Assembly: GCF_023073355.1 (NCBI RefSeq) | Contig: NZ_JADPJI010000005.1 | Span: 186,001 to 250,000, forward strand | From: Bradyrhizobium sp. 199 | GTDB lineage: Bacteria > Pseudomonadota > Alphaproteobacteria > Rhizobiales > Xanthobacteraceae | Direction of reading: 5' to 3' | DNA: 64,000 bases | Part shown: positions 1 to 64,000 of the stretch, one piece after another | Numbering within the stretch: position 1 is the stretch's first letter | Layout: each line of letters starts with the position of its first letter | Notes under the pieces: model-generated | Told to the model about the DNA's origin: nothing | The model's database searches: none | The model's input: only the letters and a program-made list of their open reading frames with translations | Program-made: the position numbers and the translations under genes

Positions 1-1
1 C

Positions 2-1039
2 ACCACGCAGCCGGTGATCATCTTCCCCTCGTCCGGCACCGGCGCCTGGGAAGCGGCGATGGTCAACGTGTTCTCGCCCGGCGACAAGCTCCTGATGTGC
101 GAGACCGGCCAGTTCGCCGTGCTCTGGCGCGGCATCGCCGACAAGTTCAAGTTCGACGTCGACTTCATCCCGAGCGACTGGCGCCACGGCGCCGACCTTG
201 TGGAGATCGAGAAGCGCCTGGTCGCCGACAAGCAGCACGCGATCAAGGCGGTCTGCGTCGTGCACAACGAGACTTCGACCGGTTGCGTGACGCCGCCGCT
301 GGAGGTGCGCAAGCTGCTCGACCGCGTCAAGCATCCGGCGCTGCTGATGGTGGACACCATCTCCGGCCTCGGCTCGATGGAATATGAGCACGACGCCTGG
401 GGCATCGACGTCTCGGTCGCCGGCTCGCAGAAGGGGCTGATGCTGCCGCCCGGTCTCGGCTTCAACGCCGTCTCGGAGAAGGCGCTCAGCGTCGCCAAGG
501 CCAACCCCGGCATGCGCTCCTACTGGGACTGGCAGGAGGTGATCAACTTCAACAAGCTCGGCACCTTCCCTTATACGCCCGCCACCAACCTGCTCTACGG
601 CCTGCGCGAAGCGGTGAAGATGCTGGAAGAGGAGGGGCTGGAGAACGTCTGGACCCGCCACAAGCGCCACAGCGCGGCGACGCGCGCCGCGATCAAAGTC
701 TGGGGCCTGGAGACGCAGTGCGCCGACCCGGCTGCGCACTCGCCGGCGCTGACTGGCGTGCGCGTGCCGGATGGACACGACGCCGACGCCTTCCGCAAGG
801 TGGTGCTGGAAAACTTCGACATGTCGCTCGGCACCGGTCTGAACAAGGTCAAGGGCAAGGTGTTCCGCATCGGCCATATCGGCCATTTCAACGATCTGAT
901 GCTGATGGGTACGCTCGCCGGCGTCGAGATGGGTCTGGACCTCGCAAAGATTCCGCACCGAAGCGGCGGCGTCTTGGCGGCCATGGACGTCCTGAAGGGA
1001 CGCGACGTGGTCCCGATGGCCAAGGCTCAGGTCGCTTAA
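2..1039 (+). CDS. Serine/alanine-glyoxylate aminotransferase (5' truncated by window edge)
   Basis: Class V PLP-dependent aminotransferase of the serine-glyoxylate / alanine-glyoxylate group, which moves an amino group from serine or alanine to glyoxylate in the cytoplasm. The reading frame is open to the window edge, so the N-terminus is missing. What is visible is the FPSSGTGAWEAA stretch (PLP-phosphate contact), the GDKLLMCETGQFAVLW segment and the PLP-lysine motif SGS/SQKGLMLPPGLGF near 420-465. The C-terminal domain is complete, ending in TAA. An enoyl-CoA hydratase gene follows 46 bp downstream on the same strand, so the two may be co-transcribed. In methylotrophs this enzyme serves the serine cycle; in a Bradyrhizobium-like host glyoxylate or photorespiratory carbon handling is the safer inference. 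Confidence 0.9.
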   Translation, partial: TTQPVIIFPSSGTGAWEAAMVNVFSPGDKLLMCETGQFAVLWRGIADKFKFDVDFIPSDWRHGADLVEIEKRLVADKQHAIKAVCVVHNETSTGCVTPPLEVRKLLDRVKHPALLMVDTISGLGSMEYEHDAWGIDVSVAGSQKGLMLPPGLGFNAVSEKALSVAKANPGMRSYWDWQEVINFNKLGTFPYTPATNLLYGLREAVKMLEEEGLENVWTRHKRHSAATRAAIKVWGLETQCADPAAHSPALTGVRVPDGHDADAFRKVVLENFDMSLGTGLNKVKGKVFRIGHIGHFNDLMLMGTLAGVEMGLDLAKIPHRSGGVLAAMDVLKGRDVVPMAKAQVA

Positions 1040-1085
1040 ACCTCGGGCAAGGCTAAAGCCGACTAAACGAAGAAGAGAGCGCGCG

Positions 1086-1883
1086 ATGAACGCACCGACA
1101 GCCGCCAACGAAGACCTGCTCTACTCCGTCACGGACGGCATCGCGCGGATCACCTTCAACCGCCCGCAGGCGCGCAACGCAATGACCTTCGCCATGTATG
1201 ACCGCATGGCGGAGATCTGCCTGGAGATCAACGCCGATCGCTCGATCAAGGCGCTGATCCTGACCGGGGCCGGCGACAAGGCGTTCGCCTCCGGGACCGA
1301 CATTTCCCAGTTCCGTGCGTTCAAGACAGCGCAGGACGCGCTCGACTACGAGGCGCGGATCGACCGCGTGCTCGGCACGCTCGAGCAGTGCCGCGTGCCC
1401 GTGATCGCGGCGATCGCGGGCGCCTGCACCGGCGGCGGCGCCGGCATCGCCGCCTGCTGCGACCTCCGCATCGGCACCGAGACGACGCGGATCGGCTTTC
1501 CGATCGCGCGCACGCTCGGCAACTGCCTGTCGATGTCCAACATCAGCCGCGTCGTCGCGCTGGTCGGTCCCGCCCGCACCAAGGATCTGATTTTCAAGGC
1601 GCGCCTCGTCGAGGCGCAGGAAGCCCTCGCGCTCGGCCTGCTCAACGAGGTCGTGCCCGACGTCGAGACTCTGCAGCGCCGCGCCGACGAGACCGCCAAG
1701 CTCGTTGCCAGCCACGCGCCGCTCACGCTGGAGGCGACCAAGGAAGCGGTGCGCCGCATCCGCCGTACGCTGTCGCGTGAAGAGGGCGAGGACCTGATCC
1801 TGAAGGCCTATATGAGCGAAGATTTTCGCGAGGGCATGGACGCCTTCCTCAACAAGCGTACGCCGAACTGGAAGGGCAAGTAG
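1086..1883 (+). CDS. Enoyl-CoA hydratase/isomerase family protein
   Basis: A 265-residue crotonase-fold protein, normal length for the family. The oxyanion-hole segments are recognisable: KAFASGTDISQF around residues 63-75 and GACTGGGAGIAACCDLRIG around 110-128. The family hydrates or isomerises acyl-CoA double bonds in the cytoplasm; the exact substrate cannot be read from sequence. The C-terminus ends in the usual KRTPNWKGK-type tail. It follows the glyoxylate aminotransferase closely in the same direction, suggesting one transcript. The ATG at 1086 follows a purine-rich stretch (AAGAAGAGAG). Confidence 0.9.
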   Translation: MNAPTAANEDLLYSVTDGIARITFNRPQARNAMTFAMYDRMAEICLEINADRSIKALILTGAGDKAFASGTDISQFRAFKTAQDALDYEARIDRVLGTLEQCRVPVIAAIAGACTGGGAGIAACCDLRIGTETTRIGFPIARTLGNCLSMSNISRVVALVGPARTKDLIFKARLVEAQEALALGLLNEVVPDVETLQRRADETAKLVASHAPLTLEATKEAVRRIRRTLSREEGEDLILKAYMSEDFREGMDAFLNKRTPNWKGK

Positions 1884-1887
1884 TTGG

Positions 1888-2133
1888 CTATCTTGCCGTC
1901 CCAGCAAAGTATCCCTCTGCCTCGCCGTCCTTAGTGAACCTGGGGCAGACGCAAAAGCCCCCCGGTGAGCTGCGAGTTGGACACATGACCTCTGGTGTTC
2001 CCGAGGGCAGTTCGGAGGCATTCACGAGGCATTGCGATTTAGGTTTTAGATCCTGTGGCACGCTCTTTGAGAACACGGCTGTACCAGCGCCGGTTAGGAT
2101 CAAAACGACAAGGACTCCTTGAAGGAAGCTCAT
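1888..2133 (-). CDS. Small secreted or membrane-anchored hypothetical protein
   Basis: An 81-residue protein of unknown function. Residues 1-22 form a hydrophobic signal or anchor segment (MSFLQGVLVVLILTGAGTAVF). The rest is polar and has four cysteines, including an FCVCP motif, so an exported disulphide-bonded protein is plausible. The ATG has an upstream AAGGA box about seven bases away. It converges on the enoyl-CoA hydratase gene with only a few bases between the stops. No family was recognised. Confidence 0.55.
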   Translation of the reverse strand: MSFLQGVLVVLILTGAGTAVFSKSVPQDLKPKSQCLVNASELPSGTPEVMCPTRSSPGGFCVCPRFTKDGEAEGYFAGTAR

Positions 2134-2164
2134 GTGTAGTCCTTATAGCGATGGCATGCGAATT

Positions 2165-2291
2165 GAATGGTTCCCCAAAAGGAACGAGCAACATCATCGA
2201 ATAGCCACGCGCTACGATAATTCAAGCGCTGACTACCTTGCTTTTCCTGCTCGCCTAATCAAGCTATGGCTAGGCGCTAGCAAGTCGAGTC
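2165..2291 (+). pseudogene. IS5-type transposase C-terminal remnant
   Basis: This reads as the last ~42 residues of a transposase with no catalytic N-terminal part. The segment HHRIATRYDNSSADYLAF lines up with CRRVATRYDRLAANYLAF in the better preserved IS5-type copy whose C-terminus is at 4519-4645, and both end in LIKLWL/SIRLWL. No intact ORF spans it. It is an old scar, inferred to be a second insertion of the same IS family about 2.3 kb upstream of the other copy. Confidence 0.7.
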
Positions 2292-2544
2292 CTAGGCCGT
2301 GTACCCATGAACCTGGCGGCGTGATGCGACTAAAGCAGTGTCTGCTTTGCGCCTATAGCGACCGACTTCGGGCGGCAGCGCAATGTGTCGCGATGGGCCA
2401 AAAGCTGACGTGGTGCACTGCTTAGCCTGTCCCGATTTCGCTGCTGGCTTCCCTGCGCATTGAGGCATTCCCGGCCGCCGATAACTGAGCGTGTAAAAGC
2501 CGCGAGGCAAGGGCGGGACCTCCTGAGGAGCTATCACCACCAGA

Positions 2545-2578
2545 CAACAAAAAGCCCCGGACGAGGCCGGGGCTTTGA
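2545..2578 (-). terminator. Rho-independent terminator of the outer-membrane gene
   Basis: A 10-bp perfect stem (2551-2560 paired with 2567-2576, AAAGCCCCGG / CCGGGGCTTT) with a 6-base loop. Read on the minus strand, it is followed by a T-rich run (TTTTTGTTGT). It lies about 30 bp beyond the stop codon of the barrel gene at 2608. Confidence 0.85.
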
Positions 2579-2607
2579 GCTGCTGGATTTTGAAAAGGTC
2601 TGGCAGA

Positions 2608-3336
2608 TCAGTACTTCGCGACGACCGGGCCGCCGAAGCGATAGCTGACACCCGCACGCACGGTGTGGAATACCGGATCATGCTCGTACGAGAAGGCGGG
2701 GAACGCCACGGTTGAGTTGTTCCGGAAGTTGCCGAAGTCGGTGTAGCGATACTCGACACGAGCCGACCAGTTGGGCGTGAAACCGTATTCCCAGCCGGCG
2801 CCGACGGTCCAGCCGGTGCGAGTGGTGGAGACGGTCTCAAACAGAGCGTTCGCGAGCACGTAGGTGTGGTCCATATCGGCCCAAGCCGCACCACCCGTCA
2901 CGTAGAGCAGCGAATTGTCGAAAGCGACGCCGAGGCGGCCGCGGATAGAGGCCTGAGCATCGATCCGGAAATCCGTGCCGTTGAGGTTTCCAAGGCGATA
3001 ACCGCCCCTGACGTCGGCGCCTTCGATGTCGCCTTCGAGACCGAAGACGAACTGGCCGAACTGCCAATTGTAGCCAACGTGACCACCGCCAACGACGCCG
3101 TCAGCGTTGAAGCCCTGGACAAAACCCGTGGGAAGGCCGGTTGCGTCGGTGAACTCACGGGTGCTGTTATCGCCCCAGGCGTAACCGACCTGCGCACCGA
3201 TGTAGAAGCCGGTCCAGTTGTAAACGGCGGCGACGGGCGCGGGCGCCTTAGTGTAAGGCCGGGCAGCCAGATCGGCCGCTGACGCGCCGGCGGTGCCGAG
3301 GATGAGAGCGGCAGCGGCGATGGCGAGCTTTTTCAT
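2608..3336 (-). CDS. Omp25/RopB-like outer-membrane beta-barrel protein
   Basis: A 242-residue porin-like barrel. A signal peptide (MKKLAIAAAALILGTAGASA) is followed by ADLAARPYTKAP, the usual mature N-terminus of this Rhizobiales family. The body has alternating beta-strand segments with conserved NWTGFYIGAQVGYAWG, GRLGVAF and GWTVGAGWEYGF, and ends in GVSYRFGG and VVAKY. Such proteins sit in the outer membrane and affect envelope integrity. The ATG at 3336 was chosen over an upstream TTG at 3348 because it starts the signal peptide directly after a GGGGAAG box. A second, plus-strand family member lies at 9370. The gene is monocistronic with its own terminator and is bracketed by IS5 remnants. 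Confidence 0.93.
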   Translation of the reverse strand: MKKLAIAAAALILGTAGASAADLAARPYTKAPAPVAAVYNWTGFYIGAQVGYAWGDNSTREFTDATGLPTGFVQGFNADGVVGGGHVGYNWQFGQFVFGLEGDIEGADVRGGYRLGNLNGTDFRIDAQASIRGRLGVAFDNSLLYVTGGAAWADMDHTYVLANALFETVSTTRTGWTVGAGWEYGFTPNWSARVEYRYTDFGNFRNNSTVAFPAFSYEHDPVFHTVRAGVSYRFGGPVVAKY

Positions 3337-3515
3337 TATCTTCCCCAATCTTCAGATATGGAATGCGAGTATTTGATGAGGCAGTATAGCTCATGAGTCG
3401 CCCTACGGGTGTCACCTGTACGCCACAGCTGCCCGCAATATGAGCAGTGGCCTCACATCCCGCCACTCGGTCACTGCTGATCACCTCGCTAAGAAGCTGA
3501 ACCAGGGAGACTGAC

Positions 3516-3746
3516 TTGAAGGTCAACCTGCCCAATACGGACCTCAAGACCGTGCAAACCATTGTCAGCCATGAGCTCAAAGACGAGCGCGGCCGGCCTG
3601 TTGGCCAATACCTATTTGGAAAGGGCCAGGGTCGAACTGTCTTCCTATTTGGGAAGTACAAGGGGACTTTTAAGACTCACGCTGAATGCCAAGCATTCAT
3701 CGATGGTGTGCTGGCGGTGATTGGCGAGCCCCACGGTCATCCTTGA
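3516..3746 (+). CDS. Small conserved-looking hypothetical protein
   Basis: A 76-residue soluble protein of unknown function. The TTG start is supported by an AGGGAGA box five bases upstream. The sequence is mixed charged and beta-prone (VGQYLFGKGQGRTVFLFGKY) with no signal peptide or membrane segment. It lies divergently upstream of the barrel gene and just before the IS5-type pseudogene. No family was recognised. Confidence 0.5.
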   Translation: MKVNLPNTDLKTVQTIVSHELKDERGRPVGQYLFGKGQGRTVFLFGKYKGTFKTHAECQAFIDGVLAVIGEPHGHP

Positions 3747-3912
3747 TGCTCAGGGGGCGATGTCCGCTCGGGGTCATTTTCGACGCATTTGGCAGAGATT
3801 GAGGACTGGGTTATGTCCACTCCTGTCCGTAAGCGCCGTATCAAGAGCGGGCCAGGAGCGTTGCGTTTGGCCGGGCTGCCGTGTTCAAACTCCCGAACTG
3901 GGGGCTCGAATC

Positions 3913-4645
3913 ATGCGCTACGAACTCGCCGACCATGAATGGACCGCCATTAAGCCGATGCTGCCGAACAAGTCGCGCGGCGTTCCTCGGGTGAACGACA
4001 GACCGGGCCTGAACACCCTGGCGTGATCTGCCGACGGCGTTTGGCCCATACACCCCTTGCTACAACCGCTTCGTTAGGTGGCGGCGAGCCGGTGTTTGGG
4101 GCCGTATCATAGAAGCGCTTGCCACTGCCCATGATGCCCCTGTCCAGATGATCGACACCTCCATTGTCCACGTGCATCAGCATGGGGCCTGCATCACAAG
4201 GAGCCAGCGTCAATCGATGGGAAGGTCCCGCGGCGGCTTGACTAGCAAAATCCATGCGGTCGTCGAGGGCAATGGTCTGCCGGTACGGCTGGCACTGAGC
4301 CCGGGTGAGGCCCGTGACGTTCGGCTCGCCGGAAAACTGCTGTCTCGTCTGAAATCCCGGTCAATGCGACTTGCCGACCGTGGCTATGATGCGGACTGGA
4401 TCAGGGAGCTTGCCATGAAGAAGGGCGCGTGGGCCAACATCCCGCCGAAAAGGAATCGCAGCTATCCGATCTGCTTCAGCCCCTATCTCTATCGTGCTCG
4501 CAACCAGGCCGAGCGGTTCTTCAACAGGATCAAACAATGTCGTCGGGTGGCGACGCGCTACGATAGGCTCGCCGCCAACTACCTCGCATTCGTTCAACTC
4601 GCGTCAATCAGGCTATGGCTGCGCGTTAATGAGTCCGCGTCCTAG
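3913..4645 (+). pseudogene. IS5-family transposase, frameshifted by an internal deletion
   Basis: A DDE transposase relic. The N-terminus (MRYELADHEWTAIKPMLP) is read in one frame from 3913 and runs into a stop at 4026. The rest, from a PWRDLPTAFGPYT segment near 4020 to the end, is read in another frame. About ten family residues between NDR..LN and PWRDLP are missing, which fits a deletion of roughly 30 bp that broke the frame. The C-terminal part keeps the catalytic-type aspartates (MIDTSIVHVH, LADRGYDAD) and the glutamate in NQAERFFNRIKQ. Exact element ends were not resolved. It is probably immobile unless helped by an intact copy elsewhere. Confidence 0.85.
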
Positions 4646-4684
4646 ATAGATGCCGTAGAACCGAATATGTGAGAGAGTATTAGA

Positions 4685-5359
4685 TCATTCTTCGCGACGA
4701 CAAGTATTCCGCCGCGTCTGTGTCTCGCGAGTTTCTTGATAACTCGTCGCTTGATCTATGAGACGCATCGTGGATGAGCGTCCGAACTGCTCGGCAATAA
4801 TTTGGGCGCGACTGGCGATGTTGTGCTGAGTGGCTTTTAGGACTCCAGCATGTTGGGCGCGCGCAAAAACATCACATACCTCGGAGAGGAAGTTCGGCGC
4901 GTACCCATACGCCTTAACGCCCTGCTTGGTGCGAAATTCGATAAGGTTGGCCATCCTAACAAGGTCTTCGCCAATAAAGGGCTTCAGACCCTGCACCGTC
5001 AAAAAGGCAGGGAGATTGGCGCCGCTCCTGTAAGGCTGGCGTCCTTTGGGTAGGCGAATGCGGCCTAGGCCCAGCAAGAAGCCGCTCTGAGTGATCACGC
5101 GCTGCCCGTTGTCGAGGACCGCAACCTCAATCTCGATGGTTCCGAATCGAAGGACGCCTTCATGCGTCGCTTGCGGCAAGTGTCTCGCCCAGCGGGCTCT
5201 GGCGGCCTTCCGAGCAATCTCCCTACGCTCGTCACCTGATAGCGCGGCCGCTCTTGCGGTGCCGCCGGCGGCTCGGGCAGGTACTCCCCACTGCACTTTC
5301 CAGCGTGTTCTTTTCCGCTCGGGGGCGTGGTTCAGGTTTACTTTTGTACGCGTATTCAT
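4685..5359 (-). CDS. P63C-like protein, C-terminally truncated
   Basis: A 224-residue protein resembling the N-terminal part of P63C-type proteins. Residues 1-60 are basic with a conserved-looking ALSGDERREIARKAARARW stretch. Residues ~70-205 include the FLLGLGRIRLPKGRQ, LPAFLTVQGLKPFI and GVKAYGYAPNFLSEVCDVF segments typical of that group. The family continues past ALIDEATGYQ into a long C-terminal P63C domain. Here the frame stops soon after LIDQATSYQE, about 40 bp from the end of the IS5-type pseudogene. A truncated, probably non-functional copy is therefore inferred. The family's role is unknown; it is common on mobile elements. Confidence 0.65.
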   Translation of the reverse strand: MNTRTKVNLNHAPERKRTRWKVQWGVPARAAGGTARAAALSGDERREIARKAARARWARHLPQATHEGVLRFGTIEIEVAVLDNGQRVITQSGFLLGLGRIRLPKGRQPYRSGANLPAFLTVQGLKPFIGEDLVRMANLIEFRTKQGVKAYGYAPNFLSEVCDVFARAQHAGVLKATQHNIASRAQIIAEQFGRSSTMRLIDQATSYQETRETQTRRNTCRREE

Positions 5360-5447
5360 ATTTCAGGAATATGATTGGATCAGAAAATTGCAAGCGCCGG
5401 GTAGCAGCAAAGATGAAGGAGGTGAAAGCGATTTTGTTCGCACAATG

Positions 5448-5801
5448 TTACGCCGCGAGCAATCCCGGATCATTCAATAGGGCCTTGACGCGCGCAGGGG
5501 AAGAGCAGTGCCAGACTGCTGTGCAGAATGCTTTGAGCATTGCGTCCTTACATCTGATTTGTGGAACTGGCCGAAACCTTGCCGTGAGAGCTTGGGCAAC
5601 GCTTAGTGCTTGGTAGACATTCCGCTCCCGATAGAGCTTTGGACCAAACAGGCTCCCGAGCAATCCGCCCCAAACGCTGTGCTTGTGAGCACGTACCAAG
5701 ACGCCCTTCTTGCCGACAGAGATCCAACAGGCGTCTCCGCTGTCCAAGATGATCGTCGCGTCGTGGCCAAATTTCTCGTTGATATAGAGCAGTTGCGGCA
5801 T
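5448..5801 (-). CDS. Hypothetical protein
   Basis: A 117-residue protein of unknown function starting MPQLLYINEKFGHDATIILD. The first ~75 residues look folded (beta-rich, with GVLVRAHKHS and GGLLGSLFGPKLY). The last 40 residues are less regular and may be a read-through extension. The internal ATG at 5801 is preferred to the upstream start at 5828 because the protein then begins at the ordered segment; no strong ribosome-binding site decides it. There are no signal or membrane segments. Confidence 0.5.
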   Translation of the reverse strand: MPQLLYINEKFGHDATIILDSGDACWISVGKKGVLVRAHKHSVWGGLLGSLFGPKLYRERNVYQALSVAQALTARFRPVPQIRCKDAMLKAFCTAVWHCSSPARVKALLNDPGLLAA

Positions 5802-6079
5802 CACTTTACACTCTGAACGGCTCGGCAAATTCGATCAAACTCGAAGCGGCGGAGCGATTTGAAGATCTCCGCGTCAGATCAAGCCCATTGCTCTTTTCCG
5901 CCGCTTCCTCACGACAAGTGGCGGCTCCCTTGTAACGCAATCGCGCGAGACTTGCCTTATTCCAAAGTCATAACCGGGACGACGACGGACGGCTTGAACT
6001 TAATCCAATTCGCCAGCACAATGGGCGCCGAATTCATCTCTGAATTTCCAATCCAAACAAGAACATAGGGAAGACGCAC

Positions 6080-7066
6080 GTGGGACATGGAATGAAGGCC
6101 GCAATTGCGCTTGCCGCCGCGCTTTGCGGCACGCCGGCTGTTGCGGCTTGGGAGCCGGCAAAGCCGGTCGAGATCGTGGTGGCGGCGGGCGCGGGTGGCG
6201 CCTCCGACCAGATGGCGCGGATGATGCAGGCCGCGATCCAGAAGAACAATCTGATGAAGCAGCCGGTGGTCGTCTCGCTCAAGGGCGGCGCCTCGGGCGC
6301 GGAAGCGCTGATGTACATGAAGTCCAGCGAGGGCGATCCGAACAAGGTGCTGATCGCTTATTCGCTGATCTACATGCTGCCGCTGTCGGCGAAGATCCCG
6401 TTCAACTGGCGTGAGCTGACCCCGGTTTCTGTGGTCGCGCTCGATCAGTTCGTGCTCTGGGACAACAGCGCTGGCCCCAAGACGGTGAAGGAGTTCGTCG
6501 CGGCCGCGAAGGCGGCGAGCGCGCCGTTCAAGATGGGCGGCACCGGCTCCAAGCGCGAGGATCACGTGCTGACCGTCTTCCTCGAGCAGAAGACCGGCGC
6601 GAAGTTCTCCTATTTGCCCTACAAGTCCGGCGGCGAGGCCGCGACCCAGCTGGTCGGCAACCACACCGAAGCCAACGTCAACAATCCCTCCGAAAATCTC
6701 GAGGTCTGGCGCGCGGGCCAGGTGCGTCCGCTCTGTGTGTTCGACAAGGAGCGCATCGCCTACACCACCAAGGTGACGGAGACGCAGTCCTGGGCCGACA
6801 TCCCGACCTGCAAGGAGGAGGGCGTCGATGTCCAATATCTCATGCTGCGCGCGATGTTCCTGCCCGGCAAGGTCACGCCGGAGCAGCAGGCGTTCTATGT
6901 CGATCTGTTCCACAAGGTGACGCAGACCGCTGAGTACAAGGAGTACATGGAGAAGCAGGCGCTCAAGCCGATCTTCCTCACGGGCAAGGACATGGTGCAG
7001 TTCCTCGAGGAGGATGATGCGCAGAACAAGTCGCTGATGACGGAAGCCGGATTCGTCGCGAAGTAG
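6080..7066 (+). CDS. tctC: TctC-family tricarboxylate-type solute-binding protein
   Basis: The periplasmic binding component of a tripartite tricarboxylate transporter (Bug family), 328 residues. An N-terminal signal peptide (MKAAIALAAALCGTPAVAAW) precedes KPVEIVVAAGAGGASDQMARMM, the family ligand-binding loop. The second lobe holds MGGTGSKREDHVLT and FSYLPYKSGGEAATQLVGNH. It would bind a carboxylated or small organic substrate and deliver it to TctAB; the substrate is not predictable. A GTG at 6080 follows a GGGAAG box at six-base spacing; ATG at 6092 is the alternative. It heads a tctC-tctB-tctA operon. Confidence 0.92.
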   Translation: MGHGMKAAIALAAALCGTPAVAAWEPAKPVEIVVAAGAGGASDQMARMMQAAIQKNNLMKQPVVVSLKGGASGAEALMYMKSSEGDPNKVLIAYSLIYMLPLSAKIPFNWRELTPVSVVALDQFVLWDNSAGPKTVKEFVAAAKAASAPFKMGGTGSKREDHVLTVFLEQKTGAKFSYLPYKSGGEAATQLVGNHTEANVNNPSENLEVWRAGQVRPLCVFDKERIAYTTKVTETQSWADIPTCKEEGVDVQYLMLRAMFLPGKVTPEQQAFYVDLFHKVTQTAEYKEYMEKQALKPIFLTGKDMVQFLEEDDAQNKSLMTEAGFVAK

Positions 7067-7079
7067 CTGCTCTTCTTTA

Positions 7080-7113
7080 TTCTCCCTCTCTCCGCAGGAG
7101 GGGAAAGGGAGAA
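7080..7113 (+). repeat. Inverted repeat between tctC and tctB
   Basis: An imperfect hairpin whose outer arms are TTCTCCCT (7080-7087) and AGGGAGAA (7106-7113), with further C-rich/G-rich pairing inside. No U-tract follows, so it is more likely an intercistronic mRNA structure that sets the binding-protein to permease ratio than a full terminator. That role is inferred. Confidence 0.5.
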
Positions 7114-7139
7114 ATGACGCACTCCGTCCCCAACGGCTC

Positions 7140-7682
7140 ATGTCCCAAACCGATCTAGAAATCGTCGTCGACGATCCGACCGCGCCTGAGGACGACTCGC
7201 CCTCCGTCGTGTCCTCCGGCACGGTCGAGATCGTCGTCTGTCTGCTGTTGCTCGCGCTCGCGGTCGCGCTCGGCTTAGACAATTGGCGCACCGGTGCGTC
7301 CTGGGATTCGACCGGGCCCGAACCCGGCTATTTCCCGTTCTATCTCTCCGTCATTCTCGGCGGCGGCAGTGTCTATGGCCTGATCGTGGCGCTGCTGGCG
7401 CGTCGCGCCGTGTCGGAAACCTTCGTCACGCGGGCGCAGGCCCGCCGCGTGCTGGCGGTATTCGTGCCGACGCTGCTGTTTTGCCTGGCGATGCAGTTCC
7501 TCGGCCTTTATGTCGCGAGCTTCCTCCTGATCGCTGGCTTCATGCGCCTCGTCGGCAAGATTGCGCTGTGGAAGTCGCTGCTCACCGCTTTCGTGTTCAC
7601 GGCGATCATGTTCGTCACCTTCGACGTCGCCTTCGACGTCATCATGCCGAAAGGGCCGCTCGAAGCGGCTTTCGGACGCTAG
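7140..7682 (+). CDS. tctB: TctB-family small permease subunit
   Basis: A 180-residue inner-membrane protein with about four hydrophobic spans (residues ~28-47, 60-82, 105-135, 140-165) and the TctB-like GPEPGYFPFYLSVIL segment between spans 1 and 2. The acidic cytoplasmic N-terminus precedes the first span. It partners the large TctA subunit in secondary, ion-driven uptake. It sits between tctC and tctA in the standard order, with tctA starting 12 bp after its stop. Confidence 0.9.
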   Translation: MSQTDLEIVVDDPTAPEDDSPSVVSSGTVEIVVCLLLLALAVALGLDNWRTGASWDSTGPEPGYFPFYLSVILGGGSVYGLIVALLARRAVSETFVTRAQARRVLAVFVPTLLFCLAMQFLGLYVASFLLIAGFMRLVGKIALWKSLLTAFVFTAIMFVTFDVAFDVIMPKGPLEAAFGR

Positions 7683-7694
7683 GACGGATCCGCG

Positions 7695-9218
7695 ATGGAA
7701 GCTTTCGGTCTCCTGCTTCACGGCTTCGCCGTCCTGCTGACGTGGAAGACGGTCCTGCTGATGATGGTCGGGCTGGTGCTCGGGATCTTCGTCGGCGTGT
7801 TGCCGGGCCTCGGCGGCCCCAATGGCGTTGCGATCCTGCTGCCGCTCACCTTTACGATGGATCCGACCTCGGCGATCGTGATGCTGTCCTGCATCTATTG
7901 GGGCGCCCTGTTCGGCGGTGCCATCACCTCGATCCTGTTCAACATCCCCGGTGAAGCCTGGTCCGTCGCGACCACGTTCGACGGTTATCCGATGGCGCAG
8001 CAGGGCAGGGCGGCGGAGGCGCTGACCGCGGCGTTCACGTCCTCCTTCATCGGCTCGCTGGTCGCGGTGCTCCTGATTACCTTCCTTGCGCCGACGATCT
8101 CGTCCTTTGCATTGAAGTTCGGCCCACCGGAGTTCTTCGCGGTTTATCTGCTCACCTTCTGCTCCTTCGTCGGATTGGGGCGCGAGGCCAAGCACAAGAC
8201 TGTCATCTCGATGTCACTGGGGCTGCTGCTCGCCGGCATCGGCATGGATACGGTATCGGGCAATCTGCGCATGACCTTCGGCTCGCCGGAGCTGCTCCGC
8301 GGCATCAACTTCCTGGTCGCCGTCATCGGCCTGTTCGGCATCAGCGAGATCCTGCTGACCATGGAGGAGCGGCTGGCGCTGCGCGGACATGCGGCGAGCA
8401 TCTCGCTCCGCGTGGTGCTCGGCGTCTGGAAGGACCTGCCGAAATACTGGGTGACGCTGCTGCGTTCATCCTTCATCGGCTGCTGGCTCGGCATCACCCC
8501 GGGGGGCGCGATCGCGGCCTCCTTCATGGGCTACAACCTTGCCAAGCGTTTCGCCAAGGATCCGGAAAGTTTCGGCAAGGGCCGCATCGAGGGCGTGTTC
8601 GCGCCGGAGACGGCGGCGCACGCCTCCGGCACCGCGGCGCTGCTGCCGATGCTGGCGCTCGGCATTCCCGGCTCGGGCACCGCCGCGATCCTGCTCGGCG
8701 GTCTCATGGTGTGGGGGCTCAATCCGGGGCCGCTGCTGTTCGTCGAGCACAAGGACTTCGTCTGGGGCCTGATCGCCTCGATGTATCTTGGCAATGTCGT
8801 CGGCCTCGTGCTGGTGCTGACCACGGTGCCGATCTTCGCCTCGATCCTGCGCGTGCCGTTCGCCGCGGTGGCGCCGATGATCGTGGTGTCCTGCGCGATC
8901 GGCGCCTATGCGATCCAGAACGCGATGTTCGACATCTGGCTGATGCTCGGCTTCGGCATCGTCGGCTACGTCTTCAAGAAGATCGGTATTCCGCTGGCGC
9001 CGTTCACCCTCGCGCTCGTGCTCGGCAACCGCGCCGAGGATGCCTTTCGTCTGTCGATGATCGGCTCGGGCGGCGACCTCAAGGTGTTCTGGTCGAACGG
9101 CCTGGTCGGCTCGATCACCACGCTGGCGATCGTGCTGCTGTTCTGGCCGGCGATTGACCGGATGCTTTCCCGGGTCGGGTGGACGCAACGGACCAGGGCG
9201 CCATCGCAGCAAGTTTAA
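7695..9218 (+). CDS. tctA: TctA-family large permease subunit
   Basis: The transport channel of the tripartite tricarboxylate transporter: 507 residues and many membrane spans. Family signatures include GVLPGLGGPNGVAILLPLTF near residues 35-55, the first conserved gly-rich loop, and its repeat in the second half (TAALLPMLALGIPGSGTAAI near 310-330). These reflect the internal duplication of TctA. With TctB and the binding protein at 6080 it forms a complete importer. It is the last gene of the operon. Confidence 0.95.
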   Translation: MEAFGLLLHGFAVLLTWKTVLLMMVGLVLGIFVGVLPGLGGPNGVAILLPLTFTMDPTSAIVMLSCIYWGALFGGAITSILFNIPGEAWSVATTFDGYPMAQQGRAAEALTAAFTSSFIGSLVAVLLITFLAPTISSFALKFGPPEFFAVYLLTFCSFVGLGREAKHKTVISMSLGLLLAGIGMDTVSGNLRMTFGSPELLRGINFLVAVIGLFGISEILLTMEERLALRGHAASISLRVVLGVWKDLPKYWVTLLRSSFIGCWLGITPGGAIAASFMGYNLAKRFAKDPESFGKGRIEGVFAPETAAHASGTAALLPMLALGIPGSGTAAILLGGLMVWGLNPGPLLFVEHKDFVWGLIASMYLGNVVGLVLVLTTVPIFASILRVPFAAVAPMIVVSCAIGAYAIQNAMFDIWLMLGFGIVGYVFKKIGIPLAPFTLALVLGNRAEDAFRLSMIGSGGDLKVFWSNGLVGSITTLAIVLLFWPAIDRMLSRVGWTQRTRAPSQQV

Positions 9219-9302
9219 TCTTTTGGATTCGATGATAAGCGTGGCCATGTCGTTGTGGTCCGGAACGCCACACGCCGCGATTGTTTCTGGATGTTGCAGG
9301 CA

Positions 9303-9317
9303 TGGCACAGCCTTTGG
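9303..9317 (+). promoter_or_regulatory. Possible sigma-54-type -24/-12 element
   Basis: TGGCAC, five bases, then TTGG: one base off the TGGCAC-N5-TTGC consensus. It lies about 50 bp upstream of the start codon of the barrel gene at 9370. This is a motif match by eye only; no enhancer-binding site was identified. Confidence 0.25.
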
Positions 9318-9369
9318 GGAGGCAGTGGCGTATGTTTTGGATCACAAAATTGTGCGGAGGGGGTTCCCC

Positions 9370-10242
9370 ATGAAGCGGATCGTGATTGGAATGGCGGCGG
9401 CGATGTCGCTGTTCGCGACGGGTGCTCTGGCTGCTGATCTGGCGGCGCGCCCCTATGTGAAGGCGCCTATCGCAGATCCCGTTTGGAGCTGGACTGGCTT
9501 CTACGTCGGCGCCAACGCCGGCTACAGCTGGGGCCGTTCGCGCACCAACGTCTCCTATTTCGACTCGGTGACCGGCGTGGCGGTCGCGCCTCCGGCAGGC
9601 TCCATCACCAGTGCGTCGTTCGACATGAATGGCGCCATTGCCGGTGGTCAGGCGGGGTACAACTGGCAGAACGCCAACTGGGTCTACGGCCTCGAGGGCG
9701 ACCTGCAATGGTCGGGCGAGAGGGGCAGCACCGGGTTTGTCTGCGCCGGCAGCGCCGTCTTCCCGGTCGCCGGGCCCTGCCTTCCCGGTCTGACGTTCCT
9801 TCCGGCCGGCGCCGGAACCAACACGGTTCTGACCATCGATCAGCATCTTCAGTGGTTCGGCACGATCCGCGGTCGGGTCGGCATTCTGGCGACTCCCAAG
9901 GTGCTGTTCTACGGCACCGGTGGTCTGGCCTTCGGCGAGATCAAGACCACCGGCACCATGACCGGCTTCACCCCCGCCGGCGTGGCGATCGCCTCCATCG
10001 GCTCGAACTCGACGAACCGCGCGGGCTGGACCGCGGGTGTGGGCGTCGAAGGCAAGATCACCCAGAACTGGAGCGCGAAGCTCGAATATCTCTACATGGA
10101 TCTCGGACGCTTTTCGTCCGGTCCGTTCACGCTCGCGCCGCTCTCCACGATCAGCGCCAATGCGTCCTCTCGCTTCACCGACCACATCCTCCGCGCCGGC
10201 GTCAATTATCAGTTCGGTGGCCCGGTGGTCGCCAAGTACTAA
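9370..10242 (+). CDS. Omp25/RopB-like outer-membrane beta-barrel protein
   Basis: A 290-residue outer-membrane barrel with signal peptide (MKRIVIGMAAAMSLFATGALA) and the mature start ADLAARPYVKAP. Repeated beta-strand motifs are NWQNANWVYGLEGDL, GRVGILATPKVLFYGTGGLAFG, GWTAGVGVEGKI and the C-terminal GVNYQFGGPVVAKY. It is a paralogue of the protein at 2608-3336, with longer loops, including a cysteine-containing one around residues 120-135. GGAGG nine bases upstream supports this ATG rather than upstream in-frame codons. It stands alone after tctCBA and ends at its own terminator. Confidence 0.93.
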   Translation: MKRIVIGMAAAMSLFATGALAADLAARPYVKAPIADPVWSWTGFYVGANAGYSWGRSRTNVSYFDSVTGVAVAPPAGSITSASFDMNGAIAGGQAGYNWQNANWVYGLEGDLQWSGERGSTGFVCAGSAVFPVAGPCLPGLTFLPAGAGTNTVLTIDQHLQWFGTIRGRVGILATPKVLFYGTGGLAFGEIKTTGTMTGFTPAGVAIASIGSNSTNRAGWTAGVGVEGKITQNWSAKLEYLYMDLGRFSSGPFTLAPLSTISANASSRFTDHILRAGVNYQFGGPVVAKY

Positions 10243-10279
10243 GCGAGCACTGAGATCAACAAAGGCGTCAACAAGAAGC

Positions 10280-10312
10280 AAAGCCCGGCCTCGCGCCGGG
10301 CTTTGTCATTTC
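10280..10312. terminator. Rho-independent terminator between convergent genes
   Basis: A perfect 10-bp stem, AAAGCCCGGC (10280-10289) paired with GCCGGGCTTT (10295-10304), with a 5-base loop. It lies between the stop of the barrel gene (10242) and the stop of the convergent CoA-transferase gene (10326), so it can serve both strands. T-rich sequence follows on the plus strand. Confidence 0.85.
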
Positions 10313-10325
10313 GGACGCCGGGCGC

Positions 10326-11519
10326 TCACACCACCTTGGCGTCCCTGAGCTTGCCGATCTCGTCCGCGCCGAAGCCGAATTCCTTCAGCACCTCGTCGGT
10401 CTGCTCGCCGAATTCCGGCGGCCGCGCCACCATCCTGCTCGGCGTGCGTGACAGCGTCACGGGCTGGCCGACCAGGCGGATATGGCGACCCTCGTCGTTC
10501 GGCACGTCCTGCGCGATACCGAGATGCTTGACCTGGGCGTCCTCGAACATCTGGTCGATGGCGTAGATCGGTCCGCAGGGCACGCCAGCCTCGTTGAGCT
10601 CGCGGACCCAGGTCTCGGTCGATTTCGTCACCATGCGCTTCTGGATCTCGGCGTTGAGCGCGTCGCGGTTCTTGGAGCGCGCAGGAGCCGTCGCGTAGTC
10701 GGGATGGGCATAGAGCTCCGGTGCGCCGATCGCCTGGGCGCAGCGCTCCCAGATCCGTCCACCGGTGGTAGCGATGTTGATGTAGCCGTCCGAGGTCTTG
10801 AACACGCCGGTCGGGATGCTGGTCGGATGGTTGTTGCCGGCCTGCTTGGCGACCTCCTTCTCCATCAGCCAGCGCGCCGCCTGGAAGTCGAGCATGAAGA
10901 TCTGGGCCTGGAGCAGCGAGGTCTGCACCCACTGGCCCTTGCCTGAGACCTCGCGCTCGAGCAGCGCGGTGAGGATGCCCATGGCGCAGAACAGGCCCGC
11001 TGTGAGATCGGCAACGGGAATGCCGACCCGCATCGGGCCTTCGCCCGGCGCCCCGGTGATTGACATCAGCCCGCCCATGCCTTGCGCGATCTGATCGAAG
11101 CCGGGCCGCTTGTGATAGGGGCCGTCCTGGCCGAAGCCGGAGATGCTGCCATAGACGATGCGCGGATTGATCTGGCACAGGCTGTCATAGTCGATGCCGA
11201 GCTTGTTCTTCACGTCGGGCCGGAAATTCTCCACCACCACGTCGGCCTTCGCGGCGAGGCGCTTGAACACGGCGAGCCCCCGCTCGTCCTTCAGGTTCAG
11301 CGTCATGGCCCGTTTGTTGCGATGCAGATTCTGGAAGTCGGAACCCCGCCGGGGGCCGCCCGGCTGCTCGCCGCCGGCGTCCTCGGTCAGCGCGTCGATC
11401 TTGATGACATTCGCCCCCCAGTCCGCCAGTTGCCGCACGCAGGTCGGCCCGGAACGGACGCGGGTCAGATCGAGCACGGTGAAGCGCGACAGGGCTTCCG
11501 AGGCATGCGGAAAGGGCAT
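10326..11519 (-). CDS. CaiB/BaiF-type (family III) CoA-transferase
   Basis: A 397-residue family III CoA-transferase that moves CoA between carboxylic acids. It begins with the family signature FTVLDLTRVRSGPTCVRQLADWGANVIKI, followed by RNKRAMTLNLKDERG, VVVENFRPDV and GFGQDGPYHKRPGFDQIAQGMGG. It ends in a region specifying the second domain (EFGEQTDEVLKEFGF). The ATG at 11519 is preferred over an upstream in-frame ATG because the domain starts there and GGAG lies upstream. The substrate is unknown; formyl- or oxalyl-CoA-like transfers are common in this group. Confidence 0.92.
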   Translation of the reverse strand: MPFPHASEALSRFTVLDLTRVRSGPTCVRQLADWGANVIKIDALTEDAGGEQPGGPRRGSDFQNLHRNKRAMTLNLKDERGLAVFKRLAAKADVVVENFRPDVKNKLGIDYDSLCQINPRIVYGSISGFGQDGPYHKRPGFDQIAQGMGGLMSITGAPGEGPMRVGIPVADLTAGLFCAMGILTALLEREVSGKGQWVQTSLLQAQIFMLDFQAARWLMEKEVAKQAGNNHPTSIPTGVFKTSDGYINIATTGGRIWERCAQAIGAPELYAHPDYATAPARSKNRDALNAEIQKRMVTKSTETWVRELNEAGVPCGPIYAIDQMFEDAQVKHLGIAQDVPNDEGRHIRLVGQPVTLSRTPSRMVARPPEFGEQTDEVLKEFGFGADEIGKLRDAKVV

Positions 11520-11637
11520 CTTTGAAGGCTCCGGGACAGATCGGGGGCCTACCATAATGCCGAAAGAGGAGGCGACAAGCCGGCCCGGCGCCGATGCCGT
11601 CTGCCGAAATGCCATGCCTGATGTGGTGGCTGAGAGA

Positions 11638-11940
11638 TTAGCGCGAGAGGCGCTTCAACTCCGCGCGTGCCTGCTCGGCCAGCGGCGCATCGCCGTGGCG
11701 CGCAATGAAGAGCTCGAACGCCTCCCGCGTTCCCTTCCGGCGGGCGGCTTCGTATTCCTCTGCCACGGCAACGGCAGGATCTCGGGCCATCGGCATGGAG
11801 GGCGCGCGTCCTGCCTTGCCGGTCTCGTCCGCCTTGGCCTTCTCCACCATGACAGGCAGTCCTCCGAAGGGTTGATGGTCCAGTCCGGCGAGCGCGATCA
11901 GGGCGCCGAACAAGCCGGCCGGGAGTGAGCGTGGTTTCAT
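11638..11940 (-). CDS. Small exported hypothetical protein
   Basis: A 100-residue protein. Residues 1-19 are hydrophobic (LPAGLFGALIALAG) and look like a signal or anchor sequence. The remainder is charged and helical, ending in HGDAPLAEQARAELKRLSR, which resembles a single TPR-like helix pair. It is likely periplasmic or membrane-anchored. It sits upstream of the CoA-transferase on the same strand, about 120 bp away. No function is assigned. Confidence 0.55.
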   Translation of the reverse strand: MKPRSLPAGLFGALIALAGLDHQPFGGLPVMVEKAKADETGKAGRAPSMPMARDPAVAVAEEYEAARRKGTREAFELFIARHGDAPLAEQARAELKRLSR

Positions 11941-12140
11941 GAATCCCCTGCGAATTACGGGGTGCGGTGGGAACAGAGCGCTTGCACGGAGCCGTATGAC
12001 TACGGGATTTGATGGCTAACACAGTCTTATGGAAGGGTCGCGGACGCCGCTGCCCAAATTAAACCAAACGTTTAACTCTCAAGCTAGAATTATGTGCTTT
12101 CGTCTCGAATCGCACGCGATGCGTTGCTCTGGAGAGTCCA

Positions 12141-14624
12141 TTGGCCACCGCTGTTAATGTCAGTGCCACCAACAACGCCGAGATCGACGGCCTGCTGTCG
12201 GGCTCCAAATGGTCCGGCGCGATCACCTACAGTTTTCCCGACGCACCCAGCGACTATGCCAATCCCTACAGCGGCGGCAACAGTGAGCCGACCACGTCGG
12301 GCTTTGCGTCGGTGCCCACGCAGATCCAGGCGGCGATCAATTACGCGATCGGGCTGATCCTCAGCTACACCAACGCGGACATCCAGTACGCGGGTACTAA
12401 CGGCGCCGACATCATGATCGCGCAGTCGCCGGCGGCCAATCCGACCGCTTACGCCTATTATCCCGGCAACTACGCGCCGGGCGGCGACGTCTGGTTCGGC
12501 ACTCAATACAATTTCTCGCTGGCCAAGCTCGGCAATTATTACTTCACAACCGCGCTTCACGAGCTCGGCCATGCCGTCGGCCTCAAGCACAGCCAGGAGA
12601 CCGGCGGCCCCGCCAACGTCGCGGTGCCGAGCGCGCATGACGACAGCGAATACACCGTCATGAGCTATCGCAGCTATGTCGGCGCTTCGACAACGTCCGG
12701 CTACACCAACGAGGCGTACGGATATTCGCAGACCTACATGGCCAACGATATCCTGGCGCTGCAGACCATGTACGGCGCGGACTACACGACCCAGAACGGC
12801 AGCACCGTCTACACCTGGAATCCCACCACCGGGCAGGAGTTTATCAACGGCGTCGGGCAGCTCGCGCCGGGCGGCGGCGTCGGCGGCTCGGCCAACCGCA
12901 TCTACGAGACGGTCTGGGACGGCGGCGGCGTCGATACCTACGACCTCTCCAACTACACGACGAACCTGAGCATCAACCTCAATCCCGGTGCTTCGTCGGT
13001 GTTCTCCTCCGTACAGCTCGCCAATCTTGGCAACGGCCATTACGCCTCGGGCAACGTCTACAACGCCTATCTCTACAACGGCGACGCACGCTCCTACATC
13101 GACAACGCCATAGGCGGATCCGGCAACGACACGATCATCGGCAACGCCATCGCCAACACGCTGAACGGCGGCGGCGGCAACGACACGTTCACCGGTGGGG
13201 CGGGCAACGACACCATCATCGGCGGCGCCGGCACTGACACCGCGGTCTACTCGGGCAGCAGGGCTAGCTATCTCATCACTTACGATGCGAATTCAGCCAC
13301 GTGGATCGTCACCGATCAGCGTAGCAGCTCTCCCGATGGCATTGACACCGTCACAGGGATAGAAAATTTCAAATTTGCCGACGGCATTATCGACAGTACT
13401 GTTGTCGTACAGCCCGTTCTGCCTGATTTGACCGCGTCATTTGATAGCGTGAGCAGCACGACGATTGTGCCGGGCGGAAGCACCAACGTCGACTTCTGGC
13501 TGGTGAATTTTGGCAAGGCTGCCGCTGCCGCGTCGATCTCAGGCATTTATCTGTCGACGGATGTGACGATCACGACTGGAGATGCGCTGCTGACGACGGT
13601 GGCCTCACCAGGACTGTCGGCGAACGGGGCGACGGGCTATTACGATCACCAGACTGTCTCGCTGGCGCTTCCCGCCAATCTGGCACCCGGCACGTATTAC
13701 ATCGGCGGAATCGCGGACTACAATAATGCGATTTCGGAGAGCAACGAGGCCAACAACAATCACAATGTCACGCAGATCACAGTGCCAGCGCCGGCAGCAC
13801 CGGCCAAGCCTGATTTGACCGCGTCGTTCGACAGCGTCAGCAGCCCGACGATTGCTGCCGGCGGAAGCACAAACGTTGACTTCTGGGTGGTGAATTTTGG
13901 CAAGGCTGCCTCTGCCGCGTCGATCTCGGGCCTTTATCTGTCAACCGACGCGACGATCACGACTGGAGATGCACTGCTGACGACGGTGGCCTCACCAGGG
14001 CTGTCGGCAAACGGGGTGCCGGGTTATTACGATCACCAGACTGTCTCGCTGGCGCTTCCCGCCAGTCTGGCGCCCGGTACGTATTACATCGGCGGAATCG
14101 CGGACTACAATAATGCGATTTCGGAGAGCAACGAGGCCAACAATAATCACAATGTTACGCAGATCACAGTGACAGCACCGGCAGCGCCGGCTCAGCCTGA
14201 TTTGACCGCGTCGTTCGACAGCGTGAGCAGCACGACGATTGCGCCGGGCGGAAGCACTCACGTTGACTTCTGGGTGGTTAATTTTGGCAAGGCTGCGGCT
14301 GCGCCATCGACCTCCGGCTTCTATTTCTCCACGGACGCGACGATTACGACAGCCGACACCTTTCTGACCACGGTCGCCTCTCCGGGCCTGACGGCCAACG
14401 GAACGCTGGGCTACTACGATCACCAAGCGATCACACTGACGCTGCCCAGCAACCTAGCGGCAGGAACCTACTACATTGGTGCGATCGCCGACTACACCAA
14501 CGCAATCGCCGAGCGCAACGAGACCAACAACAACCATAACGTGACCCAGATCACCGTGGTTGCACCATCATCACCGACCCATCCAGATGGACTGCTCCAT
14601 ATCGGTCAAGATCTTCTTGTTTGA
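12141..14624 (+). CDS. Secreted metzincin protease with RTX-like and CARDB-like repeats
   Basis: An 827-residue extracellular zinc protease. The catalytic motif HELGHAVGLKH is at residues 140-150 and the Met-turn VMSY near 173, as in serralysin/matrixin-type metzincins. RTX-like nonapeptides (GGSGNDTIIG, GGGGNDTFTGGAGNDTIIGG) occupy ~325-365, consistent with type I secretion and calcium binding. Three CARDB-like domains follow (~428-814), each beginning PDLTASFDSVSS. There is no N-terminal signal peptide, which fits type I export. The TTG start at 12141 follows GGAGAG by four bases. No secretion ABC transporter is next to it. Confidence 0.88.
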   Translation: MATAVNVSATNNAEIDGLLSGSKWSGAITYSFPDAPSDYANPYSGGNSEPTTSGFASVPTQIQAAINYAIGLILSYTNADIQYAGTNGADIMIAQSPAANPTAYAYYPGNYAPGGDVWFGTQYNFSLAKLGNYYFTTALHELGHAVGLKHSQETGGPANVAVPSAHDDSEYTVMSYRSYVGASTTSGYTNEAYGYSQTYMANDILALQTMYGADYTTQNGSTVYTWNPTTGQEFINGVGQLAPGGGVGGSANRIYETVWDGGGVDTYDLSNYTTNLSINLNPGASSVFSSVQLANLGNGHYASGNVYNAYLYNGDARSYIDNAIGGSGNDTIIGNAIANTLNGGGGNDTFTGGAGNDTIIGGAGTDTAVYSGSRASYLITYDANSATWIVTDQRSSSPDGIDTVTGIENFKFADGIIDSTVVVQPVLPDLTASFDSVSSTTIVPGGSTNVDFWLVNFGKAAAAASISGIYLSTDVTITTGDALLTTVASPGLSANGATGYYDHQTVSLALPANLAPGTYYIGGIADYNNAISESNEANNNHNVTQITVPAPAAPAKPDLTASFDSVSSPTIAAGGSTNVDFWVVNFGKAASAASISGLYLSTDATITTGDALLTTVASPGLSANGVPGYYDHQTVSLALPASLAPGTYYIGGIADYNNAISESNEANNNHNVTQITVTAPAAPAQPDLTASFDSVSSTTIAPGGSTHVDFWVVNFGKAAAAPSTSGFYFSTDATITTADTFLTTVASPGLTANGTLGYYDHQAITLTLPSNLAAGTYYIGAIADYTNAIAERNETNNNHNVTQITVVAPSSPTHPDGLLHIGQDLLV
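13422..14582 (+). repeat. Three tandem 387-bp units inside the protease gene
   Basis: Unit starts (CCTGATTTGACCGCG) are at 13422, 13809 and 14196, exactly 387 bp (129 codons) apart each time. Units 1 and 2 are very similar at the nucleotide level; unit 3 has diverged more in its second half. Each unit encodes one CARDB-like Ig-fold domain. The exact spacing and high identity indicate in-frame tandem duplication, the first two units being the most recent pair. Confidence 0.9.
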
Positions 14625-14724
14625 AGCGCGATGATCTAAGACCATCGCGCGCGCATCAAGCAGCCAAACGGTCGATCCTACGAAAGCGAACGTTGCGAGA
14701 ATTCTGGCAGCTCGACTGACCGTT

Positions 14725-15855
14725 TCATGCTTCGGAGGGCGCTCTCTCGGCTCGGCTCTGCCGAACGGCATAGTCCGCCTTGACCGTCTTGAAAAACGCC
14801 AGATAATGGCGCGCCATGTTTTCCCAGGACAACGTCTGGACCCGGGCAAGTCCCCAATCGCGGAGCTCGTTGTAGCGGTCTCGCTCGGTGCATAGCACAA
14901 ATATGCGCTGGGCGAGCTCATCGGGAGAGTTCGGGTCCGCGAGCGAAAGCTTCTGGGTGAAGAAGTCCTCCGAATCCAGTGTCCGTCCGACGATCGCGGG
15001 CGTCCCGCAAGCCATGGCCTCGACGGGGCTCATTCCAAAACCGTAGCGCGACGGGAATAGAAACAGATCGAGGCCACAATAGAAGCGACGAATTTCGGTC
15101 TCTGGGATGAAGCCTAGGAACTTGTAGTTCGGCTCCGGTATCAGGCGCCGCGCCAGTTCCTTCATCTCATCGATCTCGTTGCCGTCGCTTGCGATCCACA
15201 GATGGGCATTCGGCAACTGAGGCAAGATCTTCGAAAAGGCGATGATCGTTGTGTCCAGACCCTTGGCGCGTTTTGCCTCACCGAGAAAGCCGAAGTGGAG
15301 GGGCCGCCGCTCGATTTGAGGTTCGGGAAAAAAGGTCTTGTGGTCGATACCGAGCGGGATGACCTCGACCCGCTCAGCGGGGACACCGAACAACTCGCGG
15401 ATCTGCTTGGCCGTCGACGGAAATGGAACAATAATGCCGTCACTGCGGAGACATGTAAATTCGATGCAGCGGCGCTTGATGAAGTACTTGGCGGCATTGT
15501 CGTAGCCCGTCGCAAGGAACGGGATGAGATCGTATAGGCCCGTGACGACCGGACGCTGCGCAGCCAAAATGGGAAAGATCCCGGCGATCGGATAGACCGC
15601 GAACCAAAGGTCGTGACGCTTGCGGCGGAGTTCGAGCGCGAAGCTTGCGGCCTGCGTCATGGCCAACAATTCGCTGCGAATGATGCCGCGGTCGTAGAAA
15701 GTGTAGGGCTGGCCAATGGCTTCCAGGCCCGTGACGAGCTCGGCAATCACACGCTCGAGACCCCGACCCGTGCTATGCCCCTTCGAGAGCGGAAAGGCAG
15801 AAATGGCCAGATCGGAGATCTCGCTCGATGGCATGTAATTTTCTCGGCGCGGCAT
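14725..15855 (-). CDS. Glycosyltransferase, GT4 type
   Basis: A 376-residue GT-B glycosyltransferase, predicted to add a sugar to a lipid-linked glycan at the cytoplasmic face. The C-terminal nucleotide-sugar domain holds LHFGFLGEAKRAKGLDT (~205-221) and FPSRYGFGMSPVEAMACGTPAIV (~300-320), the E-x7-E-like GT4 signature. The ATG at 15855 shares one base with the TGA of the upstream GT2 gene (TGATG), so translation is coupled. The frame stays open upstream inside the GT2 gene, but that part is not glycosyltransferase sequence. Confidence 0.9.
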   Translation of the reverse strand: MPRRENYMPSSEISDLAISAFPLSKGHSTGRGLERVIAELVTGLEAIGQPYTFYDRGIIRSELLAMTQAASFALELRRKRHDLWFAVYPIAGIFPILAAQRPVVTGLYDLIPFLATGYDNAAKYFIKRRCIEFTCLRSDGIIVPFPSTAKQIRELFGVPAERVEVIPLGIDHKTFFPEPQIERRPLHFGFLGEAKRAKGLDTTIIAFSKILPQLPNAHLWIASDGNEIDEMKELARRLIPEPNYKFLGFIPETEIRRFYCGLDLFLFPSRYGFGMSPVEAMACGTPAIVGRTLDSEDFFTQKLSLADPNSPDELAQRIFVLCTERDRYNELRDWGLARVQTLSWENMARHYLAFFKTVKADYAVRQSRAERAPSEA

Positions 15856-16868
15856 CAGGATGCCAACGAACGATCGCTGTCGGCCTGTCTGGCGTTGCTG
15901 GTCGAGATCGTGACCGGCTTCTCGCCGACCGAGCCCGGGCGGATGACTTTGCGGATCGAGTAGTACGGCACGTCTTCCACCGCGTAGTAGATTTTGACGA
16001 GGAGGTCCGTCAGGATTCCGAGCGATACGAACAGCAGTCCGGCGATGAAGGTGAACACGGTCAAGAGCGGCTCGAGCGTGCTCGACAGTTTCTGCTCGTT
16101 GAAGAACAGGTACACGGTTCGTAGTCCGAACAGAGCCGATATCACGAGTAGGAGGACGCCGACGCCTCCCAGGAGGTGGATTGGCCGCACCGAGTAGCTG
16201 CGCCAGAACCACAGCAGCATCATGTCGGCAAGGCCCTTGAACGTCCGAAATACGTTGTATTTCGAACGCCCGCTCGTTCGCGGCCGATGATTGACCGCGA
16301 GCTCGCCGACCGAGAAGCCCTGCATCTGCAGCAGGGCGGGAATGAACCGGTGCATCTCGCCGTAGAGCCGCAAATTCTCGAAGCAGTCGCGGCGGAAGAT
16401 CTTGAGTGAGCAGCCGCTGTCGTGGATGTTGTCGCGCAGGAACATCTTTCGCAGCAAATTCGCGCCGCGCGATATGATGCGCTTGCCGAACGTATCCTTT
16501 CGGAATTTCCGCCATCCGGCGACAACGTCGAGGTTGTTCGCTTCCAGATACGCGATCATCTTCGGGATATCGTTCGGGTCGTTTTGTCCGTCGCCATCCA
16601 TGGTGACGACATAGGGGAATCTCGCCATCTGGAAGCCGCTGTCGAAGGCGGCGGTCTGGCCAAAATTCCGGCGGAAACAAACGACCGTCACCCCGGGCAA
16701 GCCGGCTGCAACTTCAGCGGTGCCATCAGTCGAGCCATCGTCGACCACGATAATCTCATACTCGTAGTTATGAGTCTCGCAGACCGACCTGATTTCGCCG
16801 ATGAGGTTGGTCAGAGCCCCCGTTTCGTTGTAAACGGGGATGACGACGCTGAGCTGGGTGCGTTCCAA
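15855..16868 (-). CDS. Glycosyltransferase, GT2 type with C-terminal membrane anchor (DPM/GtrB-like)
   Basis: A GT-A fold transferase resembling polyprenyl-phosphate glycosyltransferases. N-terminal LSVVIPVYNETG, IIVVDDGSTDGTAEVA and VTMDGDGQNDP (DxD) give the catalytic core. Two hydrophobic spans near the C-terminus (HLLGGVGVLLLVISALFGL and the following LLTVFTFIAGLLFVSLGIL) anchor it. It likely makes an undecaprenyl-phosphate-sugar used as donor by the membrane GT-C proteins encoded just upstream. A TTG at 16868 preceded by AAAGGAG at five-base spacing was chosen; ATG at 16889 would add seven residues. Confidence 0.9.
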   Translation of the reverse strand: MERTQLSVVIPVYNETGALTNLIGEIRSVCETHNYEYEIIVVDDGSTDGTAEVAAGLPGVTVVCFRRNFGQTAAFDSGFQMARFPYVVTMDGDGQNDPNDIPKMIAYLEANNLDVVAGWRKFRKDTFGKRIISRGANLLRKMFLRDNIHDSGCSLKIFRRDCFENLRLYGEMHRFIPALLQMQGFSVGELAVNHRPRTSGRSKYNVFRTFKGLADMMLLWFWRSYSVRPIHLLGGVGVLLLVISALFGLRTVYLFFNEQKLSSTLEPLLTVFTFIAGLLFVSLGILTDLLVKIYYAVEDVPYYSIRKVIRPGSVGEKPVTISTSNARQADSDRSLAS

Positions 16869-17097
16869 AAGAACTCCTTTGGAAATCATGCTTCTGCGAG
16901 CAGGATGACTGGTAGGCGCCAGCTGGTTCGGGACGGTTCCCCAACGCCTGGCAGCATTATTGGGGCCTTATAGCCGATCTGTCAGGCTTTTCAACGGCTC
17001 CGCCCGTCTTCTACTGGAGCGCGAATAAGGACCGGTCGAAGCGCCTGGGTCCGTCAACCGGCGTTGCACGGGCCAGCATGCCGCGCACAACGCGTCG

Positions 17098-19068
17098 TCA
17101 ATGCTGGAACGCCCGCTGGACATCGCTGTATCTGAACAGCCAGCTGTAATCGAAGCCTTGCTGGCGATCGACATAGACCGCCTTGTCCCGCATCTGCCGC
17201 AAGATTTGATTCAAACACCAGCGTCGGTTGCCCATATTCTTGCTGACGACCAGGAAATCGGAATCCGCCACCGCGGTTGCGTTCAAGATCGCTCTCAAAT
17301 CGTCCAGAGACTGGCAATGGTCGAAGTCGAGTAGAACCCAATTGAGCGAAGGGCTTGCGTAGAACGGCGGTCGGTTGTCGAATGCGATTTTTACGGGTCG
17401 ATCGACATTTTTCTCCAGATAGCGAGAGATGAAATACGTCGTTTCTCCCCAGCCCGGCCACATCCACCAGATGTATTGGTTCATGTCAATGGCTGATGCG
17501 TTTTCAACCGTGCGATCGCGCAGGATGTTCTTGTAGCGCAGGTTGGTGGGAGCCGCTTCAAATGCGGTCCGCAGGACCGCGCACATCACCAAGAGACAAG
17601 CGGTCGAGGCAAGAACGCGCGGAGGGGCCTTGGCCAGGGCGACCAGCGCCGGAAACGTCCCATAGATGGTGAGCAGAAGGCTTACGAGGACGAGATATTT
17701 CGGGTCGAAAGGTACGTCGCCGATCGCGTATGCCAACAGCGTTGCAGCTGGCACTGCCATCAGCAGAAGCAGGGTGCCTGCATGCGACTTGAAGAGGTGT
17801 TCATCGTTGCGGGACAGGAATAGAAAAAGGGGAGCGGCGGTCGCAATCATGACGACCGTGATCTCCGGAATCGTGTAGAACAGCGTTCTGATGATGCCGA
17901 ATAGAACCTTGGCGTGGGTGATCCAGGCGCTCTGGTCCATCGTCGTGATGGAGCTGAAGGCGATCGGCTTCGACACGTAGATCGATCGCGCAGCAAGATC
18001 AGCAGGGGCGAGATCGTTGCCGGCAATGGTCGGGTCGAAAATGAGGTTCTCCTGAAAGATCACGCTCACGACGGCGAAGACCATGACTGCCGCTGTGGAA
18101 AACAGCAGCGCGGCCTTCTGGAACACAGGCAGGCCGATCCGCGCTGGCCATGCCGGCCGTATCATCGGAACGAGGATATAGAGGGAGGCCAGCACCACGG
18201 CGCCCAATAGCGCAAGTCCCATCGGCACGTTGACGAGATACGGCCCGACACTCGAAAACAGGGTAGTGACCTCGAGTGGGTGTTGCCAGTAGATCGGCGA
18301 GGCGACAAAGCTGGTGACGAAGAAAGACAGCGCGACCACGCCGAGAAAGCGCGTCAGCCGAAGTAGTGCGGCGTACCCGTCTGCCGACGAAAACGGGATC
18401 AACGTCGTTTCGATCAGTAGGATCAGGACCGTGTTCGAGATGGTGGAATCCTTCTCCAGATAGGCGAGTGCCGCGAAGAAGCCGATCGATGCGACGGGAA
18501 AGGCTTTGGAGGAGGATGGACTGGCCGTGCGATAGCGCAGATAGCAAAGCACGGCGATTGCCGAAAACAGTGTCGATAGCGCGTCATATTTTAGAACCTT
18601 CACCAGCCCTTTCAGCATCGGAAAGTTCATGATCACCGCCAATGCGAAGAGAAGGGCGATCCGCCGCGACGTGGCGTCGGGGCGCGCCAGTTCGGTCGCG
18701 GAGTGCGCCAGATACAGGATTAGCGCGAGCGAGACCGTGACCTGGACGATGGCGAAGGGCAGTATCTTCGTGGAGTGGATGTTCCAGACGATGAGATCGT
18801 CGGCGTGCCAGAACCAGCCGAGCAGGCCTGCGAGCAGCTGCGCGGGTCCGGCGACAACAAGGTTGGAAATCATCGATCCTTGTGCCAGAGACGCTGATCG
18901 CGGATCGCGCAGAAAGTTAGTCAGCCGGAGCGCGGTGACGTCCTGGTCAGCGGTCGCGTACTGAGACAGCGCGTCGAAATAGGAAAGAAGCGAAATCGCG
19001 ACGGCTATGGCAAAGCCGACATAGAGGATGCAGGCGTGCCATCGGTCTGGACGAGTGCTGTACGACAT
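17098..19068 (-). CDS. Large polytopic membrane protein, GT-C glycosyltransferase-like
   Basis: A 656-residue protein with about ten or more hydrophobic spans and a C-terminal soluble part (~540-656). The first external loop contains acidic residues (SQYATADQDVTALRL), as in GT-C enzymes that use polyprenyl-phosphate-sugar donors. That assignment is inferred from topology and context; no family signature was certain. The C-terminal region (ENASAIDMNQYIWWMWPGWG, YFISRYLEKN) looks like a periplasmic domain. It lies downstream of a similar-looking 668-residue protein and upstream of a DPM-like GT2 gene that could supply its donor. Confidence 0.7.
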   Translation of the reverse strand: MSYSTRPDRWHACILYVGFAIAVAISLLSYFDALSQYATADQDVTALRLTNFLRDPRSASLAQGSMISNLVVAGPAQLLAGLLGWFWHADDLIVWNIHSTKILPFAIVQVTVSLALILYLAHSATELARPDATSRRIALLFALAVIMNFPMLKGLVKVLKYDALSTLFSAIAVLCYLRYRTASPSSSKAFPVASIGFFAALAYLEKDSTISNTVLILLIETTLIPFSSADGYAALLRLTRFLGVVALSFFVTSFVASPIYWQHPLEVTTLFSSVGPYLVNVPMGLALLGAVVLASLYILVPMIRPAWPARIGLPVFQKAALLFSTAAVMVFAVVSVIFQENLIFDPTIAGNDLAPADLAARSIYVSKPIAFSSITTMDQSAWITHAKVLFGIIRTLFYTIPEITVVMIATAAPLFLFLSRNDEHLFKSHAGTLLLLMAVPAATLLAYAIGDVPFDPKYLVLVSLLLTIYGTFPALVALAKAPPRVLASTACLLVMCAVLRTAFEAAPTNLRYKNILRDRTVENASAIDMNQYIWWMWPGWGETTYFISRYLEKNVDRPVKIAFDNRPPFYASPSLNWVLLDFDHCQSLDDLRAILNATAVADSDFLVVSKNMGNRRWCLNQILRQMRDKAVYVDRQQGFDYSWLFRYSDVQRAFQH

Positions 19069-19122
19069 TCTGAGGCTGGTCGGGTTGAGATCCTGAGAAG
19101 ACGGTTGCTGGCGGTGGGCGCC

Positions 19123-21129
19123 TTAAGGAATGGGGACGATGCCCACTTTTACGGGCGGAGTAGCTTCAATTGGAATGGTCGCAATCATCTGCTCGGCCGC
19201 CATATCGACACCGCGTTCCCTGAGGCAGTTGACCAAAGCAGGACTTGCAGGGCTGTTGGATAGCACGAAAAGCCGTCCGATAGAACGGAGGTCGGCCGGA
19301 TCGGTCTTGATACGATGACAGTTGATGTCGTCCCAGCCCGGCCCTGTGTCGAGCCAGGCGAATCCGAATGCGCGTGTGTTGGTGCCGACGATAAGACCAG
19401 GCATGTTGTAGATCGGGAGAACAAGATCGCGCTGCCGGTCGAAGCCGGCGCTTAGAAGAGCACGCTCGATGTTCGCCAGCTCGCTCGACAGGCTCGCGCT
19501 GACCTTGAGACCCTTGAGCTCAGGCGGGTGATCGAGCCGTGTAGTCTGCCTGAAGATCGTCCCATCCACCCGATACGGAAAGAATATGCGATTATGTGCA
19601 ACGGAGACGACCACAAGCAACGAAAAGCAGATGAGCGAGACGGGCGCAACGCAGGCAGGTATCCGGCCTAGGCGCAAACCCGCATGTGTAAGCGCAATGT
19701 ATCCCGCCGCCATCAGCGGCCCCATGCAGAAGATGCTGTGCGCGAGTAAGCCCGTGTTGGTGCCGAGTGACGTGACTATCGTGAGGATCAGCAGCAGAGC
19801 GAGAAGAATCGACCAGGCCGAGGCGGTCCAGCGACCGGTCTCATCGAATGATGCGCTTTTTTTTAGAAGAAGCCGATCCAGCATGACGAACAGGGCCGCA
19901 ACGACAATCTGTCCGCCGACGGCATACATGAAGGCCCGACCGGTCAAGCCGGTCGGCTGGTCACAAACGATCATGGCTTTGTCGGCGCAAAGGCCCGGCG
20001 GCCAGTTCGTGAAGATGTCGACCAGCGAAAGGTAGCCCCACAGCGAGATCAACGGCAGAAGAGCCGCAAAAAATAGGATGCGGGCTCGGACCTGACGGAG
20101 CCCAGGCGGCGACGGAGACGTGGAAAAAGCTCGCCAGCCCAGCGGCAGGCTCGTAACGAGCCCGACTCCAACGGCGGCGGCTGCATAGCGTAGGGATTGC
20201 CAGGCGAAGCCGAAAAGATCGGTTAGATGCTCCGCAGCCAGTACTCCGTAGTTATAGGACGACCCTTCTGAATCGCCTGTGCTCAGCATGAGCTGAATCA
20301 CCGGCAAGATCTGCTGCCATGCGTCGAACGCAGTCGCCAGCACGATTGTCCAGAGCACTCCGAAGAGGATGTGCAGCAGAACGAGCCTGATCGTCGCCTG
20401 CCAGCCTAAAAGCATGGAGGCCAGCCACAGCATCGCGGGCGCGGCCAGCAGATAGCCTGCGCCTGCGCTGATCCGGGCCGCCTCGAGTAGCACGATTGCC
20501 AGCGACGACAGCGCAACCAGGACGTGACGACGGATGCCGGGCGCGGCCGTCACGGCAAGTGCAAGAAGTCCCGTGCCGGCGAGCAAGCCGCATGCCGCCA
20601 CGCTGTTCGACGAAAGAGTAGGTGGGCCCGCACCGTAATATCCGAGCGACCCAATCAGAACAGCAATGAAGAATCCCGTCCGGTCCGATTTCGAGCGGGA
20701 ATTTCCGAAGAGGCCCAGGCCTGCGCCCAGGCGCCAGAATCCAGCGGCAAAGATCAGAGAGCAGGCGATGTTCAGGCAAAGTGAAATGACGCGCCAGACA
20801 ACGATGTTGTTGTGGAACAGGTGGCCCAGCTTGCCGGCGATCAGGTAAATATGCGTGCCCGAACTCGGTCCGGCATGCTCCATGTCGTACAGATACATCG
20901 CCTCGTCGGTCACATCGAAGCCGCGATTGATGACAAGCAGCAAGCCAATCGTTGTGGCCAGTACAATCGAGAGTGCGGGAAAAAATCGATAATTGGGAAA
21001 GAATTGGGCCCAACTCAGCAGGCGTCCGGGCATATAGCCACGCCGTAGCAGGCGACCTGAGTTCACTGCGCACACACCCTGTTTCAATGGTTTGTCGGAA
21101 CGGAGAGCTGGTTTCTCCTCATGTTGCAT
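19123..21129 (-). CDS. Large polytopic membrane protein, GT-C glycosyltransferase-like
   Basis: A 668-residue polytopic protein with roughly eleven hydrophobic spans and a C-terminal soluble domain of about 150 residues. The first loop after span 1 carries NRGFDVTDEAMYLYDMEHAG; an acidic pair there is typical of GT-C transferases. The soluble tail (DRQRDLVLPIYNMPGLIVG, FVLSNSPASPALVNCLRERG) is probably periplasmic. It precedes the 656-residue membrane protein by 54 bp in the same direction. A polyprenyl-linked sugar transferase is inferred, without recognised family membership. Confidence 0.65.
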   Translation of the reverse strand: MQHEEKPALRSDKPLKQGVCAVNSGRLLRRGYMPGRLLSWAQFFPNYRFFPALSIVLATTIGLLLVINRGFDVTDEAMYLYDMEHAGPSSGTHIYLIAGKLGHLFHNNIVVWRVISLCLNIACSLIFAAGFWRLGAGLGLFGNSRSKSDRTGFFIAVLIGSLGYYGAGPPTLSSNSVAACGLLAGTGLLALAVTAAPGIRRHVLVALSSLAIVLLEAARISAGAGYLLAAPAMLWLASMLLGWQATIRLVLLHILFGVLWTIVLATAFDAWQQILPVIQLMLSTGDSEGSSYNYGVLAAEHLTDLFGFAWQSLRYAAAAVGVGLVTSLPLGWRAFSTSPSPPGLRQVRARILFFAALLPLISLWGYLSLVDIFTNWPPGLCADKAMIVCDQPTGLTGRAFMYAVGGQIVVAALFVMLDRLLLKKSASFDETGRWTASAWSILLALLLILTIVTSLGTNTGLLAHSIFCMGPLMAAGYIALTHAGLRLGRIPACVAPVSLICFSLLVVVSVAHNRIFFPYRVDGTIFRQTTRLDHPPELKGLKVSASLSSELANIERALLSAGFDRQRDLVLPIYNMPGLIVGTNTRAFGFAWLDTGPGWDDINCHRIKTDPADLRSIGRLFVLSNSPASPALVNCLRERGVDMAAEQMIATIPIEATPPVKVGIVPIP

Positions 21130-21420
21130 TCTTCTTAGAGCATGTGATCATGCCAAGCGAGGGGGAAGGCGAATGCATTTGTGCACGCGATGCCGATTCG
21201 AACGTCTTCAAGTGATTGTCTCAATGCCCATGATAGGCTACAGCGCAGACACCACTATAGTTTATGACAATTTGGTAGCACGTGCTACTTGGGCCTGAGG
21301 CTGACCCGGGCGCCTTGCTGGACCCCCAACGGCCCATTACGGACGCACCATGAGAGGTTGTGAGCACCACCTCCACGCAACCGACAACGGAGCCGCGCGT
21401 TTCCCCCGAGGTATCTGCCT
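21130..21420. other. AT-rich divergent intergenic region
   Basis: This stretch separates the minus-strand GT-C-like gene from the plus-strand methyltransferase pseudogene. It is noticeably richer in A and T than its surroundings around 21180-21270 and may hold divergent promoters. No convincing coding sequence or specific operator was seen. Confidence 0.4.
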
Positions 21421-22092
21421 ATGCTCTCGAACATCGCACGCAGGATCAGACGAAAGCGCTTCACGCCTAAAGAGGTGATCGAAGGCTATGATAACGACGA
21501 GCTTTCGGAGACCATCTTCCGCAAAACGATTGCCTACCACCCCACCGGCGAGTGGCCGCTTGTTGCAGGCGTGGACACCGTTATCGAATTCGGCGGGGGC
21601 TGTGGTCTCCACTACAAGCTCGCGGCGCAGCAGACTCCAACGATTCGCTGGGCAGTGGTAGAAACAACACCAATGGTGCTGCGCGCGCTAGAGCTTGCGA
21701 CTGACAACCTGAAATTCTTCACTGACATTGCGGCGGCCGCCGACTGGCTTGGCCAAGTCGAACTCGTGCACGCCAACGGAGCCATTCAGTACACACCAGC
21801 TCCGTTGGATACCGTCCGACAGCTTTGCGCTGTTCGTCCGCCGACAATGATTTGGTATCGCGTGCCGATCACCACGGGCTCAATGAAGCAGGAGGTGCGC
21901 AGCTCATTCCTCAGCCACCACGGCCGGGGACACTGCTTGCGCAGAGTGAAAAAGTCGTGAAATTCGCTCGAACGTGGATGCCGGAGGCCCGGTTTCTTGG
22001 AGGCTCACCGGGGCTACAACGTTGCGGAACGAGAGCCGGATGCGCAGGAACAGGGCTCCCAACGGTTTCCCTTCGAACGGGTCTCCCCCTGA
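21421..22092 (+). pseudogene. TIGR04325-like methyltransferase, frameshifted
   Basis: Reads as a SAM-dependent methyltransferase of the kind often found in surface-polysaccharide loci. Frame one gives VDTVIEFGGGCGLHYKL (SAM-binding loop), WAVVETTPMV and NLKFFTDIAAA, then stops at 21960. The protein continues in a second frame (EKVVKFARTWMPEARFL) and then a third (LEAHRGYNVAEREPDAQEQG) to a stop at 22090. Two frame changes within about 150 bp argue for a decayed gene rather than one sequencing error. It was probably a sugar methylase of this locus. Confidence 0.7.
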
Positions 22093-22308
22093 GCCGCAGC
22101 ACCGCTGCTGCCCCGACCTTGGCGTCGGCCCGGCCGGCATTGCTCCGATTTACGTGCCGCCTTAAAAGACATGCTCGGTGGAAGGATGAAATCGCGTTAA
22201 ACTGGCGTTTTCCCCCGCAGGAAGCAAGTGGCGACCGCCACGGACAGGTAGCAGCTTGCTCTGCTCTCCCGGCGCTGCGCGAGCTCACGTTTTGAGGAAG
22301 GTTCGGGC

Positions 22309-23877
22309 TTGACCGGCATACAAGCGGATGCGCGAGGCAGCTCTAGGCCAGACAGCGGTCCCGGAGCAGAGGGCCGCTTGGGTCGACTTCTGCATGGCTG
22401 GTCGGCAAACCTCGTTCTGGTCGTCCTGGGGTTGACCCAGCAACTTCTTCTCGTTCCGGCGTACCTGCATTTCTGGTCGAGCGATACGCTCGCGGCTTGG
22501 TTTGCCATCTTTGCGGCGGGAAGCTTCATGATCGTCGCTGACTCCGGTCTTCAGTCGCGAGCAGTCAACCGATTCCTTGCCTTCAAGGCGTGCGCCGACT
22601 GCGACGGACGGACGGGCAGTTTCTACAGCGGAACAATGCAGGTTTACCTCCGCCTCGTTCTCTTCCTGGGCGTTGGGGTGGTTGCCATCGCTCTGTGTCT
22701 GCAGCCTTCCGTAATGCTGGGGTTCAAGGCGACGGCTTCGTTCGATTCCGCCATGCTGGTCATGATGGTGGGGATGCTTCTTACTTTGCCCGCCAGTGTG
22801 ACTTCAGCTCTCTATCGCGCGCGGGGAAAATTCGGCCGGATCGCCTGGCTACTGAGCGGCGCTCTCCTGCTGACTCAAATTGCGCAGATCGTGGCGGTGG
22901 CCTTGTTTGGCAGTCTGCTCGCTGTCGCCATCGCCTATATCTCGACGCAGCTTTTGTTTGCAATTTTCCTGATTGCGATCGATGCGCCGCGGCTGTTTCC
23001 ATTTCTCAAACGTGGACATCGTGCGTGGTCGTGGCGGTGGGCCATCGGACAACTCGGTCGCGCCATACCATTCGGCGTTGCCAACGCGGCCGAACTGGCC
23101 TTGACAAATCTGCCGGTGCTCCTGGTCAGCGCTTTCGTTGCAGATCGGGTCGCGGTCGCCCAGTGGGGGCTGACGCGCGTCATGGCTAGTCTGGTGAGGG
23201 GGTTGTGCAGTCAGATGGTCCTGCCGATGGCGGCAGAACTTGGTCACGACTATGCTGTCGGCGAACATGAGCGGCTGCGCCGGCATTATGCCTATGGCTC
23301 GGTGCTGGTGACGGCGCTCGCCAGCGTCGTCGTGGCCGCCCTGCTGTCATTCTGGGCCGACTTCTTTGCGCTTTGGACCCACGGCAGCATTCCCCTGGAC
23401 ATGCCGCTCGCGGTCACGTTACTGCTTGGGGCCGTTACCGTCGCTCCGGCCTTGCTTGCTCTTGGTTTTGCCAGCCACAGCAACCGCGCCGATCTGCTGG
23501 TTCGGACAAAGGGGCTGCAGCTCATTTTGTTTCTGGGACTGTCGGTCCTGCTGATACGCGGGTTGGGTCCGCTAGGCGCGGCTCTTGCGATCGTCGCGAG
23601 CGACTTTGGCATCCAGTTTGGCCTGCTCGCTGTTCTCTTGATGAGGCAGACCTTGCGAAATCCGCTCCGGCACATGGCCTTCCTGGCCCTCATCGCCGTG
23701 ACCATCGTGGTGCCTGGCTGGGCGTTGGGGACGATGGTTGCTGAAATTGCCCCTGGGAGCGGAGTAACGCATTTCCTGTCCGAATGCGTCATCTGGCTGA
23801 TGATTGTCGGCGCGATCGCAAGTCCGCTTCTGAGATCAGGCTTGCGCGCAAGCCTGATCTCTCGGATTCCCTCCTGA
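22309..23877 (+). CDS. MOP-superfamily polysaccharide flippase (Wzx-like)
   Basis: A 522-residue inner-membrane protein with about 12-14 spans and the layout of MOP/PST exporters. It would flip lipid-linked oligosaccharide repeat units to the periplasm. Recognisable features are the GLTQQLLLVPAYLHFW span-1 segment, an ADSGLQSRAVNRFL loop and a central ALTNLPVLLVSAFVADRVAVAQWG segment. The TTG start at 22309 is supported by GAGGAAGG seven bases upstream. It is plus-strand and convergent with the GT4 gene at 23897. Confidence 0.8.
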   Translation: MTGIQADARGSSRPDSGPGAEGRLGRLLHGWSANLVLVVLGLTQQLLLVPAYLHFWSSDTLAAWFAIFAAGSFMIVADSGLQSRAVNRFLAFKACADCDGRTGSFYSGTMQVYLRLVLFLGVGVVAIALCLQPSVMLGFKATASFDSAMLVMMVGMLLTLPASVTSALYRARGKFGRIAWLLSGALLLTQIAQIVAVALFGSLLAVAIAYISTQLLFAIFLIAIDAPRLFPFLKRGHRAWSWRWAIGQLGRAIPFGVANAAELALTNLPVLLVSAFVADRVAVAQWGLTRVMASLVRGLCSQMVLPMAAELGHDYAVGEHERLRRHYAYGSVLVTALASVVVAALLSFWADFFALWTHGSIPLDMPLAVTLLLGAVTVAPALLALGFASHSNRADLLVRTKGLQLILFLGLSVLLIRGLGPLGAALAIVASDFGIQFGLLAVLLMRQTLRNPLRHMAFLALIAVTIVVPGWALGTMVAEIAPGSGVTHFLSECVIWLMIVGAIASPLLRSGLRASLISRIPS

Positions 23878-23896
23878 TCCGGCAAGCCTTAACGGT

Positions 23897-25105
23897 TCAG
23901 CGCAGGGTCAGAGCCAAGCGGTGTTTCAGCCGCTGCATCTGCTGTGTGAACCGTTCTTGTCCGAGTTTGCTTTCGGCTGTGAACTGTTCCAGCCGACGAT
24001 AACCCGCCTCACACAAGCGTTCACGCGTGCCGTCCATGCGAAGCGCGAGGATGGCATCTGCCAGCGACTGTGGCTCGTCATAGTCGAACAAGATGGCGGC
24101 GTCCCCGACCTGCCCCTTGAATGCCTCGGGATAGATCACGGGTGTTCCAACCGCCCAGGCTTCGAGCGGAGGCATGTTGGTCGGGCCGAAATAGCTCGGC
24201 ATGACGAGCGCGGAGGCCCCGCGGTAGAGGGCGCCGAGGTCGGACGAATCGACGAAGCCGATGATGGAAACCTGTTTTGAGAAGCCACAGGCCGCAATAG
24301 CCGCGTCGATCCTTTCAAAAGTGCCCCGATCCGAACCGCACAGCACCAGGCGCTCTGTGATGCCTTTTTCGCGCAGCAGTGAGAGTGCCCTGAGAAGCGT
24401 CATGTGGTTCTTGTGCGGCCAGAACTGCGCCGGATAGAACAGATAGCCGGGCTCAAGCCCATGTTTCCGAAGGACAGCTGCGTCGGTTGCGCCGTCCTTT
24501 GTCGATTGCGCGACATATGGCGATGGCGAGAGTGGTATGCAGACGGCGCGGTCGCGCTCCATGGCGTATCGACGGCAAAGACTGTCGACCAGTTCGGGGG
24601 CATTGGCGATCACAATTGCTGCCTTCGTGCAGGCCAAACTGAATAAAATCTCCCGCCTTTCAAATTCGCCGAACGCTCGAACTTCCGGGAATTCCGGAGT
24701 GTCTCGATGGCAGCCATCGAAGATCGTCATGGTGAACGGAAGCTGGTAAAGTAGCAGGTGCCGCTTCGACGTCGACGTGAAATGAATAACGTCGATCCCA
24801 TCCTTGATCAGAGTTCTCTCGAATAGCGACTTCGCCTTGAGTGCGATCTGGATGAGATCGAACGGGCGGCAGTATTTGAGGAAGAGAAATCCGTGATCCA
24901 AAACGCCGAACTTGAGGAGGCGGCCTTCGATGCCGAATTCCTTCAGGACTTCTATCGTCCGGGGGTAGGGTGAATACACCACGACTACATTGCCGGATTT
25001 CTTCCCCCAATCATGCAGCCACAACGCATCGTTCAGGGGCTGCTGGAAGCCGCCGCCAACTTCAATGGCTTGCTCCAGCATTACCGCTAGGCGCAACGGT
25101 CTCAT
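23897..25105 (-). CDS. Glycosyltransferase, GT4 type
   Basis: A 402-residue GT-B transferase. N-terminal domain: MLEQAIEVGGGFQQPLND and a long acceptor-side region. C-terminal domain: LFYPAQFWPHKNHMTLLRAL (~225-244), QVSIIGFVDSSDLGALYRGASALVMPSYFGPTNMPPLEAWAVGTPVIYP in the usual order with the E of PLEAWA, and a C-terminal helix. It is predicted to transfer a sugar from a nucleotide donor onto the growing repeat unit. AAGGAG lies nine bases upstream of the ATG. It converges with the flippase gene; the stops are 19 bp apart. Confidence 0.9.
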   Translation of the reverse strand: MRPLRLAVMLEQAIEVGGGFQQPLNDALWLHDWGKKSGNVVVVYSPYPRTIEVLKEFGIEGRLLKFGVLDHGFLFLKYCRPFDLIQIALKAKSLFERTLIKDGIDVIHFTSTSKRHLLLYQLPFTMTIFDGCHRDTPEFPEVRAFGEFERREILFSLACTKAAIVIANAPELVDSLCRRYAMERDRAVCIPLSPSPYVAQSTKDGATDAAVLRKHGLEPGYLFYPAQFWPHKNHMTLLRALSLLREKGITERLVLCGSDRGTFERIDAAIAACGFSKQVSIIGFVDSSDLGALYRGASALVMPSYFGPTNMPPLEAWAVGTPVIYPEAFKGQVGDAAILFDYDEPQSLADAILALRMDGTRERLCEAGYRRLEQFTAESKLGQERFTQQMQRLKHRLALTLR

Positions 25106-25425
25106 CTCAACTCACTCCTTGGCGCTCTTCCTAGCAACCGGGTAGGCGGCCCAAATCCCGCCTGTTCGGCGCGGCTGGTCGCCTGCGCGATCAGTTCGTG
25201 GCTGAAATCGGCGCATCTTGCAAAGACGCTCACGTCACAATTTCTCTCGGAGCCTCCGCGGAGCGCGCGATCTGTCCTCGGTCGCCAATGAATCGGCCGC
25301 GCTCACTCATCTGGGATTCCCCAAAAGTCAGCCGTTACAATACGTTAGGTTTGAGGCAGGTGACTTTGGCCATTTTCGCACGTCCCGTCAAGGTTGGGTC
25401 GGGGCGGGCGAACTCCGCGTTCCTC
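25106..25425. other. Intergenic, no gene seen
   Basis: A 320-bp stretch between two minus-strand glycosyltransferase genes. Open frames here are short and lack start signals or protein-like composition. It probably contains the promoter of the GT4 gene at 23897-25105, but no motif stood out. Confidence 0.4.
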
Positions 25426-26601
25426 CTAGGCGATAAAGTCCAGAATCTCTTGCACGCGTGTGCGATAATTGTGGCGGGCAAGCGTCGTTTGTTGCCCGGC
25501 GGCAGCGATGACTTTACGCTCGCCATCGTTTCGCAGGTAACGATCAATTGCCGCGGCGCATTCTGCCGGCGACTGCCAGACAGCAACGTCCCGATCCGGT
25601 TCAAGCAGCGTATGCAGGTTCTGCTTGAAGTCAGTCAGCAGGAATGTTCCGACCCCGGTTGCTTCGAACAGGCGCATGTTGCCTGCTTCGTTCCCGGCGA
25701 TGTCGATGTGCGAATTCAGGGTGATGCGGGAGCGCCTCAGGACCTGGTACATCTCCGAGCCCCAGACTTCTCCCTGAAAACATCTGCGAAGTGGCGAGGC
25801 GGCGGGCAACGAATTAGGGATGTTGCCCCACAACTTCAGATCGAACCGCTCCGCCACGAATTCGAGCAGCGCAATCCGCTCCCGATGGTCCTCCGATACG
25901 GATCCCACGAAGGAGACGTCTACGTCCAAGGCCGGGGTTGGCGGCAATTGCTGCAGGACATCCGGCTCGAAAGCGAGATGGCTGACGCGCGCCCGCACGC
26001 CAGCCGCCGTGAACTTAGCAACCACGCGAGGCAATTGCGACAGCATGAGATCGTAGACCCGCCAATTCTCGCCGCGAGAGGGCTCGATGCCCACCTGCCC
26101 AATGACCTTTGGCCCAGAGATGGCTCTGATGCGCTCGACCAAGCTGGGGGTCACGTAGAAAACGTCCTGATTGAGGATCAGGTCTGGCCTGAAATCTTCG
26201 ATCTGGGCGAGGAGAACGCGCTCGAGTTGCTGGTCCAGGCGAGGGCTCAGTCCAATGCGCCGGGCCAGCGGTCGCAGCATCGGCTTCATCGGCGCGATGG
26301 TCCGCTGCAACCAACCCGGCAGGCGGTCCTTTCGGCTCACGTCCCACGATTTCGGCGCTTCCCAGGTGATGCCGTGCTCGCGCGCCCAGGCCGATTGGAG
26401 CCACGCATTGTTGACGTGGATCTCCTTCGCCTCATGCCCCAGCGCACGGAAGTTCCTTGAATAGAAGTCATTGACTCCGAACAGGCTGGCGTTGCGGGCG
26501 CGCATTTGGTCCGCATACGACGCTGTCACCAGACCGGGGTGGCGACCGTACAGCCATGTCAGGTATCGCGAGTAGTCCGCATTGAGGATGAGTACGCGCA
26601 T
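25426..26601 (-). CDS. CgeB-like glycosyltransferase
   Basis: A 391-residue GT-B-type protein of the CgeB/Glyco_trans_1_2 kind. It starts MRVLILNADYSRYLTWLYG; the C-terminal third has ITLNSHIDIAGNEAGNMRLFEATGVGTFLLTDF and a helical AAGQQTTLARHNYRTRVQEIL tail typical of this group. CgeB-type proteins add sugars in spore-coat and surface-glycan settings; a role in this polysaccharide locus is inferred. The ATG at 26601 begins the Rossmann strand; the longer in-frame ORF upstream has no matching sequence. It starts 20 bp after the stop of the upstream membrane gene, so the two are probably co-transcribed. Confidence 0.8.
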   Translation of the reverse strand: MRVLILNADYSRYLTWLYGRHPGLVTASYADQMRARNASLFGVNDFYSRNFRALGHEAKEIHVNNAWLQSAWAREHGITWEAPKSWDVSRKDRLPGWLQRTIAPMKPMLRPLARRIGLSPRLDQQLERVLLAQIEDFRPDLILNQDVFYVTPSLVERIRAISGPKVIGQVGIEPSRGENWRVYDLMLSQLPRVVAKFTAAGVRARVSHLAFEPDVLQQLPPTPALDVDVSFVGSVSEDHRERIALLEFVAERFDLKLWGNIPNSLPAASPLRRCFQGEVWGSEMYQVLRRSRITLNSHIDIAGNEAGNMRLFEATGVGTFLLTDFKQNLHTLLEPDRDVAVWQSPAECAAAIDRYLRNDGERKVIAAAGQQTTLARHNYRTRVQEILDFIA

Positions 26602-26620
26602 AAATGTCGATTCTGTTGGA

Positions 26621-28003
26621 TCAGAGTTTGCGGCTACTCGCGCCCTGGAGCAGATGCGTCGGCGGCTGATCCAATACATCCCGCGGGGTAACATACCAAA
26701 GCAGAAACATCATTGCTGCACCGTGCGACACGACAACAATCGTCAACGGCACGTTCAAAAGGACTTGGAGCAACAATCCCCCCGAGAGAAGAATGAACTG
26801 CTCCGGCAAGCCCGAGGATGCGCGGTTGCCAAGGCCGATTACAAGACCGCAGGCGAAAGCGGAAAACGGGGCGAGCCTGGGGCCGACCGACGCAATACCT
26901 TCCGTGGCAAACAACGACGCGTTGAAGTAGCCGATATGATAGCTGTCTTGCATCACGACTGACAACGGGTCCTTGTAGGGACACGACATGAGACTCTTGA
27001 CGAATGTAATCTGACAGAAGTGCGTGAGCTCGTGCGACGCGAAGAAGTCGTTATAAAAGTCGAGCGCGCTGGAGGGCATCGCGATCATGCGAAAGTTGAC
27101 TGTGCCGAAATACGGTGCCGAAAGCTGATTCGGCAGCAGGCCGTATGTCTCCCCGGCTGTGATCAGCACGCCCGCCAAGATCGGCAGGAGAAGCGACAAG
27201 ATGGTGGCTGTGCGGCCGTCGAAATAACGCGAAAGAACGGTCAGGAACAGCAGCCAGCCAGGCGCAAGCAGGGATAGTTTCGTCAACGTGACGGGATAGA
27301 ACAACAGCAGCAGCAACAGACATAGCGCGGCTCGGCGATAGCTCCTCAGTCGTATGAAACAGGCGTAGGCGAACGGCAGCAGGCTGCTCGAGGAGATCAG
27401 GACGGCGTAGTTCAACCATCGCGGAAGCGCAATGTCGTTGCGAAAATTGTAGATCTCGGAGGGGCTCACCAGCTGGAAACTAAACACAGAGCCTACGACG
27501 AGGATCGCGACAGATTCCAGCAAAATGGCCCATAGAAGAACGGTGAGCTGCTTCGCGGACAGCTCGAAGGTTCGAGGGAAGGGCGATGTCAGGAACAATG
27601 CAGGGATGAGGAACGCGATTCCGGACGCGAATGCGGAGATCGCGGCGGTCCGGTGATCGTACTGGAAGGTCGAAAATTCGATGAGCCGCAGATAGCCCAG
27701 GATCAACGAGAAGAAGTAAAAGGAGACTGCATAGCCGAAGCTGAAGCGCCTGAATGCGAAGACGATCGCGCATAAGGCAAATGGTATCACGGCGAGGGCT
27801 GCGGCTTCGAGGCGGGGGAAGCTGTTTGCCGCGATCGGCAGCATTCTTCCATAGTGCTGGAGGACGAATACAAGGGAAACGCAGCACATAGCGATATGAA
27901 CGAAAATGAGCAGACCCAACGTGAGTCGGCTTACCGAGGCGCCGGAAGCGCGTTCGGGGGCTTGCATGGGCGGATTGCGCAAAAATCTCTGCATCGGGCT
28001 CAT
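26621..28003 (-). CDS. Polytopic membrane protein, candidate Wzy-like polymerase (paralogue A)
   Basis: A 460-residue inner-membrane protein with about ten spans and a large loop late in the sequence. It is clearly homologous to the protein at 31198-32511: both share FGYAxxFYFxxxILGYLxL, YFGTVNFRM, SSALDFYNDFF/YF, a cysteine-containing loop (FCQI...KSL/F..C), SVVMQxxYHIGxFNASLFATEGIASVG, and LLWYVTPR. A polymerase or ligase role is inferred only from topology and from being in a glycan locus; no named family was recognised. It ends just before the CgeB-like gene and lies divergent from the aminouronate cassette. Confidence 0.7.
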   Translation of the reverse strand: MSPMQRFLRNPPMQAPERASGASVSRLTLGLLIFVHIAMCCVSLVFVLQHYGRMLPIAANSFPRLEAAALAVIPFALCAIVFAFRRFSFGYAVSFYFFSLILGYLRLIEFSTFQYDHRTAAISAFASGIAFLIPALFLTSPFPRTFELSAKQLTVLLWAILLESVAILVVGSVFSFQLVSPSEIYNFRNDIALPRWLNYAVLISSSSLLPFAYACFIRLRSYRRAALCLLLLLLFYPVTLTKLSLLAPGWLLFLTVLSRYFDGRTATILSLLLPILAGVLITAGETYGLLPNQLSAPYFGTVNFRMIAMPSSALDFYNDFFASHELTHFCQITFVKSLMSCPYKDPLSVVMQDSYHIGYFNASLFATEGIASVGPRLAPFSAFACGLVIGLGNRASSGLPEQFILLSGGLLLQVLLNVPLTIVVVSHGAAMMFLLWYVTPRDVLDQPPTHLLQGASSRKL

Positions 28004-28330
28004 TTAACGGAGGCGGATGGCGGACAAAAAACCTGGGCTCAGATTACGCGGGTTTGTGGGCGGGGAGCGGGTCCGCCGATCGGGGCCGTCCCGCAATGCG
28101 GAAGCTGCTACCATAGGTGCGGCAGAATATGCTCGTGTCCAGCCGACCGGGCTCGAGCAAATCGCGTCAGATGCGCATGAGCGCTTCCTTGGATGCGCTC
28201 GTCCGGAGCGGCATCTGGAGCTCTAAACTGGTATTATTGTCTTGATCGAGAATGAATTTCTTGAATACGCTTGGCTCAGACTTGTGGGGCGCGTACGAGA
28301 TCGGTCCGGCGAGCGAGCTAAAGGGGAGGT
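28004..28330. other. Divergent promoter region between membrane gene and aminouronate cassette
   Basis: A 327-bp region with no convincing ORF separating the divergent genes at 26621-28003 and 28331-30969. It should contain both promoters. The only clear signal is the GGGGAGG ribosome-binding site at its right end. Confidence 0.4.
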
Positions 28331-29395
28331 ATGATGATAAGGTTCGGCTTGCTTGGTTGTGGGCGCATCGCCAAACGCCATTCGGAGCTTCTGGGCGGCA
28401 ATCAGATCGAGGGTGCGCGTCTCGTCGCAGCCTGCGACATCGTCAAGGCGCGCGCTGATGCCGTTGCCACCAAATTCGGAATTGCGGCATTCGACAATAT
28501 CGACGAGTTTCTAGCGCGAGAGGACATCGACGCCGTCGCCGTGCTGACGCCCAGCGGTATGCATCCGCAGCATGCCATCGCGTGCGCGCGCGCGGGAAAG
28601 CATGTTGTGGTGGAAAAGCCGATGGCGCTTCGGCTGCAAGACGCCGACGACATGATCCGCGCTTGCGACGAAGCCGGCGTGAAGCTGTTCGTTGTCAAGC
28701 AGAACCGCTTCAACGTTCCTGTGGTCAAGGCGCGCGAAGCCCTGGAGTCGGGCCGGTTCGGACGGCTTGTCCTTGGCACGGTCCGGGTGCGCTGGTGCCG
28801 TGACCAGAGCTACTACGATCAGGACGCCTGGCGCGGCACCTGGGCCTATGATGGCGGCGTGCTCACCAACCAGGCGAGCCATCACATCGACATGCTGGAG
28901 TGGTTCTTCGGTGACGTCGTCAGCGTTCATGCGCGGTCCACCACTGCACTGGTGAATATCGAGACGGAAGACACGGCGGTCGCAACCCTCAAGTTTCGCA
29001 ACGGCGCCTTGGGTATCATCGAGGCCACCACCGCGGTCCGGCCGAAGGATATCGAAGGCTCGCTCTCCATATTGGGAGAGAAGGGCATGGTCGAGATCGC
29101 GGGATTCGCCGTCAACCAGATCAGGCACTGGCGCTTCGTCGATGAACTCCCTAGCGACAAGGTCGTCATCGAGAAGTTCTCCGTGAATCCGCCCAACGTC
29201 TACGGTTTCGGCCATCAGGCCTATTATCAGCACGTCTTGGATTGCCTCCTGCGTCAGCGGTCGGCGCTGGTGGATGGTTTGCAGGGGCGCAAGAGCCTCG
29301 AACTGATCTCGGCGCTGTATGAATCGATCGAGACCGGGCAGGAGGTGGCGCTTCGTTTCGAGCCCCGCCGAAGCCGGCTGGGCACGTTCAAATGA
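28331..29395 (+). CDS. Gfo/Idh/MocA oxidoreductase, WbpB/WlbA-like UDP-GlcNAcA 3-dehydrogenase
   Basis: A 354-residue NAD-dependent oxidoreductase. The N-terminal Rossmann loop GLLGCGRIAKRH is at residues 6-17 and the family EKP motif at 95-97. Followed by an acetyltransferase and a DegT aminotransferase, it fits the WbpB/WlbA step, oxidation of C3 of UDP-GlcNAc-uronate en route to a UDP-2,3-diacetamido-uronate. The pathway assignment rests mainly on the neighbours. GGGGAGG lies immediately upstream; the second ATG (28334) has the better spacing. The stop overlaps the next start (ATGA). Confidence 0.85.
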   Translation: MMIRFGLLGCGRIAKRHSELLGGNQIEGARLVAACDIVKARADAVATKFGIAAFDNIDEFLAREDIDAVAVLTPSGMHPQHAIACARAGKHVVVEKPMALRLQDADDMIRACDEAGVKLFVVKQNRFNVPVVKAREALESGRFGRLVLGTVRVRWCRDQSYYDQDAWRGTWAYDGGVLTNQASHHIDMLEWFFGDVVSVHARSTTALVNIETEDTAVATLKFRNGALGIIEATTAVRPKDIEGSLSILGEKGMVEIAGFAVNQIRHWRFVDELPSDKVVIEKFSVNPPNVYGFGHQAYYQHVLDCLLRQRSALVDGLQGRKSLELISALYESIETGQEVALRFEPRRSRLGTFK

Positions 29396-29859
29396 ATAGG
29401 CCGATCGTATCCCAGGTTGGCGTGCGCGACGTCCAGTTCGGCGAGCGCGTCAAGCTGGTCGAACCCTGCAATTTATACGGCTGCACGATTGGCGACGATT
29501 GCTTTGTCGGACCCTTTACCGAGATCCAGACAGGTGTTGTCATCGGCGCACGAACGCGCGTCCAATCGCACGCTTTCATCTGCGAGCTGGTGTCGGTGGG
29601 CGAGGATTGCTTCGTCGGCCATGGCGTCATGTTCATCAACGATACGTTTGCGACCGGGGGGCCGGCGCGCGGGCGGCGGGAGTTGTGGCGCTCGACGAAA
29701 ATCGGCAACCGGGTCTCGATCGGCTCAAATGCCACGATCATGCCGGTCAGCATCGCCGACGATGTCGTGATCGGGGCCGGCACCGTCGTCACGAAGGACA
29801 TTGCGGCTCCAGGCATCTACGCCGGAAATCCGGCGCGCCTGATCAGGCCGCACACATAG
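29392..29859 (+). CDS. Hexapeptide-repeat N-acetyltransferase, WbpD/WlbB-like
   Basis: A 155-residue left-handed beta-helix acyltransferase. Hexapeptide repeats run from residue ~15 to ~140 (GERVKLVEPCNLYGCTIG, CFVGPFTEIQTGVVIGARTRVQSH), with VGHGVMFINDTFA in the active-site region and the terminal GNPARLIRP. It is predicted to acetylate the 3-amino group of a UDP-2-acetamido-3-amino-uronate. Its ATG overlaps the dehydrogenase stop by four bases, and the aminotransferase follows 13 bp later, a tight operon. Confidence 0.88.
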   Translation: MNRPIVSQVGVRDVQFGERVKLVEPCNLYGCTIGDDCFVGPFTEIQTGVVIGARTRVQSHAFICELVSVGEDCFVGHGVMFINDTFATGGPARGRRELWRSTKIGNRVSIGSNATIMPVSIADDVVIGAGTVVTKDIAAPGIYAGNPARLIRPHT

Positions 29860-29871
29860 AGGGATTCATCA

Positions 29872-30969
29872 ATGGCAGTACCTTTCGCGGATCTTGGTCT
29901 GCAATATCGCTCTATCAAGGAGGAGATCGACGGCGCCATTGCGGCAGTCATTCGCGACAATGCGTTCATCCGCGGTCCTTACGTGGACACGTTCGAGCAG
30001 GAGTTCGCCGCGGCGGCGCAGATCAAGCATTGCGTGTCCTGCGCCAATGGTACGGATGCGCTTTACCTCGCGATGGTGGCGCTCGGGGTCAAGCCCGGCG
30101 ACGAGGTCATCACAACGGCCCATTCATGGATCTCGACGTCCGCGATGGTCACGCACTCCGGTGCGAGCGTCGTGTTCTGCGACACGGATGGTGCGACTTT
30201 CACGATCGATCCGGCCGCGATCGAAGCCGCGATCACGCCGCGCACGGTCGGCATCATCCCGGTCCATCTTTATGGGCAGCCGGCGGACATGGACGCCATC
30301 ATGGCGATTGCCCGCAAGCACGGCCTCTGGGTTCTGGAGGATTGCGCGCAGGCCCATCTGGCGAAGTTTCGCGACCAGCCGGTTGGAACGTTCGGCGCAG
30401 CCGCGACCTATTCGTTCTACCCCGGCAAGAACCTCGGGGCCTTCGGCGACGCCGGCGCCGTCGTGACCAACGATTCGGCGCTCGCCGAGCGCATGGCCAT
30501 GCTGGCCCGCCATGGCGGCCTTGTGAAGCACAACCACCTGATCGAGGGCATCAATAGTCGGCTCGATGGAATGCAGGCGGCGATCCTGTCTGCCAAGCTG
30601 AAGCACTTGGAGGCCTGGACCAAGGCTCGTCAGGATGCCGCCCGGATCTACGACGCCGGGCTCAACCAGCTCGACGGCGTGGAGGTGCCGGCCGTCGCGC
30701 CGGGCCGCACGCATGTCTATCATCTCTACACAATCAAGCATGAGCGGCGCGACGCCCTCGCGGCGTATCTGAACGAGCATGGGGTGCAGACCGCCATCAA
30801 CTATCCGACCGCGTTGCCGCTGCTACCGGCCTACGCGCGGTTTGAGCATCGCCCGGATCAATTCCCGAGGGCGGTGGCAGACCAGAGCTGGATACTCTCC
30901 CTGCCTATGTTCGCCGAGATCACCGGCGAGCAGCAGGACGAGGTCATCGGGCTGATCAGGAAATTCTAG
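29872..30969 (+). CDS. DegT/DnrJ/EryC1 aminotransferase, WbpE/WlbC-like
   Basis: A 365-residue PLP-dependent sugar aminotransferase. SCANGTDALYLAMVALGVKPGDEVI (~56-80) contacts PLP phosphate, LEDCAQAHLA precedes the internal-aldimine region, and YPGKNLGAFGDAG places the PLP lysine at K186. In this operon it would aminate the 3-keto-uronate made by the dehydrogenase. The dehydrogenase/acetyltransferase/aminotransferase set lacks the UDP-GlcNAc 6-dehydrogenase (WbpA), which must come from elsewhere. Confidence 0.88.
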   Translation: MAVPFADLGLQYRSIKEEIDGAIAAVIRDNAFIRGPYVDTFEQEFAAAAQIKHCVSCANGTDALYLAMVALGVKPGDEVITTAHSWISTSAMVTHSGASVVFCDTDGATFTIDPAAIEAAITPRTVGIIPVHLYGQPADMDAIMAIARKHGLWVLEDCAQAHLAKFRDQPVGTFGAAATYSFYPGKNLGAFGDAGAVVTNDSALAERMAMLARHGGLVKHNHLIEGINSRLDGMQAAILSAKLKHLEAWTKARQDAARIYDAGLNQLDGVEVPAVAPGRTHVYHLYTIKHERRDALAAYLNEHGVQTAINYPTALPLLPAYARFEHRPDQFPRAVADQSWILSLPMFAEITGEQQDEVIGLIRKF

Positions 30970-31083
30970 GCAGGCGGTCGCTTCTCGAACAGGCCTCGCA
31001 CGATCTGCCGGTAGCGCAGGGCCGGGGCCGCCTCGCTGTATCCGAGCGCGGCGACCGCGGCCCGCTGCAATCGTCGCCAAAGC
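30966..31083 (-). pseudogene. Remnant of a protein C-terminus (glycosyltransferase-like)
   Basis: On the minus strand one frame reads LWRRLQRAAVAALGYSEAAP, then ALRYRQIVRGLFEKRPPA and a stop. This looks like the basic helical tail of a glycosyltransferase. No start or catalytic part is present. It lies between the aminotransferase stop and the second polymerase-like paralogue. Family identity is a guess from composition; what is directly visible is a coding-like frame without a gene. Confidence 0.3.
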
Positions 31084-31197
31084 GACCGCCGACGCGTCGC
31101 GTGTCTATTGGGTGCAGACAGGTTGGCGCGCGGCTCGGATCCGGCGGACGCAAGACGGACGTGCGCTGCTCGTCTCTGGCGAGGCGCCGTTTATTGA

Positions 31198-32511
31198 CTA
31201 GCTGCGCCCCCGGGGCGTCACGTACCAGAGCAGACTGAGAATCAAGGCGCCGTGGGTGACCAAGGCGACCGACAATGGCACGTTCATCAGGATGTTCAGC
31301 ATCATTCCCCCGGAGATGAGGACGAAATCGCCGGGCAGTCCTGCGGAGGCACGGTTGCCCAGACTGATCAAGAGTCCGCACCCCAGAGCCGCCAGCGGTG
31401 CGAAGGTCATGCCCACGGATGCAATGCCCTCGGTCGCGAACAGCGACGCATTGAAATTGCCTATGTGATAGGCGTTCTGCATCACCACCGAGAGCTGCTC
31501 CTGATGGGCGCATGTCACGAAGCTTTTGATTAGGCCAATCTGACAGAAGTACATCAGATCATTTCTGGAAAAATAGTCGTTGTAGAAATCCAGCGCGCTC
31601 GAGGTCAGCGCTGCCATCCGGAAATTCACGGTCCCGAAATAGGTGTAGAACGTCCGCTCCGGAAGCAGGCCCCGGGCATAGAGCGCCGCGGCCAGCACTC
31701 CCAACGCCAGCGGGAGCAGCAGGGACGCGATGACGGCCATCCGTATGCTGAGGATGCGGCTCAGGCCGACCAAGAACATCAGCCAGAGCGGGGCGAACAG
31801 GGACGTCTTGCTCAGTGTGATCGGCCAGAACAAGGCGAGCAGGACCAGGCACAGTGTGGCCCGCAAGCGCATCCGAACGCGTAGGAAGCAGGCAAATGCG
31901 AAGGGCAGCAGCGCGCCCGAGGTGATCCCTATGGCATATTCTAGCGCTCGGGGAAATTTGAGTTCGTCTCGAAACGTCGACATGTCGCTGAAGCTGACGA
32001 ACCGGAAATTATAGATCGCGCCCGCTGCGATGACCGCCACTGCCACAGCCAGGATGAACGACAGCAGCTTGTTCAGCGCGTCGGGCGTCAACGCGAACCG
32101 TGGCTTCGCGGGTGAATTGATCAGAAGCACGGGCGCCATGAAGGCGAGTGCCGAGGCGAACGCGGACACCGACGCCATGGCGTGATTGTAGGGAAAGGTC
32201 GAGAATGCGACGAGCCAGAGATAGCCCAGGATCATGGTGTAGAAGTAGAAGCCAAGCGCGTAGCCGAAACTGAAGCGGGCGAACGCGAAGATCGGCGCGA
32301 CGGCGGCAAAGGCGGCGACGTTGATCGCGGCAGCCCAGACGCGGCTGCCGTCGATGGCCGCGAGTCGCAGCGGGACCCCATAGGAATCGACGACGACAAG
32401 CAGGGAGACGCAGCAGCACGCGACGTGACACGCGAGGATAAGCAGGAGCCGAGCCCGATCGGACGGGATCGTGCCGGAAACTATGCGATCATCAGTCGTC
32501 TGTTCTTGCAT
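31198..32511 (-). CDS. Polytopic membrane protein, candidate Wzy-like polymerase (paralogue B)
   Basis: A 437-residue protein with about ten spans, homologous over nearly its whole length to the protein at 26621-28003. Shared blocks include RFSFGYALGFYFYTMILGYL, PYFGTVNFRM/TYFGTVNFRM, LDFYNDYF, LSVVMQNAYHIGNFNASLFA and TEGIASVG. The two differ mainly at the termini and in hydrophobic positions. The conserved blocks late in the sequence suggest a periplasmic active loop. A polymerase function is inferred, not shown. It converges with the aminouronate cassette. Confidence 0.7.
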   Translation of the reverse strand: MQEQTTDDRIVSGTIPSDRARLLLILACHVACCCVSLLVVVDSYGVPLRLAAIDGSRVWAAAINVAAFAAVAPIFAFARFSFGYALGFYFYTMILGYLWLVAFSTFPYNHAMASVSAFASALAFMAPVLLINSPAKPRFALTPDALNKLLSFILAVAVAVIAAGAIYNFRFVSFSDMSTFRDELKFPRALEYAIGITSGALLPFAFACFLRVRMRLRATLCLVLLALFWPITLSKTSLFAPLWLMFLVGLSRILSIRMAVIASLLLPLALGVLAAALYARGLLPERTFYTYFGTVNFRMAALTSSALDFYNDYFSRNDLMYFCQIGLIKSFVTCAHQEQLSVVMQNAYHIGNFNASLFATEGIASVGMTFAPLAALGCGLLISLGNRASAGLPGDFVLISGGMMLNILMNVPLSVALVTHGALILSLLWYVTPRGRS

Positions 32512-32623
32512 TCTGGGTGGGGCGCCCGCGCCGCGTCGAAGAAAACTGCTTCACGATTTAACTATCACACCGGTCGAATGATATTGCGGAATGATCGCTG
32601 TATCGACCGGTTTTCCCGCTGGG

Positions 32624-33643
32624 CTATTTGGTTGCCAACATGGCAATCGCGCTGCCCATTTTGCGAGCGAAGGGGATGCAGTTGCAGATCGCATCGTCGG
32701 TCCGCGTCACCCACTCGGCCTTCGGCACCGACAATCTGAACCCGGCCTTTTGCGCGACGATGGCGGGATAGCGCGTGATCGCCCCGTGATGCACGCAATC
32801 CGCGCTTCCGAACGCGCGAAAGAACGGCGCGGCACGCTCCTTGGTGATCGGGCTGCAGAATGAATTGGCTTCACGCTTGCCGAAAATGGCGGTGCCGATC
32901 GTATAGCCAGGCGCCTTCCAGGGCTCGATCGCCGCGAATTTGCCACCCGGTCTGAGGATGCGCGCCATCTCGGGCATTGCGATTTCGGTTCTCATGTGAT
33001 GCACGCAGCCGCCGACAAAGCATACGTCGGCATATTGATCGGCGAGAGGAATCTCCTCGCCGATGCCAACGATGCAGCGCAGGGGGACGTCGAGGAGCCT
33101 GGCGATTTCCAGCGCGACGAGCGCCTCGCCGATCATCGGCGTGATCAATATCCCCTCTGCGGCGCCGGCAAGCAGAAGCAGAAGCGGCACCGTTCCGCTG
33201 CCGCCGACCTGGACCACCCGTTTCCCGATGACGGGGCCGATGTGACGGTAACAGTCGGTCTCGCTGGCCGCGTCGATGTTGTCGCAGGCCCACAGCGATG
33301 ACGGCTCGGGAAACTGGTGCCGTTGCTCGGGCCGAAGAGTGGCGATGCGGAACACGTGTTGCATGCCGATCGAGTCAATGGATTTCGCCGAGCCGTCGGC
33401 GCGCAGCTGTTCGGCTCTCTTGCGACCGATGGTGTTGTAGAACTCCATCTCGGCGCGGGTCCACGACTTGTCCGTGATGGCCTCAGGTCCGAGCAGAACG
33501 GGGACACCGTCCTGCAAGGGGTACGCGATGCTCCTGTCCGCGGTGGAGACGGCTTGATCGCCAAGGATGGTCAACGGCATCTTGGTGACCGGGCAAACCA
33601 GTCCCTCGATCTTGATGTCAGTCACGGCGGCGATCTCGTGCAA
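32624..33643 (-). CDS. Methyltransferase-like protein with Trm112-like N-terminus
   Basis: A 339-residue protein. Residues ~10-55 resemble a Trm112-type module (GLVCPVTKMPLTI, SIAYPLQDGVPVLL). A Rossmann-like methyltransferase domain follows: RVVQVGGSGTVPLLLLLAGA in place of the usual E/DxGxGxG loop, then DVCFVGGCVHHM and EMARILRPGGKFAAIEPW. The SAM loop is non-standard (QVGGSG), so activity is uncertain. The start is unclear: the frame opens at TTG 33643, with GTG at 33625 as an alternative and no strong ribosome-binding site for either. A sugar or lipid methylation role is inferred. Confidence 0.65.
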   Translation of the reverse strand: MHEIAAVTDIKIEGLVCPVTKMPLTILGDQAVSTADRSIAYPLQDGVPVLLGPEAITDKSWTRAEMEFYNTIGRKRAEQLRADGSAKSIDSIGMQHVFRIATLRPEQRHQFPEPSSLWACDNIDAASETDCYRHIGPVIGKRVVQVGGSGTVPLLLLLAGAAEGILITPMIGEALVALEIARLLDVPLRCIVGIGEEIPLADQYADVCFVGGCVHHMRTEIAMPEMARILRPGGKFAAIEPWKAPGYTIGTAIFGKREANSFCSPITKERAAPFFRAFGSADCVHHGAITRYPAIVAQKAGFRLSVPKAEWVTRTDDAICNCIPFARKMGSAIAMLATK

Positions 33644-34533
33644 GTAAATCGGTTAGGTGGAGGAAGTGCAGGCAGACTGAATGCTCAAGTGGATGGAGCA
33701 AGGCTTCCTCTTTTACCTGTCTACCCACGACAACGCTACACTGATGCTGTCGGCCCTTCTTAAGAGCGCGTCGGCTCAATTGCAACGGAAGAGCGAATCG
33801 ATGGGCCACCTTTGATTACGCCGGAACAGTGGTCGAGTTAGAGGCAGATATCGATGGTTCAGGGTGGTATGGCTGAAGATTCAAGGTCGGTACCCATGAT
33901 CCCGCGCGATGCAATTCCCACGACTTTTCCATACCTGGTCCCGCATCGACCATCGCCGACCAGGCGCTGCAGCTTTGTCGAGTTCCCCGCTACGACGGGA
34001 GCCCCCTGGGCCGCAACGCGAGCAACGCAGCCTCGTTCGGCAGCAGAGATTACTGCTGGTGGAAGCCTTCAACGAGAGGCTCCGCGCAAAGCTCGCGCCG
34101 GTCGTGGACGGTATCTGTTCGGGAGGACCCTTTTTGACGAAGACATTTCGACTGCCGGTGATCCGCAAAACGTTGGGCGCAAACATGCGAGGTTGTTGAG
34201 CTGTGGGGTTCAGGCAATCTCCTTTGGCCTAATACCTCTCGTGGCGGCGCTGTCGGATTGACCTTTCCCGTGGACGTGTCTAATCAGTCCCGGCCTAGGC
34301 TCAGGGGCGCCCTACAGTTCAACTGGTTTGAGGTGAGGCCGCTACCGAGGAGTCTTGAGCTAGACCAGGAACTTAGTCGAATGCGTTCGACGCACGGGGA
34401 TTCCGAACGATGATCACCGGCCCGGATGGGCCGAAACCTCTCGATTTTGCTCGGAAATTGTGCTCATAAGTCCGGTGTCTGTCTGGTCTGGGCGGACCGT
34501 GAGCGTCTTCAATCCAAAACAACGGACCATGCC
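33644..34533. other. Long intergenic stretch, no gene supported
   Basis: About 890 bp between a minus-strand methyltransferase-like gene and the plus-strand C-methyltransferase gene. Frames on both strands are open for 100-135 codons in places, but none shows a family motif or a good start. It may contain divergent promoters or an eroded gene; one frame near 34050-34195 has protein-like composition that was not recognised. Confidence 0.4.
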
Positions 34534-35772
34534 ATGTTCGTAGAGAAATGTCGCGCGTGCGGCGAGGGGCCTCTTGCTCGTTTCCTCGATTTGGGAGAGA
34601 CGCCGCCTGCCGACCAATTTCTGCACAAGCACCAGTTGGGTGAGCATCGAGATTCGTATCCCCTTCAAGTGGCTGTTTGCGAGGATTGTGGCTTCGTCCA
34701 GCTGAACTATATCGTGCCTCCCGAAATCCTCTACTGCGACGACTACCCCTACGAATCCTCAACCACCACGGCCGGCCGCCGGCATTGGGGGGAGTTTGCT
34801 CGCACCACGACGCGCCTGCTCGGGCTGACCAAGGACGATCTCGTCGTCGATATCGGCAGCAATGTCGGCGTGCTCCTGCAGATGTTCAAGGAGCAGGGCA
34901 CGAAGGTGCTCGGCGTGGACCCGGCCGCCAACATCGCCGAGATCGCCAACAAGAACGGCATCGAGACCGTCGCCGCGTTCTTCAACAGCGAAAGCGCCAA
35001 GAAGGTCGTTGCCAGCAAGGGGCAGGCCTCGGTCATTACCGGAACCAACGTCTTCGCTCATGTTGGCGATCTGCATGATTTGATGCAGGCCGTCTCCATC
35101 CTGCTCACCGAGCGCGGCACCTTCATCATCGAGGCTCCCTATTTCCTCGAACTGCTGCACAGCCTCGAGTACGACACCATCTATCACGAGCACCTGTCCT
35201 ATCTCTCGGTGAAGCCGCTGGTGCGGTTCTTCAAGCAGTTCGGCATGGAGATATTCGACGTGCAGCTGCGCGACATCCATGGCGGATCGATCCGCATGTT
35301 CGTGCGCAGGATCGGCGTCTCGTCCAGCCCGGTCGCTCCGATCGTCGAACAGATGCTGGCCAATGAAGAACGCGAGAAAATCTACGAGCTGGATACCTTG
35401 CGGAAGTTCGCGCAGGGCGTCGCCAACAACCGCCTGGCGCTGCGGGCGATGCTGACCGGCCTCAAGCAAAGCGGTAGCAAGATCGTCGCCGTGAGTGCGC
35501 CGGCAAAGGGAATGACCCTGCTGAATTATTGCGGGCTGGGCAGCGATTTCCTCGACTTCGTCACCGAGAAGTCGAGGCTCAAGATCGGTCGTTACACGCC
35601 GGGCGTGCGTCTCGAAGTCGTTCCGGACGATATGTTACTGAAGCATCAGCCCGATTATGCGCTTCTGCTTGCCTGGAATTTTGCCGAAGAGATCATGAAC
35701 AATCTGAAGGAGTTTTCGGATCGGGGCGGCAAGTTCATCATCCCGATTCCGACGCCCCGGATCGTCGGCTGA
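34534..35772 (+). CDS. SAM-dependent C-methyltransferase (NDP-sugar type)
   Basis: A 412-residue protein with the three-part layout of sugar C-methyltransferases. An N-terminal zinc-binding module (CRACGEGP ... CEDCGFVQL, residues 5-57) is followed by a SAM domain (VVDIGSNVGVLLQMFKEQG, ~104-122) and a C-terminal domain with HEHLSYLSVKPLVRFF and DIHGGSIRMFV. Such enzymes methylate the carbon next to a keto group of NDP-sugars. The ATG at 34534 begins the module, although the frame is open further upstream. It is the first gene of a run including a cupin, an aminotransferase and an N-methyltransferase. Confidence 0.88.
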   Translation: MFVEKCRACGEGPLARFLDLGETPPADQFLHKHQLGEHRDSYPLQVAVCEDCGFVQLNYIVPPEILYCDDYPYESSTTTAGRRHWGEFARTTTRLLGLTKDDLVVDIGSNVGVLLQMFKEQGTKVLGVDPAANIAEIANKNGIETVAAFFNSESAKKVVASKGQASVITGTNVFAHVGDLHDLMQAVSILLTERGTFIIEAPYFLELLHSLEYDTIYHEHLSYLSVKPLVRFFKQFGMEIFDVQLRDIHGGSIRMFVRRIGVSSSPVAPIVEQMLANEEREKIYELDTLRKFAQGVANNRLALRAMLTGLKQSGSKIVAVSAPAKGMTLLNYCGLGSDFLDFVTEKSRLKIGRYTPGVRLEVVPDDMLLKHQPDYALLLAWNFAEEIMNNLKEFSDRGGKFIIPIPTPRIVG

Positions 35773-35834
35773 CATCGTTCCAACTAATTCCTGCCGAGCA
35801 ACTTGATTTGTCGTCGGCAGCAGGGAGTCATGAG

Positions 35835-36221
35835 ATGGATGTAAAAAAGCTTCCGATTTCCTTTGCGGACAAGCGTGGGGAAATCATCGACGTGCTGCAG
35901 CGGGAGCCCATCGAGTACGCGACCATCATTCACAGCAAGAAGGACGCGGTTCGTGCCAACCACTATCACAAGGAAACGTGGCAGTGGCTCTATGTGCTGT
36001 CGGGCAAGCTTCGCACCGTTTCGCAAATGCCGGGCCAAGCGCCGACGGAAGCGATCATGGGGCCCAACGATCTCATCCTCAGCGTTCCCCACGAGCGGCA
36101 CGCTTTTGAGGCGTTGGAAGACACGACGTTTCTGGTGCTGACGCGCGGCCCGCGCGGCGGCGAGGACTACGAGAAGGACACCTTTCGTCTCGACGTCCCC
36201 CTGATCGCACCGAGGTCGTGA
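35835..36221 (+). CDS. Cupin-fold protein, likely NDP-sugar associated
   Basis: A 128-residue single-domain cupin. The motif NHYHKETWQWLYVLSGKLR (~36-54) gives the first cupin box with two histidines and a glutamate-type position, and PHERHAFEALEDTTFLVLT the second. Members in similar contexts act as sugar isomerases or epimerases (FdtA/QdtA-like) or as small regulators; which applies here is unknown. GGGAG lies seven bases upstream of the ATG. Its stop shares one base with the next ATG (TGATG). Confidence 0.75.
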   Translation: MDVKKLPISFADKRGEIIDVLQREPIEYATIIHSKKDAVRANHYHKETWQWLYVLSGKLRTVSQMPGQAPTEAIMGPNDLILSVPHERHAFEALEDTTFLVLTRGPRGGEDYEKDTFRLDVPLIAPRS

Positions 36222-37342
36222 TGGAAGCAGCCCCGTTCATTCCGGTCTCCGAGCCCCTGATCGGAGACAACACGGCTCCCCTCGTCAACGAGTGCATCGA
36301 AACCGGCTGGGTTTCCTCGGAAGGACGCTTCATTCCGGAGTTCGAGCGCAAATTTTCACAGTTTTGCGGCGCCGCCCATGGAGTGGCCGTAAGCAATGGC
36401 ACCACGGCCCTTCAGGTCGCCATGAAGGCATTGAGTCTCGAGCCCGGCTCCGAGGTCATCATGCCCTCCTACACCATCATCTCCTGCGCGATCGCGATAC
36501 TCGAGGCCGACTGCGTTCCGGTGCTGGTGGATTGCGACCCTGAAACCTGGTGCATGGATCTCGATCAGGTTGAAGCCGCGATCACCCCGCGGACGCGCGC
36601 GATTATGCCGGTGCACATGTTCGGGCACCCCGTCGATATGCGCCGCGTCATGAAACTTGCCGCCAAGCACGATCTGCGCGTCATCGAAGATGCCGCGGAG
36701 GCTCACGGTGCGGAAGTCGAAGGCCGCCGTGTCGGCAGCTTCGGTGACATGGCCTGCTACAGCTTCTACGCCAACAAGATCGTGACAACGGGCGAGGGCG
36801 GGATGGTCGTCACCAGCAGCGACCACTATGACGCCCGGCTGCGCTCCCTCCGCAACCTTAGCTTCCGTCCGGAGCGGCGGTTCTATCACACCGAAATTGG
36901 TCACAATTATCGCCTGACCAATCTCCAGGCCGCGATCGGCGTGGCTCAGGTCGATCGCGTCGACGACCATATTCGCCGCAAGCGCAAGATGGCCAAGGCC
37001 TATCATGAACGGCTGTCCGATCTGTCGCAGATCGCGCTGCCGGTCGAGCGGGAATGGGCAAAGAACGTCTACTGGATGTATTGCCTCATCCTTGCCGATG
37101 ACGTCGAGTTTGATGCTCTCGAGTTTGCGAAGCGCCTGCGTGCGAAGGGCATCGATACGCGGCCGCTTTTCCTCGGCATGCACGAGCAGCCAGTCCTGCG
37201 CGAACGGGGTCTCTTTGCCGGCAGCAGCTATCCGGTGACGGAGCGGCTCGCGCGCCGCGGCCTGTATGTTCCGTCCGGACTTGGCTTGACTGCGGCACAG
37301 ATCGATCGCGTCAGCGCCGCGGTTCGTGAGGTTCTTTCGTGA
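36221..37342 (+). CDS. DegT/DnrJ/EryC1 aminotransferase, perosamine-synthase-like
   Basis: A 373-residue PLP enzyme. It opens FIPVSEPLIGDNTAPLVNEC with TGWVSSEGRFIPEFE, the pattern of GDP-perosamine synthases (Per/RfbE). SNGTTALQVAM contacts PLP phosphate, VIEDAAEAHG precedes the lysine loop, and SFYANKIVTTGEGGMV gives K186. It would aminate C4 of GDP-4-keto-6-deoxymannose, the product of the Gmd encoded at 45139-46260. Substrate choice is inferred from similarity and from Gmd being present. It is translationally coupled on both sides. Confidence 0.85.
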   Translation: MEAAPFIPVSEPLIGDNTAPLVNECIETGWVSSEGRFIPEFERKFSQFCGAAHGVAVSNGTTALQVAMKALSLEPGSEVIMPSYTIISCAIAILEADCVPVLVDCDPETWCMDLDQVEAAITPRTRAIMPVHMFGHPVDMRRVMKLAAKHDLRVIEDAAEAHGAEVEGRRVGSFGDMACYSFYANKIVTTGEGGMVVTSSDHYDARLRSLRNLSFRPERRFYHTEIGHNYRLTNLQAAIGVAQVDRVDDHIRRKRKMAKAYHERLSDLSQIALPVEREWAKNVYWMYCLILADDVEFDALEFAKRLRAKGIDTRPLFLGMHEQPVLRERGLFAGSSYPVTERLARRGLYVPSGLGLTAAQIDRVSAAVREVLS

Positions 37343-38112
37343 CAGGCGTCTTCAACGACTCCTATGCGTCGACCTATGATACGGTCTATGCCGAGAAGAA
37401 CTACGCCGCCGAATGCAAGGCGGTCGAGAGTCTGATTGCGAAGTTCGGACGCGGCGAAGTCAGGAAAATGCTGGACCTCGGCTGCGGAACGGGCAGGCAT
37501 GCCGTGATATTCGCGGGCGGCGGCTTTGATGTGACGGGTGTTGATCAATCTGAATCGATGGTCGCGCGTGCGCGCGACCGCGCGACGCAGATGAAGCTCG
37601 GCGCCAATCCGAAATTTCTCTCGGGGGATATTCGGAGTTTTTCGGCCACCTCGCCGTTTGATGTGGCCGCGATGAATTTCAACGTCATCGGCTATATGAC
37701 CAGCAATGACGACGCGCTGGGCGCGCTCGGCGCGGCCCGAAAGAATTTGCGGCAGGACGGCTTGCTGGTTGCGGACTTCTGGTATGGGCCCGCCGTGGTG
37801 ACGGATCCACCAGGTGAAAACACTCGAGAGTTCGACAGCGGCGATGCACGCGTTGTCAGGTCCTCTTCAGGTCTTCATTTGCCGGATCAGCAGTGTTGCG
37901 AGATTACAGTCAAGGTCACGCGCTTGCAGGGCGATCGCGTCCTCGATGAGGCACTGGAGACCCATCGGGTCCGGTACTTCTTTCCGCTGGAGCTTGAACT
38001 GATGCTTCGCGTCAGCGGATTTCAACTGATGGCGTTGACAGCTTTCCCCGACATCGACGCGCCCGCAAGCGCGCGCAAGTGGGCTGCAGCGATGGTCGCT
38101 GTCGCGATCTGA
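37339..38112 (+). CDS. SAM-dependent methyltransferase, amino-sugar N-methyltransferase-like
   Basis: A 257-residue class I methyltransferase. LDLGCGTGRHAVIFAGGGFDVTGVDQSESMV (~45-75) is a textbook SAM loop with the following acidic residue. The start YDTVYAEKNYAAECKAVESLI resembles enzymes that methylate the amino group of NDP-amino sugars (DesVI/TylM1-like). The GTG start overlaps the aminotransferase stop (GTGA), placing it directly after the amination step. N-methylation is thus inferred from family resemblance and gene order. It converges with the methyltransferase gene at 38122. Confidence 0.8.
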   Translation: MTGVFNDSYASTYDTVYAEKNYAAECKAVESLIAKFGRGEVRKMLDLGCGTGRHAVIFAGGGFDVTGVDQSESMVARARDRATQMKLGANPKFLSGDIRSFSATSPFDVAAMNFNVIGYMTSNDDALGALGAARKNLRQDGLLVADFWYGPAVVTDPPGENTREFDSGDARVVRSSSGLHLPDQQCCEITVKVTRLQGDRVLDEALETHRVRYFFPLELELMLRVSGFQLMALTAFPDIDAPASARKWAAAMVAVAI

Positions 38113-38121
38113 TGTTCTCGA

Positions 38122-38847
38122 TCAGCTCGGTTGCGAGGCCTGCGGCTTTGTAGCGACCTGCAGATACATGACGGCCGCCATATCGAGCAAAGGATAGGCC
38201 TCGAGCTTTTCAAACGGCCAAAGCATTCTCACGAATTCGGGGCCCGCGCGCCAATGGAGGACGCGGTTCACCTTCAGGTTCATGCCGGATTCCTGCAGCA
38301 TGCGTGCAACGTTCGAGCGCGTGGCGGTAAACTGGCTCCATTCCAGTCGGTCTTTCGCAGCCTTGACGAAGTTGACGGGGTTCCAGACGATCGGCTCGCA
38401 CACCACGATCGCGCCGCCGGGTCTCAAATGGTCGCGCATTGATTCAATGGACGCTCGCGCGTCTTCGAAATGATGCATCGCGCCGCTGCAGAAGATCGCA
38501 TCAAAGGTCTTATCAGTGGCGATGTTTTCCGCAGCCGAGACCACGTAATCGACATTGAATTGGGCAAGCCGGATCTTGGCCTTCTCCAGCATCTTGGGCG
38601 AGATGTCGGACAAGATGTAGTGAATATTGCGATGAGCGTTGGCTTGGAGGAAGTGGTAGGCGTGAATGCCGGTGCCGCCGCCAAGTTCCATGACGTCATA
38701 GCGTTCGAGCGCAGGCAGATTGTCGAACATCACCTTCGAGATCTGATCGATCTTGTAAAGATGGTTCGAATTCTCGCGGTTGTAGGTTTCGTCGAAATGA
38801 TCGGCGATCGTTTCGTAATGGTCGAGATTGTCTTGGCGTGCGGACAT
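38122..38847 (-). CDS. SAM-dependent methyltransferase
   Basis: A 241-residue class I methyltransferase. VMELGGGTGIHAYHFLQAN (~50-68), ILSDISPKMLEKAKIRLAQ and FDAIFCSGAMHHFEDARASIESM with LRPGGAIVVCEPI give a standard fold. No substrate can be assigned; its place suggests glycan or lipid-carrier modification. The ATG at 38847 is supported by a GGAGGGA box; the open frame continues upstream without matching sequence. Confidence 0.85.
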   Translation of the reverse strand: MSARQDNLDHYETIADHFDETYNRENSNHLYKIDQISKVMFDNLPALERYDVMELGGGTGIHAYHFLQANAHRNIHYILSDISPKMLEKAKIRLAQFNVDYVVSAAENIATDKTFDAIFCSGAMHHFEDARASIESMRDHLRPGGAIVVCEPIVWNPVNFVKAAKDRLEWSQFTATRSNVARMLQESGMNLKVNRVLHWRAGPEFVRMLWPFEKLEAYPLLDMAAVMYLQVATKPQASQPS

Positions 38848-39086
38848 AAAGTCGCGTCCCTCCGTGGCCATGTCTGAGCTTCGGAACATGCTTCGACCTT
38901 GCCACACGACGCTAAAATGCACAACTGACCGAACTTGAGGGCGGTTGTGCGCGCGCCAGATTCGGCCGGTCAGATGCATGAGCTGCCAAGTAGCAGCGAA
39001 ACGGTTGCTTGCCTTGCCAATCGACCTCCTGGTCGAATCCGATGTTTGATCGGGCGGGTGTTGCAGGCGGGAGATCGTGTCGAACT

Positions 39087-40061
39087 CTATATTTCGTCCG
39101 TCGCGGATTGTGTCGGAGCCAGGACCCGAACGCGCAAGCGATACCACTCCAAAAAGGCTCCGACGACCGCCAGCATGCCATTTACCGCGATCATGAGTGC
39201 CGAGGTCGCCAGCGCATCGATCGTTGAAACGTTCTGAAGATGCAGGAGCGCCACGAGCGCGCCACCCGACGCCAACTGACCGATCGTGATCGGAATGAAT
39301 CCGGCAACGCTCGTCAGTCCTCCAATCCAGCACCAGTCGAAGAAATCGACACGAACCCCGACGCCTGCGGCCAAAACCAAGAAAGTCAGGACATTCACTA
39401 TGTGCACCACCGCGCCAACCAGCACTCCGGCTAGGACGCGCCACGGGTTGGCGGTCGCTAAGTGCCATTGTTGTATCGCCGTCCGCAATTCACGCGCGAC
39501 AGTTGACGAATAGGCCGATGTCCTGCCCTCCAACCACGACGCAAGTCGCGCGGCACGGAGAAAAAATGCATCGTGGCGCAGCGCAATCAATACGGCGACC
39601 AACAACGCCAATCCAGCCAAGGCGACCTGCTGGAGCTGCAGCGGGTATTGACTTGAGGATAATGCAAAGCCGATCACGGAGACCGACAGCATTCCGATGA
39701 AGGAGGTTAGCCGATCGGTAATAACGGAAACGGTTGCGCCGCCGACACTGCCGGATTGGCGGGAGATCAGGTAGATCTTCGCGGCCTCTCCGCTGGCCTG
39801 GCCAAGAAAGAAGAAGCTGTAGAACTGGCCGATCAGCGCCGTTCTGAAAAGTTCTGCGACCTTGATCGTCGGAATGACGAAGCGCCATTTGGCGGCAGTA
39901 AGGCCGACGGCAAGCATGGACAGCGCGAAGGCTTCCACGATGACGGCAGAACTCGAGCGGATAATGACCGTGTAGATTTCACGAATGCCGCTAAGCCAGA
40001 CAACGGCCCCTATGATGATCGGCACCGTTACCAGTTTTAGGGACAACGAGAGCCTTCGCAT
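39087..40061 (-). CDS. LPG-synthase-TM-like flippase-domain membrane protein
   Basis: A 324-residue inner-membrane protein with about eight spans. GQFYSFFFLGQASGEAAKIY near residue 75 and VAGFIPITIGQLASGGALVALL near 270 match the conserved loops of the lysylphosphatidylglycerol-synthase TM-region family (UPF0104-like), which occurs in lipid and glycan flippase-type roles. There is no synthetase domain. It lies downstream of a VTT-domain gene on the same strand; the pair may act together on membrane lipids. The ATG at 40061 was chosen because the first span begins there. Confidence 0.8.
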   Translation of the reverse strand: MRRLSLSLKLVTVPIIIGAVVWLSGIREIYTVIIRSSSAVIVEAFALSMLAVGLTAAKWRFVIPTIKVAELFRTALIGQFYSFFFLGQASGEAAKIYLISRQSGSVGGATVSVITDRLTSFIGMLSVSVIGFALSSSQYPLQLQQVALAGLALLVAVLIALRHDAFFLRAARLASWLEGRTSAYSSTVARELRTAIQQWHLATANPWRVLAGVLVGAVVHIVNVLTFLVLAAGVGVRVDFFDWCWIGGLTSVAGFIPITIGQLASGGALVALLHLQNVSTIDALATSALMIAVNGMLAVVGAFLEWYRLRVRVLAPTQSATDEI

Positions 40062-40235
40062 GAGATAACCCCGGTCTTTAATACCTTCCACCGCGGCCCT
40101 CGTTCCTCCGTGGAAGACTTCACGACAATACCTAACGACGTACTGGCTGTAACAAGCACTTTTCCCGAAGACGAGGTCCATCTACCGGCCGCTGGCCGAT
40201 CGGTCGAGGAGGGCCTCGACCAAGCTCCGACACGA

Positions 40236-40832
40236 TCATTCTTCGAGCCGCAGCAGCAACACTCTTACGCGGCGCGAAATGAGAGCGATGATCGTTGCGG
40301 TAAGCAAAATCGCCACGAGCGGAAACGCAAGCGGAATGCCGGAGGATCTGTCGTGGAGCAGCGAAGCCCTGCCGGTCGCGCCGAGAAATGAAAACAGGAA
40401 CACTTGTGGGGCACTGAAGACGAAGGTCGTGATCGAATAGCTGACGATATCGATCTTTGTCAGCCCGAACAGGTAGTTTTGTAATGCGCTGGGAACGGGC
40501 GCTCCGAGGCGCGCCAGAGCGATTATTCGCCAGCCTTCGGCGTCTACGGCTTGCGCGACAACCTTAAGCCTTGGCCTCGTCTCCAGCATTCTACGGAACC
40601 AGTTCGAAGCAATGTACCGCGACGAGCAGAATGCCAGGATCCCGCCGATCGTCCCGCTCAGCAGAATGATCGGCGCAGCCGCCACCCCGAACGTCACGCC
40701 CGCCCCAATGATCAGTACGGTGCGAGGAAAGACGACGAAGGCGGTCAACAGAGAAAGGAGGCAAATTGCCGCCGCAGAAACCGGCGTCAAGCTGCCAAAA
40801 TGCTGAAGCCAATCATTGAGCGCTTCCGTCAT
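40236..40832 (-). CDS. TVP38/TMEM64-family VTT-domain membrane protein
   Basis: A 198-residue membrane protein with about five spans. VVFPRTVLIIGAGVTFGVAAAPI and the conserved RLGAPVPSALQNYLFGLTKIDIVSYSITT segment (~125-155), with its re-entrant helix arginine and proline, identify the VTT/DedA-like group, linked to lipid scrambling or transport. It sits upstream of the LPG-synthase-TM-like gene on the same strand. The ATG at 40832 is favoured because the upstream extension is not hydrophobic or conserved-looking. Confidence 0.8.
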   Translation of the reverse strand: MTEALNDWLQHFGSLTPVSAAAICLLSLLTAFVVFPRTVLIIGAGVTFGVAAAPIILLSGTIGGILAFCSSRYIASNWFRRMLETRPRLKVVAQAVDAEGWRIIALARLGAPVPSALQNYLFGLTKIDIVSYSITTFVFSAPQVFLFSFLGATGRASLLHDRSSGIPLAFPLVAILLTATIIALISRRVRVLLLRLEE

Positions 40833-41289
40833 CGGTTGAACATCAGTCCAAATCCATTGCCGCCCATCACGGGACGCCGGAACCATTGCAGGCGATAATC
40901 GCAACGTCGGCTTATGTCAGCGCCGACTGAGGCTCAATCTGAACCGATCTGACCGGAAAGCGTAACGCTGACAGGTTTCCTCTAGCAAATCCAAATAGCC
41001 GTGGCTATAGGCGGTGTGGGACGGGGGGAGCGAGTTTAAACGTAGCAATTCGTCTCTTGCGCGGACCGACAAATATCAGGCGATGCGTTCCCGCGGACGG
41101 TTGGATGATTATCGATGGCCCGGCCCGGCACTTCCCTCTTCCGAATTAGGCATGCTAGGTCCCTTGGGGCATCCCCGGGGGACTGGTGTTGATGGCCGGA
41201 AAAGTGCAAGTGGCCTTCTGTCGTTGCGAATGCTTTGGCTTTCAGTTTTCGGAATGCGAGCATGGATCCGGCCAAGTACCTGCTTTCGA
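40833..41289. other. Intergenic, no gene supported
   Basis: Some 450 bp upstream of the VTT gene. Frames reach 90-220 codons on the plus strand but show arginine/serine-rich composition without motifs, which is typical of shadow or eroded sequence. A promoter for the VTT/LPG-TM pair should lie at its left end. Confidence 0.35.
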
Positions 41290-41455
41290 ACCATAGAGCA
41301 TTTGTTATCGCGGCCTTCAATGCGGAGAACAACCTCTCCAGGCTGTACGCAAAATCGTCGTGGTAGACGACGGTTCAACTATGAGATCACGAGCGCTGCG
41401 GGTTCCAGGGGCCAAATGCACCGGTTCATTTCGGAGCGGCGCCTCGAATTGCAAC
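41290..41455 (+). pseudogene. Fragment of a GT2 glycosyltransferase
   Basis: The segment reads HRAFVIAAFNAENNLSRL in one frame and, after a jump, KIVVVDDGST in another. These are the first beta-strand (VIAAFNAEN) and the nucleotide-binding VVDDGST of GT2 enzymes, normally about 35 residues apart but here almost adjacent. An internal deletion plus frame change in a decayed gene is inferred. No further domains are present downstream. Confidence 0.5.
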
Positions 41456-41670
41456 GGGATCCGGACGGTCAAGAGGTTCGCCGACACAGTGAGCAACCAG
41501 CAGCGTTCGCGCACAAATTTTTCAGTTTGCAGCGTTGCGAGCAGAAGACCCGCCGCTGCGCAGTCTCCTGGCTGCGGCTGATCTTTCACACTAGAATTGC
41601 TGCTGCGTCCAATCGACCTGGACCAGTCAACAGCGCAGCAGCTAGTGGCGCTCAAATCGTGCGTGCTTGA

Positions 41671-41901
41671 TCAACCGATTTCCTTCATTTCGAAAAGCCT
41701 AAGGCAGTCCAGCCGCTCCTTATTCTTTGCTAGATATTCTTCGGCGGCCGAGAGAAGGTCATTCACAGCCGCAGCTTCGTGGCTCTCGGCGTCGGCACTA
41801 AGGACCAAATAAGTTTCCACAACCAAAGCCCTCTTTATGCCACTAGTTGTCAGTTCTTTGGTTTCCCATGCCGCCACAGCGTGCGGATGATTGAAGCTCA
41901 T
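41671..41901 (-). CDS. Small hypothetical protein
   Basis: A 76-residue soluble, acidic, helical protein (SHEAAAVNDLLSAAEEYLAKNKE). GGGAC about nine bases upstream supports the ATG at 41901 over a TTG at 41928. No family was recognised. It is isolated in a gene-poor stretch, so expression is uncertain. Confidence 0.45.
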   Translation of the reverse strand: MSFNHPHAVAAWETKELTTSGIKRALVVETYLVLSADAESHEAAAVNDLLSAAEEYLAKNKERLDCLRLFEMKEIG

Positions 41902-42540
41902 CGGTAATTGTCCCAAAGTTTCATGCAAAGTCCGGAGCCCGCGGTCACCGGAATGGACTGACAGAGCGTCAGCTCCTAACAGCGCAGCACCACATGGCGG
42001 GCGGTGTCTAAATACCTCGGGGGTGTGACGTCCAAACCCGCAGCTATTGCGATGACGTTTTGCTTCTCGTGCGCCCTATCGAGCGGCGCTCGTCCCTTGC
42101 GACACTTCATGGTCTGACCGTCTATCCTAGCACCCGCACGTCAGCAACTGCCGAGCAGCATTTTGCGACATAGTAACCCGACCAAAGAGTGTGCTTGACT
42201 TCCCAAGAAACCGCCGAGGTCTGCTTGTAGACTAAAGCCCAACCCTCTCATAACGTCATTAGCATCGGCTCGTTGCAGCGCCGTGCAGAGGGGCTCGTAG
42301 AGCAAGGACAGAAATCCACCTAGAACGACTTTCCAGCTAGACAGCCTGCTGGACACGACTCAGGGCTGGAAGATTGGTCTCAGAATCTTTGAATTGATAC
42401 AAAGGTCTGCCGTTCGCACTGCTCTATGATGACGGAGAGAACCGCACCTTGGTATTTGTCGCCGTAACGCGCTTCCTGCTTTCTAGAAGATGAAGCTAAC
42501 TCTCTGATACAGAAAAAGGACGATCTTGAGCCGTGATTAG
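41902..42540. other. Gene-poor, lower-GC stretch
   Basis: About 640 bp with no supported gene. Base composition is visibly less GC-rich than the flanking polysaccharide genes, and frames on both strands are short. It may be decayed or horizontally acquired sequence. Confidence 0.35.
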
Positions 42541-42804
42541 TCATTCGCAGAGGACATTTGGTAAATGCGCAGTATTGGCTGCTCGCGTTACTCCTATCCG
42601 CAGCGCATAATCCGTCAATGGATTTACGGAGGAGTCGCAGGCGGCGCAATTGATCTGTCTGGCCAGCTTCAACGGGCGGACAATAGGGAACTTAGCACGG
42701 CATGAAGCGCATTGATGCAGAAATCTCCAAGCAAAATAGGCGCAGTGATCGCGTGGGGCAAGCGGGCCGCAGGCGTCCGCGGTGGCCACGATGAAGTGTC
42801 TCAT
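42541..42804 (-). CDS. Possible small zinc-ribbon protein
   Basis: An 87-residue ORF with two CxxC pairs (CASCRAKFPI and, 21 residues on, CAACDSSVNP), the spacing of a zinc ribbon. The ATG at 42804 has AGGGA about ten bases upstream. There are no neighbours to support it and the surrounding stretch is gene-poor, so it could be chance. No function is assigned. Confidence 0.35.
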   Translation of the reverse strand: MRHFIVATADACGPLAPRDHCAYFAWRFLHQCASCRAKFPIVRPLKLARQINCAACDSSVNPLTDYALRIGVTRAANTAHLPNVLCE

Positions 42805-42958
42805 CCGGTTGCGTCCCTGCAAAGACTGTCAGGTTGTGAAGAGGTATACTTCTGGTCGGTGATGTCTATTCTCTCGACGGATCTGAAGCGTTCTTAGGCA
42901 AGCGGTTAATGCGATCCGACCTCAGAATCTACCAGCTTTGTCGCGGGCGTTAGGTTGT

Positions 42959-44167
42959 TCAACGGAGCATAGCCTGGTCGACTTCGTTCACGGCCTGCCG
43001 ATAGCGTGCAAGGGCGGTGTCTTCGTGATATTTCTCGGCGACGCCGGCGGCGCGAACGCCCTTGTCCTTAGTGGCCTGACGATCGTCGGCAGCTTCGCGA
43101 ATGGCGCGCGCGAGTTCAGCTGGAGTTTCGGGAGGAACGATCCAGCCAATTGCCGCTTCTCCAAGCACGAGCGCGCCTTCGGAACTGGCTTCCGAGGTGA
43201 TGACGACAGGTCGCCCGATAGCCAGTATGTTGTAGAGGCGGCTGGGGATCGAGACACCGGTGACACGCCGGCGATAAGGAATAACCCAGAGGTCGGCAGC
43301 CGACAGAAATTCCACGAGTTCGTCTTCGGGAACGGGTTTCAAGATCGTGACATTTTCGAGTCGATCCATGGAGTAGAGGTCATTGAGCGTGGCCCAACCC
43401 ACGCCCCATCCTGATAGGATGAAATGGATGTCCTTCCGGTCTCGCAAAATGCGGGCCGCTTCGAACACTGTGACGGGATCGTGCGTGAAGCCGAGATTGC
43501 CGGACATGCCGACGATCAGCTTGGAAGAATCCGGCGCACGGAAACGGCTGGCCGGGTCGATCTCTCGATAGCCGATCTGGATCAGCGCCCAGTTCGGAAT
43601 GTAGCGAAGCTGCTCTGCAGCGACGCCGCGATATTTTTCGATCAGCGGGGGTACGTCGCGGCCGATCACGACAATCGCATCAACGCGCCGGAACAGAAGC
43701 GTGTTGGCAAAACGAATGAGGCGCACCGCCAGCGAATTTGAGCTGACTATGCCGGCCGCTTCGAGCGCTTCCGGATATAGATCGTAGATCAACAGCATGG
43801 TCTTTGCTCGGCGCAATCTCGCGGCCAGGAGCACGGCGTAAGGCAGAGTGAAGGGCGTTGTGACGCAGAACACGATGTCGCCCGACCTTGTCCGCCGCAG
43901 GACCGAGACAAACATTTGGGCAGCAAGCAGGCAGATCGCTGCAGCGCGCCGGACTATCGCCGACTTTCGAGGATTCCAATTCTTAAGTTCGACGACCTCG
44001 GGCTTGCCGGTTTGGCCGACCACGCGCGAGCCTGGTGTCGCCGAGATAACAACGACATGTCGATCCCTGGCGAGGCTCTCCGCGATCCTGCCGACATATA
44101 CTGCCGTCGTGGTCGGGTCAGGCGGATAGAACTGTGCCGCAATGATCAATTTTGCGGAAGTGGCCAT
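42959..44167 (-). CDS. Glycosyltransferase, GT4 (WbuB-like)
   Basis: A 402-residue GT-B transferase. AAQFYPPDPTTTAVYVGRIAESL is the N-terminal loop of WbuB/colanic-acid-type GT4 enzymes. The C-terminal domain has IVGMSGNLGFTHDPVTVFEAA and SIPSRLYNILAIGRPVVITSEASSEGALV with the donor-binding glutamate. It is predicted to add a deoxy-hexosamine or fucose-type sugar, in line with the adjacent fcl and gmd genes (22 bp downstream of fcl on the same strand). Acceptor and donor are inferred only. Confidence 0.88.
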   Translation of the reverse strand: MATSAKLIIAAQFYPPDPTTTAVYVGRIAESLARDRHVVVISATPGSRVVGQTGKPEVVELKNWNPRKSAIVRRAAAICLLAAQMFVSVLRRTRSGDIVFCVTTPFTLPYAVLLAARLRRAKTMLLIYDLYPEALEAAGIVSSNSLAVRLIRFANTLLFRRVDAIVVIGRDVPPLIEKYRGVAAEQLRYIPNWALIQIGYREIDPASRFRAPDSSKLIVGMSGNLGFTHDPVTVFEAARILRDRKDIHFILSGWGVGWATLNDLYSMDRLENVTILKPVPEDELVEFLSAADLWVIPYRRRVTGVSIPSRLYNILAIGRPVVITSEASSEGALVLGEAAIGWIVPPETPAELARAIREAADDRQATKDKGVRAAGVAEKYHEDTALARYRQAVNEVDQAMLR

Positions 44168-44189
44168 ATGCAAACGTGATCCTCGACGG

Positions 44190-45167
44190 TCAGGAGTTCG
44201 GCTGATGGCCGTTTACCTGGTTTTCCGCCCGATACGCCTTGTACGCGCGCATCAAGCCATCCTTGAGCGACGTTGTCGCGCGCCAGCCGAGATTGTCGAG
44301 CCTACTGACATCGAGCAGCTTGCGCGGCGTTCCGTTGGGGCGTGAAGTGTCGAAACTGATCTCGCCGCGATAGCCGACGATCCCTGCTACCATGAGCGCG
44401 AACTCGGCGATGGCGATGTCCTCGCCGGTGCCGATGTTGATCAGCTCGCTGCCTGAATGGGTCTTCATTAGGTGCACGCAGGCATCCGCCATGTCGTCGA
44501 CATAGAGGAACTCGCGCCGCGGCGTGCCCGTGCCCCAGACAACCACGTTCTTCGCACCCGATAGTTTCGCCTCGTGGAAGCGACGAATGAGCGCGGCGAC
44601 GACGTGGCTCAATTCGGGGTGATAATTGTCGCCCGGGCCGTAGAGATTGGTCGGCATCACGCTGATAAAGTCACTGCCATACTGGCTGCGATAGGCCTCG
44701 GCCATCTTGATGCCGGCGATCTTGGCGATCGCATAGGGCTCGTTGGTCGGCTCCAGCGGTCCGGTGAGCATCGCGTCCTCGCGCAAGGGCTGCGGCGCCA
44801 GTTTTGGATAGATGCAGGACGAGCCGAGAAACATCAGCTTCTCGGCACCATTGATGTGCGCGGCCTGGATCACGTTCGCTGTGATCGCGATATTCTCATA
44901 GATGAAGTTGGCGCGCAGCATGCTGTTGGCGACGATGCCGCCGACTTTTGCTGCCGCCAGAAAAATTACTTGCGGCCGCACCCGTGCGAACCAGTCGAAT
45001 ACTTGAGTCTGGTTGCAGAGATCAACCTCGCGCCGGTCTATCGTGAGGAGCTTGACGTCTTCCCGTGCGAGCCGGCGCACGATGGCGCTGCCGACCATGC
45101 CGCGATGGCCGGCGACATAGACGCTCTTGCCCTTCAGCTCAAACGGTACGCTTGCCATTCGCGACAT
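44190..45167 (-). CDS. fcl: GDP-L-fucose synthase (GDP-4-keto-6-deoxymannose 3,5-epimerase/4-reductase)
   Basis: A 325-residue short-chain dehydrogenase-type enzyme. [18 protein letters not shown] (17-33) is the NADP-binding loop, [19 protein letters not shown] the serine-bearing segment, and Y145-x3-K149 (YAIAK) the catalytic pair. It converts GDP-4-keto-6-deoxy-D-mannose to GDP-L-fucose. AAGGAGG nine bases upstream supports the ATG at 45167, which overlaps the gmd end by 29 bp. It is co-transcribed with gmd and the downstream GT4. Confidence 0.95.
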
Positions 45168-46260
45168 CCCGTTTGGCCTCCTTCAGATCGCTCGTCATCA
45201 TCTCCTCGACGAGCTGGTCAAAGCTCCGCTTCGGTTTCCAGCCGAGAACCTGCCGCGCCTTGCTGGCATCGCCGATCAGCAGATCGACCTCGGTCGGGCG
45301 GAAATAGGTCGGGTCGATCTTCACCAATGTCCTGCCGCTCCTCGCATCTATTCCGGTCTCGTCGACGCCTTGCCCGCGCCATTCTATGCGGCGGCCGACC
45401 TGCGCGAACGACAGCTCGACCATCTCTCGCACCGAGTGCATCTCGCCGGTGGCGAGGACGAAATCGTCGGGCTTGTCGGCCTGCAGGATCATGTGCATGC
45501 CCTCGACATAGTCCTTGGCATGACCCCAGTCACGCTTGGCCTCGAGATTGCCCAGATACAAGGTCTGCTCCAGACCGACTTCAATCCGCGCCACGCCGCG
45601 GGTAATCTTCCGGGTGACGAAGGTCTCGCCGCGGATCGGGCTCTCATGGTTAAACAGGATGCCGTTGGAGGCAAACATGCCGTAGGCTTCGCGGTAATTC
45701 ACGGTGATCCAGTAGCCGTAGAGCTTCGCGACGCCGTAGGGCGAGCGCGGATAGAACGGCGTCGTCTCCTTCTGCGGGATCTCCTGTACGAGGCCGTAAA
45801 GTTCTGAGGTCGAGGCCTGGTAGAACCGGGTCTCTTTCTCCATGCCGAGGATGCGGATCGCCTCTAGTAGGCGCAGCACGCCGATGGCGTCCGCATTGGC
45901 GGTATATTCCGGGCTCTCGAAGCTGACGGCGACATGGCTTTGCGCGGCGAGATTATAGATCTCGGTCGGCCTGATCTGCTGCACCAGGCGGATCAGATTG
46001 GTCGAATCCGTCATGTCGCCGTAATGCATCAGGAACGGCACGTCGCCGAGATGCGGGTCCTGGTAAAGATGATCGACGCGCGCGGTGTTGAAGGAAGACG
46101 ATCGCCGCTTGATGCCGTGCACAACATAGCCGAGCGACAACAGATATTCCGCGAGATAGGCGCCGTCTTGTCCCGTCACGCCGGTGAGCAATGCAACACC
46201 TCTTTCTCGGCTCTTCCAGTTCATCCGCGTTGAGCTTTCCGGGTTTGATGAAGATTGCAT
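45139..46260 (-). CDS. gmd: GDP-mannose 4,6-dehydratase
   Basis: A 373-residue SDR enzyme. [19 protein letters not shown] is the NADP loop, [14 protein letters not shown] and [13 protein letters not shown] are family blocks, and TSELYG with [10 protein letters not shown] gives the catalytic Tyr/Lys. It converts GDP-D-mannose to GDP-4-keto-6-deoxy-D-mannose, the shared precursor for fucose (Fcl) and, in this locus, probably for a perosamine-type sugar (aminotransferase at 36221). The ATG at 46260 has GAGGAC upstream; the frame is open further but unsupported. Confidence 0.95.
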
Positions 46261-46543
46261 GTCGTCCTCAGTGGTCTCACTCAACCGTTCTGCTACTCGA
46301 CCTCGGCGCATAAATCTAGTTTCTAAGTACTTGCGCGCATTGAGGGCGATCAGAAAGATTAATCGCAGCTGAGAGGCTGAACTCATTGCACGAGTTCCGC
46401 AAACATGACATTTTCTTTGCGGCCAGTATAGCGCAGGGGCATTGTTAGAAACACATCAGCACTCGCCCAAAATCAACCCAACCACGTTGGAGACGCTTTC
46501 TGAGGGCGCGTGGCTGAGACGATGCAGCAGCATTATGTCCATT

Positions 46544-47361
46544 CTATATCTTTGACCTTCTAGGAGATGAAGCCGCGGTCGACCCGAATTCGGGGATTGC
46601 GTCCTTTAGAATGGTCCTGATGGTGGCGCGATCGCCTGCTCCAGCGCGGCGATCCATTTTGCGCAGCGTCTGCAGCGGCAGTTCGTTCGGCTGCGCGGCC
46701 ATGATTCCGGCGACGCCGATTTCGCGCGTCGGCTCCTCCGAGGCGAACAGGATCTCGCGGAGAAGTGGCCGCGGTCCGCGCTCGACGGCGACAGCACGCC
46801 GACCGGCCAGATCCGCTTGATCGCCCCGCTCTCGATTCCGCGCAGCAGCACCTCGCATCCGCGGCGCGGCCGATCATCAGCGTCGCCGCAGCATCATCGG
46901 TCCTCGCATGACGGCGCACCCGCGTATAGCGGAAGTAGCGGTAGGCCATGCGCAGCGCGCTGAGAAAGGAGATCTCGAGTAACCAGTAAAGGACGATTGT
47001 CACCTTGCCGAGGAAAAAGCCGCCGCCGAGGTTGGGGGCGACGAAGATGTAGTCGAGCACGAGCAGGGCGACCGCCAGCACGGTCGCGAGATGTTCAGCG
47101 CATCAGGCAGCGAAATGAAGCGCCATTTCGGCGTGGTCAGGTTGAAGATGAAAAACACGACCACGCTGAAGGCGAGGGAGTAGGCAGGACCTGGAACAGC
47201 AGCGGCAGGCGGTCGAAGAAGCCGTCGCCGCCTTCGAATCGCAAATAGAAGGCGGCAAAAAGCGCCGCCGCGGTCGTGAGCAGGTCGTGGAGCGCGATCA
47301 GGAAATTGCGCCAGGTAAGATGCGAAATAGACGCCATCCGCCGCACGCTGAATACCATCAA
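46544..47361 (-). pseudogene. CapD/FlaA1-like NDP-sugar epimerase, deleted and frameshifted
   Basis: Reads on the minus strand as the membrane N-terminus of a CapD/FlaA1-type polysaccharide protein: LTWRNFLIALHDLLTTAAAL, then in another frame SLAFSVVVFFIFNLTTPKWR, then VALLVLDYIFVAPN and GKVTIVLYWLLEI, then RGIESGAIKRIWPVGVLSP. It jumps to the family's C-terminal tail (LFASEEPTREIGVAGIMAAQ). The whole catalytic epimerase/dehydratase domain is missing and at least three frame changes occur. It is a dead gene that once belonged to the polysaccharide locus. Confidence 0.85.
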
Positions 47362-47485
47362 GTCTCCACTCTGAACGTCATCTATCGTACCCTTGACGTA
47401 GTCTTGTGGTCTCGAAGCAAAAAATCGCTTGCCCGCTCAGGGCGATTACCCTGATCTGGTTGACGCAGTCTACGCCCCATCAGTC

Positions 47486-48082
47486 GTGTCCCCCCTGATG
47501 GTGTAACTCGGTAGAGCAAAGCCGTCCGGACGGCGCCCTCAAGTAGCGCCGTAGCGAGCGGACGGCTTTGCGGGGGGCACCGGCAGTTCGCCGGTAGGGT
47601 CGGATTGCTGACACCAACCCTGATTCGAGGAACCACCGATGACCGATGAGATGATGAACCTCCGCACCCTCGTGGAGAAGACCCTGATGCGGATCTGCTG
47701 CGCGAGTTGATCGGCTTTGCTGCCCAGCGCCTGATGGAGCTGGAAGTGGAAGGACAGACCGGGGCCGCTCTACGGCGAGAAGAACCCCGAGCGTCTGGCG
47801 CAGCGCAATGGCTACTGCGACCGGACCTGGGAGACCGTTCCCGCCGCAGCACCGCACCAAGCTGCACTCGACCAAACCGACGAGCGCCTCATCGGCGCGC
47901 GATCCTGCTCGAACAGAACGATGAATGGACCGTCCAGCGCGCCTGTTACATGATGCTGGAAACCATCGCGCCGTTGAGCGATGATCCAGCCGTCAGCTTC
48001 CCGGCTATCGCCGGCTGACCAGTCCGGCTCTTGCCGGCAAACGCGGTGTCCCACCCGCCAGTTGCACCACGCTCAGGGACAC
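47486..48082 (+). mobile_element. Internally deleted IS256-family element
   Basis: A 597-bp element whose ends are imperfect inverted repeats: GTGTCCCCCCTGATGGTGTA at 47486-47505 and, inverted, GTGTCCCTGAGCGTGGTGCA at 48063-48082. Inside, MTDEMMNLRTLVEKT (from 47639) and YGEKNPERLAQRNGY mark the transposase N-terminus, and LLEQNDEWTVQRACYMMLET with LSDDPAV its C-terminus. Full-length relatives are about 1.3-1.4 kb, so the middle, including the catalytic part, is lost. No matching 8-bp target duplication was seen. Confidence 0.8.
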
Positions 48083-48372
48083 TATCGCCCCATCTGGTAT
48101 TTGAAAATGCAGAAGTGTGGCGTGTCTTAGAGCGCGTGAAGCGATAGCTGGTGACGATCACAGTTGGAACCAGCAAAAAGACACGATCAAAGCCAGTGAT
48201 CCTAACCTATCCCGGCCAGCGGCTTCAGAATTCAGATGTTTTGACTGGGCGGCCCTACCAGTTTTTGTCACTTCGAGCGATCGTGGCCGAGCCATCACCG
48301 CGAGCCGCAAACCATCGTCAAGGAACTTCTGTTCGCCTTTAGCACCGGCGGATAAGCTGATCCGGCGCGCGG

Positions 48373-48440
48373 CCGCGCTGATCTTCGACGTCGATGGCAT
48401 CCTGGCCGAGACCGAGGAGCTGCATCGGCGTGCCTTCATG
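48373..48440 (+). pseudogene. Fragment of a CbbY-like HAD phosphatase
   Basis: One frame reads RAAALIFDVDGILAETEELH followed by RRAF. This is the start of CbbY-type HAD hydrolases, whose motif I is normally FDVDGTLAETEE; the threonine is isoleucine here. The rest of the gene is absent, and the frame changes into a methyltransferase-like fragment. Confidence 0.65.
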
Positions 48441-48673
48441 AGGAACCGGTTGATCTGAAGGTCGATCTGTTCGCCGGGGTGTGTCACGCCCCCCTCCGAG
48501 ATCCTTTCGACGCCAATCAGGCGATTCCCACGCTGTTGTTCGCAACCGACCAGGCGCGGAAGCGGCTCGAAACCGAGATCGAAACGTTTCGAGTCCTTGA
48601 GGTGGATTGGTTGAGCTTAGTTGCATATGCGTTCGAGTACGAATCGGCGCTCACTCGACTTAGGTTACTCTAG
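48431..48673 (+). pseudogene. C-terminal fragment of a probable methyltransferase
   Basis: A frame in phase from 48431 reads HEEPVDLKVDLFAG, DPFDANQAIPTLLFAT and FRVLEVDWLSLVAY, then degenerates to a stop at 48671. This resembles the C-terminal part of SAM methyltransferases from glycan loci, without the SAM-binding half. It is joined directly to the CbbY fragment. Family identity is from memory of similar proteins and is not certain. Confidence 0.45.
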
Positions 48674-48748
48674 CAGATTCCCCCTCAAATTTTATCAGCG
48701 TTGCGCGTTAGCAGTGCAAGTGCCAATCTGCAAAGAGGCCCGTGCAAA

Positions 48749-49069
48749 ATGAAGAAGCAACTTAGGGAATTCCGGCGGTTGCGAATGCTCTGCTTGGAAC
48801 AGGCGTCGGCTGCCTCGACAGAGCTTGAAAAGAATGCTCTTTTGGAAATCGCGGGTCGATATGAGCTGGCTCTCAACACCAGCATGCTCTTTGAGACTGT
48901 CAGTCGAGCAAACAACACGGTGGAAGGCGATCTTCAATTGCGATCCCAAAGACTAATGGGAGAGTTTCGGGCCAGGGCAAGTGGAATCCTGGCATACACC
49001 AGCAGTTTGCTCTGGTTTGCATTTCTGCTTTTGGTTGTGATTTTTGTCGCTCTCTACGTGCCCTGGTGA
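48749..49069 (+). CDS. Small protein with C-terminal membrane span
   Basis: A 106-residue protein. Residues 1-75 are charged and helical (MKKQLREFRRLRMLCLEQAS, ELEKNALLEIAGRYELAL). A single hydrophobic span at ~82-103 ([20 protein letters not shown]) ends at the C-terminus, giving a tail-anchored layout. A GAGG box lies upstream of the ATG. Its 3' end overlaps that of the convergent gene at 49054. Function unknown. Confidence 0.5.
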   Translation: MKKQLREFRRLRMLCLEQASAASTELEKNALLEIAGRYELALNTSMLFETVSRANNTVEGDLQLRSQRLMGEFRARASGILAYTSSLLWFAFLLLVVIFVALYVPW

Positions 49070-49677
49070 GTTTCCGGCACGATCCTTCTCGGGAAACTAG
49101 GCCACGTTCCAACGTTGACCCTCAGCCTTGTTTGTCGAAATGTGTTGAGCTCTTTTAGTAGCGACAACCGCCGCAGCTGGGCTCCACTGAGCATTGCTTC
49201 GAACAGCGAGAGGACCTCTCGCGCCTGAACATAGGCTTCCATACTGACCGCGTGTTGGTCGAAACCGTGGGCTTGAAGACGGGCATTAATCTCGGCTGCG
49301 GCATTCGGATCCAGTTGCCAGTCTAATGCATTCCGAACAATGTAGAATTCGGCAATGCTTTGAAGTGAAGATGAATTGCCCGTAACATCAAGGCGCCGAA
49401 GTGTTGTCTCAATTGCCTTATGGCGGGACGTGGCCAAGAGTCTATGACGTAGTACTCGGTACCGTTGGATCTCCCAAGACAACTCAGCGATGTCGATGGC
49501 GAGCAGCCATTCAACGGCAGTTTGAGGATCGAGGTCGCGGAAGATCACGCCTTGAAGGGCCTGATAATGGTCAATGTTCTCTCCAGGAAGAAGTTGGGGC
49601 GGAGGACACAACGCTGTGAACTGAGGCGGTAGGACGCTCGCCGGCTGCGATTTGCACGGATCGACAGGACCATTCAT
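49054..49677 (-). CDS. Conserved-looking hypothetical protein in recombination operon
   Basis: A 207-residue soluble protein. It has a proline-rich start ([20 protein letters not shown]), helical core ([29 protein letters not shown]) and an acidic helical C-terminal half. The group is familiar as unnamed proteins in Bradyrhizobium-like genomes; no function is known. The ATG at 49677 overlaps the stop of the ERF gene by four bases (ATGA), so it is translated with it. Confidence 0.65.
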
Positions 49678-50852
49678 TGATCTTGCGCCTCCGATAGCGG
49701 GCGCGGCGATGCAACCATTGTTTCCCCGTTCATCAGATGAACAGGACTGGCCTCCCAAAGCTCTTTCGCGATTGCTAGGGGCGCAATTTGCAGATCAGTC
49801 CACCAAGCTCTTTCATCTCCGTGTCGGTGCAGTGACTGGTGGTGAGATCGGCACAGCGGGACGGTGAACTCGTCGCTAACCTTGCGTCCCAATGTTCTTG
49901 GTTGAGCGAACTTTAGGTGATGCGCATCAGCGGGAGTCTTCTGACAGACCAGACAACCTTGGCTGCGGATGAAGGCGAGATGCTCCTTGCTGCGTCGCCG
50001 AGGCAGCTCTTTAGGGAAAGCAAGACCGGCCTGCTCTCCGGGAGATGGGGTGGCAGGTGCGAGGACGTTGCCGGATCTCTCTGAACCAGATTGCTCGGGT
50101 AAGCGCCGTCCTGCAACTGATACGGCCCGCGGCTCTGCTGGATCGACGTCTCGAACGGCAATGTCCTCGAGCCTTTTCTGGTAGGCGGCCTCAACAACGC
50201 GGGCATCCGCTTCCAAGAGAGTGTTTTTGAGGGGGAGGCTGATCCTGGCCCAGGCGAGCAACTCGGCGTTGCCCTCGTGCAAGGCTAGCTCCCCCAGGAG
50301 CCGATCCAGTAGCTTGGCGGAGCGTTCGGGCGGCAATACCGGGGGCCGGTTCAGGACGCCCCCTGCCGGCCTTCGTTTGGGTCCTGACGCGGCCTGCGGC
50401 TCGGGGGCAGCGGGAGGTTCCGTGACGACCTCTGGGGCATCCAAATCGTCCTCTCCGGCGATTCCGACCAGGGCAAACAGGGCGTAGCGGCGGGCATAGG
50501 TCAGCGCTGCCCCCATTCGGTGCGGCGCTTCGACTTCTTTCGAGGCGCAGACAGGAAGGTCGGAGGAGATCCATTCCCCGGAGGCGTGGGCGAGCAGGGT
50601 AGTGAGGTGGATCTGACCGGTTGGCTGCTCAATCCGGGTGGTTTGGATGGTGGCGATCTCCTGCTGGCTCAGGGTCTTGCGCACAATGTCCAGGCCCGAG
50701 GCGAGAGAGGCGTAGCGGAACGTCCGGTCTTCCTCCCGCGGAAAGGGCGAGCGCATTACCGCGGTTAGAGTCTTTTCGGGGTTCGTCAGCTCAGCCTGGG
50801 CGCGGGCAAGGGCGGCGGCGATGGTCCCGATGCGCTCACTGGACTGGTGCAT
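49674..50852 (-). CDS. ERF-family single-strand annealing protein with C-terminal HNH-like domain
   Basis: A 392-residue fusion. Residues 1-140 are an ERF annealing domain: [40 protein letters not shown] and the hallmark [24 protein letters not shown] proline-rich linker and a helical middle follow. Residues ~290-350 hold [16 protein letters not shown] and [19 protein letters not shown], an HNH/DUF968-like zinc module. ERF proteins pair complementary strands in phage recombination; the fused module may nick or bind DNA. It overlaps the YqaJ gene by 17 bp. Confidence 0.85.
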
Positions 50853-51696
50853 GGGAGCCCTCCGCCGGCTGGGCCTCGAAGCTGATCGCGCCCGACTTAG
50901 AACGTTTGGCTTTGATGCCGTGGCCGGTTGCCTCCTTGGCATCCTCCGGCATGAGCTTTTTCAGATCCGCTTTGGCCGTCTCGTGCTCGCCGTGGGCCTC
51001 TCGCGTCCGCAGGTAGGTTGCTGCCAGCTCAGCCCATTGGTTGGAGGTCGACATATCGACGACCTTCACCCCCTCGAGTCTTGGGCGGGGTGTTTCGATA
51101 TTGAAAAGGTTGGGCGGCTCGCCACTTTGAACGCAACGCCAAAACTTCTTTTCTGCTGTGAGCAGGAGGTGTTGATAAAGCGGATCGGCATGGACCTTGA
51201 TCTCAACCCATTTACCACCACCGGTGATGATCGAGAGCACCGCGCCGCGGGACGCCGTAACCCACATGTTGTGCTGCAGCTGGGCCATGTGCTTCTCAGC
51301 CGCGGCTTCTTCTGTAAAGGCCCAAGGCAGCATGAACTTGGCTTCGAATACGGCGCCCGTTTGCTCGATGGTCCCATCCAGCGTAGCGGCCATCCATTTG
51401 TGGATGGGATGACGAACGCGTTTCTGGATGTCCTTGACCGTGTGACCGCTCGCGCGCTGGTACCAGGCGCGGTTCAAGACCTCTGTCACGGTGCCGAGCT
51501 GGACGATCAAATTGTCCGAAAGATCCTCCGGTTCGATTACGCCGCGTTTTTCGCGCCAAAGGCGGATGAGGCTCTCTTGATCATCCCCCATGATGATGCG
51601 GGCGTCCGAGCCGCCGATGAAATGGCGCCGGTCGTTAGGGTTAAATCTGACGATATGATTTGGCGCGTCTGCGCCATTCGTTTGAACCGTTGTCAC
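50836..51696 (-). CDS. YqaJ-family viral recombinase/exonuclease
   Basis: A 286-residue nuclease of the YqaJ group (lambda-exonuclease-like PD-(D/E)XK fold). [10 protein letters not shown] at 28-37, [13 protein letters not shown] at 67-79, then ATLDG (D107), FEAK (E118-x-K120) and [10 protein letters not shown] (Q139-Q141) match the catalytic order. It would resect one DNA strand for annealing by the ERF protein encoded next. YqaJ, ERF and a third gene form one operon of phage type. Confidence 0.9.
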
Positions 51697-52094
51697 CGGT
51701 ATCTCCTACGCAAGAACAAGCGGCGCCAAATGCCGCACTGCCCGAAGCCCCGCGTTCGCGAGGCGAGATACCGGCGCTACAATCGGCGTTGGCGCCCGGC
51801 CGACTCAGTAACGCTCCATTCGCGGACGAAGGCCAGTCCTTTTTGCAGCAACATTGTTGCTCGTTTTCGCGGCAGGAATGGCGCTTGTTCTCACGCGCTT
51901 AGGGCAAGTGCGAGAGGAGGTGGCCGAGTATCAAATCGACAAAACGAAGCCAATTTCCGCATGAACAGCAAAGAGCCAAATGGATAAGGGGCGCGGCGCA
52001 GACAGCGAACTGTCGAAAACCGCCGGAGATGTTGAAACCAAGCAGTATTTGTCGGAAGATCGGCGGGTATCCTTCCAACTTGGGCCAGTGAAAT
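51697..52094. other. Divergent intergenic region
   Basis: About 400 bp between the minus-strand YqaJ operon and the plus-strand HAD phosphatase gene. No supported ORF. It should hold the promoter of the recombination operon; no operator or repeat was recognised. Confidence 0.4.
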
Positions 52095-52655
52095 TTGAAG
52101 CGTCCGGCAGTATTTTTTGATCGTGATGGCGTCCTCAATGAGGACGACAGCTACGCTTTCGATCCGGACAAGATCCGGTGGGTGGAGGGAGCCCAACAGG
52201 CCGTCAAAGCGGTCAATGACGCCGGGCATCTTGCGTTTGTGGTGACGAACCAATCAGGAATTGCGCGGGGGTTTTATGAGGAGCGCCATGTTCGCAATTT
52301 GCACGAATGGATGTTGAATGAGCTTGCTGCCTTCGGTGCGCATATTGATGCGTTCGAATTTTGCCCGCATCACCCCGAGGGCCTGGTTGAGCGTTACCGT
52401 ATCCTCTGCAGCTGTCGTAAGCCGCAACCCGGGATGATTAGAGCTCTGCTTGAGCGGTACGCAGTGGATATCGATGCTAGCTTCTTGATCGGCGACAAGC
52501 AGAGCGACCTTGCTGCGGCGCAAGCGGCCGGAATAGCAGCCTATCTGTTTGACGGTTCAAACCTCCATACCTTCATTGCCCCCTTGTTGACGGATCGGTC
52601 CTATCCTCCGGATCAATCACGGTCGTATCGCGGAGGCGCGGGAACCGAGGATTGA
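52095..52655 (+). CDS. gmhB: HAD-family bisphosphate phosphatase, GmhB-like
   Basis: A 186-residue HAD-IIIA phosphatase. FFDRDGVLNEDD gives the nucleophile D9 and D11, VTNQSGIARG motif II, CPHHPEG with CSCRKPQPGM the four-ligand zinc loop typical of GmhB, and FLIGDKQSDLAAAQAAGI motif IV. GmhB removes the 7-phosphate from D-glycero-manno-heptose-1,7-bisphosphate for LPS heptose synthesis. The start is a TTG with weak upstream signals, but the DxD motif lies at the right distance. It is isolated inside the mobile region, so it may be a cargo or stranded host gene. Confidence 0.85.
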   Translation: MKRPAVFFDRDGVLNEDDSYAFDPDKIRWVEGAQQAVKAVNDAGHLAFVVTNQSGIARGFYEERHVRNLHEWMLNELAAFGAHIDAFEFCPHHPEGLVERYRILCSCRKPQPGMIRALLERYAVDIDASFLIGDKQSDLAAAQAAGIAAYLFDGSNLHTFIAPLLTDRSYPPDQSRSYRGGAGTED

Positions 52656-52717
52656 GGCCCTGGACTTCGAGACCGACAGATCGATCGATTGCTAGGTAGA
52701 GAAATCAAGGAGGCAAG

Positions 52718-53113
52718 TTGGCCTCAGAGCGACAAATCGAAGCCAACCGCGCAAACTCTGCGAAGAGTACCGGCCCCCAAACAAGCGCTGGGAAAGCAGT
52801 ATCGAGCCGCAACGCCTATCGGCATGGTTTATCGCGTTGGGACGAAGCCGCTGGTTCTGGTTCCGCCGGCTTCGATGTAATCCTTGCGGAGGAGTTCAAA
52901 GGCACGGATATGGAAGCCGCGCTTCAAGATCTGGCTAACGCTAGGAGTCGACAGGATCGCCTGCGAGCTCTTAGGTTAGGTCTGATACTGGCAGTGATCG
53001 AGGGTGCTGAAGCAAAGCAATTGAGATATCTGTCGAACCTGGAGCGGTATGAGAAGGCTGCCCTGTCGTGGCAAAGGCGGGCGCTCAAACGCGTGAGGCG
53101 GAATAACAGATGA
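52718..53113 (+). CDS. Hypothetical protein with RANSAKSTGPQT-type N-terminus
   Basis: A 131-residue basic protein beginning MASERQIEANRANSAKSTGP and followed by QTSAGKAVSSRNAYRHGLS. This N-terminal pattern is widespread in unnamed Rhizobiales proteins; function is unknown. The C-terminal half is helical and charged. The TTG start is backed by AAGGAGG four bases upstream. Confidence 0.7.
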   Translation: MASERQIEANRANSAKSTGPQTSAGKAVSSRNAYRHGLSRWDEAAGSGSAGFDVILAEEFKGTDMEAALQDLANARSRQDRLRALRLGLILAVIEGAEAKQLRYLSNLERYEKAALSWQRRALKRVRRNNR

Positions 53114-53231
53114 GGACTACAAGCCGGGGTGGGAAGCCATCGAACCGGGAGCTGGGGATTCAGTCCGCGGAGCATCGCGCCGATTGGACAGCGTAAGTAG
53201 CGCTGCTAGTATTCAAAGACTTGGAGGCTAC

Positions 53232-53369
53232 ATGAACTACATTTTCCCACTGCTGGCCGTCGCCATCACCATCGGCCTTTTTGTGGTCTACGCGATGGTG
53301 CGGGAGAACTTTCGCCGATCCCGGCCTGCGGATGAAGTTCCTCGCTGGCCGGATTCCAGTCTGAGGTAA
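53232..53369 (+). CDS. 45-residue single-span membrane protein
   Basis: A very small protein with one hydrophobic span (YIFPLLAVAITIGLFVVYAM) and a basic, proline-containing cytoplasmic tail. The GGAGG box six bases upstream of the ATG is strong, which is the main support for it being real. Function unknown. Confidence 0.55.
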   Translation: MNYIFPLLAVAITIGLFVVYAMVRENFRRSRPADEVPRWPDSSLR

Positions 53370-53533
53370 GTAACCGCCCAAGTGGCTTGCGTTGGTACAT
53401 CACTGGACATCCGCCCTACGACGGTCAACGGTCGTCAAACGTCACGCATCGAAAAAACCGAAATATCCCTTGCGCCGTCGGGCAAAACAATGGCTTATGA
53501 GGTGCTGGTCTAGCCGAAAATGGAGCCTAGCCC

Positions 53534-53746
53534 ATGGTCGACGAGTGCAAGGCGTTGTCCGATTTGCCGGAAGTAGCTAAGCTTAACGGAGAATTCCGAA
53601 GGAACTACGGGAAGCTTCTTGGAGCTTTCTTGTATCTGCGTTCGATCAGTGCCGCCCGTGGACGGTCATGGTTTTGGACCGCTTTGCTGTCGGCCGTTTG
53701 CTCGGCCGTGCTGGCGTGGTTGGGGAAGCAGGGTATCTCGCTATGA
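53534..53746 (+). CDS. Small membrane protein (copy A of a triplicated gene)
   Basis: A 70-residue protein: a charged first half (VDECKALSDLPEVAKLNGEF), then RSISAARGRSWFWTALLSAV and a hydrophobic span ending LAWLGKQGISL. GGAG is nine bases upstream of the ATG. Two decayed relatives of its second half lie at ~54999-55155 and ~55815-55935, so this is the best preserved member of a local family. Function unknown. Confidence 0.55.
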   Translation: MVDECKALSDLPEVAKLNGEFRRNYGKLLGAFLYLRSISAARGRSWFWTALLSAVCSAVLAWLGKQGISL

Positions 53747-53809
53747 TCGGGCGACAGGCGGGAGGATAATTGGCGTTGGTGCGTGCAGCCGTCTTCGCGT
53801 CGAGGAAAG

Positions 53810-54142
53810 ATGAAACGAATGCTTGCCATTGCGTTAATGATAATTCTCCCGACGACGTGCCTACAGGCCGGTTCAACAATCGTCGGCGCCGGCTCGCAAT
53901 CTTGCACCAGCTGGATGAACAGAAGGAAGAACCCGGTCGTCAAGGCAGCGTTCGAGTCCTGGGTTGTGGGCTTCATTAGCGGGCTAAATGTCAGTGCTGA
54001 GAAGGACATCGTCGGCGGTGGTGATTTCACCGGCATAGTGGCTTGGATGGACCGGCGCTGTATGTCCCACCCTATGGATCAAATTGGAATTGCGGCTCTA
54101 GACTTGGCGATGGAGTTGGCGGGTCAGACGTCCAATCGCTAA
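53810..54142 (+). CDS. Small exported hypothetical protein
   Basis: A 110-residue protein with a signal peptide (MKRMLAIALMIILPTTCLQA) and a mature part holding CTSWMNRRKN, AAFESWVVGFISGLNVSAE and a third cysteine in MDRRCMSHP. The C...W...FESWVVGFISG pattern recurs in small periplasmic Bradyrhizobium proteins. A GAGG box is just upstream of the ATG. Periplasmic location is inferred; function unknown. Confidence 0.6.
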   Translation: MKRMLAIALMIILPTTCLQAGSTIVGAGSQSCTSWMNRRKNPVVKAAFESWVVGFISGLNVSAEKDIVGGGDFTGIVAWMDRRCMSHPMDQIGIAALDLAMELAGQTSNR

Positions 54143-54295
54143 GGTCAGGCTGCGATCTCTCATTTTCAGGCAGTTAGATCCCAGCGCGCTATTCGCGAAG
54201 GCGCGCTGGATTCGCGCAAGCGAGCGCGTTTTGGTTTCCCTAAATTTGCATGGCACCCGGACCGATGATGTGGTGGGTTTAGGTGCGCACTTCCT

Positions 54296-54832
54296 TCAGG
54301 GATCTCCCAGTAGGTCCAGTGTCCGTTGAAGCTCGCGGAAGCAATTCGGCAAGATCCTTACGGCTAGCTCCTCCTCGCTTTCGGCAATCGCCGGTCGCAA
54401 GCGACCTAACAGCTCGGCGCCGGCGTCGGTCAAATAAACCACATAGTAGCGCCGATTGGCCGCTGAGCTAGAGCGCTGTACTAGCCCGCGCCGTTCCAGC
54501 TGGTCGACCAGCCTCCCGAGTCCGGCGCGCTCGATCGATAGCGATTGCGCGATGGCTAGCTGATTAGCGCCTGGATTGGCTTCGATCACCGATAGGACGA
54601 AGAATTGCGACGGGCCGATCTGAAAGGCGGCAAGCCGCCGGCTGATGTCTTTAAAGACCATTAGCTGGGTTCGCCGGAGGCGATAGATGAGTGATTCAGA
54701 CATATCTGCGGAGGGAAGCAGCGCCGGCGGCACGTATTTTGTCGCTGCGCTGTTGCGCCACGGCTTTACTTCGGGCGCAGTCTGCTGGACTTTGTTGGCG
54801 AGCCGTCCGTCACCGCCCTGGTCTGCTTTCAT
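54296..54832 (-). CDS. MarR-family transcriptional regulator
   Basis: A 178-residue winged-helix regulator. After a ~45-residue N-terminal extension come SLIYRLRRTQLMVFKDISRR, GPSQFFVLSVIEANPGANQLAIAQSLSIERAGLGRLVDQLERRGLVQRSSSAANRRYYVVYLTDAGAELLGRL-type segments in MarR order: recognition helix at IERAGLGRLVDQLE and wing at SAANRRYYVVYLT. MarR dimers usually repress a nearby gene. GAGG lies upstream of the ATG at 54832. Its target is unknown; no enzyme or pump gene is adjacent. Confidence 0.88.
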   Translation of the reverse strand: MKADQGGDGRLANKVQQTAPEVKPWRNSAATKYVPPALLPSADMSESLIYRLRRTQLMVFKDISRRLAAFQIGPSQFFVLSVIEANPGANQLAIAQSLSIERAGLGRLVDQLERRGLVQRSSSAANRRYYVVYLTDAGAELLGRLRPAIAESEEELAVRILPNCFRELQRTLDLLGDP

Positions 54833-54998
54833 TGGGACGATCCTCACAAGCGCGGGGCAGGCGTATCCGACCGGGTTGTCCGCCTCGATTGCAGAGTTTA
54901 TCGCAGAGCATCCGGGTCGCAAAGCGAGCGGCACCTTGCAGGCTGCCGGCGCTTGAGCATGGAGCCGGCGGAGCGCCGCATGGCCGAGGCGAGCAGGT

Positions 54999-55155
54999 TG
55001 GGAACTGCGGGAAACGTCTGGGAGCTCTCTTGTAAATGCGTTCGATCAGCGCCGCCCGTCGACCGTCCGGTTCTTGACCGCCTTGCTGTGGGCGGTTTGC
55101 TCAGCGGCGCTTGGCTGGGCAGGCGGGGCATCTCGCTATCGGCTGCAGACGGGAG
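54999..55155 (+). pseudogene. Decayed copy B of the small membrane-protein gene
   Basis: This stretch aligns along its length with 53605-53760. Shared are TGCGTTCGATCAG.GCCGCCC, TTGCTGT.GGC.GTTTGCTC and GGGCATCTCGCTAT. One frame reads LTALLWAVCSAALGW and, after a one-base shift, RRGISLSAADG. The start and first half of the gene are missing. Confidence 0.65.
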
Positions 55156-55286
55156 GTTGGACGAAACTGGCCAATTGAGACGCATGATCTGTCCCGCGGT
55201 CTCGTCGCCGCGAAAGTCAACGGGCGTGCAACTCACGACTAAGCGAGCGATTCTGCAATCGCCCACATGAGCACTCAAGAGGCCGG

Positions 55287-55493
55287 TCAAACCACGCCGC
55301 CGAAGTCGATGCCTTCTTTAGCGAGCTGTTCAGCTTCCTCGGCGGACGCGACTGGCTTCGTATCAAGGTAGAGATGCTCGGAAGCCGGCAGGATGGTGCG
55401 GATGTTCTGGCCATCCGCCCGCGTAATGCGGGCAACCCAACCCCGCTGACCGTGCTCAACTCGCTGGATGTGGTACTGCTTGTACGGAATCAT
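55287..55493 (-). CDS. Small hypothetical protein
   Basis: A 68-residue soluble protein, MIPYKQYHIQRVEHGQRGWV then beta-rich ARITRADGQNIRTILPASEH and an acidic helical end (ASAEEAEQLAKEGIDFGG). The compact beta-then-helix layout looks like a folded domain. No family was recognised. It is minus-strand, downstream of the recombinase terminator. Confidence 0.5.
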   Translation of the reverse strand: MIPYKQYHIQRVEHGQRGWVARITRADGQNIRTILPASEHLYLDTKPVASAEEAEQLAKEGIDFGGVV

Positions 55494-55630
55494 GGCACTC
55501 GAACGCAACTGACTTTGAGGCTGTTCCCCATTTAGCCAGAGTGACGCCGCCGCACAATAGGTAGTCCTAAAATCAAGTTAAGATCGTCACCGTGAACCTG
55601 CGCCCCGGTCGAACTCAAAGGTCCAAGAAA

Positions 55631-55656
55631 AACCCGCCGGCCAGGGAGCCGGCGGG
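55631..55656 (-). terminator. Rho-independent terminator of the serine recombinase gene
   Basis: A 9-bp stem CCCGCCGGC / GCCGGCGGG (55633-55641 with 55648-55656) around a short loop. On the minus strand it is followed by GTTTTTCTTGG. It lies about 165 bp beyond the recombinase stop at 55821. Confidence 0.75.
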
Positions 55657-55814
55657 GGAGTTAACTAAGATTGCGACCGCACTTGTGGTCGCGCGCGGAG
55701 CCTAGCACAGCGGAACGTCAGCGTGAATGGGCGGAACCTGCCCGTTCGTAAGCCGGGGCGTGCAAGGGTCCGCAGCAAGAGCCAAGGCCGGCACAAGATC
55801 TCAAATGCAGGTCA

Positions 55815-55935
55815 CCGGTATCAGCGTCGTTCATGGATCGCTCTGAGTTTGGACCGCGCTGCTTGCGGCCCCTTGCTCCGGGGCGCTGGCGTGGCTTTGG
55901 GGGCCGGGCATGTCGCTACAAGCCGGCGGGTGACC
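55815..55935 (+). pseudogene. Decayed copy C of the small membrane-protein gene, antisense to the recombinase tail
   Basis: One plus-strand frame reads VWTALLAAPCSGALAWLWGP then GMSLQAGG and a stop, matching FWTALLSAVCSAVLAWLGKQGISL of copy A. Only the second half survives. On the other strand the same DNA encodes the last ~35 residues of the serine recombinase. Confidence 0.6.
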
Positions 55936-57476
55936 GCTTGAACAAGGCCGCTGACGGTCTTGAAGCGCTTTATTCCTCGCCGCGCTCGCGCGGCTTCGGA
56001 AAAGCGAATCGTGCGTTTCACCTTGCCGTCGGTCGGCAACAGTACGTAGTCGAGTACGGTCTTGTTGTGCTCGGACAAGCGAATGGCGGCAATCCAGCCG
56101 TCAGGAAGAGACGCCTCGCGCTCGATGCTCCAGTGCGGTGCATGGCTCGGCTTTTGGCCGGGTGTCCAACGGGCAGCCCTGACCGATAGACAGGCTGTCC
56201 CGTTCACGCGCAGGCAATCGCTCCAGCCGCCGGAACTGATACTTCCGCCTGCCGCCTTGATCGCGACGGTGGCCTGTTCGACAAGTTTTGCCCTGAGCTC
56301 AGACCAAACAGGACGCGAGTCGATGAAATCGTAATTCCGCTTCGGGGTATAGCCGAGCAACCGATATAGATTTCGAAAGTTGCCGAAGTGCGTCTGACAC
56401 GTCGCGGAGCAGGGAAGCCCCGGAGTTCGATCGATAATGGTCGGTGTCAGGCGCCCCTCTCTGAGGAGGGTCTTGCGTAAGCGAACGAGCATCTCCTCCT
56501 CGGACAGATCAACGCGTCGTTCCTCGATGATCTTCCTCACCCTGAAGAAGACCTCGCGGTCGATGATGGGTTCGATGCAGCCCTCGCTTCTGATCCATTG
56601 TTCAGGAGGGTTTCTCACGGCGGGCTGCCGAAGCTTTTGGGACTTTCGGTTGAAGACGAGGTTCCCGATATAGCTCTCGTTTCTAAGAACAATGCCCACC
56701 GCTGCGCGGGTCCATGGCGCGCCTGTGCTCGAGACGAGTCCCTTCTGATTGAGCTCCCAACCAATCACAGTTTCAGACCTCACCTCCAAGAATCTTTGGA
56801 ACACCCACTTCACGACGGCGATTTCCTTCGGATCACCCAGCCTTATCCGAATGTGGTCCGTAAGGATGTACTTCCGGTCACCCTTCTTCATCACCCCTCT
56901 TGTTTGCATTTTTTCATCGACGAGCTCCCGTACCAGCGCGTAGCCGGCACGGCCACAGGGCTTGTAGCCGAGCCGCGCAAATCGACACTGGCCGGCATAG
57001 ACCTTCGCTGAAAGCTCGCGGCTGTACTCGGCCGCCATCACTCGCTTGATGTTCTTGACGATGCTCGCGAGCATGCTCCCATCATTTTCGAACTGCTCCG
57101 CGCAATAGGCGACCTTGATTCCCGCGCGTCTGCACACGAACTCGTAGTGCGCGCTTTCGTCAACGTCCTGGAAGCGGCCCCATCGGCTGACGTCGTAGAC
57201 CAAGAGATGGCCAAAATCGGTCTGGTTGGTCTCGACATCCTCAAGTAACTGAAGAAGGCCGGCTCTGTTCTTGATGAGCAGCCCGCTCTCGCCCTCGTCC
57301 TTGTAGGTGCGAACCAGCGTAAAGTTGTGAGCGTGGGCGTACGCCGCGATGACGGCAGCCTGATTCTGAATTGAGTATTGCTGTCGGTCGGTTGACATGC
57401 GGACATATTGAGCTGCCCGAGCACCCAGGAGCGCTTTTGGCAGATGAGCTTTGTGAACGATGAGCGCATTACCCAT
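55821..57476 (-). CDS. Large serine recombinase (site-specific)
   Basis: A 551-residue resolvase/invertase-type recombinase. AAQYVRMSTDRQQYSIQNQ has the nucleophile at S28; LLVYDVSRWGRFQDVDESA and an E-helix (IVKNIKRVMAAEYSRELSAKV) complete the catalytic domain. The recombinase domain follows (~170-290: ILTDHIRIRLGDPKEIAVVKWVF, GIVLRNESYIGNLVFNRKSQK). The middle has LPCSATCQTHFGNFRNLYRLLGYTPKRNYDFI, where many relatives have a zinc ribbon. The last ~35 residues (TPAPRSKGPQAARS) are encoded opposite a decayed gene copy and are probably not original. It likely integrates or excises this mobile region. Confidence 0.9.
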   Translation of the reverse strand: MGNALIVHKAHLPKALLGARAAQYVRMSTDRQQYSIQNQAAVIAAYAHAHNFTLVRTYKDEGESGLLIKNRAGLLQLLEDVETNQTDFGHLLVYDVSRWGRFQDVDESAHYEFVCRRAGIKVAYCAEQFENDGSMLASIVKNIKRVMAAEYSRELSAKVYAGQCRFARLGYKPCGRAGYALVRELVDEKMQTRGVMKKGDRKYILTDHIRIRLGDPKEIAVVKWVFQRFLEVRSETVIGWELNQKGLVSSTGAPWTRAAVGIVLRNESYIGNLVFNRKSQKLRQPAVRNPPEQWIRSEGCIEPIIDREVFFRVRKIIEERRVDLSEEEMLVRLRKTLLREGRLTPTIIDRTPGLPCSATCQTHFGNFRNLYRLLGYTPKRNYDFIDSRPVWSELRAKLVEQATVAIKAAGGSISSGGWSDCLRVNGTACLSVRAARWTPGQKPSHAPHWSIEREASLPDGWIAAIRLSEHNKTVLDYVLLPTDGKVKRTIRFSEAARARRGIKRFKTVSGLVQAVTRRLVATCPAPKATPAPRSKGPQAARSKLRAIHERR

Positions 57477-57593
57477 TCTTCACCTCATCCCGACGCAGGC
57501 TACGGAGACATAGAACTCCTCCGGACTTAACTCTTCAAGACGGATCTTCTTAAGACCGCGGCCCGCTTTGGCGCGGTTGCGAAGACTTGGGTG

Positions 57594-57773
57594 CTAGCGG
57601 TCTGCCGTGATCATTTGGCCGAGCAGCGTAGCAGCGTCGTGAAGCCGTTCCGCATCATAGATGAGTTGGTCAATGCCCATGGAAAGCTGAACCGCTTCCT
57701 CAAGCCTACCGGCCTCCGCACATGCCTCCGCGGCTTTGGCGGTTTGCCGGGCTTGCTTCAGCTTGACCTGCAT
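57594..57773 (-). CDS. Possible 59-residue helical protein
   Basis: A short minus-strand ORF, MQVKLKQARQTAKAAEACAE then AGRLEEAVQLSMGIDQLIYD and a helical end. The composition is strongly alpha-helical and protein-like, and it precedes the recombinase gene on the same strand. The ribosome-binding site is weak (GCGGAG directly before the ATG), so it is tentative. Function unknown. Confidence 0.4.
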   Translation of the reverse strand: MQVKLKQARQTAKAAEACAEAGRLEEAVQLSMGIDQLIYDAERLHDAATLLGQMITADR

Positions 57774-57964
57774 CTCCGCGAAGCAGGCTTTGACGACCGG
57801 TGCAATCGATTTTTATCCATATCCGCCCGCTGCTTGGTTGGTAAACCACGCACGCTCTGATCTGCCGGGAAGTCCAGTGGATTTCGCGCAATCTTTTGGC
57901 TCAATCTGGGCGTGTTGCACCACAAAATGATCCGGGGCTGCCGAAGCGCGGCCCTGCGGGCTGC

Positions 57965-58210
57965 CTAACTCGTCCTGGTTCTCAGGAGCCGGCGCAGCAG
58001 TTTGATCGGGTCGGCCCCCAACGCCTCGGCGATGACGATGAACTCAATCAAGTCCAGACGGCGTTCCCCGCCCTCATACTTCGCGACGAAGGACTGCGGT
58101 TTGCGCAGCTTCTTCGCTAGAGCCTGCTGGCGGATGCCCGCTTTGTGCCGCGTTGCGACAAGAAGTGCAATGAAGCGGGCATATTCGGCGGATTTGAGCG
58201 ACTTTTCCAT
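57965..58210 (-). CDS. XRE-family helix-turn-helix regulator
   Basis: An 81-residue single-domain regulator. ATRHKAGIRQQALAKKLRKP with QSFVAKYEGGERRLDLIEFI (~20-60) is a complete Cro/CI helix-turn-helix. The ATG at 58210 begins the folded part; the longer frame upstream has no matching sequence. It is divergent from a PD-(D/E)XK-like nuclease gene 178 bp away. Small regulators in this arrangement often control restriction or toxin genes (inference). Confidence 0.85.
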   Translation of the reverse strand: MEKSLKSAEYARFIALLVATRHKAGIRQQALAKKLRKPQSFVAKYEGGERRLDLIEFIVIAEALGADPIKLLRRLLRTRTS

Positions 58211-58387
58211 TGGCCGCCAGGCGCATTGATTCGGCGGCAGTAAATCTGATCCCGTATCAGGATTATCCCAAAATAGGATTAGATTAACCCTCAGGTGCGA
58301 ACCTGAGCGGCGAGGCGCGCTGTACGCTGGACTTGTGCGGCGGGCGGAGCGCAACTGCAGGCATGGCTCAACTCAAGGAGTTCCACA

Positions 58388-58903
58388 GTGCTAGTTGAAC
58401 TGAATCAGAATCCCTTAACGCTGCATTCCTGCGCCTCCAGCGTGCGGGAGCAGGCGCTTTTCCATCTGCTGCTCGGGGAGCTCATGGCCGCCCGCTGGCG
58501 GCAGGGCCGCCACGACATCGAGGTGCTCAAGAGCGAGGTGGATCGAGGTGGCTACGACATCGTGCTGGAAGCCAACGGGCTCCTCCGCCATGTCCAGTTG
58601 AAGTCGACCTTTTCCGGCTCGGCCGTCCGGCACGTGACCGTCAGCACCCGGCTGGTTGATAAGCCCAGCGGCTGTGTCATTTGGCTTGAGGTCGACCAGC
58701 GCACGTTGGCGTTCGAGCGTTACCTTTGGCTCGGTGGCCAGCCAGGAGCACGGCTGCCGGATCTGGGCTCGAAGGTCAGCCGGCATACGCGGGGAGACAG
58801 TAGCGGGCAGAAGCTCGAACGTCCCATGCACCGCGACGTGGGGAAGACTTCCTTTGAGGTTTTGAGCGGGGTAGATGAATTGCTGATTAGGCTGTTTGGC
58901 TAG
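58388..58903 (+). CDS. PD-(D/E)XK-like nuclease
   Basis: A 171-residue protein. SEVDRGGYDIVLEANG followed by LLRHVQLKSTFSG gives D57 and Q70-x-K72 in the order D-x12-QxK of PD-(D/E)XK nucleases; an upstream helix (REQALFHLLLGELMAARWRQ) carries a further glutamate. Group-I-intron-associated and restriction-type enzymes look like this. The GTG start at 58388 is backed by AAGGAG five bases upstream. It is divergent from the XRE gene and near a DNA methyltransferase gene. A defensive role is inferred. Confidence 0.7.
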   Translation: MLVELNQNPLTLHSCASSVREQALFHLLLGELMAARWRQGRHDIEVLKSEVDRGGYDIVLEANGLLRHVQLKSTFSGSAVRHVTVSTRLVDKPSGCVIWLEVDQRTLAFERYLWLGGQPGARLPDLGSKVSRHTRGDSSGQKLERPMHRDVGKTSFEVLSGVDELLIRLFG

Positions 58904-59096
58904 CGTTGAATGGTTGCTCGCGCGGCCATACGTATCATCAGCTCGCCGCTATTCGTAACGTCCGGGTCGAATATATAACAGGCTGCGCAGTGCTGGATGC
59001 GCTTGCCTCCACCTAGCTGTCGCAAAGTCAGTGAGCAGCCTGATTTGGCCCCGGTTGACCGTCGCCGCAATTTGGGACCTGAACGATATCTGCGGT

Positions 59097-59957
59097 TCAT
59101 AATGCGGGCTTTTTGGGTAGTTCAACAATGCTGGCGCCATAAAAAGCTAGGAGTTCTTCAGTGGTCTCGAAGCGCTTGCGTGGCATGATCAGCGGCTTAG
59201 GTACCTTAGCAGGATCCTCGCGATCGAGAAATTCGCCACCTTGCTCGGCCAAGCGAAGAATGTTGCTGAATGCTGCTGCATCGTTTTGCAAGGCCGCGTT
59301 GCAGTTCTTCAAGATAATGAGTTCAGCCAAAGTCACGCTGCGGCTACTGCCATTCTGGTTGATTGTCCTACGTTCGGCCACAAGCCGCTTGAATAGCGCG
59401 ATCATATTGTCGTCCTCCGCAATGGAGGTCTTGCGGCGGGGCTTCGATGCGTTGTTCCTGATCTTGGGCTTAGCGCCGCCAGACCCCGGTTCTCCCGCAG
59501 GCTCGTGAACCGCTTCCGTTTTGCCAGCCTGGGTTGCCCTTTTTAAAGCGTTCTCTCGCTTCCACGCCGCGTAGCTCTCTGGAAAGTCCGACGGAGTGTG
59601 ATCGTCGTAGTAAATGATGTGCGGATGCTTTGAGGTCTCGTTGCGAAAAAGTCCGGCGGCCTGCATCAACTTCAGAAAAATCCGGAACGCGGTTGCCTTG
59701 CCTTCAATCGCTCCCCTCAAAATTTGTCGCAGATATGCCTCTCGTGTCGAGATCTTGCGTCCATCCTTCAACATCTGAGAGCTATCGAATATATCGCGGA
59801 TCAAGATCCCCTCAGGCCGCTTCGGTCGCCCCTTTGGATTGCCTGATCGGCCCTTTGGAAATCTCGAATGCTTCGGTGGTTGTTTATAGCCGACCTCATA
59901 GGGCGCCTGAAGCTCGTCAAGCGTTTGAGGCCTATGGGAGTCGATTTCATCGTCCAT
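59097..59957 (-). CDS. DUF5681-domain protein
   Basis: A 286-residue protein with the DUF5681 signature VGYKQPPKHSRFPKGRSGNP followed by KGRPKRPEG (~22-50). A central acidic/basic linker and a C-terminal helical region (RSVTLAELIILKNCNAALQND) follow. The family is found next to ParB/methyltransferase genes on phage-like and mobile elements; its role is unknown. It lies on the same strand, 155 bp after the DNA methyltransferase gene. Confidence 0.88.
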   Translation of the reverse strand: MDDEIDSHRPQTLDELQAPYEVGYKQPPKHSRFPKGRSGNPKGRPKRPEGILIRDIFDSSQMLKDGRKISTREAYLRQILRGAIEGKATAFRIFLKLMQAAGLFRNETSKHPHIIYYDDHTPSDFPESYAAWKRENALKRATQAGKTEAVHEPAGEPGSGGAKPKIRNNASKPRRKTSIAEDDNMIALFKRLVAERRTINQNGSSRSVTLAELIILKNCNAALQNDAAAFSNILRLAEQGGEFLDREDPAKVPKPLIMPRKRFETTEELLAFYGASIVELPKKPAL

Positions 59958-60111
59958 TTGCTATTCCGAGATGGGTTGGCGAGTTTAGGACGAACTAGCA
60001 GCTCGAAACCGAATAGGCGCTCACGATAATAGCTGCGCTATCAGCGGAGCGAGGTTGGTGCCGCGAGCGGCCATCTCATCTTGAATCGCAGGGCGCTGTG
60101 AGGCGAGTGGG

Positions 60112-61398
60112 TCAAGCCGCCCGAATCTCCGCAAGCTCCTCAAAAGTCTCCTGCATGGGATAAAGCAGAGCCTTCTTTCCGGTGTACTGCTCCCAACGCC
60201 GCACCGCGACATCGACGTAGGCCGGGTCAAGCTCGATTGCCCGGGCAACGCGACCGGTCTTTTCCGCTGCAATCAGAATCGTTCCGCTGCCGCAGAAGGG
60301 ATCAAGGACTATCTGGCCGCGCTTTGAGCAGTCCTTGATGGCATCGGCCACCATGGCTACGGGCTTGACCGTCGGGTGAAGCTTCAGCTCCTCGAGGCGC
60401 CCCGCCTTCATGCTGGTTGCCCCCTCATAATCCCAGACGTTGGTTCGATAACGCCCGTGCTGACCGAGCTCGAAGGTATTGGTGTGCGCGCCAGAGCCAT
60501 TCTTCCAGACGAACACGAACTCATGCTTGGAGCGGTAGAACGATCCCATCCCGGCGTTGGACTTGTTCCAGACGCAGAGATTCTTGAGCTCCGCGTAATG
60601 CTTATCGCCCGCATTCAACATTTCCCGCATATGTCGCCAGTCCATGCAGATCTGGTGGATCGAGCCGTCCTTCGAGTAGTAGCAAAGCAACCGGAAGGTC
60701 TTGGAGAGGAATGTGGTGAATTCCTCCTCGCTCATCTCGCCCGACGCCATGGCAAATTCACGATGCTTGATAGCGCCGAGGCCCGAGACATTTCCGCAAA
60801 TGCGAACATTGTAAGGTGGGTCGGTGAAAACGAACTCGGCCCGCTCCCGATCCATGAGGGTGTCGTAGACCGCGCGATCGGTCGCATCCCCACAGAAAAG
60901 GGCGTGCTTTCCCAGCCGCCACATGTCCCCGACGCGGCTGATGGGTAGAGCATCACCGCGCTCCGGGATCCGGTTCTCTGGCTGATCGCTGGTCTCGTCG
61001 AAGTTCTCGATAATGCAGTCGACCTCGGCAGCTTCGAAGCCCGTCAAATCGAGGTCGAATCCGACGTCAGCGAGCTGCTTCAATTCGATGGCAAGGATCT
61101 CATTATCCCAACCCGCCTTTTCTGCAAGGCGATTGTCCGCAAGAATGTAGGCCCGCTTGTCGGTCTCGCTCAGGTGGGAAAGGCGCACGCAGGGGACGGT
61201 CTGAAGGTTCAGCAGGCTTGCCGCCGCAAGACGTCCATGACCTGCAATCACCTGGCCTTCATCATCGACCAGAATGGGGTTGTTAAACCCGAACCGTTCG
61301 ATGCTCTGTACGATCTGCTTGACCTGCTTCGCCGAATGGGTGCGGGCATTGCCGGCGTAGGACTTTAAAGTGTCAATTGACAGCTGCTCGATCTGCAA
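60112..61398 (-). CDS. ParB-domain DNA methyltransferase (beta class)
   Basis: A 428-residue fusion of a ParB/sulfiredoxin-type N-terminus and an N4/N6 DNA methyltransferase. ParB part: SIERFGFNNPILVDDEGQVI then AGHGRLAAA at 52-60. Methyltransferase: motif IV FTDPPYN at 191-197 precedes motif I LDPFCGSGTILIAAEKTGR at 365-383, the beta-class order; the target-recognition segment lies between. It would methylate adenine or cytosine in its target site. A TTG at 61398 follows GGGAGAG and starts the ParB fold; the longer upstream frame is unsupported. Confidence 0.9.
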   Translation of the reverse strand: MQIEQLSIDTLKSYAGNARTHSAKQVKQIVQSIERFGFNNPILVDDEGQVIAGHGRLAAASLLNLQTVPCVRLSHLSETDKRAYILADNRLAEKAGWDNEILAIELKQLADVGFDLDLTGFEAAEVDCIIENFDETSDQPENRIPERGDALPISRVGDMWRLGKHALFCGDATDRAVYDTLMDRERAEFVFTDPPYNVRICGNVSGLGAIKHREFAMASGEMSEEEFTTFLSKTFRLLCYYSKDGSIHQICMDWRHMREMLNAGDKHYAELKNLCVWNKSNAGMGSFYRSKHEFVFVWKNGSGAHTNTFELGQHGRYRTNVWDYEGATSMKAGRLEELKLHPTVKPVAMVADAIKDCSKRGQIVLDPFCGSGTILIAAEKTGRVARAIELDPAYVDVAVRRWEQYTGKKALLYPMQETFEELAEIRAA

Positions 61399-61490
61399 AG
61401 GTTCTCTCCCGAATTGAGTTCGCTTGAGGCGGAATGCCCCGGGAGGTTTTTGCAGATGAGGCGGCCGAATTCGCTCACGGAAATTAGCGG

Positions 61491-61901
61491 TTACGGTGCA
61501 CGAACGGGAGGACGCGGGAACTGGCGCTCGATCTCCGCTTCGAAGTCCTCCGAATCCCTGCAGCGGTCGTCGGGATGTAGGCGCCCATTCTTCCAATGAG
61601 TGTGCTTATTCCGGAGGCTCTTCCAATCGATATTCTTGAGGCGCTTATGTGCCCAAGATGCCAACAGGCCGTAAGCGCGCTCGCTGGTCGCGATATGATC
61701 TGCGGTGCGTAATGGGGCCGCTTGATCTGCCTTGAGCCGCCGGCAAAGCCACGGATAGATCCTGTCGATCTGCTCAAGGGTAAAGTCCTCCAGCGCTGGA
61801 TGGTTGGGCGGGCGACCGCGGCCCTTCTTGGTGGGAAGGTCGTGCCGGACGTGCCATGGCGAATCGTCTTGAAGCCGCTGCTGATCAAACGGGACACCCA
61901 T
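61491..61901 (-). CDS. Hypothetical protein of the mobile region
   Basis: A 136-residue soluble protein (KKGRGRPPNHPALEDFTLEQ, IDRIYPWLCRRLKADQAAPL, WAHKRLKNIDWKSLRNKHTH). Basic and helical, no membrane segment; possibly DNA- or RNA-binding. It lies upstream of the DNA methyltransferase gene on the same strand, 92 bp away, and is probably in the same operon. No family was recognised. Confidence 0.6.
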   Translation of the reverse strand: MGVPFDQQRLQDDSPWHVRHDLPTKKGRGRPPNHPALEDFTLEQIDRIYPWLCRRLKADQAAPLRTADHIATSERAYGLLASWAHKRLKNIDWKSLRNKHTHWKNGRLHPDDRCRDSEDFEAEIERQFPRPPVRAP

Positions 61902-62369
61902 GTTCGTTTCTCCTTCGGTTCGCTGGTCCGGAGAAACGCTAGCTCAAGATGGAGCTTCAGCGCAGCGCGGCGCACCGGGGTGGTAAACGGTCAAAATCCG
62001 ATATTGCGGATTCGGAGGGCTATGGGGGTAGCGGGCGAGTCCAATTGGCGAATGTAGAGGCCTCCCATCGCGTTCTCGAATTCCATCACAAGGGCGTGAC
62101 AAAATGCGCTGCATTCACGTGAGGAGGGATCGCTCGACGCGCAAGCCCGAGAACTCTCCCGCCATTCCATTTCCATTGCCGTTGATCGGCTTTTCCCTGC
62201 TTCGGCTCAGCCGATTCCCTGTTCTTTGCTTGTGAATTCCCTGATAGCGGTTCGGAATTCGCTGTTATTTTCCACCCGCCGCCCGCCAGAGGCGCGTAAG
62301 TCCCGGATATTCCGGGGGTTTTTCGCAGTTTTGTCGAAATAATCGCTGTTATCAAGGACGAGATCAGCA
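61902..62369. other. Boundary between mobile region and core genes, no gene seen
   Basis: About 470 bp separating the hypothetical gene of the mobile region from the ligase-like gene. Open frames here overlap the 3' part of the ligase gene and lack coding features. This would be a natural place for an integration boundary, but no tRNA or direct repeat was found. Confidence 0.4.
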
Positions 62370-63593
62370 CTACCGCTCGTCCGCGATCACCTTGCCGTCG
62401 TTCGGCAGCACGCCGGGACCGACCAGATCGACGCTGCCACCGAGTTTCGTCACGGCGCGCAAGCTGGCTGCAACATCTTCGCGCAGGGCGTCGTTCACGG
62501 TCGCCGTTTCCGCTTTCAGCGTCATCGCGTCGGCCTCGCCCTGTCGTGTGACGACGAGGCGCAGTCTTCCGAGCTCGGAATGTCGCTTGCCGATCTCGGC
62601 GATCTGCTCGGGACGGACGAACATGCCCTTGACCTTGGTGGTCTGGTCGGCGCGGCCCATCCAGCCCTTGATGCGCATGTTGGTGCGACCGCAAGCACTC
62701 GCGCCCGGCAGCGCTGCGGTGAGGTCGCCGAGAGCGAGCCGGATCCAGGGATGATGCGGGTCGAGCGAGGTCACCACGATCTCCCCAACGTCGCCGGGGG
62801 CCACGGGATCGCCGGTGCCGGGCTTGACGATCTCCAGGATCAGGTCCTCGTTGACGACCATGCCTTCACGAGCCTCGGTCTCGAACGCGATGAGGCCGAG
62901 ATCGGCGGTGCCGAAGGCCTGGTACGCGTCGACGCCGCGCGCCTTGATCTCGGCCTGCAGCGAAGGCGGGAACGCGGCACCCGACACCAGCGCGCGCTTG
63001 ATCGAGGAGACGTCGCGGCCCGAGTTCGCCGCGGCATCGAGCAATATCTTCAGGAAGTCCGGCGTGCCGCTGTAGCCAATCGGCCGGTAGGCCTCGATCA
63101 GCTCGAACTGCTGCTCGGTATTGCCGGGCCCTGCCGGGATCACGGCGCAGCCAAGCGCACGCGCCGACGCATCGAAGATGAAGCCGCCAGGGGTGAGATG
63201 ATAGCTGAAGGTGTTGAGGACGACGTCATCGGGGCGGAACCCGGCCGCGAACAGCGCCCTTGCGCCGCGCCAGGGATCGGCCTGCCGTCCCTCCGGCTCG
63301 AAGATCGGGCCGGGCGAGGTGAAGAGGCGGGCGAACGAGCCGGGGGCCGCGGCCACGAAGCCTCCGAAGGGCGCAGAGGCCTTGTGCAGGGCGGGCAGGT
63401 CCGACTTCCGCAACACCGGCAGGCTCGCCAGTGCCGCTCTAGAGGTCACGTCCGTGGGATCGAGACCCCTTAGCCGCTCGGCATAGGCCGGGGCGGCTAT
63501 CGCAGCCCGCAGCACCTCCGGCAGACGGGAGAACAGGTCGGCCTCGCGCGCTGCTGGCTCACGCGTCTCGCGGGCGTCGTAATGGGCGGTCAT
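62370..63593 (-). CDS. Phenylacetate-CoA-ligase-like AMP-binding protein
   Basis: A 407-residue member of the phenylacetate-CoA ligase branch of AMP-forming enzymes. LPVLRKSDLPALHK and GFVAAAPGSFARLFTSPGPI are the N-terminal landmarks (the latter in place of the ATP P-loop TSGTTG). GTPDFLKILL, QAFGTADLGLIAFE and GEIVVTSLDPHHPWIRLALGDL follow in order, with the C-terminal swing domain (KGWMGRADQTTKVKGMFVRP). The substrate is an aryl or acyl carboxylate, not defined. The weakened P-loop is a caution. Confidence 0.88.
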   Translation of the reverse strand: MTAHYDARETREPAAREADLFSRLPEVLRAAIAAPAYAERLRGLDPTDVTSRAALASLPVLRKSDLPALHKASAPFGGFVAAAPGSFARLFTSPGPIFEPEGRQADPWRGARALFAAGFRPDDVVLNTFSYHLTPGGFIFDASARALGCAVIPAGPGNTEQQFELIEAYRPIGYSGTPDFLKILLDAAANSGRDVSSIKRALVSGAAFPPSLQAEIKARGVDAYQAFGTADLGLIAFETEAREGMVVNEDLILEIVKPGTGDPVAPGDVGEIVVTSLDPHHPWIRLALGDLTAALPGASACGRTNMRIKGWMGRADQTTKVKGMFVRPEQIAEIGKRHSELGRLRLVVTRQGEADAMTLKAETATVNDALREDVAASLRAVTKLGGSVDLVGPGVLPNDGKVIADER

Positions 63594-63679
63594 GGCTGTT
63601 CTTTCCGTGTTGGCATCCGTTGCGCGTCGCCACCGGCATGGGTATCAGACCGCCATTGGTCAGGCCTAAAGGGGACCCG

Positions 63680-64000
63680 ATGGCGGACAAGGGAAGCATT
63701 GCGGCGAATGAGGCTGCGGACGTCGTCGCGCGCCTGAAGCGCCGCATGGTCGACGAGGCGCTGCCGCTGTGGTCGACGGTAGGCTGGGATCATGCCGAGG
63801 GCGGCTTCATCGACCGGCTGCACCGCGATGGTACTGCGGATTCGGCCGCGCCGCGGCGGGTGTTCGTGCAGGCCCGCCAGATCTGGTGCTACGCCAAGGC
63901 GGCGCAGATGGGCTGGTACCCTGAGGGGCGCGCCATTGCGCTGAAGGGGCTGGAGCATCTGCTGGCCAAAGCCAAAGCGCCTGACGGCCGGCCGGGTTAT
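63680..64000 (+). CDS. AGE-family sugar epimerase/isomerase (3' truncated by window edge)
   Basis: The first ~107 residues of an N-acylglucosamine 2-epimerase/mannose-isomerase family protein. LPLWSTVGWDHAEGGFIDRL and RRVFVQARQIWCYAKAAQMG are the first helices of the alpha6/alpha6 barrel with the conserved arginine-containing segment. The gene continues past the window. GGGGACC just upstream supports the ATG. The substrate is unknown. It is divergent from the ligase-like gene. Confidence 0.85.
   Translation, partial: MADKGSIAANEAADVVARLKRRMVDEALPLWSTVGWDHAEGGFIDRLHRDGTADSAAPRRVFVQARQIWCYAKAAQMGWYPEGRAIALKGLEHLLAKAKAPDGRPGY

Follow-up and report, generated by a model that had tools for sequence, protein, structure and literature searches.

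Red and RecE/RecT are phage exonuclease/annealing pairs. YqaJ/RecT is described as another pair of this kind (available part of PMC8093625). In such pairs the exonuclease gene lies directly before the gene of the single-strand annealing protein, and the operon described here has the same order. Curtis et al. reported in 2014 that the domain DUF968 is fused to Erf, Rad52, RusA or Orf, so that the same Pfam domain is joined to an annealing protein as in the present case; in the part of that paper available, the fusions are named in one sentence, which gives no operon, partner gene, leader or genomic setting (PMC4118853). Gp16 of phage NM1 consists of an Orf/NinB-like part and an HNH domain and, according to the available part of the source, is a RecA-dependent nuclease whose expression stops host growth; this effect was lost in zinc-ligand mutants, while among the catalytic mutants it was weakened in two and retained in H157A (PMC12817073). 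Ref of phage P1 is reported, again in the part available, to be an HNH nuclease acting on recombination joints (PMC3973344).

We analysed an operon in a 64,000-nucleotide stretch of Bradyrhizobium sp. 199 DNA, hereafter the window. Unlike the phage pairs, the operon is chromosomal and virion genes are not common nearby; furthermore, its annealing protein has a fused HNH domain (hence ERF-HNH), and a third, helical gene and a structured leader are present in part of the copies. As in the part of the Gp16 work that was available, a recombination-mediator-like part is joined to HNH, and in a mapping made here the ERF-HNH residues C, H, C, H, H, H are spaced exactly as are C148, H157, C181, H184, H185 and H189 of Gp16; however, ERF replaces the Orf-like part and the gene is chromosomal. 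Ref, as the available text describes it, is likewise an HNH nuclease for recombination joints, a role that is only proposed for ERF-HNH. The match of ERF-HNH to the Ref family PF16786 was below the cut-off (12.3 bits against 26.9, E 0.19). To our knowledge, P1 Ref has no annealing domain.

Layout and conservation of the operon

The operon lies on the minus strand and comprises YqaJ, ERF and the third gene, in that order, with consecutive genes overlapping. The YqaJ-family exonuclease gene (50836..51696, GTG start, 286 aa) matched PF09588 with 57.7 bits (cut-off 22) and, among the PHROGs, phrog_434, RecE-like exonuclease (E 2.4e-41). It overlaps by 17 bases the next gene (49674..50852, ATG start, 392 aa), which encodes an ERF single-strand annealing protein with a C-terminal DUF968-type HNH domain, and the stop of this gene has ATGA in common with the start of the third gene (49054..49677, 207 aa), which codes for an all-helical protein without a named family. 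The original prediction had YqaJ and ERF overlapping and the third gene coupled through ATGA, and both overlaps are present. In 55 of 55 loci, all of which had been chosen for holding the ERF-HNH fusion, YqaJ was found upstream of ERF, on its strand and no more than 1,200 bases away, and the aligned ends of the two overlapped in 45. The predicted combination of a two-step recombination pair, a built-in HNH-type module and a coupled, unnamed third gene is supported.

The matches to PF04404 (ERF annealing domain, 50427..50822, minus strand; 65.1 bits, cut-off 25) and PF06147 (DUF968/HNH nuclease domain, 49803..50024, minus strand; 50.4 bits, cut-off 27.8) sit in one reading frame, and the PHROG matches of the protein were to an Erf-like annealing protein and an HNH endonuclease. 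The PF06147 match, at residues 277-350 of the 392-aa protein, covers profile positions 79-149 of 171, which is the HNH half, the first half of the profile being unmatched. The motif CxxC...HH...CxxHHxxxH is made up of C300, C303, H311, H312, C334, H337, H338 and H342 (numbers of the 392-aa protein, the alignment tool's numbers being one lower), and these residues, as well as D327, were invariant in 27 of 27 aligned full-length fusions. The zinc module that had been expected at the C-terminus of ERF, within residues 280-392, is therefore there, and because DUF968 and HNH families match, it is by family nuclease-like and not merely structural. What did not hold was the notion that such a pair is unusual in itself, since the 2014 paper, in the part available, already names DUF968 fusions with Erf and Rad52 (PMC4118853). 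The solved chain nearest to the ERF domain, both by sequence (E 1.3e-9) and by Foldseek, was Gp77 (9y6u), with RAD52 chains as lower-ranked structural matches. The full-length ERF-HNH model was poor (mean pLDDT 64.9), and its C-terminal part gave weak alignments to two HNH enzymes, EcoKMcrA (Z 5.2) and IscB (Z 5.0).

Values of dN/dS were 0.03-0.13 for YqaJ, 0.03-0.07 for the ERF domain, 0.02-0.16 for the HNH domain and 0.20-0.47 for the linker of the ERF-HNH protein (seven pairs each), and 0.09-0.15 for the third gene (six pairs, one saturated). These values indicate that purifying selection acts on all three genes of the operon and, along with the constant YqaJ-ERF order and the invariant zinc/HNH residues, speak against a chance arrangement.

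Pfam, PHROGs and NCBIfam contained no match to the third protein at E<=1, and no relative was found among solved structures. Its AlphaFold model is all helix, a helical bundle with a pLDDT of 84.6; the fold search with this model gave no convincing match, a result that says nothing about the fold. Of 53 full copies, some of which are orthologous loci, 27 have the third gene or a fragment of it no more than 300 bases downstream, and the other 26 lack it; six of the 27 were fragments as read from the list. When 100 genomes were searched, the 17 matches with E below 1e-60 all adjoined an ERF-HNH gene or its remnant, as judged by eye. It accompanies the pair in only about half of the copies, and the distribution points to a lineage-specific companion that is not universal. 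We also noted an unnamed family with a motif like EANRxNAxxSTGPxTxxGKxxSxxNAxxHGL, encoded in the window at 52718-53113 (plus strand) and in many other loci, often divergent from YqaJ or beside proteins resembling the third one. Weak profile matches (E about 1e-6) suggest that this family and the third gene may belong to one wider uncharacterised family.

The same HNH domain is fused in related genomes to a Rad52-type annealing protein (L059, L109 and L112), and the Rad52-HNH gene of L109 stands behind a Gp157-type gene. All nine Rad52 proteins found in 14 genomes adjoined, by eye, an HNH match on the same strand; nine of these genomes had been picked because of such HNH matches. In L111 (2810-4291, plus strand), YqaJ itself carries the DUF968/HNH domain, with no ERF part in the fusion. 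The ERF-HNH and Rad52-HNH fusions are candidates for enzymes that both anneal and cut within a single protein.

A conserved leader upstream of YqaJ

The minus-strand leader of the operon (51697..51864) was delimited by blastn boundaries and alignment. Homology with copies elsewhere began at 51862-51866 in six of ten blastn comparisons; of the remaining four, two with syntenic loci ran on past this boundary and two with distant loci stopped inside YqaJ. According to a single-sequence fold, stems P1 and P2 can form in the last 80 bases before YqaJ. The 5' arm of P1 (51765..51774, minus strand; CCGGTATCTC) pairs with the 3' arm at 51696..51705 (minus strand; GAGATACCGG), which covers both the ribosome-binding site and the initial base of the YqaJ start codon, and hairpin P2 (51748..51763, minus strand) is situated inside P1.

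Both stems were drawn from the fold of the window leader and by eye, and were then counted on 39 leaders, which remained after 43 had been gathered by gene position and four without resemblance dropped. In these 39 leaders, 95.0% of the P1 and P2 cells were paired (92.3% for P1, 99.6% for P2) compared with 35-56% when the stems were slid, and one P1 pair failed in 15 leaders. Three P1 pairs were changed on both sides, one of them from A-U to C-G in seven sequences. The covariation score of 0.080, against 0.054 in shuffles, was reached by none of 500 shuffles; the number of pairs changed on both sides was not above shuffles, being reached by 46 of 500, and neither was the count of further pair types. 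With the whole 179-column leader alignment as input, RNAalifold preferred a different fold, whose covariation term was just -0.11, the folding energy of the window leader was unremarkable compared with shuffles (z -1.03), and Rfam gave no match in the window or in five loci.

A covariance model trained on these same leaders gave eight matches with E below 1e-13 in 60 genomes, of which seven precede YqaJ of an ERF-HNH operon and the eighth (G010) precedes a more distant YqaJ copy. A weaker match (G002, 51.7 bits) stands alone: YqaJ-ERF is missing, and HAD, the decayed leader, fcl and gmd remain (the last two recognised by eye), indicating absence of the operon at what appears to be the same locus. 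The lone decayed YqaJ leader, between HAD and fcl-gmd where the operon is missing, is at about 2860-2960 of L256. Two further matches were marginal (G060 and G023), the surroundings of G023 being devoid of operon genes. At ten loci that lack this leader, its place is taken by a divergent HTH-like gene, the one tested matching PF13560 below its cut-off. SOS control of the operon was considered and rejected, as no GAAC-N7-GAAC or GTTC-N7-GTTC box was found in up to 260 bases around 23 YqaJ starts. The folded leader may control the operon and is a candidate new translational control element.

Distribution and genomic setting

A second full copy of the operon is present in the same 6.1-Mb genome. 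Matches were detected in 35 of 100 relatives, the own genome included, and in 3 of 41 genera; many broken copies occur in these 100 genomes, and several species keep two copies at separate places. In a search of 391 genomes of the family, with at most 4 candidates scored per genome, 131 genomes from 23 of 47 genera had a match, part of them HNH-only; as any match at all was found in only 131 of the 391, the operon is dispensable. Class-wide, 8 of 289 genomes (own genome included) had a match, and no full-length match was listed outside the own genome with at most 6 candidates scored per genome. The named loci among the matches listed were mostly from Bradyrhizobium, with others from Nitrobacter, Afipia and Rhodoplanes, and the few metagenome bins listed under other labels included Beijerinckiaceae, Hyphomicrobiaceae, Rhizobium and two Acidobacteriota bins. 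None of 50,697 phage records and none of 72,556 plasmid records covered 80% of the ERF-HNH protein in one place. Five viral-collection contigs of 4-13 kb had a match, one only weakly, by ERF; among short contigs of this collection, L024 carries two YqaJ-ERF pairs and L023 two YqaJ copies and one ERF.

In the window, the region from the operon down to 36 kb contains the GDP-fucose synthesis genes gmd and fcl (44190..46386, minus strand; PF16363 and PF01370), which are a recurrent glycan neighbour, as well as a glycosyltransferase and a DegT aminotransferase gene; a further glycosyltransferase gene lies at 14.7-16.7 kb. An 827-aa protein with CARDB and serralysin-like M10/RTX domains is encoded at 12141-14624 (plus strand). 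On the other side of the operon are minus-strand genes for a large serine recombinase (55821-57476), a DUF5681 protein (59097-59957) and a ParB-N6/N4 methylase (60112-61596); at some other loci a terminase gene lies between genes of these types and the operon.

We tallied the neighbours at 20 copies from loci of different location groups, taking 7 proteins of 130 to 900 aa each and removing operon genes; a few of these proteins were still related to each other (one pair was 89% identical). The 140 proteins included 8 GDP-mannose dehydratases (GDP_Man_Dehyd), 8 epimerases, 7 RmlD, 5 DNA methylases, 4 DUF5681 and 4 terminases (Terminase_6C), none of which ranks among the 25 commonest families for 140 proteins taken around 20 of 40 random loci, a ranking that reaches down to families of 2 members. 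Also present were 3 IS66 transposases, 3 rve transposases and 2 Pfam tail collar proteins. Among the 25 commonest of the 124 PHROG families of the 140 neighbours, terminase and ParB-methylase were found, but capsid, portal and tail were not. Therefore, the term phage-type in the original prediction fits the origin of the operon, but fits its present setting less well.

Operon copies are enriched near polysaccharide loci. Queries with E. coli O-antigen and colanic acid proteins found a match in 20 of 41 module loci compared with 4 of 40 random loci; the module set omitted L031, which was removed manually, and loci that hold only partial copies, L052-L060 and L063 among them, and L152, which is one of the four matching random loci, happens to be within about 27 kb of the G059 copy. 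We selected 24 genomes that carry the module and are assembled in few contigs; of their 29 full copies, 13 lay within 50 kb of a gene for the initiating sugar transferase Bac_transf (1.29 expected, P 8e-11), whereas only 3 of 91 serine recombinases of the same genomes did so (3.8 expected). When copies with four or more common flanking genes were collapsed, 7 of 17 locations were near Bac_transf (at most 0.84 expected, P 8e-6); with two shared flanking genes as the criterion, 28 of 49 loci fall into one group, so that true independence may be lower. For the window's own copy, which gmd, fcl and a glycosyltransferase gene adjoin, the closest Bac_transf on the contig is nevertheless 455 kb away. 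None of five Rad52-HNH genes was within 50 kb of Bac_transf, one being at about 97 kb; the distance was measurable in five of nine genomes, the genes being on different contigs in the other four, and as only about 0.25 was expected (by hand), this result neither supports nor clearly contradicts the polysaccharide link. No earlier report of this operon near polysaccharide genes was found in one literature library with the terms used, and in the literature searched the companion gene and the leader were not found either, whereas the ERF-DUF968 fusion is already known.

Orthologous loci have gmd-fcl at corresponding places downstream of the operon, but its orientation varies. It shares the strand of the operon in the window, L027, L028, L155, L156 (partial) and L161 and is on the opposite strand in L026, L029 and L171, whereas in L030 and L158 the two genes are separated and on different strands. 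Comparison of L026 with L028 revealed an in-place inversion flanked by conserved sequence. These differences fit recombination there but do not prove it. The search for a site-specific switch in three loci yielded nothing beyond inverted pairs of 18 to 34 nt (71-89%), and for this reason we do not claim a gmd-fcl switch.

Possible functions of the operon

We consider that the operon is probably a phage-derived but chromosomally kept operon for RecA-independent resection and annealing. Beyond the level of domains, we infer that YqaJ would resect a DNA end 5' to 3' and that the ERF domain would coat the exposed strand and, without RecA, anneal it to a sequence that matches in part. The HNH domain tethered to it would then introduce a nick in the joint, in the displaced strand or in a flap, and a single protein would thus both anneal and resolve. 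Where the third, helical protein is present, it might assist by loading or bridging, and in the window's lineage the leader stem over the ribosome-binding site would hold back translation of YqaJ, the first gene.

The operon could instead be a selfish mobile element of about 2.7 kb, reaching from the leader to the third gene, which would move through recombination of its own and end up in polysaccharide islands, as these vary and tolerate insertion. The left boundary shared in six of the ten blastn comparisons, the 27 location groups among 49 loci (a place being defined by four shared flanking genes) and the repeated copies on single contigs give this account some weight. We nevertheless regard it as doubtful, since copies at one place are common to several species, serine recombinases of the same genomes are not near Bac_transf beyond chance, and the 25 commonest neighbour families include no phage integrase, IS66 and rve accounting for 3 of 140 proteins each. 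A piece of phage recombination machinery left without present function in a genomic island, that is, a remnant of a defective prophage, would agree with the broken copies, with the HTH-like gene divergent from YqaJ in other copies, and with the Terminase_6C, DUF5681 and ParB-methylase genes that flank several copies; it is nonetheless unlikely, as all parts are under purifying selection between species with dN/dS near 0.05, which is not relaxed, separate second copies are retained in several species, and no capsid or portal family is among the commonest neighbours. It is more improbable still that the operon is an anti-phage or anti-plasmid system in which HNH cuts foreign recombination intermediates. 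NM1 Gp16, which has a similar HNH domain, does stop host growth on expression (available part of PMC12817073); however, an exonuclease with an annealing protein is a recombination pair.

If the operon is, as we favour, a host-kept recombination operon, a more specific role in surface-polysaccharide diversity could be envisaged. The leader would switch on RecA-free recombination of diverged glycan cassettes such as gmd-fcl, which is inverted next to the operon when orthologous loci from different species are compared; HNH would resolve the joints, and the third protein would be a lineage-specific helper. This full scheme is unlikely. Should the polysaccharide association be functional, bacteria of this family would reshuffle their coat genes with a phage-style annealing machine, which would offer a testable route to surface variation, both against phages and in symbiosis. 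Even without a role in coat genes, the operon provides candidate annealing-plus-cutting enzymes and a candidate translational control leader.
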